The position numbers and the translations under genes were made by a program. A stretch of 48,985 bases of DNA from an uncultured bacterium (lineage in GTDB: Bacteria; Cyanobacteriota; Vampirovibrionia; Gastranaerophilales; Gastranaerophilaceae): assembly GCA_902796925.1 (NCBI GenBank), contig CADBQW010000017.1:1-48985 (forward strand), written 5' to 3'. The notes beneath the pieces were generated by a model that saw nothing but the letters and a program-made list of their open reading frames with translations, ran no database searches and was not told the DNA's origin. Below are positions 1-48,985 of this stretch, piece after piece; the stretch's first letter is position 1, and every line of letters begins with the position of its first letter.

Positions 1-1034
1 AAACCAATTTCAACTTCGTCACTATCAATATTTTTTAAGGCTTCCAAAACATATTTATAGTTAAATGCGATAGTTAAATCTTCCGCATTATAATCGATGT
101 CTATTTTTTCTTCAGATTTACCGGTTTCAGGAGTATCGCCGGTAAGGGTCAAAACATTATTCGCAAATTCCATCTTGACAATTGATGTTTTTTCGTTAAC
201 CAATATTGCAACACGTTCCAAAGCAGATATCATTTGGGAAACATTTACAATCGCTTTTTTAGGACTATCTTGCGGAATTAGTTGATTATACTTAGGAAAT
301 TGTCCGTCTAAAAGCCTGGATATTGTAGTAGTTTTTTGTGTTTTTAGTATTATTTTCTTGTCTTCCGGATAAATTTTCACTGTTTCATCATCAACGAATG
401 CACTCATCTTTATAAATTCGTTTAGAGTTTTAGAAGGGATAAGCAATTGAGTTGATTTTTGATCTTTATTTGAAATTTTTTCTCTCACTCTGGCAAGTCT
501 GTTTCCGTCTGTCGAAGCTATTTCTAAAATTTCATCTGAAATATTGCATACGATACCGGATAATAAATTGCTAATTTCGTATCCTGCAGCAGCAAAACCT
601 GCCTGTTTTACAGCTTTTACAAAAGGTTTCAATTCAATTTCAAATCCATTTTCCTCATTAACTTCAACATTCATAGAATCAACAGGAAATTCATTTGCAG
701 ATATCCCCATAAGATCAAATTTTGAATTTTTGCATGATATTTTAACCACTGAAGCCTCGTCGGATTCAAATGAAATTAGATTATCTGCAAGTTTTGAAAC
801 TATACTATCCAATTTGGTAGAAGGTAATGTAATTTTACCTTGTTCTTCGACTTGAGCATCGACGGTTGCAATAACAGTGTAATCCAGATCCGTTGCAACA
901 AGTTTTATAGAATTTGAATCTGTTGTTTCAATTAAAATATTGAGCAGAACCGGCTGGAGGGCTTTCACTGATGTTGCACGTTCAACAATTTTAATCCCAT
1001 TATATAAATCTTCTTTTTTTACTACAAATTTCAT
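1..1034 (-). CDS. dnaN: DNA polymerase III beta subunit (sliding clamp), 3' end off the left edge
   Basis: The reverse strand reads from ATG (cat at 1032-1034) without a stop to the left edge, giving 344 codons. The protein begins MKFVVKKEDLYNGIKIVER and shows the three-domain clamp pattern: an N-terminal domain with ATDLDYTV, a middle domain containing STDGNRLARVR, and a C-terminal domain starting near FNYKYVLEAL. The usual length is about 365-380 residues, so only some 20-30 C-terminal residues are missing. The clamp encircles DNA and tethers the replicative polymerase. An AAAGGAG ribosome binding site lies 9 nt before the ATG, which fixes the start. The gene is divergent from the ATPase/HNH pair, and no dnaA or recF is seen on the visible side. 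Confidence 0.95.
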   Translation of the reverse strand, partial: MKFVVKKEDLYNGIKIVERATSVKALQPVLLNILIETTDSNSIKLVATDLDYTVIATVDAQVEEQGKITLPSTKLDSIVSKLADNLISFESDEASVVKISCKNSKFDLMGISANEFPVDSMNVEVNEENGFEIELKPFVKAVKQAGFAAAGYEISNLLSGIVCNISDEILEIASTDGNRLARVREKISNKDQKSTQLLIPSKTLNEFIKMSAFVDDETVKIYPEDKKIILKTQKTTTISRLLDGQFPKYNQLIPQDSPKKAIVNVSQMISALERVAILVNEKTSIVKMEFANNVLTLTGDTPETGKSEEKIDIDYNAEDLTIAFNYKYVLEALKNIDSDEVEIG

Positions 1035-1061
1035 AATCCCTACTCCTTTTCTTTTAACAAA

Positions 1062-1090
1062 ATTATATTAATAAAAAACACTAAAGTAAA
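1062..1090 (-). promoter_or_regulatory. Predicted sigma70-type promoter of dnaN
   Basis: Reading the minus strand, TTTACT (1090-1085), a 17-nt spacer and a perfect TATAAT (1067-1062) precede dnaN. The predicted transcript start near 1055 leaves a 5' leader of about 20 nt that still contains the AAAGGAG site. Prediction by eye only. Confidence 0.6.
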
Positions 1091-1216
1091 GTCTTTGTTA
1101 AGTATATATTCTTTATGCATTGTAAAAATTTATAGTTGGTTGTAAAATATTACAACATTTGATACATTTTTTGATATTTTATCGGCATAGTTATCTTTGG
1201 AGTTTGCAAATACAGA

Positions 1217-2230
1217 ATGGGAAGTAATTTAAAATTAATATATATTTGGATTAAGAGTCACAAAAATATAAAACGTTTATCTATACATTTATCGGGAGAA
1301 TACAACTTTAAAATAAGACCGTTCGAAGGACATTTTTTGTTAATGGCTTTTCAAGTAAAGGATTATGTTAGAAATCCTATTTTTGAAGAAAAATATAACT
1401 TTATTTGTGTAACAGGGAATATGGGAGTAGGTAAATCTGCCCTGTTGGATGCTTTATGTTCTGAAAATGTACAAAAGTTGTTAATATATCAAGATATCAA
1501 AACTAGAAAACTTTATTATGTGTCAAATGTCAATGTTACAGTACCTACTTTTATCCAAAAAATTCAAGGCTATCCATCATTTAAATATATTTCGGAAGGA
1601 ACTTTAGCTAAAACAGTATATTCCCCGGCGGATGCCTTATTAAGTACCGGGGAGAGAAATTTGGGAAGATTTAATAAAACTCTTGATAGATATTTTGCTA
1701 ACGGTGAAACTAACTTATGTATAGATGCTATTGACGGAAATTTCCCTCCTAAAATTCAGATGGAATTGATATACAACATAATAAATAATATCAAAAAGTA
1801 TGGATTTAATTTTGCATATAATATTTTTATAGTTACGTACTCTCCGTTTATAATTTCGGATTTTCCAAGAGAACGAGTTTTAAATATCGGTGTGTCCCCC
1901 GGCGGAAATCCGAAACTTGTAAGTAACATAAATAGTCTGGAAAGTATTTATTCAGATACCTTTGCAGGGAATATTCATTCAATTATATCAGATTGTTTTG
2001 AGATAGACGATATAATGGGAAAATATGCGCAATCAAGAATTCAAGATGTAATTATTTTCTTGAACAATAAAAAATTGCCGACTTCAATGCGTATTCAAAC
2101 AGAAATTGATTCTGATGAAAAGGCTAAAATGGTTATTGATTCTATCGGAGAAAAAATTTTGAATAAAATATTATACAAACAGTATGCTAGGAGTTTAAAG
2201 GTTGCAAAAGATAAACAACAAAAACTTTGA
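1217..2230 (+). CDS. AAA/ABC-type ATPase of a Septu-like (PtuA-like) defence pair, compact and degenerate
   Basis: This 337-aa protein starts LKLIYIWIKSHKNIKRL, the N-terminal strand typical of AAA_21/OLD-like ATPases found beside HNH nucleases. Walker A is GNMGVGKS (67-74), the ABC-like signature is LSTGE (142-146) and Walker B ends LCIDAID (167-173). The Asp is therefore followed by Ala171, where the catalytic Glu is expected. The usual switch histidine of THSP is Tyr208 in VTYSPFIISDFP. Only about 70 residues separate Walker A from the signature, much shorter than in usual PtuA-like proteins. The C-terminal part (FAGNIHSIISDCFEIDD) matches the family pattern. It overlaps the HNH gene by 29 nt. 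ATP binding looks possible; hydrolysis is doubtful. Family assignment is by motif, not by search. Confidence 0.78.
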   Translation: MGSNLKLIYIWIKSHKNIKRLSIHLSGEYNFKIRPFEGHFLLMAFQVKDYVRNPIFEEKYNFICVTGNMGVGKSALLDALCSENVQKLLIYQDIKTRKLYYVSNVNVTVPTFIQKIQGYPSFKYISEGTLAKTVYSPADALLSTGERNLGRFNKTLDRYFANGETNLCIDAIDGNFPPKIQMELIYNIINNIKKYGFNFAYNIFIVTYSPFIISDFPRERVLNIGVSPGGNPKLVSNINSLESIYSDTFAGNIHSIISDCFEIDDIMGKYAQSRIQDVIIFLNNKKLPTSMRIQTEIDSDEKAKMVIDSIGEKILNKILYKQYARSLKVAKDKQQKL

Positions 2231-3173
2231 AAAAGCCAAGATTGCATTCAAGAATTATATTGATAGTAAAAATATAAAAGAGAAGTTAGCACAAAAACTT
2301 ACCGATATAAGTACTTGTTATCCGGGTGTTTTTTCAAAAGAAATAAATTATATTATAGATAATTTGGAGAATTTGTTCTATGCAGATGAAGCTTTTATAA
2401 AACAATCGGTAGAAACTCTTTCAGAATTAAATAAAGAAATGCTAACAACGAGAGAGCATATAAATGATAATAATAAAAAACAGTGTGTAGCCTATGAAAT
2501 CAGAAAAATCTTTGAAAATGCATATGAATATTTTTCATACAAAAGATACGGTTCAGCAATAGAATTTGTAGACAGTTTAAACATTGTTGCATGCCCGTAT
2601 TGTAATTTGAACAGTATAATTATATATGATTATAGAGGCTACAAAGTTCGACCGCATTTAGATCACTATTACAGTAAGTCATTATATCCATATCTTGCTT
2701 TGTCATATAGGAATCTTATTCCTTGCTGTCCGGTATGTAATTCCGAGTTAAAAGGCGATAAAGATTTTTGGATAGCACAACATTGTCATCCTTATTTTGA
2801 AAATTTTGATGATATTGCTGAATTTATCGTTGATATTTATTCGCCGTTAATTTTTTCCAATCCAAAAACCCTGCATATTGATTTAGTGTCTAAAAAATAT
2901 AAACAAATATATCAGTTAAAATTAGAAAATATTAAATCTACTTTCAGGTTAAAGATTAGATATAATTCTCGACCTGATTCTATAATAGATGAGTTGTTGA
3001 AAAGGAAAATCTATACACAAGCCTATCAGGATAAATTATACAAACTTTTGAAAAATTGCGGAAATGATATAAGCCCAAAAAAGTTCGACAATGAGTTGAA
3101 AGAATATATTTTTGATGCAAATAAAATTTCAAAATATCCGCTTGCAAAACTGATAAAAGATATTCTTGCCTGA
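2202..3173 (+). CDS. HNH endonuclease of a Septu-like (PtuB-like) defence pair
   Basis: The 323-aa protein has an HNH core between residues 131 and 184: CPYC (131-134), HLDHYYSKS (152-160), NLIP (171-174), CPVC (176-179) and a following NSELKG. The four cysteines would bind zinc, and Asp154/His155 with Asn171 form the nuclease active site. This spacing is that of the nuclease partner of PtuA-type ATPases (TIGR02646-like). The start is TTG at 2202: AGGAG at 2189-2193 lies 8 nt upstream, inside the end of the ATPase gene, so translation is probably coupled. The N-terminal 120 residues are helical and charged. No reverse transcriptase or retron RNA was seen nearby, so a retron-linked form is not supported here. 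Confidence 0.8.
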   Translation: MQKINNKNFEKAKIAFKNYIDSKNIKEKLAQKLTDISTCYPGVFSKEINYIIDNLENLFYADEAFIKQSVETLSELNKEMLTTREHINDNNKKQCVAYEIRKIFENAYEYFSYKRYGSAIEFVDSLNIVACPYCNLNSIIIYDYRGYKVRPHLDHYYSKSLYPYLALSYRNLIPCCPVCNSELKGDKDFWIAQHCHPYFENFDDIAEFIVDIYSPLIFSNPKTLHIDLVSKKYKQIYQLKLENIKSTFRLKIRYNSRPDSIIDELLKRKIYTQAYQDKLYKLLKNCGNDISPKKFDNELKEYIFDANKISKYPLAKLIKDILA

Positions 3174-3303
3174 CAAATACTTTGTCAAAGTTTAGATTTT
3201 TTATAATCTATAAATGTAACAAAAACTTAACAAACAAGTTTTTATGCTAAAGTTTTTTTATAAATATCCGACTATTTAATTGTAAGGAAAAAAGGAATTA
3301 ACA

Positions 3304-3465
3304 ATGGTCAAATTTAATCCCGATATACCAAATGGACAACCAAAATTGGATAAAGATTACTGGAATAAAAACAAACCGAAACAGGAAACCTCTCCTGTAT
3401 TTGAGGTCAATATAAAGGCATCATTTACAAACATGGATAAAATTTCAGTTTTTAAAAAGTCTTAA
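3304..3465 (+). CDS. Small hypothetical protein, 53 aa
   Basis: ATG at 3304 is preceded by a good AAAAGGA ribosome binding site and the frame ends with TAA at 3463. The product begins MVKFNPDIPNGQPKLDKDYW and is rich in Lys, Asn and Pro with no membrane segment or cysteine. An intrinsic terminator follows at 3501-3527, so this looks like a free-standing transcription unit rather than chance. I recognise no family. It sits between the HNH gene and the radical-SAM cluster, and a link to the defence pair cannot be shown. Confidence 0.6.
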   Translation: MVKFNPDIPNGQPKLDKDYWNKNKPKQETSPVFEVNIKASFTNMDKISVFKKS

Positions 3466-3500
3466 TAATAAATTCTTCATTACTTTTCTACGTGTTTTAA

Positions 3501-3527
3501 AAAGAACTCTATTTAGAGTTCTTTTTT
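3501..3527 (+). terminator. Intrinsic terminator after the 53-aa gene
   Basis: AAAGAACTCT (3501-3510), loop ATTT, and AGAGTTCTTT (3515-3524) form a perfect 10-bp stem followed by a T-run to 3527. Confidence 0.85.
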
Positions 3528-3619
3528 ATATAGCTATAGTTTTGAAAAATGTCTTCATTAAACTTTACAGTATGCCTTATTGAAAAATTTATAGTTAAAT
3601 TATTATAAGGGGCATACAT

Positions 3620-3967
3620 ATGACAGATGAAATGAAGCGAAAAGTTATAGATATATTTTCAAATCACAACAACAAGGAGATACCGGAAACTGGAAAAAAT
3701 CAGGTGAAACTTTATGCCGGATTTAATTATGTGAGGATAGATAAAGATACAAACGGTAAAAAATTCAATCGAGAACATCTTTTGAAGTATGCAGAAAAGT
3801 GTCATTATATTGTTCGTGTAATGCGTGAGGTTGGAGGCGAAGTTTTATTGTATAATTATGATGTACCCGGTTCAGATTTGTATAAGTTTTTAAAATCATT
3901 TGAAGATAACAAAATGGATGGTGAAATTATTGAACTGGATAAATATTTTCCGGAGGATTTGGCTTAA
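3620..3967 (+). CDS. Hypothetical protein, 115 aa
   Basis: A soluble, mixed-charge protein (MTDEMKRKVIDIFSNHNNKE at the start) with no signal peptide, membrane segment or cysteine pair. The middle, HYIVRVMREVGGEVLLYNYD, looks like a small alpha/beta fold. A GGGG stretch 7 nt before the ATG may serve as the ribosome binding site. The stop is 2 nt before the radical-SAM gene, and GGAGGA within its last codons probably serves as that gene's ribosome binding site, so the two are likely translated together. No family recognised; position suggests a partner of the radical-SAM/RNase E/G cluster. Confidence 0.7.
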   Translation: MTDEMKRKVIDIFSNHNNKEIPETGKNQVKLYAGFNYVRIDKDTNGKKFNREHLLKYAEKCHYIVRVMREVGGEVLLYNYDVPGSDLYKFLKSFEDNKMDGEIIELDKYFPEDLA

Positions 3968-3969
3968 AT

Positions 3970-6492
3970 ATGAATAGCAAATTTTTTGAAGACTACAGGC
4001 TTAACCTTTTACATTGTGATAAACCCTATCAGTATGTAGGAGGTGAATTCTTATCTGAAAATAAAGATTTTGATAGTGCAAAAGTTAGGGTAGCGCTAGC
4101 GTTTCCGGATAAATATGAAATTGGAATCAGTAATCTTGGGCTAAGAGTTTTGTACGGACAGATTAATAAATGTCCAAACTATATGGCAGATAGGGTTTAC
4201 GCACCCCAGCCGGATTTTGAACCCAAAGAATTGTATGCTTTGGAAAGTAAACGATCCATAAAAGACTTTGATGTAGTTGGGTTTTCATTACAATATGAGA
4301 TGGCATACCCTACTGTATTAAAAATGTTGGAAATGTCAGGAATTCACTACCGTAATGAAGATAGGCGTGATGATGAACCTATAATTATAGCAGGCGGTCC
4401 CTGTACGTTCAATCCGTTGCCTATGTCTGATTTTATTGATGTATTCACAGTTGGGGATGGTGAGGATTCTATAATTGAGATTTGCGAAATTCTAGAAAGA
4501 ACAAAAGGTTTACCTAGAAAAGACAGGATAAAGGCTCTTTGTGAAGGGGAAAATTCCGGTAGATGGTCGAAAATAATAGGAGGTAAGGTAAAAAAGCGAA
4601 TTGCCCAATTAACATATGATAGTGCGCTAAAGAAGTACCCGATACCTTTTTCGACATCTGTTCAGGACAGGGCTGTTATAGAAATTCGTCGCGGGTGTGG
4701 GAGAATGTGTCGTTTTTGCCAGCCGGGACATGTTACTTTACCATTGAGGGAGCGTTCGGCCGAGGATATTATAAAAATAACAAAAGAATTAATAAAAAAT
4801 ACAGGGTATGAAGAATTTTCATTACTTTCGCTTTCTTCAAACGATTATACCAACATAAATCCGGTAGTAAAGGAATTAAATAATTCTTTTTCTGATAAAA
4901 AAATATCGGTATCGTTGCCGAGTCAAAGAATTGATGGGTTTAATCTTGAACTTGCAAAGATGGTTCAGAGTGTCAGAAAATCTACAATGACGCTTGCCCC
5001 AGAAGCCGGGAGTCAAAGATTGCGAGATGTCATAAAGAAAAATATCTCGGATGATGAAATAATAAATGTAATAAAAACCTTATACGAAAATGGGTGGTCA
5101 AGGGTAAAATTATATTTTATTTGCGGATTGCCTACAGAGACTCAGGATGATATGGATGAGATGGCTCACTTATTAGAAAGGATAAAATGGAAGTGTAAAA
5201 ATTTAAAACGTGAAAAAGGGTTGCAACATAGTATGGATTTAACTTGTACACTTTCAATTCTTGTACCTAAACCGTTTACGCCGTTCCAGTGGTGCGGACA
5301 AATGAAAGAAGAAGAAGTTAAAGAACATATTTATAGGCTAAAAGATAAAACAAAACACATAAAGGGGCTAAAAATAAATTATCATGACAGTATAATGTCT
5401 AAGATTGAGGCCGTTCTAACTCGGGGAACAGATATGTTATGTAATTATATTGAATTATTATACCAAAAAGGGTGCTATCTTGATGCCTGGGGTGAATATT
5501 TTAAAGAAGATATATGGAAAGAGGCAGCAAGTGAGTTGAATATAGATTTGGATGGGTTGGCCTCAATGGAATATAAATTAGATGAGGAACTTCCTTGGAA
5601 TTTCATAGATATTGGGGTTAATCAGGAATGGCTTAAAGAGGAATACAGAAAAGCAATGAGTATAAAAACTTCCGATAAAATGCAATTCCAACCTACCTGC
5701 CAACAGCAATGTGTGAATTGCGGGGTTTGCAAAAACTTAAAAGTAAAACGTGTGTTTGATACCCCGTACGAACCAAAACTTGAAAACAAAGTAAAAATTG
5801 AACATGACAATTCAAAGACAAATCGTTTCAGAATTAAACTTACCAAAACAGGTATCTTAAAGTATTTTTCGCATCTTGATTGGCAAAATACATTTTTCAA
5901 GGCAATTCAAAGAACCGGACTTGATGTTGCATATACTCAAGGCTTCAATCCTACAATGAAAATCTCTATGGGTATAGCATTACCGTTGTTTCAAGAAAGT
6001 GTCACGGAGCTTGTTGATATTGATATTTTTGATAATTTGAAAGAAAATGAACTTAAAGATATCATTGAAAAAGTTCTTCCGCAGGGATGCAAAATAATAG
6101 AAGTTAAAGAAATAAAAGAACGTGGTCAAAACTTTAAATCAATTGATACCACTGCACAGTGGGCTGAATATAAAATCGAATTAATAAGAAATTCTAAATT
6201 ACCTCTTTACGAGATTGAAGATTTCGTGTATAATGTAGAAAAGTTTCTCTCTAACGAAGAAATTGTTATCGAAAAGAGAGGTAAAAAAGGTATTACAAAA
6301 ACAACAGATATAAAACAATCCATAAAATCATACAGATTTGAAGATGGAGTTCTGTTCATAGTTTTGAAAACCGGTCAAGGAACATCTATTCCAGCATTAA
6401 GGGCTGATGTATTGATGGAGAATATAATTTCTGGTGTACCCTTCAATATAACAAGAATGAGGTTCTTTGATGAAAATATGAAAGAGTTATAG
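3970..6492 (+). CDS. B12-binding-like radical SAM protein fused to DUF2344 (TIGR03960/TIGR03936)
   Basis: An 840-aa fusion. Residues about 40-180 look like a cobalamin-binding-type Rossmann domain (VGFSLQYEMAYPTVLKML; AGGPCTFNP). The radical SAM domain carries RRGCGRMCRFCQPGH with cysteines 243, 247 and 250 for the 4Fe-4S cluster. A second cysteine group, CQQQCVNCGVC, lies near residue 580. The final ~220 residues are DUF2344 (KYFSHLDW; TQGFNPTMKISMG). This fused architecture is commonly encoded next to ribonuclease E/G, as here with a 20-nt gap. The substrate is unknown; the neighbourhood suggests RNA or ribosome-related modification. The N-terminal domain lacks an obvious DxHxxG cobalamin motif. 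Confidence 0.88.
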   Translation: MNSKFFEDYRLNLLHCDKPYQYVGGEFLSENKDFDSAKVRVALAFPDKYEIGISNLGLRVLYGQINKCPNYMADRVYAPQPDFEPKELYALESKRSIKDFDVVGFSLQYEMAYPTVLKMLEMSGIHYRNEDRRDDEPIIIAGGPCTFNPLPMSDFIDVFTVGDGEDSIIEICEILERTKGLPRKDRIKALCEGENSGRWSKIIGGKVKKRIAQLTYDSALKKYPIPFSTSVQDRAVIEIRRGCGRMCRFCQPGHVTLPLRERSAEDIIKITKELIKNTGYEEFSLLSLSSNDYTNINPVVKELNNSFSDKKISVSLPSQRIDGFNLELAKMVQSVRKSTMTLAPEAGSQRLRDVIKKNISDDEIINVIKTLYENGWSRVKLYFICGLPTETQDDMDEMAHLLERIKWKCKNLKREKGLQHSMDLTCTLSILVPKPFTPFQWCGQMKEEEVKEHIYRLKDKTKHIKGLKINYHDSIMSKIEAVLTRGTDMLCNYIELLYQKGCYLDAWGEYFKEDIWKEAASELNIDLDGLASMEYKLDEELPWNFIDIGVNQEWLKEEYRKAMSIKTSDKMQFQPTCQQQCVNCGVCKNLKVKRVFDTPYEPKLENKVKIEHDNSKTNRFRIKLTKTGILKYFSHLDWQNTFFKAIQRTGLDVAYTQGFNPTMKISMGIALPLFQESVTELVDIDIFDNLKENELKDIIEKVLPQGCKIIEVKEIKERGQNFKSIDTTAQWAEYKIELIRNSKLPLYEIEDFVYNVEKFLSNEEIVIEKRGKKGITKTTDIKQSIKSYRFEDGVLFIVLKTGQGTSIPALRADVLMENIISGVPFNITRMRFFDENMKEL

Positions 6493-6512
6493 TATTTTAT
6501 AAAGGATTAGTT

Positions 6513-8417
6513 ATGGCAAATTTTAACAGAAATCGTAAATTTAATTCAAACAAAAAACAGCAATTACACGTAGAGAACAAGGATAACAAAATAATAATTG
6601 CCGAGCGTGATAATATTGCGGCCGTTTTAGAAAACGGTCGAGTAACTGATTTTTATATTCATCGCGGTGATGTGTTATTAGGTGATGTATATATTGCAAC
6701 GGTCGATAATATTTTACCAAGTATAGATGCGGCATTCGTAAATGTAGGCACTGACAAAATGGGGTTTTTGCACGCTGAAGATGTTATGGGCAAAGGTTCT
6801 TTGAAGGAAAAACTTACTCCGAAACAAAAACTTGTTGTACAAGTAACAAAGGAGCCAACAGGGCATAAAGGTCCGAGGGTTACAACAGAAATAAGTTTGC
6901 CGGGAAGATTTTTGGTATTGATGCCATATGAGACAGGGGTTAGCATAAGCAAAAAAATTGAAAACTCGAGAGAACGTGCAAGATTAAAATCTATTGTAAA
7001 TTTGATAAAACCTGTAGGCGTTGGTGTTATTATAAGGACAGAAGCCGAAGGTCTTTCTGAGGCTGATATCCAAGAAGACTTAGAGATCCTTCTTGAAAAA
7101 TGGAATAATATTATTACTTCAGCAGAGACTCTTGATGCACCAAATCTTGTATACAGAGATCAGGATTTGTTATATAGTGTTATTCGTGAGGCATGTACTG
7201 AAGATACAAGAGAAATTGTAGTAGATACCCCGTTTGCACTAAGTCGTGTTCAGAATATTTTACAAAACTGGCATATGGCTAAGAATGTAAATGTCACTTT
7301 GTATAAAGGTAAAGATCCCGTTCTTGTTGCATACGATATTCATAAAGAAATAAAGGCTGCTCTTAATATCAAGGTTAACCTTCCATCCGGCGGATACCTA
7401 TTTATCCAGCAAACAGAGGCTCTTACGGTTATAGATGTTAACTCAGGTAAATTTATTAGTTCTGCTACTCAAGATGAAACTATCCTAAAAACAAATATCG
7501 AAGCTGTTCATGAAATTGCCCGTCAATTACGTTTAAGGAATATTGGCGGAATGATTATCATCGACTTTATTGATATGATGACAAGAGCTGATAAACTTGC
7601 GATGATGGAAGAATTGGAAATTGCACTTGAACCTGATAAAGCAAAACCTCAAGTAGGTCAGCTTTCTGATTTAGGTTTAGTGGAACTTACCCGTCACAGA
7701 CAAGGGCAGAGTCTATCTGAAATCTTTACAAAGCGTTGCCCTCATTGTCAAGGTAGCGGTTACTTTATGAATGAATTGAATTTCGCAACTCCGACTGCCG
7801 AAGGCGAATACCGTGCTAAGCAGGCAAAAATTAAAATGCCAATAAATAATGGAAACAATAAAACAAAAGATCAACCAAAACCTATAAACGAAGTGGTAGA
7901 AGTCGACGTCGAATCGGAAAAGCAACCTGTTGAAGTAGCGGTTGAAAATCCTTCTGAAGTTGCTCAAAATACTATTGAGCAGAAAAACAGCAGGAAACAG
8001 CGTAACAACAAGTTCAATCGTTCCGGGAAAAATAGAGTCCAAGATGATAACGAAATTTCTCAGGTTGAGGTGAAAAGTTCAGAAACGGAAAAATCTCCTG
8101 TTAATGAGTCAACGCCAATAGCAGAAACTGATGCTGCAAAACCTCAAGAGAACAAACCCGAAAATGAAAAATCCAAAAAACTTCCTCGTAAGGCTAAAAA
8201 AAGCTCAAAAAAAGCTGCGCAAAAAGCAGAAATTGAAATAGAGGTCAAGGAGCTCCCTCAACAAGAACCTGTACAAGAAGTTGTCAAACCTGGCAAAAGA
8301 ACGTCAAGATCAAAAGCAAAAGCTGAAAAAGAAATTGATGATACCGTTATTGATTCGCCGGAAAAGAAACCACGTAAACGCAGAACAACCCAAAAAGAGG
8401 TAAAAGTTGAAGAATAA
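6513..8417 (+). CDS. rng: Ribonuclease E/G family endoribonuclease
   Basis: 634 aa. The S1 RNA-binding domain spans about residues 36-120 (RGDVLLGDVYIATVDNILPS). The catalytic DNase-I-like domain has the two metal-binding aspartates, D308 (TVIDVNSGKF) and D351 (IIIDFIDM). The zinc-link CPHC is at 409-412. Residues ~440-634 form a low-complexity charged tail rich in Lys, Glu, Pro and Gln, resembling the disordered degradosome tail of RNase E more than the short RNase G. The enzyme processes rRNA and mRNA. AAGGA precedes the ATG. The 3' end overlaps the next small gene by 11 nt. Confidence 0.93.
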   Translation: MANFNRNRKFNSNKKQQLHVENKDNKIIIAERDNIAAVLENGRVTDFYIHRGDVLLGDVYIATVDNILPSIDAAFVNVGTDKMGFLHAEDVMGKGSLKEKLTPKQKLVVQVTKEPTGHKGPRVTTEISLPGRFLVLMPYETGVSISKKIENSRERARLKSIVNLIKPVGVGVIIRTEAEGLSEADIQEDLEILLEKWNNIITSAETLDAPNLVYRDQDLLYSVIREACTEDTREIVVDTPFALSRVQNILQNWHMAKNVNVTLYKGKDPVLVAYDIHKEIKAALNIKVNLPSGGYLFIQQTEALTVIDVNSGKFISSATQDETILKTNIEAVHEIARQLRLRNIGGMIIIDFIDMMTRADKLAMMEELEIALEPDKAKPQVGQLSDLGLVELTRHRQGQSLSEIFTKRCPHCQGSGYFMNELNFATPTAEGEYRAKQAKIKMPINNGNNKTKDQPKPINEVVEVDVESEKQPVEVAVENPSEVAQNTIEQKNSRKQRNNKFNRSGKNRVQDDNEISQVEVKSSETEKSPVNESTPIAETDAAKPQENKPENEKSKKLPRKAKKSSKKAAQKAEIEIEVKELPQQEPVQEVVKPGKRTSRSKAKAEKEIDDTVIDSPEKKPRKRRTTQKEVKVEE

Positions 8418-8685
8418 ATTATTTTTAAGCATTAGTACTTTGTATTTAACGACTACAGCAGCTATGGCTGCACCGATTACCTTGAAAAGTGCATTATCCA
8501 AATTCGGTGTAGTTATGGGACTCGTAGCTGCATCTATAATTGTGATTTCGGTTGTACTTTTAATATACAAAAAAGTTAGGCGGCCACAAGTGCAAGAACC
8601 TGAAGTAATACAAGATACAACCTTAAAAACTCCCGAAACTATAGAAGATGCAGTTGGTTTTTATACAATAAAAAATAAATTATAA
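8407..8685 (+). CDS. Small membrane protein, 92 aa, TTG start
   Basis: The frame opens with TTG at 8407, inside the last codons of the RNase E/G gene, with GAGG (8397-8400) 6 nt upstream. The start MKNKLFLSISTLYLTTTAAMA looks like a signal peptide or first hydrophobic segment. A second strong segment (GVVMGLVAASIIVISVVLLIY, about 33-53) is followed by KKVRRP and a short acidic cytoplasmic-type tail. The size and layout resemble single-span accessory subunits, but I recognise no family. It is translationally coupled to the nuclease gene and lies 8 nt before the pilin-like gene. Confidence 0.7.
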   Translation: MKNKLFLSISTLYLTTTAAMAAPITLKSALSKFGVVMGLVAASIIVISVVLLIYKKVRRPQVQEPEVIQDTTLKTPETIEDAVGFYTIKNKL

Positions 8686-8693
8686 GGATATTT

Positions 8694-8924
8694 ATGCAAA
8701 ACAGAGCATTTGGTGTAATTGACATGTTGCTTACGCTGCTAATAACTTCAGTCATAGTTGCGGCACTATACCCTATATTAAAAGGTAGTTCCGGTGTCGG
8801 AAATTTGAATGATACAAATGTTAAATCTGTACAAGAGCAAGTAGACTCACAGGTAGATGAGATTACAAAAATCAAAGAGCAAGCTGTACAAGAGAGTGAG
8901 CAGCTTATAAATGGTTTTAATTAG
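8694..8924 (+). CDS. Small pilin/pseudopilin-like protein, 76 aa
   Basis: The N-terminus MQNRAFGVIDMLLTLLITS aligns with class III prepilin signals (G|FTLIELL): Ala5 would be at -1 in place of Gly, Phe6 at +1 and Asp10 at +5 in place of Glu. It is followed by an unbroken hydrophobic helix ending ALYPILKG, very like the usual AxxYPxL pilin helix end. The remaining ~45 residues are a polar, Gln/Glu/Val-rich helix with no globular head. AAGGA lies 6 nt before the ATG. If processed, it would be a minor pilin or pseudopilin, but both key residues are non-canonical, so it may be only a single-span membrane protein. It converges on the SIS gene with a 2-nt gap and no terminator. Confidence 0.6.
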   Translation: MQNRAFGVIDMLLTLLITSVIVAALYPILKGSSGVGNLNDTNVKSVQEQVDSQVDEITKIKEQAVQESEQLINGFN

Positions 8925-8926
8925 AT

Positions 8927-9985
8927 TTAAAGAACAACTTTGTTCAATCCGTGTGGCTTGTCAACATTGCGATGAAGGCATTTTGCTATTTCCAGTGCAA
9001 GTATTTGGGACAAAACAATTAAACAAAAAGATTTTGATATAGAACTTTCGCAATCAATGTTCAAGTTGTATGAGCTTTTAACTTTGCTGTTAGGAGAACC
9101 CAAAATACATATTGGCGGATTGTAATCGGATTTTATCTTATTTAAATTCTTTATGGCAGTATAAGTCAATTCACTATTAGTTATATATATTAAAAAAGAT
9201 TTGTTATTTAATATTGCGACGTGGCCATGCATAAATTCGCCCAAAATTGAACTTGTAACACTCAGATACGATGTTTCTTTAATTTTCAAGCAAGCTTCTC
9301 TTGCTAGTGCATAAGCTATTCCATCTGCAGTTATTACAACGTTTTTGTACTTTGATATTTGTTTTGCGAGTTTTTTTATATCGGATTGTTTTTCGTAACA
9401 CTTTTCAATACAAAAATGGAGATTCTTTAACTGTTCCAGATAATATGAGATATCAATATTATTAATTTTAGCATATTTTAAAACTAAAAGAGTTAAGCAA
9501 AACATTTGTGCGGTAAGGGATTTTGTAGCCGCGATACTGTTTTCTTCTCCGGCATGGCAATCCATTTTAAAATCAGATGCATTCCATATCGTTGAATCTT
9601 TTTTATTTGTTATACAAAAAGTCGTGACTCCAAATTCTTTGGCGCGATTTAGAGCTTTGTTGGTATCAGAAGTTTCGCCTGATTGAGTTATAAAAACATA
9701 GAGAGTAGTTTTGGAATGCGGAACCGCAGACTTTAGTAGGAATTCACTGGAATATATAGCACGAGCTTCAATTCCTGCAATGTCGCCAAATAAATCAGCC
9801 GCATAACGTGCACTGTTATAAGATGAACCGGAGGCTACAAATATAACATGTTCAATACCTTTGGGAACATTGATTTCAATTTCACCTTCTTCAGTTACAT
9901 AAGTTTCAAACAGGTGGAGTAAAATCTCCGCCTGTTCAAAAATTTCCTTTTCCATACTTGTTTTTTTTGATTTAAAAAACAACAT
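8927..9985 (-). CDS. SIS-domain sugar isomerase/deaminase (GlmS isomerase-domain-like)
   Basis: About 350 aa with two SIS domains: FVASGSSYNSARYAADLF and FITQSGETSDTNKAL in the first, and REACLKIKETSYLSVTSS in the second. EENSIAATKSLTAQ is the motif seen in the isomerase half of glucosamine-6-phosphate synthase. The N-terminal glutaminase domain of GlmS is absent, so this is more likely an AgaS/FrlB/NagB-II-type sugar-phosphate isomerase or deaminase. The start is uncertain. ATG at 9985 has AGGAG only 2 nt away, TTG at 9982 has better spacing, and a TTG at 9997 extends the frame by four codons. It follows gatB closely on the same strand. Confidence 0.82.
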   Translation of the reverse strand: MLFFKSKKTSMEKEIFEQAEILLHLFETYVTEEGEIEINVPKGIEHVIFVASGSSYNSARYAADLFGDIAGIEARAIYSSEFLLKSAVPHSKTTLYVFITQSGETSDTNKALNRAKEFGVTTFCITNKKDSTIWNASDFKMDCHAGEENSIAATKSLTAQMFCLTLLVLKYAKINNIDISYYLEQLKNLHFCIEKCYEKQSDIKKLAKQISKYKNVVITADGIAYALAREACLKIKETSYLSVTSSILGEFMHGHVAILNNKSFLIYITNSELTYTAIKNLNKIKSDYNPPICILGSPNSKVKSSYNLNIDCESSISKSFCLIVLSQILALEIAKCLHRNVDKPHGLNKVVL

Positions 9986-9997
9986 TACTCCTATCAA

Positions 9998-11446
9998 TTA
10001 GCCTTCTAACATTTCTTTGACGAATTTATTAACGGTTTGTGGATTAGCCCTACCTTTTGTTTCCTTCATTATTTGACCTACAAAGAATCCCAGCAAGTTT
10101 GTTTTACCGTTTCTGTATGCTTCAACTTGTTGAGGGTTTGCATCCACAATTTTCTTAACAATTTCTTTGATTGCGCTTTCATCAGTAATTTGGCTTAACC
10201 CTTTAGTTTCTACAATCTTTGAAGCTTTAGTTCCGTCTTTCATCATATCAATGATAATTTGTTTACCGATATTATTTGAGATTGTATTTTTTTCGATAAG
10301 TGATATAAGTTCAGCCAAATTTTCCGGAGTTAACTTAGTTTCAGTAATTTCAATATGATTTTCTTTTAAATATGCCGCAATTTCACCCATAATAAAGTTG
10401 ACTGCGGTCTTAGCATTAGCACCGAGTTCAATAACTTTGTCAAAGAAAAGTGCCAAATTCATTTGGTCTATCAAAACGGAAGCATCATATTCGCTAAGTC
10501 CGAGATTGAGGTATCTTGCTTCTTTAGCTCTTGGAAGTTCAGGCATTTTTGCTCTGATTTGTTCAATATGCTCGCGAGAAATTTCAACAGGCATCAAGTC
10601 TGGTTCAGGAAAATATCTGTAATCGTGAGCATCTTCTTTTCCGCGCATAGAGAGGGTTTCTTTTAAACCGTCATCCCAAAGTCTTGTTTCCTGAACAACT
10701 TCTCCACCTGATTCAACAATATCTATCTGACGATCGATTTCAAATTCGAGAGCTTTTTGTAGTGCGGCAAAGCTGTTCAAATTTTTAATTTCTGCACGAG
10801 TGCCGAATTCTTTTGAACCCTTTGGCATAATTGAGATATTTGCATCACATCTCATTGAGCCTTCTTCCAAGTTCCCGTCACAAACACCGATGTATCTAAC
10901 GATACTCCTTAATTCTTCCATATAGTTACGAGCTTCTTCGGGACTTCTCATATCCGGTTCAGATACGATTTCCAAAAGAGGGGTTCCTGCACGGTTAAGA
11001 TCAACAAGAGAATAACTTGATCCGGCGATTCCGTTTGCGCCGGCATGAACGAGTTTTCCGGCATCTTCTTCTAAGTGAGCCCGAGTAATACCGATACGCT
11101 TCCCTTTAACGTCAATATGACCGTTTAAACATATCGGTTCATCATATTGTGAAATTTGATATCCTTTTGGCAAATCCGGATAGAAATATTGTTTTCTGTC
11201 GAATTTGCAGCGTTTAGGTATTTCACAATTGAGTGCAAGCCCGGTTAATATAGCCATATTAATACATTCTTTATTTAAAACGGGTAAAACTCCCGGCATA
11301 CCCAAAGTTATAGGACAAGTCAAAGTGTTAGGTTCTTGACCGAATTCAGTACTATCCGGTGCAAAAATCTTTGATTTGGTTTTTAATTGTGCATGCACTT
11401 CTAAACCAATAACTACTTCATATTTATCTCTTAATTCTTGATCCAT
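9998..11446 (-). CDS. gatB: Asp-tRNA(Asn)/Glu-tRNA(Gln) amidotransferase subunit B
   Basis: 482 aa, full length for GatB. The start region contains EVVIGLEVHAQLKTKSKIFA, followed by the cradle domain with LDLNRAGTPLLEIVSEPD-type sequence (here SLVDLNRAGTPLLEIVSEPD) and KNLNSF. The C-terminal helical tRNA-binding domain includes NLLGFFVGQIMKETKGRANP. GatB activates and transamidates Glu on tRNA(Gln) and/or Asp on tRNA(Asn) together with GatA and GatC, which are not in the window. AAGGAGAG lies 5 nt before the ATG. It follows three lineage-specific genes on the same strand and is followed by the SIS gene. Confidence 0.96.
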   Translation of the reverse strand: MDQELRDKYEVVIGLEVHAQLKTKSKIFAPDSTEFGQEPNTLTCPITLGMPGVLPVLNKECINMAILTGLALNCEIPKRCKFDRKQYFYPDLPKGYQISQYDEPICLNGHIDVKGKRIGITRAHLEEDAGKLVHAGANGIAGSSYSLVDLNRAGTPLLEIVSEPDMRSPEEARNYMEELRSIVRYIGVCDGNLEEGSMRCDANISIMPKGSKEFGTRAEIKNLNSFAALQKALEFEIDRQIDIVESGGEVVQETRLWDDGLKETLSMRGKEDAHDYRYFPEPDLMPVEISREHIEQIRAKMPELPRAKEARYLNLGLSEYDASVLIDQMNLALFFDKVIELGANAKTAVNFIMGEIAAYLKENHIEITETKLTPENLAELISLIEKNTISNNIGKQIIIDMMKDGTKASKIVETKGLSQITDESAIKEIVKKIVDANPQQVEAYRNGKTNLLGFFVGQIMKETKGRANPQTVNKFVKEMLEG

Positions 11447-11554
11447 AATCTCTCCTTGTTTTACTTATTGTAAGCATTATATCATAAAGAACTTATCTAA
11501 TCATTTAATGTTAAGAAAATAAAATCATTGAGCGTAAGATAAATATTTTTATAA

Positions 11555-11965
11555 TTACCGACTTCCACCTTCTATATATGAAAGTATTGCGCCTCCTATT
11601 TCCTCATTCGGATCAAATTTTCCAATTTGGTAAGGAGAAATACTATTTTTTATGAGCATTACAACTAGAGGTCCAAATGCATCAGGAATTTGTAATTTTC
11701 TGTATATACCGGCCAAAAATGTTTGAATTGCGGGAGATTTTGTTTGGTTAAACCTTGAAAGTACAGGGTACATTGATTTGGTATCCTTAATCCCGTCATC
11801 TATCATCCTGTTAAAAATGTATAGATCTTCAACTATTTCTTTTTCGTTATTACTTGAGCGTAAGTTTTCAGCAAGAATAGGCAGGGCAGCCTGTCTGCCT
11901 GCAAGATAAGCATCCACTTTTGACTGATTAAATGTTTGGTAAGCTGAGGTTATTGGTTGTATCAT
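11555..11965 (-). CDS. Hypothetical protein, 136 aa, all-helical
   Basis: Begins MIQPITSAYQTFNQSKVDAY. Predicted helices alternate hydrophobic and polar residues as in HEAT-like or adaptor folds (FLAGIYRKLQIPDAFGPLVV), ending in a flexible GGSR. It has no signal peptide and no cysteine. AAAGGA lies about 8 nt before the ATG. It is 28 nt downstream of the duplicated membrane protein and in the same direction, so it is probably in the same transcript. I recognise no named family. The type of gene fits the lineage-specific hypothetical set of gut Melainabacteria, which is inference from style only. Confidence 0.75.
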   Translation of the reverse strand: MIQPITSAYQTFNQSKVDAYLAGRQAALPILAENLRSSNNEKEIVEDLYIFNRMIDDGIKDTKSMYPVLSRFNQTKSPAIQTFLAGIYRKLQIPDAFGPLVVMLIKNSISPYQIGKFDPNEEIGGAILSYIEGGSR

Positions 11966-11993
11966 ATAGAAATCATCCTTTTATTTTTAAGAA

Positions 11994-13469
11994 CTAAGAG
12001 TATACAAACGGTGGTCCATTTTTTATCTCTTGCAAAATGTTTTCAGCCATAACCTTTAATTCATCTTTGCTGCGGCCATTTTCGGCCTGTTTGTAGAATT
12101 CTTCAACAAGAGGTTTTATTGCTGAATCCTTTTTAGATTTGAAATTTCTCAGTTCTGTAGAGACAAGATTCCTTTGCAGATTTAATTCCGTTTGTGCATT
12201 ATATTTTTTTACCTGAACATCACGTATTGCATCTCCCAGCAATTTCCCGCCATATCCGGTAACGGTTAATCCTGTAATACCAAAGAATAAGGCTTTAAAC
12301 TGCGGATTTGAGGTGTCTAAAAGCCAGTTATAGAAAAATGCGCGATAATCATTTACAAAAGAAACGAATGCAGGTTTAGGAGTTCCGTTGCCGCCAATTG
12401 CGTTATCTACTTTTGTTGTAGAGGTTTTTATTTCTCTTGAGACTTCCTGAACAAATTCTTCTTTTTCTTTTTCTGACCAATTTGTTGATTTTATTCCGGC
12501 TTTAATCTGATCGGGAGTAGCTTCTATCGCTTTAAACAGTTTAGATAGTGTATCTTTATCAATTTTTTTAGTTGAATCTTTTGATGTTGAAGATATTTTT
12601 TCTATGACATCTTTAGTTACTTTTGTATATTGTTCAAGGTGTTCTCTACTCTTTGACAAATTCTTGAGTGCAAAGAAACCAAATCCCACCATTGCAGCAG
12701 CGGTTCCCAAACCTGTTATGAGATATTTTAAGTTGGACTTTCTATTTTCTTTTGAATCATTTTTAGATGTAAAAGTAAACATTGATGTCGATTTTCCAAA
12801 ATTAGTCAAGATTTTATTGTCGTCAGAAAGGTAATTGTTAAATTCTTTTGCGTAATGGGATAGCATACTTCTGATGATTTGCATTTTCCCCGAAAAAGAC
12901 TGTGTTTCAACGCTAATTAAATCTTCCTGTAGATTCTTCTGAATTTGAGCTTCTTGTTTTTTAATCCATATATCTTTAAACCCATCGAAAAACATTTTAC
13001 CTGCAAAAGCCAATACCGTAAGAGTCAAAACCCCCAGTCCTGCAAGTATTGTTTTTTTGTTTGGAGATTGAATAATTTGATACAGAGCTTGATGGGTTTC
13101 ATCATTCAGGGTAACGTTTCTGGTTGTGGTCGGAAGGCGCTTTAATTCGTCAATGTTAAGGTTTACTTTTGAACTGTGTCGAATCAGTGCAGTTATACCT
13201 GCGACCGCAGCCATTATGCCGGAGGCTATTATGCTTATTGGCGTTAAGCTTAATTGTGCCCTGTGGTTTTGTCTTAATTCTTTTGGCATTTTAGTATTCT
13301 CAGATATCATGAGAGAATCGTAGCTGTCTTGAAGATCAATATTCTCGCCTTTTACATATGTGTTAACAAGTACCCCTTCTTTAGTATAAGAATTGGCTCG
13401 CCGTTGTGAACTTGTTAGATTTCTTTGTTGTCTTTGGGTTTCTCCGTCAGAAAAATTATTAACCTTCAT
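11994..13469 (-). CDS. Multi-pass membrane protein with an internal duplication, 491 aa
   Basis: Four hydrophobic segments are visible near residues 74-97, 140-158, 249-270 and 392-410. The two halves repeat. Residues 157-210 (GKMFFDGFKDIWIKKQEAQ, then NLQEDLISVE) match residues 408-462 (GKLLGDAIRDVQVKKYNAQ, then NLQRNLVSTE), each placed directly after a hydrophobic segment. A Lys/Ser-rich soluble region of about 120 residues (271-391) separates the copies. The start overlaps the end of the zinc-motif gene by 11 nt, indicating coupled expression. There is no cleavable signal peptide; the first 70 residues are polar. No known family recognised. Confidence 0.75.
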   Translation of the reverse strand: MKVNNFSDGETQRQQRNLTSSQRRANSYTKEGVLVNTYVKGENIDLQDSYDSLMISENTKMPKELRQNHRAQLSLTPISIIASGIMAAVAGITALIRHSSKVNLNIDELKRLPTTTRNVTLNDETHQALYQIIQSPNKKTILAGLGVLTLTVLAFAGKMFFDGFKDIWIKKQEAQIQKNLQEDLISVETQSFSGKMQIIRSMLSHYAKEFNNYLSDDNKILTNFGKSTSMFTFTSKNDSKENRKSNLKYLITGLGTAAAMVGFGFFALKNLSKSREHLEQYTKVTKDVIEKISSTSKDSTKKIDKDTLSKLFKAIEATPDQIKAGIKSTNWSEKEKEEFVQEVSREIKTSTTKVDNAIGGNGTPKPAFVSFVNDYRAFFYNWLLDTSNPQFKALFFGITGLTVTGYGGKLLGDAIRDVQVKKYNAQTELNLQRNLVSTELRNFKSKKDSAIKPLVEEFYKQAENGRSKDELKVMAENILQEIKNGPPFVYS

Positions 13470-14154
13470 CTTTTTCTATATCATCCCTTTTGTTTGAAAA
13501 TCTTTCCTGTAACTTGTGTATAAAAGTTTTTAACTCAAATGTTCGTTTATCATCCTCAATTTTTTTATCTTCGTTGTCAGAATCACTTGTGCTAAATATT
13601 GAAAATAATGATTTGAGTTTTTTCTTTATGCCACCTATAAATTCTGATATCTTTTTGGCAGTTGATGCTTTCAGTTCACCATAAACAGCAGCCAGTTTAT
13701 CCGTGATATCTGTGAGTTTTTGGCTGATAATATTTAATGAATGTCCAATAGTTGCGGGCATGTTTTTCACAAAATTGATAACGCCGCCAACAATATTATT
13801 TAATAAGAAACTTACCGGTTTTGCGATAATTGCGGGAGTTTTTGCCGTTAATATTCCTGTCATATTGGCCAATTTTTGACTCATCGACTCCATTATTTTT
13901 TCAAATTTCGCCGCCATTTGAATACTTTTTTGTAAATCGGCTTCTCTTGCCAAACGTTGAGCCTTTTGAGCTTTCATCATTGCGCCGATTGCGGCACACT
14001 GATTCCAGGTCATTTCACCAGGATTTCTGGGAACATCACGTCTGGATGCACCTCCGCCCATTCCGTTACAAATAGGACAAGCCCCTATCGGTAATCCGTG
14101 AGGACAGGTACCTATTTTGCTGTTTTGTGCTCCCATTGAAGCGTTTACTGACAT
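13459..14154 (-). CDS. CPHG/CxxC zinc-motif protein, 231 aa
   Basis: The N-terminus carries a compact metal-binding motif, CPHGLPIGACPICNGMGGG (residues 17-35), with Cys17, His19, Cys26 and Cys29 as likely zinc ligands. A Met/Ala/Lys-rich helix follows (GAMMKAQKAQRLAREADLQK), then hydrophobic-amphipathic helices around 105-135 (PVSFLLNNIVGGVINFVKNM) and a charged C-terminal tail. It overlaps the next membrane-protein gene by 11 nt. The ribosome binding site AGAGG lies 7 nt before the ATG but is buried in a hairpin (14162-14180). I know the general motif from uncharacterised gut Melainabacteria proteins; no function is established. Confidence 0.78.
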   Translation of the reverse strand: MSVNASMGAQNSKIGTCPHGLPIGACPICNGMGGGASRRDVPRNPGEMTWNQCAAIGAMMKAQKAQRLAREADLQKSIQMAAKFEKIMESMSQKLANMTGILTAKTPAIIAKPVSFLLNNIVGGVINFVKNMPATIGHSLNIISQKLTDITDKLAAVYGELKASTAKKISEFIGGIKKKLKSLFSIFSTSDSDNEDKKIEDDKRTFELKTFIHKLQERFSNKRDDIEKDEG

Positions 14155-14155
14155 T

Positions 14156-14180
14156 AAAAAACCTCTTATTTTTTAAGAGG
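14156..14180 (-). promoter_or_regulatory. Terminator-like hairpin overlapping the ribosome binding site of the zinc-motif gene
   Basis: On the minus strand, CCTCTTA, loop AAAAA and TAAGAGG form a 7-bp stem followed at once by six T, one A and the ATG at 14154. The 3' arm contains the only Shine-Dalgarno sequence (AGAGG). The element could end transcription from murI, hide the ribosome binding site, or both. The stem is short, so strength is uncertain. Confidence 0.55.
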
Positions 14181-14192
14181 AAACCTTATGAC

Positions 14193-14218
14193 TATTAATT
14201 ATTTGCGCGTAATTAATA
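14193..14218. repeat. 9-bp inverted repeat in the murI/zinc-gene leader
   Basis: TATTAATTA (14193-14201) and TAATTAATA (14210-14218) flank the loop TTTGCGCG. It may be an operator-type palindrome or an RNA hairpin. Its 3' part on the minus strand contains the stop codon of the possible leader peptide. Confidence 0.45.
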
Positions 14219-14276
14219 ATCTTTTGAGCGTTCCGACTTTTACGGCTGCGGCAACAGTTGAAGATATGCACTTCAT
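14199..14276 (-). CDS. Possible 25-aa leader peptide upstream of the attenuator-like hairpin
   Basis: On the minus strand, AAGAGGA is followed by an ATG at 14276 and a 25-codon frame (MKCISSTVAAAVKVGTLKRL at the start) ending in TAA at 14201-14199. The stop falls in the first arm of the AT-rich inverted repeat, and a terminator-like hairpin follows 19 nt later. The layout resembles a leader-peptide/attenuator arrangement, but no run of one regulatory codon is present. It may equally be a chance frame. Confidence 0.3.
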   Translation of the reverse strand: MKCISSTVAAAVKVGTLKRLLITRK

Positions 14277-14321
14277 TTCCTCTTTTTTGCATGGTATGCA
14301 AAATAATTAAACATGTCAAGA

Positions 14322-15143
14322 TTATACAGAAAATTTAACCAACGAAACTTTACTATCTTTAAAATCGTAAAACATATTGCCGACAATTTTAAATTTATCA
14401 GGATCTGAACTTACGTAAAATTCAGGGGGATAGGTTCTGTTGGATTTGTTTTGAATACCGTTTAAGAATAAATCATTTTTTATAAATTCTGCAAAATATA
14501 TGGCAGGATCTATAAATTCCATATTCGGAAGGAGTTTTGAAAGTTCATCTTTTAAATATGGGTAATGAGTGCACCCCAAAACAATTTTTTGTGGGTTATA
14601 TTGCATCATTTCGTCTAATTTTTCTTTTAAGGCTAATTTGCATTCCTCTGTTGTAATTAGAGAATTTTCAACCAATTTTACCCATTTGGGACAAGATATT
14701 TCGATAACTCTTGCGTTAGAATATTTATTAAGCTCCCTTGAATAACAATGGGAATTGATAGTTGCAGGAGTGGCAAAAATACCTATGCTATCTAACTGCA
14801 TTGAAGCAATCACCTTTGATACAGATTGAATAATCGGATAAATTTTAAAAGAGTATTCATTCTTTAACTTTTCGTAAACAATAGCAGAAGTTGTATTACA
14901 AGCCATAACTACAGCCTTTACACTTTTACTCTCATAAAAATCAAAAATTCTTTTTGCAAATTCTATTAACTGGTCCGAAGATTTTTCACCGTAGGGCATA
15001 TTTAAAGTATCACCAAAATAAATAAATTTTTCATTTGGCAAAATATTTTTTACTTTGTCTAAAACCGTTAAACCGCCTACCCCGGAATCGAAAAATCCTA
15101 TAGGTTGGTCGTTTATTATATTTTTTTGAAAGTTGTCATCCAT
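14322..15143 (-). CDS. murI: Glutamate racemase
   Basis: 273 aa, normal length. The N-terminal FFDSGVGGLTVLDKV and FGDTLNMPYGEKS are the family signatures. The two catalytic cysteines are C82 (ACNTTSA) and C191 (LGCTHYPYLK). The enzyme makes D-glutamate for peptidoglycan in the cytoplasm. It begins 10 nt after the stop of the AMIN amidase on the same strand, so the two cell-wall genes are probably co-transcribed. Only a weak AAGAAGA precedes the ATG. Confidence 0.95.
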   Translation of the reverse strand: MDDNFQKNIINDQPIGFFDSGVGGLTVLDKVKNILPNEKFIYFGDTLNMPYGEKSSDQLIEFAKRIFDFYESKSVKAVVMACNTTSAIVYEKLKNEYSFKIYPIIQSVSKVIASMQLDSIGIFATPATINSHCYSRELNKYSNARVIEISCPKWVKLVENSLITTEECKLALKEKLDEMMQYNPQKIVLGCTHYPYLKDELSKLLPNMEFIDPAIYFAEFIKNDLFLNGIQNKSNRTYPPEFYVSSDPDKFKIVGNMFYDFKDSKVSLVKFSV

Positions 15144-15153
15144 TGCTATCTTC

Positions 15154-17055
15154 TTATTTCAAATAATTTTTAATACCGTCAGCAATTGCTTGTGCTGTTA
15201 GTTGTCGTCGTTTTTGGGTGTTCAGGTCTGAACATTCTGAAGAATTAGAGATAAAGCCTGTTTCGACAAGTATTGCAGGTCTCGTTGTATGATTTATAAC
15301 ATAAAACTTTGACTTAAACAAGCCGCGATTTGGAGAGTCTATAGAACTGGCAAGAGAGGAATGAACACTTTGTGCCAGGTCAATACTCTCTTGATGGTAA
15401 TAATGTGTTTCCAAACCGGTCACAGCAGGATTTGTACTTGAATTCACATGGATACTAACAAATATATCGGCATTTGAATTTTCAGATATATCTACCCGTT
15501 CCTGCAATGATAAGTATGTATCATCACTTCTTGTCATTATTACCGTATAACCGTTTTTCTCTAAAATAGATTTTACCTTTTGGGTGATATCAAGAGTTAT
15601 ATCTTTTTCATAATATTTGCCTCCGCCAATTGCACCTACATCTTTACCTCCGTGGCCGGCATCAAGAACAACAGTTTTTCCATATTTTTGATAAGGGGTA
15701 AGTACATCAGGTTTATTAACCGTTTCATTAACCGGAGGGAAGTAATGTTGTTGCTTTTGATTTGGCTGAGTTTTTGTTGCTTGCGGTTGAATAGATCGTT
15801 TTAATGATATCTTTATGTTCTTACCATCTACACTTGTGTAAGAAGATAGAGTTAAACCTGAATTTACAGGTAAAGACATTTTCAGACCAATCTTTGGCAT
15901 AAGAGAAATTTTTGCACTCGAAAATATTGAATTTGTAATAGTATTTTTAAATTCTGCTTCGTTATATTTCATAACGTTATAGAGATATATATCAAAGTTA
16001 TTTGCATTTCTGTCAATGCCGTGTACAACAGGTTTTGTGAAAGATAAAATTAATGAATCGGTTAAGGAATTTTCTTTATCAACATTATACGATATAGCAT
16101 CAGAAACTTCGTCACAAAAGGCTGTTGAATCAATTTTGCTGTGATTTGCGAGAATTATTGCCTGACCATCGTTTGAAAATACCGGAACATAGTCATGCAC
16201 ATTCTCCGATGTAATAGTAACCCTTGCTTTGTTTACTGAAAACTGTCCGATGCGGGCTTTATCTGTTTGGTTTATTTGAAACTCTTTATTCCTTAGTGAG
16301 GGGTTTACAACAGCATTGGGAATATCAAAAACTATTCTGGATGGATTTGTCAGTATTAGAGGTCGCTCTATCGTTGTTGAGCCAAAACCGTTTATTAATA
16401 ATCCTCCTCCTTTTACGGAAACTGAGTTCAGGTAATACTTAGAATTTAATTTTAAATCTTTTTTTATAATACTTTCCGTTGCTTGGTTAAATGCATTTTG
16501 AATTTGACCGGCCATTCCTATGTTTTCGACAGATTCATTTGACATCACGGTAGCGTATTCGTAAAAATCACTGGCAGAGGTATGTTCGTCGCGATAAGTA
16601 TTCTGGAAATAGTTATTTTGTAATTGCAGATTTTTAAACTTTATTATAATGTTGTTTTTAAATCTTACAATATTTATATTTTTGACATCATAATTATCTG
16701 CAGGATAGATTACCACACGGGTAATTGGAGGGTCATTTGAAAATTGAGAGATTTTAAATTCTTTTATATTGCCGCTTTTAAACGACCACTCACGTTTTGG
16801 AAAAGTTAAAATCGCGGAATCTATATCAAAATATAGTCGCCTTGGATTATCAAGGGTTACAGTTTTCACCTGTTGCAAAATAGGTTTTTCCGAATTATCA
16901 CCTGCCGTGAGAATTACAAAGGCTCCCGATGTATCAAAATTTGCGGAGGTTAATTTGAAAACATCACTTGCAAATACATTTGGAGTGAATGTAAATATTG
17001 CAAGAAAAAATATTGAAAATATTGTTAAAATCTTTCTAATAACGGATAAATTCAT
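15154..17055 (-). CDS. AMIN-domain N-acetylmuramoyl-L-alanine amidase (Amidase_3)
   Basis: The chosen start gives MNLSVIRKILTIFSIFFLAI, a signal peptide ending near NVFA. Two or three beta-rich AMIN-like domains follow (LYFDIDSAILTF; IVFDIPNAV), each of the kind that target peptidoglycan or the cell envelope. The catalytic C-terminal domain has zinc ligands in LDAGHGGKD, the Glu of YEKDITL and the His of SIHVNSS, and the active-site Glu in ILVETGFISN. The full open frame extends to TTG at 17073, but a strong promoter has its -10 box at 17065-17070, so upstream ATG/TTG codons would not be transcribed. It probably cleaves peptidoglycan at division and leads the murI transcript. Confidence 0.92.
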   Translation of the reverse strand: MNLSVIRKILTIFSIFFLAIFTFTPNVFASDVFKLTSANFDTSGAFVILTAGDNSEKPILQQVKTVTLDNPRRLYFDIDSAILTFPKREWSFKSGNIKEFKISQFSNDPPITRVVIYPADNYDVKNINIVRFKNNIIIKFKNLQLQNNYFQNTYRDEHTSASDFYEYATVMSNESVENIGMAGQIQNAFNQATESIIKKDLKLNSKYYLNSVSVKGGGLLINGFGSTTIERPLILTNPSRIVFDIPNAVVNPSLRNKEFQINQTDKARIGQFSVNKARVTITSENVHDYVPVFSNDGQAIILANHSKIDSTAFCDEVSDAISYNVDKENSLTDSLILSFTKPVVHGIDRNANNFDIYLYNVMKYNEAEFKNTITNSIFSSAKISLMPKIGLKMSLPVNSGLTLSSYTSVDGKNIKISLKRSIQPQATKTQPNQKQQHYFPPVNETVNKPDVLTPYQKYGKTVVLDAGHGGKDVGAIGGGKYYEKDITLDITQKVKSILEKNGYTVIMTRSDDTYLSLQERVDISENSNADIFVSIHVNSSTNPAVTGLETHYYHQESIDLAQSVHSSLASSIDSPNRGLFKSKFYVINHTTRPAILVETGFISNSSECSDLNTQKRRQLTAQAIADGIKNYLK

Positions 17056-17064
17056 ACTTTCCAT

Positions 17065-17093
17065 ATTATACAATATCCTCTAACCATGTCCAA
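17065..17093 (-). promoter_or_regulatory. Promoter of the AMIN amidase, predicted nearly leaderless
   Basis: Minus strand TTGGAC (17093-17088), 17-nt spacer, TATAAT (17070-17065), then 9 nt to the ATG at 17055. Transcription would begin within a few nt of the start codon. Confidence 0.65.
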
Positions 17094-17113
17094 TATGTTA
17101 AAACTTTTAAGGA

Positions 17114-17437
17114 TTAATAGCTGAAATAGCGGTCAAAATCTATTTCATCAAAACAGCAAAGAAGTTTATAAACTTCGTCATCCTCATCCATTCTTTGAAA
17201 GTTGTATTCATCAAACTTCCAATATTTGGGATTTATTCCTCTAACCTGAACAATTCCGGTTTCTTTTAATATTGATAATTTTTTCTTTACTGTTTCTGCG
17301 GGAATATCTGTCAACTTTGCCAATTCAACTGCTGTTATACCTAAGTTAGACGAACATTTTTCAGGAGTCAAAAACATCAACTCCAATCCTACTTTTTTTA
17401 ATTCTTCATCTTTTATTGAGGATTCATATTCGTACAT
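17114..17437 (-). CDS. Small winged-helix DNA-binding protein, 107 aa
   Basis: A central helix-turn-helix (ITAVELAKLTDIPAETVKKK) is followed by a wing with VQVRGINPKYWKF, the pattern of MarR/ArsR-type winged helices. The acidic N-terminus (MYEYESSIKDEELKKVGLEL) and the C-terminal DEDDEVYKLLCCFDEIDFD tail are not DNA-binding. AAAGGAG lies 12 nt before the ATG. It precedes the amidase on the same strand but is separated by that gene's own promoter. It is a likely transcription regulator; the target is unknown and no ligand domain is visible. Confidence 0.72.
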   Translation of the reverse strand: MYEYESSIKDEELKKVGLELMFLTPEKCSSNLGITAVELAKLTDIPAETVKKKLSILKETGIVQVRGINPKYWKFDEYNFQRMDEDDEVYKLLCCFDEIDFDRYFSY

Positions 17438-17544
17438 ATATTCATAATACTCCTTTAATATTTTATATAAATCCTGTTTTTGATGTAGTTAAAAATTAAT
17501 TATTTAGACTAATAAAAAAGTATATTGATTATAAAAATTTCTTG

Positions 17545-18807
17545 ATGTTTAATTTAATTATGAAACGAATTCAAACAAGTTTATTTATTGTCTTGACGGG
17601 GATTTTAATAGGGTTAAACGGTTTATTGTTCAGACCTAATAGTACCGATATTACTGATGTTGAAGAATTAATTAACCATGAGCAAATGACCCCTCAAAAA
17701 CTAGTCTATGAGACAGCAGAGATTATACATGACAATTATTACGACAGTTCACTCAATCATCAGGATTGGTCAAGGTGGCATCACAAATATAGGAATAAAA
17801 TTAAAACTTCTGCTGATGCCAAAATTGCAATTGATACAATGCTATCAAGTTTAAACGATCCATATTCAAGATTTATGGATAAGGAAGAATATACTGCCCA
17901 AAATGATTCCATAAAATCTAAAATAACCGGTATTGGAGTCAATATAACCAGTGTCTCCGGAAAAATTAAAGTTGTAAATGTCGTAGACAATACTCCTGCA
18001 AAATATGCAAATATTTTACCAAATGATATAATTTTAGAAATAGACGGAATAAATGTGAACGGACTTTCGCTTTCAAAGGTCGCGGAACTTGTTAGGGGGT
18101 CTGAGAATACATTTGTAAAATTAACAATACTAAGAAATGAAGATAAAATTGTTAAAAATGTTATGAGAAAAGAAATAAAATTAAAATCCGTCAAAAGTTC
18201 AATCGATAAAAATATCGGCTATATACAAATTACAAGCTTTGTAAGTTCATCTACACCGAACGAATTTATTGAAGCATTAACTAAAACTCATGATACAAAC
18301 GGGCTTATAATAGATTTAAGAGGAAATACAGGAGGCTTGTTACCAAATGCTGTATTCATTGCAAATCTTTTTATTCCACAAGGTAATATTGTTAGTATTG
18401 TTGGCCGTAACGGATATAAACACATAATAAGAGCGCAAAATACCGATTTGCATGTTAACAAACCTCTCGTTTTATTGGTTGATGAATCAAGTGCGTCTGC
18501 AAGTGAAATTCTCTCGGGGGCATTGAAAGATTATAAAAAAGCCATTATTGTAGGAACAAGAACTTATGGAAAAGGTATGGTTCAAAAAATTATTCCGCTG
18601 CCAAACGAAACTGGATTGAATCTGACCATTGCAAAATATTTAACCCCAAATGGGACTGATATAAACAAAATTGGTATTACTCCGGATGTTGAAGTTAATT
18701 TCTCAATAAAAGATGTTCAAACTCATACAGATAGCCAGCTTATAGAAGCTAAAAAAATTATGAACAAACTGATTGCAAGCAGTGACAAAAATAATAATAA
18801 TAAATGA
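17545..18807 (+). CDS. ctpA: S41-family carboxy-terminal processing protease
   Basis: About 420 aa. An N-terminal signal anchor (SLFIVLTGILIGLNGLLF) is followed by a helical region, a PDZ domain (about 125-210; GIGVNITSV, IDGINVNGLSLSKV) and the S41 domain. The Ser-Lys dyad is visible as DESSASASEIL with Ser319 and TYGKGMVQ with Lys344, 25 apart as in Prc/CtpA (numbering from TTG 17542). It degrades or trims periplasmic proteins from their C-termini. Starts at 17542 (TTG), 17545 or 17560 are possible. None has a ribosome binding site, and TATAAA at 17530-17535 could be a -10 box for a leaderless message. Confidence 0.92.
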   Translation: MFNLIMKRIQTSLFIVLTGILIGLNGLLFRPNSTDITDVEELINHEQMTPQKLVYETAEIIHDNYYDSSLNHQDWSRWHHKYRNKIKTSADAKIAIDTMLSSLNDPYSRFMDKEEYTAQNDSIKSKITGIGVNITSVSGKIKVVNVVDNTPAKYANILPNDIILEIDGINVNGLSLSKVAELVRGSENTFVKLTILRNEDKIVKNVMRKEIKLKSVKSSIDKNIGYIQITSFVSSSTPNEFIEALTKTHDTNGLIIDLRGNTGGLLPNAVFIANLFIPQGNIVSIVGRNGYKHIIRAQNTDLHVNKPLVLLVDESSASASEILSGALKDYKKAIIVGTRTYGKGMVQKIIPLPNETGLNLTIAKYLTPNGTDINKIGITPDVEVNFSIKDVQTHTDSQLIEAKKIMNKLIASSDKNNNNK

Positions 18808-18840
18808 TGATTTTTTCTAATTCATAATTATAATATTGGT

Positions 18841-19491
18841 ATGAAAAGTTTTTTGACCGTATTCATATTATTAATACTGTGTTGTGAAGGTACCTTTGCA
18901 TTTTCTTTTTCAAGTGGAAAAAGTCCGGCAAAACCGGATAATTCCGGTAAAGGTTATGCAGGTACACTACCAGATTTAAAGGGTAAGTTTGTCGTAGACG
19001 ATAAAGAAGCACCGAAACCTGTATATGAGCAAACCAAAAATTTTAATTCCGCAAACGAAATAAAACCTATCCCTCGTGATAACCCTGCATTCGTAAATAT
19101 AATTCTGAAAACCGACAAGACATCCCCATACCTAAATGATATTAATGAAATTATCCCTATGTTTGAAAAAGTTTTGGCTTCAATTGAAAAAGATGAAGAT
19201 GTTCAAAAATTTAGCGCAAAAGTGTATTTCCTTACTCAGAACATTGACTATTTAGATGAAAAGTATACAAACAAACCGGAACATCAATACATATCATTTA
19301 AAAGAATGACATCAACAGGTGCGATGTGCCGTTCCGTGATGAATCTTCGCTCGGAAGCTGAAAAAAACAAATATTATATGGCATACTCAACTGAGGGTGC
19401 AATATATAGTTCTAATACAATTTCCGAACAACTAGGCTATTTAAAATCCGAACTTGAAACTACAATTGCAATCTTAAAGGAAACTAAATAA
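18841..19491 (+). CDS. Secreted hypothetical protein, 216 aa
   Basis: MKSFLTVFILLILCCEGTFA is a clear signal peptide, probably cleaved after FA. The mature part starts with a Gly/Ser/Pro/Lys-rich linker and then a helical domain with two cysteine-free amphipathic segments (EIIPMFEKVLASIEKDEDVQ). The pair CC at 14-15 lies in the hydrophobic core but no clean lipobox is seen. TATAAT at 18829-18834 is 6 nt before the ATG and no Shine-Dalgarno is present, so the message is probably leaderless. It sits between the S41 protease and uvrA; no family recognised. Confidence 0.75.
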   Translation: MKSFLTVFILLILCCEGTFAFSFSSGKSPAKPDNSGKGYAGTLPDLKGKFVVDDKEAPKPVYEQTKNFNSANEIKPIPRDNPAFVNIILKTDKTSPYLNDINEIIPMFEKVLASIEKDEDVQKFSAKVYFLTQNIDYLDEKYTNKPEHQYISFKRMTSTGAMCRSVMNLRSEAEKNKYYMAYSTEGAIYSSNTISEQLGYLKSELETTIAILKETK

Positions 19492-19504
19492 CAAAAACAT
19501 TTGT

Positions 19505-19532
19505 TTGAAAACAAATTTTTATGTGGCATAAT
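19505..19532 (+). promoter_or_regulatory. Promoter of uvrA, predicted leaderless
   Basis: TTGAAA (19505-19510), 16-nt spacer, CATAAT (19527-19532), then 6 nt to ATG 19539. No Shine-Dalgarno is present. The alternative ATG at 19521 lies upstream of the -10 box and would not be transcribed. Confidence 0.55.
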
Positions 19533-19538
19533 TTTATT

Positions 19539-22421
19539 ATGCTAGAAGAAATTACTGTAAAAGGTGCAAAAGAACACAACTTAAAAAATATATCTATAAA
19601 AATACCTAAAAATGAATTGGTTGTGTTTACGGGGGTTTCGGGTTCAGGAAAAAGCTCGCTTGCTTTTGATACAATTTTTGCAGAGGGTCAAAGACGTTAT
19701 GTTGAGAGCCTTTCGGTTTATGCAAGACAATTTTTGGGACAGATGGATAAACCCAATGTTGATTATATAGATGGACTTTCTCCAGCCATATCAATTGATC
19801 AAAAGTCAACATCTAACAATCCAAGATCTACTGTAGGTACTGTAACTGAGATTTACGATTTTTTAAGGCTGCTATACGCAAGAATTGGTACCCCGTATTG
19901 TCCGGAATGTGGAGAACCTATAAAACCTCAGTCAACAGATGAAATTGTTGACAGTATAATGTCGCTTGGTACCGGTGTAAAAATTCAGATAATGGCACCG
20001 ATTGTAAGAGGCAAAAAAGGTGAATTCTCCTCAACTTTCGAAGAATTAAGACAAGAAGGTTTTGTCCGGGTAAAAGTTGATGGTAAAATTTATAATATTG
20101 ATGAAGACGACATAGAACTTGCAAAAACTCAAAAACACGATATATCCATTGTTGTGGACAGAATTGTTGTTAAAGATGAAGCTCGTTCAAGAATAGCGGA
20201 GAGTATTGAACTCGCAACAAATAAAGCCGATGGGGTTGCGGTTGTGGAAGTATTCGAAACCAAGGAGCTTTCAAGAGAACTTATTTTTTCAGAAAAACTT
20301 GCTTGCCCAAAGTGTAATATAAGTTTTGAAGAACTTGCACCAAGAATATTTTCATTCAATGCTCCATATGGTGCCTGTGACAGATGTTCGGGGCTTGGGG
20401 CAGATTGGGTTGTGGATGAAAATCTTGTTATTCCTGATCGATCAAAATCTATTAAAGATGGCGCAATTTATCCTTGGTCCAAAACCTCAACTGACTATTA
20501 CGAAGATATGCTAAAGTCGGTTTGTGCAAACTATGGGATAGATATGGATATTCCGTTTGAAAACCTTCCTGCCGAACATCAAAAAATTATTTTATATGGC
20601 GGGGATGATATTATAAAATTCCGTGTAAAACGTTTTGGCACACATTTCTATGAAACAAAATACCAGCGTTATATCGGGGTTGTACCATATCTGGATAAAA
20701 AATATAATGAAAGTGCAGAGGGTTACTGGAGAGAAGAACTTGAAAAATATATGATAGCAAAACCTTGTCCAAAGTGTGGCGGAGCAAGATTAAAACCTTT
20801 CCCGCTTGCGGTGAGAATAAAGGGTTCACTAAAACATCCGGAAAAGTGGTCTGATGATGCTGTTAATAAAGGTTTAAATATTTACGAATTTACGACTTTG
20901 CCTATTAATGAGGCCTACGATTTTATCTCGGATTTATATTTAACTCTTGATAATAATCGTCTGACTATTGCAAAACAAATATTAGATGAAGTTCGCGCAA
21001 GACTGAAATTTTTAATTGATGTAGGCTTAAGTTATCTAGATTTGGCGCGTATGGCAGGGACACTATCGGGCGGAGAAGCTCAAAGAATAAGACTTGCAAC
21101 CCAAATAGGCAGCGGACTTTCCGGGGTTTTGTATGTGTTAGATGAACCTTCAATAGGACTTCATCAAAGAGATAATGAGATGTTGATTAAAACACTTCTC
21201 AAACTTCGTAATCTTGGAAATACACTTATTGTTGTGGAGCACGATGAAGAAACAATCAGAAATGCCGATTACATAGTCGATATCGGTCCAAAGGCCGGAA
21301 TTAACGGCGGAAAAATTGTGGCTCAGGGGCAGCTTCAAGATATTATGAATCAGAAAAAATCCCTAACAGGACAATATCTTAGTGGCGAAAAATCAATTTC
21401 AGTACCTTCAATGCGGCGTGAAGGTAACGGTGAATTTCTACATGTTAAAAATGCCTACAGAAATAATCTTAAAAACATAGATGTAGATATACCTTTAGGT
21501 AAAATTGTTGTATTAACGGGGGTGTCCGGTTCCGGAAAATCTACATTGATGCAAGATTTGATATACGAATATGCCCTGCACAAATTGCGCGGTAATAAGC
21601 CAAAACCTCAAGGTGTTGATGAAATTACAGGTTTCGAACACATAGATAAAATAATAGATATAGATCAATCTCCTATCGGTAGAACTCCTCGTTCAAATCC
21701 GGCAACCTATACTGATGTATTTGGTCCGATAAGAGATTTATATTCAAAAACTAATGAAGCAAAATTACGAGGTTATAAGCCTGGCAGGTTTAGTTTTAAC
21801 GTAAAAGGCGGAAGGTGCGAGGCATGCAAAGGCGATGGTGTAATAAAAATTGAGATGGATTTTCTTTCTGATGTCTACGTAAAATGTGATGTTTGCAAAG
21901 GAAAACGCTACAATAATGAAACATTAGAAGTTAAATATAAAGGTAAAACAATATCAGATGTTTTGGAAATGAGTGTCAAAGAAGCCTTGGAATTCTTTGA
22001 AAATATACCTTCAATTCACCATAAACTTCAAACCCTAAATGATGTAGGGCTCGATTATATAAAATTGGGACAAAGTGCAACAACTCTTTCGGGCGGGGAA
22101 GCTCAGAGAATTAAGCTCGCTTCAGAATTGAATAAACGTGCTACCGGTAAAACTCTTTACTTGCTTGATGAACCTTCTGTCGGTTTGCATTGGGCAGATC
22201 TTGATAAACTTATAAAGATTATCCAAAAACTTGCTGATCAAGGAAATACGATTTTAATTATCGAACACAATCTTGACCTGATAAAAATTGCAGATCATAT
22301 AATTGACCTTGGCCCTGAAGGTGGCGAAGGCGGCGGAACAATTGTTGCTCAAGGAACACCTGAAGAAATTTGCAAAAATAGAAAATCTATTACCGGTAAA
22401 TTTTTAAAACCAATGTTATGA
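19539..22421 (+). CDS. uvrA: Excinuclease ABC subunit A
   Basis: 960 aa, full length. The start [20 protein letters not shown] is the family N-terminus. Two ABC modules are visible, with Walker A motifs [13 protein letters not shown] and [11 protein letters not shown], signatures LSGGEAQRI in both halves, and Walker B motifs [12 protein letters not shown] and [12 protein letters not shown]. Three zinc modules are CPEC..., CPKC.../CDRC... and CEACKGDGV...CDVCKGKR. UvrA finds DNA damage in nucleotide-excision repair. ATG 19539 is preferred over 19521 because of homology and the promoter position. The stop abuts the rpe stop on the opposite strand with no intervening base. Confidence 0.97.
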
Positions 22422-23057
22422 TTATTCTTTTAGGGTTTTAATCGCATCTGCAATATTTTTAGAATTATAGATATAACTCCCTGCAACAAGGGAGGTCGCT
22501 CCGAGATTCTTGCAAATCTGGCCGGTTTTGGAGTTTATTCCACCATCAACTTGAATAATTAGGGTTTCAGGTGAATTATCTTTTATGTATGGAATTTTAT
22601 TTGCGCAATCATTCATAAAACTCTGTCCGCCAAATCCGGGTTCAACTGTCATCACTAAAACCATATCTACGTATTGAAGAATATTTAATATTGTTTCAGG
22701 CGGGGTTTTGGGTTTAATTGAAACTCCGACTTTACACCCAAAAGATTTAATTTTATTAATCAGTATTTCAGGGGTATCTGTGGCTTCAATATGGAAAGTT
22801 AAAATATCAGCACCGGCTTTCGCAAAAGGTTCAACATATTTTTCAGGATTTTCTATCATTAAATGTACATCCAAGGGTAGGTTTGTAATTTTTCGGATAG
22901 ATTTTACAACAGGTACCCCAATAGTAATATTTGGGACAAAGTGCCCGTCCATAACATCTATATGGACCCAATCTGCACCTGCATTTTCTATTAATTTTAT
23001 GTCTCGTTCAAGATTCGCAAAATCTGCTGAAAGTATTGATGGTGAAATGATAGTCAT
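22422..23057 (-). CDS. rpe: Ribulose-phosphate 3-epimerase
   Basis: About 211 aa from the ATG at 23057, which overlaps the rnc stop by one base (TAATG). Motifs are ISPSILSADFANLE, HIDVMDGHFVPN with a metal-binding His and Asp, LDVHLMIENP, TVEPGFGGQ and QVDGGIN. A TIM barrel that interconverts ribulose-5-P and xylulose-5-P in the pentose phosphate pathway. Last gene of the pyrH-frr-cdsA-rnc-rpe run. An in-frame upstream start at 23084 inside rnc is unnecessary. Confidence 0.95.
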   Translation of the reverse strand: MTIISPSILSADFANLERDIKLIENAGADWVHIDVMDGHFVPNITIGVPVVKSIRKITNLPLDVHLMIENPEKYVEPFAKAGADILTFHIEATDTPEILINKIKSFGCKVGVSIKPKTPPETILNILQYVDMVLVMTVEPGFGGQSFMNDCANKIPYIKDNSPETLIIQVDGGINSKTGQICKNLGATSLVAGSYIYNSKNIADAIKTLKE

Positions 23058-23743
23058 TATTCTATTATCCCTAACTCTTTGCAAGCCTTTAATGCAGCTT
23101 GTTGTTCGGCCTCTTTTTTAGTTTTCCCTTCGCCTTTTCCCAATATTTCATTCTCAAAGGAAACTTCAACATAAAATGTTTTATTATGTTCCGGTCCTTC
23201 TTCTTTTACCACATTATAAACCGGAGGTAACTTTGCCTTTCCTTGTGTGTATTCTTGGAGTACGGCTTTTGCGTTGTATTTTTCTTCGTGAATATCTATA
23301 TCTTTAATGTACGTATTAAATTTTTCTTTTATAAAATTTTTTACTTGATTAAATTTGCCGTCAAGGTAATATGCTCCGAGAACAGCTTCAAATGCGCAAG
23401 CAATAACAGATTCTAAGTTTCTGCATCCTTGTTTTTCTTCATGTTTTGCAATAATGAGTAAATCAGGGAAACCTATTTCCCTGGCTACATTTGAAAGCAT
23501 TGCATCAGAAACGACTATTGAACGAATCTTTGAGAGCTTACCCTCCGGCTCATTTGGATATATTTCAAATAATATGTCAGAAACTGCAAGTTTTAAAACC
23601 GCATCCCCAAGAAACTCCAAGCGTTCATAGCATTCTGTGTAATTCAGGTTCTTTTCTTTTGTAAATGAAGGATGAGTTAGTGCCCTTTGAAAATTTTCAC
23701 AGGTACCTATTTCTATCCCAAACATCTTTTCAAGTCTTTCCAT
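23057..23743 (-). CDS. rnc: Ribonuclease III
   Basis: 228 aa. The RNase III signature ERLEFLGDAVLKLAVSD is near residue 40, with the second acidic metal-binding site around AFEAVLGAYYLDG. The C-terminal dsRNA-binding domain starts NAKAVLQEYTQGKAKLPPVY and ends KEAEQQAALKACKELG. It cleaves double-stranded rRNA precursors. The start overlaps the cdsA stop by one base (TGATG) and the stop overlaps the rpe start by one base, so the genes are translationally coupled. Confidence 0.96.
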   Translation of the reverse strand: MERLEKMFGIEIGTCENFQRALTHPSFTKEKNLNYTECYERLEFLGDAVLKLAVSDILFEIYPNEPEGKLSKIRSIVVSDAMLSNVAREIGFPDLLIIAKHEEKQGCRNLESVIACAFEAVLGAYYLDGKFNQVKNFIKEKFNTYIKDIDIHEEKYNAKAVLQEYTQGKAKLPPVYNVVKEEGPEHNKTFYVEVSFENEILGKGEGKTKKEAEQQAALKACKELGIIE

Positions 23744-24615
23744 CAGAATAATCCTTTGAAAAAGCTTAAAATCATATCAATGTATTCATTAGTGAATACG
23801 AAAAACTTACAAAAATAAAATATTACAGGGATTGTTAATACAAAGCTATCGGTTCTGTCTAAAAATCCTCCGTGCCCCGGCAGGGTATCTCCGGAATCTT
23901 TAACTCCCGCATCACGTTTAATTAAGCTTTCACAAAGGTCTCCGATTTGAGCAAATGCTGTACATAAAATCCCGAGAATCAATCCTATTTGCCAAGTGAC
24001 ATTTATAAAATGGCAAATTATTATACTTGTTAATATTGCTGCGCAAGCTCCCCCAATAGACCCTTCTATCGTTTTATTAGGACTTACAACCGGAGCAAGT
24101 TTGTGTTTGCCAAGATGTCTTCCTGCGTAATAGCATCCTATGTCTGTCATCAAAATTGACGAGAACATTACGACAACAAAACCCAGACCGCTCGAAAATT
24201 CATTACAACTCAGATCTCTTAAAAACATAAGGTGTAAAGGAAACCACCCACAATACACAAATCCTAAAATTGTGGTTGCAACATTGGCTATATAAGGTTG
24301 TCTGCCTTTAAACAAAACCCACATAAATGTTACTATGGTACAAAACGTTAATGCTACGGCAACAAGATCAAACCTTTGCAAATATGCAATGGCTGCCAAA
24401 AATAGTTCTGACAACAATATTACCTTTAAACTTGGATAAAAACCCTTGTGGTTCAGAATTTTGACGTACTCTTTTGATGCGAAGAATATTATACAAAGAA
24501 TACACGCCAAAAGTGCTATTCCGCCATAAATTATGCATAGCATAACTATTGTTCCCAGTATTAATCCGGTCAACATTCTCGTTGCGTTTGAATTTAAGCC
24601 TTTAATATATTGCAT
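23743..24615 (-). CDS. cdsA: Phosphatidate cytidylyltransferase
   Basis: 290 aa with about eight hydrophobic segments and the CdsA signature KRDAGVKDSGDTLPGHGG followed by FLDRTDS near the C-terminus. VVSPNKTIEGSIGG is the second conserved block. It makes CDP-diacylglycerol for phospholipid synthesis in the inner membrane. The start overlaps the frr stop by one base (TAATG). The order frr-cdsA is widely conserved; dxr, often next, is absent here and replaced by rnc-rpe. Confidence 0.95.
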   Translation of the reverse strand: MQYIKGLNSNATRMLTGLILGTIVMLCIIYGGIALLACILCIIFFASKEYVKILNHKGFYPSLKVILLSELFLAAIAYLQRFDLVAVALTFCTIVTFMWVLFKGRQPYIANVATTILGFVYCGWFPLHLMFLRDLSCNEFSSGLGFVVVMFSSILMTDIGCYYAGRHLGKHKLAPVVSPNKTIEGSIGGACAAILTSIIICHFINVTWQIGLILGILCTAFAQIGDLCESLIKRDAGVKDSGDTLPGHGGFLDRTDSFVLTIPVIFYFCKFFVFTNEYIDMILSFFKGLF

Positions 24616-25181
24616 TATACGGTCATAACCTCTTTTTCTTTTTCTTCTACTGCTGAATCAACAATACCGGTATACTTATCTGTTAATTTCTGAATTTGGT
24701 CCTGAGTGTCCTTGACAGAATCTTCCGGAAGGTTTTCATCCTTTTCAATTTTCTTTAAATCATCAGTCATGTCACGGCGAACGTTACGAATTGCAACCTT
24801 TGCACTTTCTCCAAATTTTTTAACATCCTTAACTGTTTCACGTCTGCGTTCTTCAGTTAAAGGCGGAAATGCTAATCTTATGCAAGAACCGTCACTGTTT
24901 GGCGTAATACCAATTTCTGCTTTAATTATTGCCTTTTCCACTTCTTTAATAATAGATTTGTCAAAAGGCGATATAACGAGAGTTGTTCCTTCTTGAACGC
25001 TTACTTGTGCCATTTGTCTAAGAGGGGTCGGAGCACCATAATATTCAACAACAACTTTTTCTAATATAAGCGGATTTGCACGACCTGAGCGAATTTGTCC
25101 GAATTCACGACGAAGCTGTGCTATTGCCTTTTCCATCCTATCTTCGCCCTCTAAAAACATTTCATCTAACGCTTCTGACAT
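24615..25181 (-). CDS. frr: Ribosome recycling factor
   Basis: 188 aa, normal length. The three-helix bundle shows IRSGRANPLILEKVVVEYYG and APTPLRQMAQ in the beta domain, and NVRRDMTDDLKKIEKD in the last helix. It splits post-termination ribosomes with EF-G. AGAGG lies 8 nt before the ATG. It begins 34 nt after pyrH, the common pyrH-frr pairing. Confidence 0.97.
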   Translation of the reverse strand: MSEALDEMFLEGEDRMEKAIAQLRREFGQIRSGRANPLILEKVVVEYYGAPTPLRQMAQVSVQEGTTLVISPFDKSIIKEVEKAIIKAEIGITPNSDGSCIRLAFPPLTEERRRETVKDVKKFGESAKVAIRNVRRDMTDDLKKIEKDENLPEDSVKDTQDQIQKLTDKYTGIVDSAVEEKEKEVMTV

Positions 25182-25215
25182 AATATTTACCTCTTTCTTT
25201 TGTATCTATAACTAT

Positions 25216-25926
25216 TTATTGAATTGATGTTCCTAATCTTTCGCCGTTAAGAATACGTAAAATTCCGTCTTTTGCGCAAAAATCAAACACCACAATTGGA
25301 ATATTATTTTGTTTGCATAATGTGCAAGCTGATGTATCCATAACCTTTAGGTCATTTTTTATTATATCGTCATAATTGATTTCAATCAATTTCTTTGCTT
25401 CTTTATTTTTTCTCGGATCATCCGTATAAACCCCGTCAACGCCATTTTTTGCCATAAGCATAGCCTCAGCGTTAATCTCGGAAGCCCTTAGTGCTGCTGC
25501 GGTGTCTGTCGTAAAGAAAGGGTTTCCCGTTCCTGCCGCGAAAATAACGACACGACCTTTTTCAAGATGTCTGATTGCGCGATGTCTTATATAGGGTTCT
25601 GCAATCTGGTGCATCTCAATCGCACTTTGAACTCTGCATGGAACCTCGATTTTATTCAATGCGCTTTGTAGTGCTATAGCATTCATAACTGTCGCTAACA
25701 TACCGACATAATCTCCGGAAGCTTGATCCATCCCAAGATTTTTAGAATTTCTCATCCCTCTGAAAATATTACCGCCGCCTACAACAACTGCAATTTCCGC
25801 ACCTAAATCTCTTGCTTTTTTGATTTCATAAGCAATCATTTTTACAGGCTCTTGATCAATCCCAAACTCCTGACTTCCTAAAAGTGCTTCCCCGCTTATT
25901 TTTAACAAGATTCTTTTATATTTCAT
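25216..25926 (-). CDS. pyrH: UMP kinase
   Basis: 236 aa. The N-terminal YKRILLKISGEALLG phosphate-binding segment, VVGGGNIFRGM, YVGMLATVMNAIALQSAL and DTAAALRASEINAE are the hallmarks of bacterial UMP kinase of the amino-acid-kinase fold. It makes UDP for all pyrimidine nucleotides. AAGGAGAGG precedes the ATG. First gene of the minus-strand run pyrH-frr-cdsA-rnc-rpe. Confidence 0.97.
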   Translation of the reverse strand: MKYKRILLKISGEALLGSQEFGIDQEPVKMIAYEIKKARDLGAEIAVVVGGGNIFRGMRNSKNLGMDQASGDYVGMLATVMNAIALQSALNKIEVPCRVQSAIEMHQIAEPYIRHRAIRHLEKGRVVIFAAGTGNPFFTTDTAAALRASEINAEAMLMAKNGVDGVYTDDPRKNKEAKKLIEINYDDIIKNDLKVMDTSACTLCKQNNIPIVVFDFCAKDGILRILNGERLGTSIQ

Positions 25927-26013
25927 GCTTTCCTCTCCTTAGGATACATTTTCCTAAATTCTAGCCTAAAATAATTGACTTGTAAAGCAAATTACGAAAT
26001 GTTAATCAAAGAC

Positions 26014-26042
26014 TTGACAAAAATATTTCTTTATACTACAAT
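26014..26042 (+). promoter_or_regulatory. Strong sigma70-type promoter of the SprA-like gene
   Basis: Consensus TTGACA (26014-26019), 17-nt spacer and TACAAT (26037-26042). The predicted start is near 26049, giving a ~16-nt leader that carries GGGAAGG before the ATG at 26065. This is the best -35 box in the window and rules out the upstream in-frame start at 25975. Confidence 0.75.
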
Positions 26043-26064
26043 CGTAGCAAAAGGGAAGGTAAGC

Positions 26065-26427
26065 ATGAATTTAGCAGTAGATAGAGTAGATAAACAAAGT
26101 TTGATTAGGGAAAATTACAACAAAATATATAAACATGAACTTGCACATAAAATGGCAGGAGGACAATATGCAGGAGCGATTCATATTGAAAAGAATGCAC
26201 AAGGAATACCGATTTCAGGGCACGTTTCAATTCAAATGCCAACTTTAGATAAGAAAAATCCACAAAAAACTATCGACCATGCAAATACTGTCATAAGGGC
26301 TGCAATGGCACCGTCTGATCCTTCCGGTCAAGATTATAAAGTTGCCGCAAGTGCAAGAAATATCAAGATGCAAGCTCTTGCTGTGAAAAATAATAATCAA
26401 GGAAAGAAATTAGACAGACAGGCTTAA
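26065..26427 (+). CDS. SprA-related putative zinc metallopeptidase domain protein, 120 aa
   Basis: The protein from ATG 26065 carries KHELAHKMAGGQYAG, an HExxH motif (His24, Glu25, His28) followed by a Gly/Ala turn, then VSIQMP, HANTVIRAAMAPSDPSGQD and VAASARN. This order is the core of the SprA-related family (PF12118). Usual members are longer and often membrane-attached, whereas this one is a bare catalytic-type domain without a signal peptide. A third zinc ligand cannot be assigned with confidence. GGGAAGG lies 5-6 nt upstream of the ATG. It is monocistronic, between a strong promoter and a terminator. Confidence 0.75.
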   Translation: MNLAVDRVDKQSLIRENYNKIYKHELAHKMAGGQYAGAIHIEKNAQGIPISGHVSIQMPTLDKKNPQKTIDHANTVIRAAMAPSDPSGQDYKVAASARNIKMQALAVKNNNQGKKLDRQA

Positions 26428-26468
26428 AAAATTTATATTTACCCCGAATATATATCAACTCCAAATTA

Positions 26469-26495
26469 AAAGGAACATTTTATGTTTCTTTTTTT
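26469..26495 (+). terminator. Intrinsic terminator after the SprA-like gene
   Basis: AAAGGAACAT (26469-26478) pairs with ATGTTTCTTT (26482-26491), one G-U pair, loop TTT, followed by further T to 26495. Confidence 0.8.
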
Positions 26496-26587
26496 ATTAA
26501 ATAAATCTTAACAATTGGATGTTAACACGCAAATAATTTTTTTACGGATTTTATAGCACTATGTAAATTAATTAGCGGAGAAAGTCT

Positions 26588-35385: not shown

Positions 35386-36552
35386 TTAGTCTCTGTTAAA
35401 ATCGTTGAAAAATTCGACCAAAACAGCATGACCTTTTAACAACGTTGTATAATCTAAATACTCTCTTGCAGAGTGCATATTGCATACTGTTGCAAGACCA
35501 ACCAGATACGGAATAAATTTCTCCCCTTTAGAATTAGTTTTATTCGCATAAATATGAGTTTCAGCTCCTGCATGGAAGGTTGTTATATCAGGTGTAACCC
35601 CGACTTTTTTGGCTGCAGCCTCAAAAAGTATTGGCAAGTATTCATCATCAGATTTTTCAAATGGTGGTAGATGTTCTTCAAAGGTTAATTCAGCCTGCGC
35701 AATTCCTTCATATTTTTTATTAAAATCTTCAATAACTTTCCTGAATTCATTTTTTAATTCTTCTTCTTTTGCTCTGCTTGAACTCCTTATAGAATAAGAA
35801 ACTTTCGCATCTGTATTGATAATATTAGTGACTTCGAAATCTCCGGCAACGATACCTCCCAAATTGCAAGAGGTAACCGTTTGTCCGTTTTGGGCATAAT
35901 ATAACCCTTGTGGGCATTTTGCAATAATTTCAGCAATAAGTTTTCCTGCATTTTTTCTGGTTTCATCTGCAATATCAATACCGGAGTGGCCGCCTTTTGG
36001 TGCTCGTACAAATATTTTTAATAAAGTATAACTGGCACCGGCGACTTCAAATTGCCCCAAAGAATCGCTATCGCATACAAGTACATATTTGGAATTCATC
36101 TTGTCGAATTCAATATGGTGAATACCGGACATCCCATGTTCCTCATCCCTTGTAAATGTAACTTCCAAGCCTCCATGAGACATATCAGAATGTGCGATTT
36201 CCTTTGCAAATAACAAAGCGTTTGCAACACCGGCTTTGTCATCTCCTCCCAGGGTTCTTCCTTTTGCATGAATATTATTTCCTTCTAAATATAATTCTAT
36301 CGGACTGTCATCCCCGATTACATCCATATGGGCGGAAAGCATCAGGTAATCTTTGTTTGTGTCAGTTGGCGGAATATTTATACAAATATTGCTATAATTA
36401 TCAAGGTGGCAATTTATTCCGTTTTTATCGCAATAATCTTTTATCCATTCTATAACTTTTTCCTCGTGTTTAGATGGAGAAGGTATTTGTGCCAAAGTAC
36501 AGAATAAATCAACGAGTTCATGTTTTTTTCTTATTTCATTAATATCAGTCAT
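35386..36552 (-). CDS. M20-family peptidase (peptidase T-like)
   Basis: 388 aa. Dinuclear zinc-site motifs are SAHMDVIG (first His, Asp), GGDDKAGVANA (bridging Asp), FTRDEEHGMSG (catalytic Glu pair), CDSDSLG and a late HAGAETHIYA (His). A dimerisation insert lies between. This order fits tripeptide aminopeptidase (PepT) or the closely related PepT-like enzymes. It is cytoplasmic. GGAGGAA precedes the ATG. It follows the purine nucleoside phosphorylase by 2 nt, so they share a transcript, suggesting nutrient salvage. Confidence 0.88.
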   Translation of the reverse strand: MTDINEIRKKHELVDLFCTLAQIPSPSKHEEKVIEWIKDYCDKNGINCHLDNYSNICINIPPTDTNKDYLMLSAHMDVIGDDSPIELYLEGNNIHAKGRTLGGDDKAGVANALLFAKEIAHSDMSHGGLEVTFTRDEEHGMSGIHHIEFDKMNSKYVLVCDSDSLGQFEVAGASYTLLKIFVRAPKGGHSGIDIADETRKNAGKLIAEIIAKCPQGLYYAQNGQTVTSCNLGGIVAGDFEVTNIINTDAKVSYSIRSSSRAKEEELKNEFRKVIEDFNKKYEGIAQAELTFEEHLPPFEKSDDEYLPILFEAAAKKVGVTPDITTFHAGAETHIYANKTNSKGEKFIPYLVGLATVCNMHSAREYLDYTTLLKGHAVLVEFFNDFNRD

Positions 36553-36554
36553 TT

Positions 36555-37364
36555 TTATTCCTCCGAACTTATATTTTTAATAATTTCAACAATAAATTTT
36601 TTAAATTTCAATTTAGCAATATTAGCTGTTTCAATAACCTCACTGTGAGTGAGTTTGCCTTTACCGTTAACACCGCTTGCTGAATTTGAGACACAAGTTA
36701 TACCAAGGACCTTCATACCGCACCAATTAGCTACAATGGCTTCCGGTACAGTTGACATTCCGACGACATCGGCTCCCAATGTTCGCATCATACGAATTTC
36801 AGCCGGGGTTTCATAACTTGGTCCGGTACCTGCCAGGTATACCCCTTTCTGTATTTTTATATTGATATTATCAGCAGATTTTTGAGCAATATTTATAAGA
36901 TCTTTATTATAGATCTCTGACATATCAGGAAATCTTGTACCCATTGAATCATCATTTTTGCCAATAAGAGGATTCATTCCCATCATATTAATATGATCTG
37001 TTATAACCATCAAATCTGCAGGTTTGTAATCTTCATTTATAGCTCCCGCAGCATTAGTCAAAATTATAGTTTTTATCCCTAATTTTCTAAAAACTTTTAT
37101 TGGATAAGTAACATCTTTCATTGGGTAACCTTCGTAGTAATGGTATCTTCCCTGCATCATTAATACTTTTTTACCCTCAATTTCGCCTAAAACAAGTTGC
37201 CCCTTGTGACCTTTTATTGTTGATTTTTTAAAACCGGGGATTTCATCATAGGGAATTCTTAACAGACCGTATTCATCTGCCAATTCACCAAGCCCGGATC
37301 CTAAAACTATCGCAATATCGACACCTGATATTCTTGAATTTAAATATTCAACTCCCTTATCCAT
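36555..37364 (-). CDS. punA: Purine nucleoside phosphorylase (class II, trimeric type)
   Basis: About 269 aa from ATG 37364, with GGGGG 4-5 nt upstream. Motifs are IVLGSGLGELAD, KGHKGQLVLGEI, MQGRYHYYEGYP, LTNAAGAINEDYKPADLMVI and AGTGPSYETPAEIRM, then MSTVPEAIVA. It splits purine nucleosides to base plus ribose-1-phosphate. An in-frame upstream start at 37394 lies inside the terminator of the rpoZ-like gene and has no ribosome site, so it is rejected. It is co-transcribed with the M20 peptidase. Confidence 0.94.
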   Translation of the reverse strand: MDKGVEYLNSRISGVDIAIVLGSGLGELADEYGLLRIPYDEIPGFKKSTIKGHKGQLVLGEIEGKKVLMMQGRYHYYEGYPMKDVTYPIKVFRKLGIKTIILTNAAGAINEDYKPADLMVITDHINMMGMNPLIGKNDDSMGTRFPDMSEIYNKDLINIAQKSADNINIKIQKGVYLAGTGPSYETPAEIRMMRTLGADVVGMSTVPEAIVANWCGMKVLGITCVSNSASGVNGKGKLTHSEVIETANIAKLKFKKFIVEIIKNISSEE

Positions 37365-37380
37365 AAAACCCCCAATAAAG

Positions 37381-37426
37381 ATACAAAAAAGCAAGGGCGC
37401 TCTAGTGAATCCTTGCTTTTTTGTAT
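37381..37426. terminator. Strong terminator between rpoZ-like and punA
   Basis: ATACAAAAAAGCAAGG (37381-37396) is the perfect complement of CCTTGCTTTTTTGTAT (37411-37426). The GC core with U-tracts on both strands works in both directions. It ends the rpoZ-like transcript. Confidence 0.9.
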
Positions 37427-37429
37427 ATA

Positions 37430-37672
37430 TTAACCTACTAATCTGTTATCGTCAGCTTCAGATGCTTTAACCATAATCGCGTGTTCAACAGGATTTTCAT
37501 GTTTGTATCCGTTTTCAAAGCTGTCTTCAAAAGCAAAATCCTCACGTGCCTTTTTTGCCTGTTGTTCGTCTACTAATTTTTTTGCAAGTTCAGCAATCTC
37601 ATAAACAAGCTGATATCTGTTAGCCGTATTATCGTTTAAGTCCCAAGCGACTCTAATAATCTGATCCATCAT
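37430..37672 (-). CDS. rpoZ: RNA polymerase omega subunit-like protein, 80 aa
   Basis: From ATG 37672 the protein reads MMDQIIRVAWDLNDNTANRY, continuing QLVYEIAELAKKL and ending with NPVEHAIMVKASEAD. The NRYxLV...A..AKKL block and the late PVxxAI...A block match RpoZ, especially the longer cyanobacterial type (NRYRI..., KPVIRAI). A charged insert (DEQQAKKAREDF) separates them. The likely role is assembly of RNA polymerase. A GAGGA site is 10 nt upstream. A longer frame to 37735 starts inside the promoter -35 box and is rejected. Assignment is by pattern only. Confidence 0.62.
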   Translation of the reverse strand: MMDQIIRVAWDLNDNTANRYQLVYEIAELAKKLVDEQQAKKAREDFAFEDSFENGYKHENPVEHAIMVKASEADDNRLVG

Positions 37673-37706
37673 AGGTATTTTTCCTCTTATGTTTCTGCTC
37701 AGATAT

Positions 37707-37735
37707 ATAATATAATATAAATAAAAATTTATCAA
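37707..37735 (-). promoter_or_regulatory. Promoter of the rpoZ-like gene
   Basis: Minus strand TTGATA (37735-37730), 17-nt spacer, TATTAT (37712-37707). The predicted leader is about 28 nt and includes AGAGGA. Confidence 0.6.
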
Positions 37736-37781
37736 GTATCAATTTTTATTTAACATAAATGAATGTTTACTTAAGATATAA

Positions 37782-38603
37782 TTATAAATTTTGAATTGCT
37801 TTACTATCGGAATCTATTGATTCTTTTAACATTTTTTTAACTACATCTTCTTGCGTACTGAGCATTTTACATACTGTTTCAATATTACGTACTTTATTTG
37901 ACAAAATAGTATCTGCATTTGCGGTAATATTTCCTGTAACATTTTGGTAAGCAGCAAGAGCCGCAGACGATGTACCTTGCATTAAATTACCCATAACGAT
38001 GGCAGGAAGTCCATATTCACCTAAATACGGTGCGGCAGCTTGCATGATACCGCCCCAACCTGAAATTACGCTTGCAACAGGGAGAACAATATTTTTTGCA
38101 ACAAGTCCAAGCCCTGAAGTTGCGCCGGTTGCATAGGCTGCGGCATTAGCAACATCTGCAAGTCCGCCTACAGAGGATGCGTATCCTGTTGCTACACCAC
38201 TTGTTGATGAGCCCCATCCTGAAACAATTGATGCTGCGCCTCCTGTTGCATAGCCTCCGAGCCCCCAGGATATCGGTGCTGCGCCTGATGGAAATCCTGA
38301 ATGGCTGTATAGCGAATCCATACCATATGATGTACCTCCGGAAAATCCGGAATAATATGAGGTTCCTGCAATATTCATTGATTCATTGGCTCCGAATACA
38401 GGCGCAAATGATGACGGTGCAAGTAGGCTTGCTAAGTTATATAAAAAGCCGCCTGTTGACCCAAAACCTGTACCGGCACCCGACCCTGACACGGTTAAAT
38501 CTCTTAATCTGTCGTAGGTTTCCCACATCTGTGCTTTAGCTTCACTCCCTGCTGAGCTAAATCTGTTTGCTATTACAAGATAACTATCGTTTTTGTATGA
38601 CAT
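37782..38603 (-). CDS. Gly/Ser/Ala-rich hypothetical protein, 273 aa
   Basis: The first 40 residues are a polar helix (MSYKNDSYLVIANRFSSAGS, then EAKAQMWETYDRLRDL). Residues ~45-160 are very rich in Gly, Ser, Ala, Tyr and Phe (SGFSGGTSYGMDSLYSHSGF), a low-complexity filament-like composition. The end is an Asn/Asp/Lys helix. No classical signal peptide. It lies 26 nt downstream of the 332-aa gene with which it is probably co-expressed. The composition suggests a surface or filament protein; no family recognised. Confidence 0.65.
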   Translation of the reverse strand: MSYKNDSYLVIANRFSSAGSEAKAQMWETYDRLRDLTVSGSGAGTGFGSTGGFLYNLASLLAPSSFAPVFGANESMNIAGTSYYSGFSGGTSYGMDSLYSHSGFPSGAAPISWGLGGYATGGAASIVSGWGSSTSGVATGYASSVGGLADVANAAAYATGATSGLGLVAKNIVLPVASVISGWGGIMQAAAPYLGEYGLPAIVMGNLMQGTSSAALAAYQNVTGNITANADTILSNKVRNIETVCKMLSTQEDVVKKMLKESIDSDSKAIQNL

Positions 38604-38629
38604 TTCTACCTCTTATTTTTAATTGTTTG

Positions 38630-39628
38630 CTATGACTGGAATGTTTTAAATATGTTCTCAACATTTTTGTCTATTACTTTTTTAACGGATTCCATTTCTG
38701 TTTGGAGCGCGCTTTGTTCTGTATCCAATTGACGTAATCTTAACTCTAATGTCCTATCTTCTTGTTGAATTTTTTCAGTTTTAGCGTTTATATCTGCAAT
38801 TTTCTTTTCATACTTTTGCATATCGTAATTATATTTATTCATTGCATCTTGATATGCATTTTCATCAGTTACAGTATTTGTTGAAATTGCATATTCAGCG
38901 CTGGAATCATCGTACATAATTGATTTTGCTCTGCCGTTACTATCATATTCAACGAAAGCTTTATCTGTATGTTCAACTCTTTTTGAAATTCCTTTTGCTG
39001 CATAATTATTTAGTTTAGATTGGTTTTCTGTAGTTTTAGAGCTTGCAATACAATTATCCAAATCTGACTTGCAGACATAATAATTTTCGCTATTATATGT
39101 CCAGAAATAAATATCCGTAGCGCTTGCTACTGAACCCGGGTAGGAACTTGCTATCGCGGCATTCGGATTGTCAGTCACAATTTGTTCCATTTCTGCTTGA
39201 TATTGACTTACTGCAGCCGGGTCTGTTACCGAACTTAACTGAGTTAAGGTTTTATTTCCAACTCTATACGTGCCGGTTGCAGAATCGAATGTTACTTGAG
39301 GGTTTGCCTTTTTGTATTCAACGCCGGTGTAAACAATAGCATCATGATAATGGGTTACAAGTGCGTTATGTTCAGGATCTCCGGTTATAGTTTCAAGGGA
39401 TGTAATGGTTTCCGAATTTACTCCGTCAGTATATGAGTACTGAATAGTTGTGAAATCGCTTGTTGAAGGTGCTGTAGGAACCTCCATTGCTAAAAGTTCG
39501 TTAAATGTATTTGCACTTTCATTTGCCAATGCTGTACGTTGTTGGTTAACCTGTTGGCCTTCGTATTCTACGTTTGTCTTTCTTGCCGTAAGCCCTAAAT
39601 ATCTGGCTTGTGATGCTGCCATACCCAT
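38630..39628 (-). CDS. Hypothetical protein, 332 aa, flagellin/filament-like ends
   Basis: The N-terminus MGMAASQARYLGLTARKTNV followed by EYEGQQVNQQRTALANESAN is a polar amphipathic helix. The central region is Thr/Ser/Asn-rich and beta-prone. The last 75 residues are a long coiled coil ending SVKKVIDKNVENIFKTFQS. Helical conserved ends around a variable beta centre recall flagellin- or hook-associated architecture, but no flagellar signature is present and there is no Sec signal. AGGAGA is 9 nt before the ATG. I associate the N-terminal pattern with uncharacterised gut Melainabacteria proteins; function unknown. Confidence 0.68.
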   Translation of the reverse strand: MGMAASQARYLGLTARKTNVEYEGQQVNQQRTALANESANTFNELLAMEVPTAPSTSDFTTIQYSYTDGVNSETITSLETITGDPEHNALVTHYHDAIVYTGVEYKKANPQVTFDSATGTYRVGNKTLTQLSSVTDPAAVSQYQAEMEQIVTDNPNAAIASSYPGSVASATDIYFWTYNSENYYVCKSDLDNCIASSKTTENQSKLNNYAAKGISKRVEHTDKAFVEYDSNGRAKSIMYDDSSAEYAISTNTVTDENAYQDAMNKYNYDMQKYEKKIADINAKTEKIQQEDRTLELRLRQLDTEQSALQTEMESVKKVIDKNVENIFKTFQS

Positions 39629-39848
39629 AGTATGCTATCTCCTGTATTTACTACTTCCTAATTTTCTTTTAATGATACTTTTTTAAAAGTCAATATTTAT
39701 CTAAATTTATTATACTTTATTTTTTATTGTTCAAGTACAATAATCACGTAAAAATCATATATTTAAACTATATTTTCGCGGAATTTAGTCTGATTAATGT
39801 ATAAGATTAAAAAATTTTTGCAAATTTCAAAATCGGTCCTATAGAATC

Positions 39849-40568
39849 CTATCTAAGAGTTAAAATGGCGCTATGTCTGTTTGTTGTTCCTTTTTCTTTG
39901 CGATATGAGAAGAAATTGTCATTATTGCAGACAGTGCAAAATTGGCATACATCAATATCATTTATACCGGCTTGTTCAAGTTGGAGCCTATTTATCTCTT
40001 TTAAGTTTGCATGAAATTTTTCATTAGGCTTGATATTAGATTCAATTCCAACGCTAGCCATTAGTTTACTATAAACTTCTCCACCAACTTCAAAACAGCA
40101 TTCAGATATACAAGGTCCTATCAATGCGATCATATCTTTAGGTTTACAATGAAATTCGTCAACCATTTTTAATGCAGTTTTGTATGCTATTTTGCCTGCA
40201 GTTCCGCGCCAACCGCCGTGTGCTATGGCTCCTATATTTTTAACCTTGTCGTAAATCACAATTGGGGTGCAGTCGGCAAAATTCAAATAAATGCCGATTC
40301 GATTGTCTGTCAAAATCAAGGCATCTGTTTCAGGATATTCATCCTTGTCAAATGCTGCAATATCGATGTTTGTACTGTGTGTCTGATTCGGATAAATTAG
40401 TTTATCAACTCTTAATGCTTTTTTTAACATTTGAAAATTTTCTTCTACTATCGATTGACAGTTAGTTTCTTTGCTTTTTATAAAGGATTCTTTCGTTGTA
40501 AAAAGAGCGTTATCAAGTTTATCCGACTTTAAAATCTTCTTGTCTTTTATTTTTTCAAAATAATACAT
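39849..40568 (-). CDS. pgeF: PgeF/YfiH family (peptidoglycan editing / purine nucleoside) protein
   Basis: About 239 aa. Family motifs are QTHSTNI, LNFADCTPIVIYD, IAHGGWRGTAGKI, IGPCISECCFEVG and FCTVCNNDNFFSYRKEKGTT, with conserved His and Cys residues forming the metal site. Members of this multicopper-oxidase-like fold edit peptidoglycan precursors (PgeF) or act on purine nucleosides (LACC1-like). The start at ATG 40568 is supported by TATAAT (40580-40575 on the minus strand) 6 nt upstream; the longer TTG frame to 40586 contains that box. No Shine-Dalgarno. Divergent from the aquaporin gene. Confidence 0.88.
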   Translation of the reverse strand: MYYFEKIKDKKILKSDKLDNALFTTKESFIKSKETNCQSIVEENFQMLKKALRVDKLIYPNQTHSTNIDIAAFDKDEYPETDALILTDNRIGIYLNFADCTPIVIYDKVKNIGAIAHGGWRGTAGKIAYKTALKMVDEFHCKPKDMIALIGPCISECCFEVGGEVYSKLMASVGIESNIKPNEKFHANLKEINRLQLEQAGINDIDVCQFCTVCNNDNFFSYRKEKGTTNRHSAILTLR

Positions 40569-40676
40569 ACGCAAATTATAATTCAAAAATACGATAAAAG
40601 TATTTAAAAAATGAGTTATAATTTTTGCGTAAATCAGAAAAGGTAGGTTATGCCTTACATGTAAAGGAGATATTCT

Positions 40677-41318
40677 ATGAAAGAAAACTTCAAAAAGTAC
40701 ATTGTTGAATTTATTGGAACTTTTTTTCTTGTGTTCACAATTGGCTGTACAGCATTGTTAAGCGGCGGGGTGGTAATTCCGGCTATAGCCATTGGTTTTA
40801 TGCTTATGGTGATGGTATATGCAGGCGGTCATATATCAGGAGCACATTACAATCCCGCAGTGTCGTTGTCCGCAAGTGTGCGAGGAGCTCTTGAATGGAA
40901 AGAACTTCTTCCATATTGGATTGTTCAAGTATTAGGTGCTGTTTGCGCTGGATTTTTAGTAAGATATGTAGGGGTAGTTCCTGCAGAAGCAGATGCTATC
41001 GTATTCAATATTCCAACACTCATAATTTGTGAATTTTTGTTTACCTTTGCTCTTTGTTACGTTGTACTTTTGACTGCAACTTCTAAAAAATGTGAAGGAA
41101 ATTCATATTTTGGGTTAGCTATTGGTTCAACAGTAACCGTTGGCGCATTTGCAGTCGGTGGAATTGTTTGTGCCGGTGCGTTTAATCCGGCAGTTGCTAT
41201 TTCCCTCTTTGTAATGGGAATTTCAAGTCTTAAAGTTATTGGCATTACTGCGCTTACAAACCTTATTGCCGGCGTTGCTGCAGGTTATACTTTTAAAGCA
41301 GTTGAGCCTCAAGAGTAA
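40677..41318 (+). CDS. Aquaporin/MIP-family channel without the usual NPA-Arg
   Basis: 213 aa with six hydrophobic segments and two half-helices bearing NPA: HYNPAVSLS (59-61) and FNPAVAIS (170-172). The family normally has Arg directly after the second NPA (selectivity filter), whereas here it is Val. This suggests altered selectivity, for example small neutral solutes rather than strict water. AAAGGAGA lies 6-7 nt before the ATG. The short leader contains CCTTAC/GTAAAGG complementarity around that site. A terminator follows. Confidence 0.9.
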   Translation: MKENFKKYIVEFIGTFFLVFTIGCTALLSGGVVIPAIAIGFMLMVMVYAGGHISGAHYNPAVSLSASVRGALEWKELLPYWIVQVLGAVCAGFLVRYVGVVPAEADAIVFNIPTLIICEFLFTFALCYVVLLTATSKKCEGNSYFGLAIGSTVTVGAFAVGGIVCAGAFNPAVAISLFVMGISSLKVIGITALTNLIAGVAAGYTFKAVEPQE

Positions 41319-41343
41319 GAATATAATTCTATTGTTTTAATAA

Positions 41344-41379
41344 TAAGACTGATGTTGCAACCACAGCATCAGTCTTTTA
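41344..41379 (+). terminator. Intrinsic terminator after the aquaporin-like gene
   Basis: AAGACTGATG (41344-41353) pairs perfectly with CATCAGTCTT (41366-41375), loop of 12 nt, followed by T-rich sequence. Confidence 0.85.
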
Positions 41380-41488
41380 TACCTATGTAATAGGTATATT
41401 GTGTTATGTAATTATAATTTTTCTATACTTTTTGGGGATTTTATAAAGGTAAAATATTGTAATAATTTCTGTATAAGGAAAAATATCT

Positions 41489-41650
41489 ATGAAATTATTG
41501 AATTATACGGAAAAATTGGCGAAGAAGATTCAGTTTTATGATAATATAGCAAAGGAAAGTTTAAAAAAAATGACAACTAATCCTTTTTTTAAAAAATATA
41601 AAACAACGATTATCTGGATAACAGAAGTCGATATTGATAAAAATGACTGA
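41489..41650 (+). CDS. Small hypothetical protein, 53 aa
   Basis: The ATG follows TAAGGAAAAATATCT with an AAGGA site about 9 nt upstream. The product begins MKLLNYTEKLAKKIQFYDNI and is Lys-rich, with a short hydrophobic patch near the end (TTIIWITEVDID). Its own stop lies in the stem of a strong terminator at 41641-41671. Presence of promoter-like AT sequence, ribosome site and terminator argues for expression. No family recognised. Confidence 0.55.
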   Translation: MKLLNYTEKLAKKIQFYDNIAKESLKKMTTNPFFKKYKTTIIWITEVDIDKND

Positions 41651-41671
41651 GGCTTTAACCTCAGTCATTTT
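41641..41671. terminator. Bidirectional terminator between the 53-aa gene and the membrane paralogues
   Basis: AAATGACTGAGG (41641-41652) pairs with CCTCAGTCATTT (41659-41670) over 12 bp, loop CTTTAA. It contains the stop codon of the small gene. Confidence 0.88.
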
Positions 41672-41676
41672 CTTAA

Positions 41677-42669
41677 CTAAGCTTTAACCTCTTGTTTTTT
41701 ATGTTTGTCATGGTACCAAGCTCCAATTTTGTTTGCCGGTTTCATAACAAGCACCGGTACAATGTATCTGTATACCATGCCAAATACAAATAGTGATTTC
41801 AATACTCCCATACCATCAACATGTGTTGTAAGGTTTTTGTTTTTTAATACATCAAGATTGAATTCTCTAATGTCGGAAACTTTATCAGGAATAATTTTGC
41901 TGATAAGTTTGGGATTTGCATCACCTTTTATCTTTGCATTAGCTTTTATTTGTTCATTAATTTTGTCAATTTTTTTGTTGTGCTTTTCAATATAATTTTT
42001 GAAATCTTCTGAATCTATGAAATTATTGTATTCTTTCATATATATGTTAATATTTCTTGCATCAAAATTTTCAGTTTTTATTGCTTCCGGATATTTTTCA
42101 AGAATATATTTATTAACATCTTTGACATCAATACCATTAATTTCTGCGTATTTGTTAATTAAAGCTTGGAGATCAGGGTTGTTTAAAAATTCCCCTTTAT
42201 GCTTGTCAATATAGTTTGCGGCATATTTGTTGGTGACGTTCCCCCACCATTTGCCAAGTTTTCTATCTATAGTATAAGCTCCGAGAGTAGACAAGCCCCA
42301 AGTCAATACGTCATTTATTGCCAGAGTTTTTTTTCTGTCGGAATCTAATTTGTCATTCTGTAATGTCCTTATTGTATACATACCGGAAATCAATGTTGAA
42401 CCAATTGCAGCCATGTGAGTTGTCATGTTTTTAACATTACTTGATTTGTTTATAAACTTTTCTGCAAACTTACTTTGATAAAATTTTGCAAAATAATTGT
42501 TTGCTATCCACTCTGTTAGTTCATTATATCTTCTTTGTACAGGTTTAAAAATTTGCGATTCAATTTTTCCTGTATACGAAGGAGAGTTTGCATGGCCCTT
42601 ATTTGGATATGGTCTACATTTATAATGTTTGTAATCACAATTATTTATTGAACTATAAGATACTTGCAT
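41677..42669 (-). CDS. Membrane-associated hypothetical protein, 330 aa (paralogue of upstream gene)
   Basis: A ~45-residue polar N-terminus contains SYTGK (31-35), followed by FAKFYQSKFAEKFI. Hydrophobic segments lie near 85-102 (MAAIGSTLISGMYTI), 120-133 and 288-310 (VLKSLFVFGMVYRYIVPVLV), with a long Asn/Lys/Asp/Ile-rich soluble insert (150-260). The order of features matches the 262-aa protein upstream, whose stop overlaps this start by one base, so they look like diverged tandem duplicates. No signal peptide or known family. Confidence 0.72.
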   Translation of the reverse strand: MQVSYSSINNCDYKHYKCRPYPNKGHANSPSYTGKIESQIFKPVQRRYNELTEWIANNYFAKFYQSKFAEKFINKSSNVKNMTTHMAAIGSTLISGMYTIRTLQNDKLDSDRKKTLAINDVLTWGLSTLGAYTIDRKLGKWWGNVTNKYAANYIDKHKGEFLNNPDLQALINKYAEINGIDVKDVNKYILEKYPEAIKTENFDARNINIYMKEYNNFIDSEDFKNYIEKHNKKIDKINEQIKANAKIKGDANPKLISKIIPDKVSDIREFNLDVLKNKNLTTHVDGMGVLKSLFVFGMVYRYIVPVLVMKPANKIGAWYHDKHKKQEVKA

Positions 42670-43457
42670 TAGTGTTTACCTCCGCTGAAATTTTCCATCT
42701 TTGGTTGTTCTATGAAGTTGTTTGATTCCAAATTGTTTTTTGGGACTTGAGTGTCATCTTGTTTAACGGCATTTTTTGGCTTTTTCTCTATGCCGAAAAC
42801 ATATTTTAATACTGGAGGTATTAGAGCAATTGTCAACATTGCCTTAGGTATACCCATAACTATTGAATCCGGTATCATTTGAGCCATTTTACTAATATTT
42901 TTATAAGCTTGAGATTTTTCCAATTTTCTCTTACCAATTTCAGGAACACCAAGGGTTTTGGCCAAGTTCTCACTGGTTAAGTATTTCTTAGGATTTTCCT
43001 TTAATTTTCTAAAGGCCTTATCAAATGGAGCCATTACTATATAAGATACAACAAAACCGACAACAGCAGATGCAATAGCATGCGATGCGGCGTATATACT
43101 ATCTTCCCTATCATTTTTTCCCGCCATTGCAAGATTTGTAATCGGTCTAAGTATACCGGCAACAACCAAAGCTACCAATGCCTGAGAAACGACACTTCGT
43201 TCTTCAAACATTTTAAGTATTTTGTTAAATCTTTCTGATCTTCCGATTTTATCCCAGAATCCTTTACCAAGGTCCTTATAAACTTTAACGGCAGTGTCAC
43301 TTTTCCCCGTGAAACTGCCGTTAAAATTCATACTGCTATTATCTATACTCTCACACACGCTCTTTGACTTTCGCTCATAACCCACAACAGGGTGCTTAAG
43401 TCTGGAATGACTACCTGACTTCAGGTCGTTATAACCGTTTGTAATCGTTAAATTCAT
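42669..43457 (-). CDS. Membrane-associated hypothetical protein, 262 aa
   Basis: A Ser/Asn-rich N-terminus with NFNGSFTGKSD (44-54) precedes KGFWDKIGRSERFNKILKMF. Three hydrophobic segments follow near 88-112 (SQALVALVVAGILRPITNLA), 122-145 (HAIASAVVGFVVSYIVM) and 198-221 (IVMGIPKAMLTIALIPPVL). The polar C-terminal tail is rich in Asn and Lys. It shares layout with the next gene and overlaps it by one base. GGTGAAAGAAA-type sequence precedes the ATG. No known family; typical of the lineage's expanded small membrane proteins (inference). Confidence 0.72.
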   Translation of the reverse strand: MNLTITNGYNDLKSGSHSRLKHPVVGYERKSKSVCESIDNSSMNFNGSFTGKSDTAVKVYKDLGKGFWDKIGRSERFNKILKMFEERSVVSQALVALVVAGILRPITNLAMAGKNDREDSIYAASHAIASAVVGFVVSYIVMAPFDKAFRKLKENPKKYLTSENLAKTLGVPEIGKRKLEKSQAYKNISKMAQMIPDSIVMGIPKAMLTIALIPPVLKYVFGIEKKPKNAVKQDDTQVPKNNLESNNFIEQPKMENFSGGKH

Positions 43458-43700
43458 TTTTCTTTCACCAAATAATTAAATATACGTCTGATACATTCAT
43501 TTTAAATCAAAGAAAATTTTTTTTTGCCACTAGTTAATAAAATTTTACAAAATTTAAAGTTAAATTTGATTTATTGGTTAACCTGACCTTCTGTTATGAA
43601 AATATAAACCTTAACATTTATTCACTATCGTTGCAATTTTACTATGTCCGTAATAAGATTAAAAAACGAGTGTTAAGATTACAATAATGGAATTTAGGTT

Positions 43701-44594
43701 ATGGCATTAAATTTTCAAGAATTAATATTAAATTTACAGAAATTCTGGGCTGACTACGGTTGCATAATCCAACAGCCTTACGATACAGAAAAGGGTGCCT
43801 CTACAATGAATCCGGCAACATTTTTAAGGGTTCTTGGTCCGGAGGAGTGGAACACAGCGATGGTAGAGCCATGCCGTAGACCAACCGATGCAAGATACGG
43901 TGAAAACCCAAATCGACTCGGACATTATTTCCAATTTCAAGTTATCCTAAAACCTTCACCCGATAATGCACAAGAACTTTATCTAAAAAGCTTGGAGGCG
44001 ATGGGAATAGATTTAAAAGAACATGACGTTCGTTTTGTTGAGGATAATTGGGAGTCCCCTACTCTCGGTGCGGCAGGTGTTGGTTGGGAAGTCTGGCTTG
44101 ATGGAATGGAAATTACTCAATTTACATATTTCCAACAAGTTGGAGGATTAGAAATTAAGCCTGTTGCATTGGAATTAACTTATGGATTAGAGCGAATTGC
44201 AATGTATCTTCAAAACAAGGAATCAGTTTTCGATATCATGTGGAATAATGAACTCAAATATGGAGATATTTATCATCAAAACGAAGTGGAACAATCAAAA
44301 TACAACTTTGAGGTATCCAATTCCGAATCCTTATTTACGATGTTTGATTTATACCAAAAAGAGGTAGATAATTGTGTAGAGGCAGAATTAGTTTTGCCTG
44401 CATACGATTATGTTTTAAAGTGTTCTCATACGTTTAACCTTTTGGATGCAAGAGGGGTTATAAGTAAAGATGAAAGAATAAATTTTATAAACCGTGTCAG
44501 GACAATGGCATCTGCGGTTGCAAGATTGTATGTTGCACAGAGAGAAAAGATGGGATTTCCACTTTGTAAAAAAGAACAATGTATATTAAAATAA
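43701..44594 (+). CDS. glyQ: Glycyl-tRNA synthetase alpha subunit
   Basis: 297 aa, usual length. [60 protein letters not shown] and [17 protein letters not shown] are GlyQ signatures of the heterotetrameric class II enzyme. It needs the beta subunit GlyS, which is not adjacent; an APC permease gene follows after 9 nt instead. Only a weak AGG precedes the ATG. A possible -10 box TACAAT (43680-43685) would give a very short leader. Confidence 0.96.
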
Positions 44595-44603
44595 GGAAGA
44601 TAG

Positions 44604-46190
44604 ATGGCAGAAAAATTCACCAGAGCTACATTTACCAGAAATTTTTTAAAGAATATTACGAGAATTAAAGCCCCTGACGATATGTTGGCTCAGGCAAAAT
44701 CTCAAGGATTGGAAAAAACGCTAGGCGTAGTTGATTTGATAATGCTTGGAGTGGGCGCAATAATAGGTTCAGGAATATTTGCGGTCGTTGGCATTGCGGC
44801 TGCAGGAAGTGCAGATGGAACAAGCCTTGGAGCAGGGCCGGCACTGACTGTATCTATGATTATTGCGGCTATTGCATGTGTTTTTTCTGCGTTATGTTAT
44901 TCAGAGTTTGCGACAATGATACCCGTTGCCGGCGGAGCGTATACATATACCTTTGCGACTTTAGGTGAGTTTGCAGCCTGGATGGTTGGTTGGGTTTTAA
45001 TGCTTGAATATGCTATAGGCTTCATTGCTGTAGCATGCGCTTGGGCAAATCATTTGGTTGAGTTTTTAGCAGGTTTTTCAAATGTTTTACCTTCTTGGTT
45101 AAGTAAACCTCCGATTTGGTTAACAAATGATGTTTTTACGGCAGCAACAATAAAAGCAAACAATCCAGATGTGTTTATTCCGACATTTTTGGGTGTTCCT
45201 ATTTGTATAAATTTGCCTGCGATATTGATAGTTTTATTAATTACGGCCATATTAGTTAAGGGCACAAAAGATTCTGCTAAACTTGCAGGGATTATGGTTT
45301 TTGTGAAATTAGGTGTTATTGCATTATTTGTTTTAACTGGGGCATTTTATGTTGCACCTGAAAATTGGACACCATTTGCGCCAAATGGTGTTGAGGGTAT
45401 TTTTGCGGGAGCGTTTATAATATTCTTTGCATATATAGGATTTGATGCACTTGCAACAGCAGCAGAGGAATGTAAAAATCCACAGAAGGATTTACCGATA
45501 GGTATTTTAGGTTCACTTATAATAACGACTATAGTGTACATTGCAGTTGCGATAGTTTTGACCGGAATCCAAAATACATCAGGGGCGGTTCCTACGGAAT
45601 TTTTAAAAGCACCATTGGCGTTTTGTATGTCAAAAATTGGTCAAAATTGGGCGGCCGGTTTTATTTCGATAGGTGCACTTGCGGGGCTAACCTCGGTTTT
45701 GTTGGTATTAGAGATGGCTTCAACGAGAATTTTATATGCAATGAGTCGCGACCACTTTTTACCTTCCAGTTTTCAAAAATTAAGTGAGAAAACAAAATCT
45801 CCTGTATTTTTGACCTGGACAGTAGGTATACTTGCGGTTGTAGGTATTTTGACATTGAACCTAAATGTTGCGGCTGAACTTTGTAATTATGGTACCTTTA
45901 CTTCGTTTATCATAGTTTGCGTTGCTGTTTTAATTTTGAGAAAAACTGATCCGAATAGAGAAAGACCATTTAAAGTTCCGTTTTGTCCGATAACTCCTAT
46001 GTTGGGAATTATATGTTGCGGAGGACTAATGGTTTATAAATCTATGCAGGCTTCAAGTTCTGCATTGTTATTCCCTGTTTGGTTAGGGGTGGGTGCAATA
46101 ATATACTTGTTATATGGATTTATCAAAAATAGAAACAAAGAAAACGAACTACATAGAGAATTTGTTCAAAATAAAATTAAGGGTAAGTAG
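44604..46190 (+). CDS. APC-superfamily amino acid permease (first of a tandem pair)
   Basis: 528 aa with about 12 predicted membrane helices. The APC helix-1 motif GVGAIIGSGIF is at 49-59. MIPVAGGAYTYTFATLGEFA and IGFDALATAAEE are further cationic-amino-acid-transporter-type blocks. LEMASTRILYAMSRDHFLP is the helix-8 region motif. The likely role is proton-coupled amino acid uptake at the inner membrane. AAGGAAG precedes the ATG. It follows glyQ by 9 nt and precedes its paralogue by 2 nt. Confidence 0.93.
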   Translation: MAEKFTRATFTRNFLKNITRIKAPDDMLAQAKSQGLEKTLGVVDLIMLGVGAIIGSGIFAVVGIAAAGSADGTSLGAGPALTVSMIIAAIACVFSALCYSEFATMIPVAGGAYTYTFATLGEFAAWMVGWVLMLEYAIGFIAVACAWANHLVEFLAGFSNVLPSWLSKPPIWLTNDVFTAATIKANNPDVFIPTFLGVPICINLPAILIVLLITAILVKGTKDSAKLAGIMVFVKLGVIALFVLTGAFYVAPENWTPFAPNGVEGIFAGAFIIFFAYIGFDALATAAEECKNPQKDLPIGILGSLIITTIVYIAVAIVLTGIQNTSGAVPTEFLKAPLAFCMSKIGQNWAAGFISIGALAGLTSVLLVLEMASTRILYAMSRDHFLPSSFQKLSEKTKSPVFLTWTVGILAVVGILTLNLNVAAELCNYGTFTSFIIVCVAVLILRKTDPNRERPFKVPFCPITPMLGIICCGGLMVYKSMQASSSALLFPVWLGVGAIIYLLYGFIKNRNKENELHREFVQNKIKGK

Positions 46191-46192
46191 TA

Positions 46193-47713
46193 ATGATAAA
46201 AGATGTATTAGCTAACCTATTAAAAAAACGTAGTGCAGACGAGCTTATTGCAACGAGTAAAAAGTCGGAATTAAAAAAGACTTTGAATGTATTTGACTTA
46301 ATAGTAATAGGTATAGGTGCCGTAGTTGGAACCGGGATTTTTACAATCATAGGTACTGCGATTCAAGGAGGGCCTGAAGGAGTTGGTGCCGGTCCGGCTA
46401 TTATAATATCTATGGTTTTGGCAGCAATAGCTTGTGTTTTTTCCGCATTATGTTATTCCGAGATAGCTGCAATGATACCTGTTGCCGGTAGTGCTTATAC
46501 TTATACTTACGCGACAATGGGCGAGTTTATGGCATGGATGGTAGGTTGGATCCTAATGCTTGAGTATGCAATAGGTAATATTACTGTAGCTTGTGCCTGG
46601 ACTGGGTATTTGGCTCAGTTGTTAAAAGGATTCAGACATATTTTGCCGGATTTTATAACTCAATTTCCAATTTGGTTAAGACTGGACTATAGAGGGGTAT
46701 TGACCCTTTGTAATAAGTATGGATGGGATATTCACGATAAAATTCCTTATTTATTTGATAAAATTCCGGTTTGTATAAATTTGCCGGCTATTTTCATCGT
46801 ATTAGTTTTAACAGTTTTGCTTGTAAAAGGAATTAAAGAATCTACACGATTTGCGAGTATAATGGTCGGGATAAACTTGTTTATGATAACTTCATTTATC
46901 GTTGTTGGTGCATTTTATGTAAAACCTGAAAATTGGGTACCATTTGCTCCAAATGGTTTTAGCGGAATTTTTATGGGGGCATTTTTAATTTTCTTTGCGT
47001 ATATTGGATTTGATGCAATTTCTACGACGGCCGAGGAAACTGAAAATCCTCAGAGAGATTTACCTATAGCAATTATAGGAACCCTTGTTATTTGTACGGT
47101 GTTATATGTGTGTGTTGCCCTCGTGCTTACAGGTATTGTTCCGTTGGGTCACATAGATATAAATGCCCCAATTGCTCATACAATGCGAATAATAGGGAAG
47201 GATTGGTTTGCCGGACTAATTTCTGTGGGTGCGTTATGTGCTTTAACATCCGTTATATTGATATACCAAATGGGCGCAACAAGAATTCTTTATGCAATGA
47301 GTCGTGATAGATTCTTACCAAAATCATTAAGGTTAGTTCACAAGAAACATAGAACACCTTATGTATTAACTTGGGTGACAGGTATATTGGTAATTATATG
47401 TGCTTTATTTATGGATTTAAATATTTCGGCAGAATTATGTAACTTCGGAACATTTACATCCTTTATTATAATTTGTATTGCAGTGTTAATTCTCAGAAAA
47501 ACTGATCCGGATAGAGAAAGACCATTCAAAGTTCCGTTTTGCCCGTATTTTCCTATTGCGGGGGTTCTAACTTGCGGCGGATTGATGTTTTATTCGATGA
47601 AATTTTTAAAGAATTCTACATCTTATTTTGGATTGTGGTTATTGGTCGGAATAATTATTTATGCAGGTTATAGTTATAAGCAGAAAAGATTAGAAGATAA
47701 AAAACGGAGATAG
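46193..47713 (+). CDS. APC-superfamily amino acid permease (second of a tandem pair)
   Basis: 506 aa, closely similar to the preceding permease throughout: GIGAVVGTGIF (40-50), MIPVAGSAYTYTYATMGEFM, FFAYIGFDAISTTAEETENP and ATRILYAMSRDRFLPKSL. It differs by an insert of about 10-20 residues after the third helix region (RLDYRGVLTLCNKYGWDIHD) and in the loop before helix 5. Likely a tandem duplicate with shifted substrate choice. It starts 2 nt after the first permease's stop with GGGTAAG overlapping the junction. A terminator follows. Confidence 0.93.
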   Translation: MIKDVLANLLKKRSADELIATSKKSELKKTLNVFDLIVIGIGAVVGTGIFTIIGTAIQGGPEGVGAGPAIIISMVLAAIACVFSALCYSEIAAMIPVAGSAYTYTYATMGEFMAWMVGWILMLEYAIGNITVACAWTGYLAQLLKGFRHILPDFITQFPIWLRLDYRGVLTLCNKYGWDIHDKIPYLFDKIPVCINLPAIFIVLVLTVLLVKGIKESTRFASIMVGINLFMITSFIVVGAFYVKPENWVPFAPNGFSGIFMGAFLIFFAYIGFDAISTTAEETENPQRDLPIAIIGTLVICTVLYVCVALVLTGIVPLGHIDINAPIAHTMRIIGKDWFAGLISVGALCALTSVILIYQMGATRILYAMSRDRFLPKSLRLVHKKHRTPYVLTWVTGILVIICALFMDLNISAELCNFGTFTSFIIICIAVLILRKTDPDRERPFKVPFCPYFPIAGVLTCGGLMFYSMKFLKNSTSYFGLWLLVGIIIYAGYSYKQKRLEDKKRR

Positions 47714-47725
47714 ATAAATTATTAT

Positions 47726-47755
47726 AAAAGGACAATCTGTTGGGATTGTCCTTTT
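47726..47755 (+). terminator. Intrinsic terminator after the permease pair
   Basis: AAAAGGACAATC (47726-47737) pairs with GATTGTCCTTTT (47744-47755), 12 bp with loop TGTTGG. Symmetrical A/T tracts allow action on both strands. Confidence 0.88.
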
Positions 47756-47780
47756 GTCATATATAAATACCAAATTAAAT

Positions 47781-48791
47781 TTATACGTTAGTTAATTCCC
47801 AACGGCCGCAAGTGCCGCCCCAACGAGCAATAATATTACCTTTGATATCTTTTATATTATCATAATGTTCTTGTTCAATTTCACCTTCAACGATAGTTAT
47901 AACCTCACAGTTATTTGAGCAACCATTACATTCACAAGTAATGGAATGGAAACTCATATCTCCGACTTCCCATCCTTTAAAGGTTGTTTGAGCGTTTGTG
48001 TATTGGTGATTTTCCATAGCCAGGAGAGCCGCACCTATTGCCCCCATTGTTTGATGGTTTTGAGGAACGATTATTTTGTGTCCTAAAGCTTCTTCAAATG
48101 CTTTAACCATACCGGAATTAGTGGCGACACCGCCTTGGAATGAAATAGTTGGCAAGAGTTCTTTACCCAACGCCAAGTTACTCAAGTAATTTCTAACTAA
48201 CGCTTGGCATAGTCCGTATAACAAATCTTCAACGGGGTAGCCGAGTTGTTGTTTGTGTATAAGATCACTTTCGGCAAAAACCCCGCAACGCCCTGCGATT
48301 CTTGCAGGGTTTGTAGATTTTAAAGCAGTTTCTCCGAATTTTTCAATCGGAACATTTAATCTTTGTGCTTGATGGTCAAGAAAACTACCTGTACCGGCAG
48401 CACAAACAGTATTCATTGCAAAATCAGTTACAATACCATCTCTGAGAATTATTATTTTGCTATCTTGTCCCCCAATTTCCAGAATTGTTTGGACACCGGG
48501 GATATTAACACTTGCAGCAACGGCGTGTGCTGTAATTTCATTTTTAACAACATCAGCTCCGACCAATGCTCCGGCAAGGTTCCTTCCTGAACCCGTGGTG
48601 CCGACACCTGAAACTTCATAGTCGGTCATTCTTTTTTCATATAACTTATTCAAGCCTGTTTGTACGGCTTTTACGGGAGTTCCCGCAGTTTTCAACATTA
48701 TTGAATCAACATATTTTCCGTTTTCATCAACCAGTGCCAGCTTGGTTGTAACAGATCCAACATCAATCCCTAAATATACTCTTAATACCAT
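47781..48791 (-). CDS. BadF/BcrA-type 2-hydroxyacyl-CoA dehydratase activator (ASKHA ATPase)
   Basis: 336 aa. YLGIDVGSVTTKLALVDENG is the phosphate-1 loop. EIGGQDSKII, NTVCAAGTGSFLDHQAQRL and GRCGVFAESDLIHKQQLG contain the cysteines that hold the 4Fe-4S cluster between two subunits. ISFQGGVATNSGMV is the adenosine motif. An added C-terminal cysteine-rich tail (TCECNGCSNNCEV, later GGTCGRW) is like the longer fused activase family. The activator drives an ATP-dependent electron into a dehydratase; the dehydratase subunits are not beside it. A possible start with GAGG upstream lies at 48791. Confidence 0.9.
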   Translation of the reverse strand: MVLRVYLGIDVGSVTTKLALVDENGKYVDSIMLKTAGTPVKAVQTGLNKLYEKRMTDYEVSGVGTTGSGRNLAGALVGADVVKNEITAHAVAASVNIPGVQTILEIGGQDSKIIILRDGIVTDFAMNTVCAAGTGSFLDHQAQRLNVPIEKFGETALKSTNPARIAGRCGVFAESDLIHKQQLGYPVEDLLYGLCQALVRNYLSNLALGKELLPTISFQGGVATNSGMVKAFEEALGHKIIVPQNHQTMGAIGAALLAMENHQYTNAQTTFKGWEVGDMSFHSITCECNGCSNNCEVITIVEGEIEQEHYDNIKDIKGNIIARWGGTCGRWELTNV

Positions 48792-48917
48792 GTAATCCTC
48801 TTTTCTCTTTTTAAAAATTATATCATAAAAAACAAAAAGCGTTGATTTCTATTTTCATGGTATAATTTATTCAACGAGATTTATCTCATGTTCCATAATA
48901 ACAAAAAGGAGAATAGA

Positions 48918-48985
48918 ATGACAGAAAAAAGAGTATGGCTTTTCGAAGAAGGAAATGCCTCAATGCGTAATCTCCTTGGCGGAAA
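48918..48985 (+). CDS. ppdK: Pyruvate phosphate dikinase, N-terminal fragment (right edge)
   Basis: ATG 48918 with AAAGGAG upstream gives MTEKRVWLFEEGNASMRNLL, then GGK, the start of pyruvate, phosphate dikinase (EGNAxMxxLLGGKGANLAEM in the family). The frame runs off the window. A TATAAT box with an extended TG (TGGTATAAT, 48858-48866) lies about 50 nt upstream. PpdK interconverts pyruvate and phosphoenolpyruvate using pyrophosphate chemistry and is common in anaerobes. Confidence 0.85.
   Translation, partial: MTEKRVWLFEEGNASMRNLLGG

Follow-up and report, generated by a model that had tools for sequence, protein, structure and literature searches.

Two overlapping genes on a contig of an uncultured Gastranaerophilaceae bacterium (CADBQW010000017.1, positions 1 to 48,985, hereafter the window) on balance appear to be a partly decayed defence pair of the PDC-M62 (Septu) type, the ATPase of which was crippled in this lineage. 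Decay is favoured over a working sensor that does without ATP hydrolysis, and a disabled copy is the most likely explanation because loci with a broken ATPase next to an intact nuclease recur in PDC-M62. The features of the locus are as follows.

1217-2230, plus strand: ATPase ORF, PDC-M62A-like, 337 aa, without an arm of about 300 aa (PADLOC PDC-M62A, 108 bits in two stretches)
1415-1438, plus strand: Walker A motif GNMGVGKS, aa 67-74, with K73 and the glycines kept and the conserved N69 changed to Met (alignment of relatives)
1550-1640, plus strand: junction where relatives have a helical arm (about residues 140-460 of the full-length relative L073) that is absent here (alignment, AF2 models)
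1640-1654, plus strand: ABC signature LSTGE, aa 142-146, intact (alignment of relatives)
1724-1729, plus strand: Walker B within LCIDAID, with D170 kept and the catalytic Glu changed to A171, codon GCT (acidic in 30/30 relatives)
1745-1747, plus strand: D-loop His changed to P177 (alignment of relatives)
1838-1840, plus strand: switch His changed to Y208, in VTYSP (His in 29/30 relatives)
2189-2193, plus strand: AGGAG, resembling a ribosome-binding site, 8 nt 5' of the HNH TTG and within the ATPase 3' end (sequence)
2202-3173, plus strand: HNH nuclease ORF, PDC-M62B, 323 aa, TTG start, overlapping the ATPase by 29 nt (PADLOC PDC-M62B, 177.8 bits)
2592-2741, plus strand: HNH/zinc core C131-P-Y-C134, D154-H155, N171, C176, C179-N180, every invariant column kept

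Judged by its sequence, the pair is the PADLOC candidate system PDC-M62, which is related to Septu, and is neither a canonical PtuAB nor a member of TIGR02646. The HNH ORF matched PDC-M62B over its full length (profile positions 1-320 of 328). The window ATPase matched only two stretches of the PDC-M62A profile, 2-100 and 410-590 of 601. The HMM comparison suggested by the first-pass annotation placed the pair far under both curated cut-offs, the HNH scoring 18.5 bits against the PtuB model NF041761 (cut-off 150) and 19.6 bits against TIGR02646 (cut-off 52.15). The description of a Septu-like ATPase/HNH pair that has lost key catalytic residues holds, as the pair is PDC-M62 by PADLOC and Septu PtuA is the best structural match of a full-length relative. 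A sequence search of the PDB returned nothing meaningful. In genomes of the Bacillus cereus group, 203 PADLOC calls of PDC-M62 were duplicates of DefenseFinder Septu calls (2025; PMC11811056).

The segment between Walker A and LSTGE, described earlier as unusually short, is indeed so: the middle of the PDC-M62A profile (about 101-409) is missing from the window ATPase, which amounts to an arm of roughly 300 residues. In the AlphaFold2 model of L073 (mean pLDDT 76) this arm is large, mostly helical and separates the P-loop lobe from the signature; it was found in every unbroken close relative read. Unbroken relative ATPases were mostly 560-700 aa long; the shortest others in the alignment were L107 (420 aa, from a viral contig with no HNH seen) and L114 (511 aa, E. 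coli). Even without the arm, the predicted fold of the window ATPase is that of an ABC/SMC head (AF2, pLDDT 72). Foldseek with this model ranked retron/Septu PtuA chains first, while VIA-align gave Z 13.3 to PtuA 9e91 and 14.3 to SMC1, a tie that leaves PtuA and SMC unseparated. The full-length L073 aligned to Septu PtuA (8eea) with Z 19.3 versus 15.0 for the best SMC head; this clear preference indicates that the ATPase type is PtuA-like. A search of a viral structure library gave generic ABC-type matches only. The models suggest that the arm loss was a secondary event.

An alignment set the window ATPase against 30 relatives, including some more distant ones. The residue following the Walker B acidic residue was acidic in all 30 (DE, with ED in L075 and L079 and EE in L067 and L115), and the switch His was present in 29, the exception being Asn in Priestia L111. 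The Walker A Asn, Met in the window, was Arg in one distant relative (L116), and the D-loop His, Pro in the window, was kept by nearly all relatives (Asn in L122, Asp in L116). The Walker A motif, the Ala after the Walker B Asp and the Tyr at the switch position were all correctly read in the first-pass annotation, which passed over N69M within Walker A and H177P in the D-loop. Judging from these residues, ATP binding is the most that the window ATPase could achieve, and hydrolysis is not expected. We also observed that the ATPase of the L111 locus (833-4319, Priestia megaterium plasmid) is PDC-M62-like and full-length, with DE at Walker B and Asn at the switch (ATNVP), and that the two ED loci, L075 (3856-6338) and L079 (2548-5062), cluster together and both have shorter HNH partners.

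The HNH protein retained 15 of 15 universal columns in an alignment of family members. The four zinc cysteines and the Asp-His/Asn core noticed earlier (C131, C134, C176, C179, D154, H155 and N171) are all there, and so is N180. Of 17 members, the window ATPase kept the fewest conserved columns (16/20 universal columns, 41/69 at 75%), which speaks for decay.

Full-length pairs occur in the same bacterial family (L007, L008, L010, L015, L072-L075 and L077-L081), and others are carried by plasmids from several phyla, the nearest relatives of the window pair being only about 35% identical (HNH). None of the 30 aligned relatives had the Ala or the Tyr or lacked the arm, so that this set of lesions is private to the window ATPase among them. 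A compact sister was found neither with the ATPase as query (99 relatives, 386 genomes of the phylum) nor with the HNH (383 genomes of the family), nor in IMG/VR, phage or plasmid collections. Scans of genome contigs with each protein, which detect close relatives only, gave no match. The suggestion that Ala and Tyr might be conserved among relatives, marking a distinct working mode or subtype, is therefore unsupported, with 0/30 relatives sharing any of the three changes and no sister in the searches.

Two plasmid matches, from Segatella and Bacteroides, first appeared to be compact sisters but are in fact broken genes. Four plasmid loci show that damage of this kind, in which the ATPase is disabled and the neighbouring nuclease stays intact, recurs in PDC-M62.

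L067, Segatella plasmid, 2967-7907: a transposase separates the Walker A part of the ATPase from its C part; HNH open
L071, Bacteroides plasmid, 2596-5723: ATPase gene in two pieces; HNH open
L117, Pseudomonas plasmid, 1767-4193: one in-frame stop in the ATPase; HNH open
L120, Enterobacter plasmid, 322-4175: ATPase halves about 1.5 kb apart; HNH open

The last of these lies on a conjugative plasmid of Enterobacter roggenkampii, where an integrase gene and mcr-10.1 are located near the broken copy (L120, 5973-7324).

In a working PDC-M62 system, by homology, the ABC ATPase would bind nucleotide as a sandwich dimer and control the HNH nuclease, which would kill or arrest the infected cell. In the window copy, the stretch from Walker A to the signature would have lost its helical arm to an in-frame internal deletion, and the catalytic Glu, the switch His and one D-loop His would have been substituted. 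Defence by the family mechanism has probably been lost. With no working ATPase the HNH is probably silent, and the HNH frame may persist for this reason and because decay is incomplete. Eco7 PtuA or PtuB expressed singly caused no growth arrest (PMC11555353).

Also in favour of decay, no other ATPase terminal branch was as long as that of the window (1.71), and the window pair had the highest ATPase/HNH divergence ratio, though with a z of just 2.3. The raw ratio of terminal branches was 1.5 for the window versus 2.2 for L072, which makes wholesale relaxation over the whole branch unlikely. The ATPase frame of 337 codons is open, which speaks against decay, as does normal codon usage. In a simple neutral simulation with point mutations only, the frame outlasted the loss of 4-5 conserved codons in just 3-4% of runs, a figure that overstates maintained function if some of the losses date from a time when the gene remained under constraint. 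The A171 codon (GCT) lies two nucleotide steps from any Glu codon and the M69 codon (ATG) at least two changes from the ancestral residue, and thus the loss is not brand new.

The same observations can be read in favour of an arm-less pseudo-ATPase that still functions, which we regard as possible but unlikely. Such a protein would hold ATP through Walker A, the Walker B Asp and the signature in a locked head dimer, with the HNH bound by the C-terminal tail and released or activated on a change in nucleotide level, without hydrolysis. Besides the open frame at low neutral odds and the two-step changes A171 and M69, this reading is consistent with the fully conserved HNH, with a model that keeps an SMC/PtuA-type head, and with ATP-binding and signature residues that are mostly kept. 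The losses lean to the Walker B-D-loop segment (5/12 residues kept) and the switch (9/16) rather than the C-tail (14/22), which together with the remaining nucleotide-binding and signature residues is comparable to that of other divergent members; this contrast concerns few residues. In Retron-Eco8, an OLD system, the ATP-binding residues are needed, yet DNA is cleaved without ATP hydrolysis (PMC12887533). Against this reading, no second example came from any search, every unbroken close relative read has the arm, and ATP-site mutations abolish defence in tested relatives: Septu from E. coli B88, which cleaves tRNA-Tyr, requires the Walker A/B and HNH residues, and PtuA Walker A/B mutants abolish immunity (PMC13096335), as do ATP-site mutants of Retron-Eco8, H334 included (PMC12887533). 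It is possible, though unlikely, that the locus is a naturally pared-down Septu-type effector complex, with an arm-less ABC head that would bind ATP, be unable to hydrolyse it and serve the intact HNH nuclease purely as a sensor of nucleotide occupancy.

An assembly or binning artefact, with the deletion or the locus made of wrongly joined sequences, is improbable. The genome is fragmented (123 contigs), the contig breaks in dnaN about 1.1 kb from the pair, and the junctions flanking the pair are unconserved in a genome of the same genus (G001). Contig C27 of this genome repeats the dnaN end found at the contig start (3-86) with 100% identity over 28 aa, probably an assembly overlap of adjacent contigs. 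On the other hand, the reading frame is preserved across the junction, the independent substitutions A171, P177 and Y208 elsewhere indicate real divergence, and codon usage is normal and matching across both ORFs. Even less probable is that the HNH was co-opted alone, with the ATPase frame kept merely as a translated leader feeding the HNH start by coupling. The TTG at 2202 and the AGGAG do sit within the ATPase 3' end, and the HNH is conserved and the ATPase less so; a leader, however, would not need a conserved ATPase tail and ATP-binding residues, and the HNH has its own Shine-Dalgarno-like sequence. A promoter scan gave no excess over shuffled sequences.

By inspection, the ORFs adjoining the pair resemble dnaN, a radical SAM protein and an RNase E/G-like protein. 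A small open frame of about 53 codons (MVKFNPDIPNGQPKLDKDYW...) lies at 3304-3465 between the pair and the downstream operon. When the site was compared with four genomes (G001, G002, G003 and G204), no clean empty site emerged, since in these genomes dnaN does not adjoin the downstream genes.

Compared with known systems, the pair resembles PDC-M62 in gene order, full-length HNH and the N- and C-terminal parts of the ATPase, and differs in the missing arm, Walker B Glu and switch His. With E. coli Septu PtuA/PtuB (8eea) and the PtuAB of retron I-A it shares an ABC ATPase with an HNH partner and, judging from L073 (SMC heads scoring about 15), a PtuA-type fold, whereas its NF041761 and TIGR02646 scores and the loss of arm and catalytic residues set it apart. 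Membership of Septu would further entail a 6:2 or 4:2 PtuA/PtuB complex with phage-induced nuclease activity. Retron I-A carries a reverse transcriptase and an ncRNA beside PtuAB, while no reverse transcriptase was recognised by inspection among the ORFs adjoining the window pair. The C-terminal half of the ATPase also matched TIGR04435 (restriction system-associated AAA ATPase) at 41.6 bits, below the 300-bit cut-off, and no restriction genes were recognised among adjacent ORFs. ATP bound by PtuA reportedly keeps the E. coli Septu complex inhibited, in which case a sensor that does not hydrolyse ATP would be a small departure rather than an entirely new mode.

If the window copy is functional, both the arm and ATP hydrolysis would be dispensable in a Septu-type system, and it would provide a clean natural test of the role of ATP. 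If it is decayed, as we favour, it adds to the pattern of the four plasmid loci in which the PDC-M62 ATPase is broken and the HNH frame open, and it would warn against calling PDC-M62 loci active from the nuclease alone.
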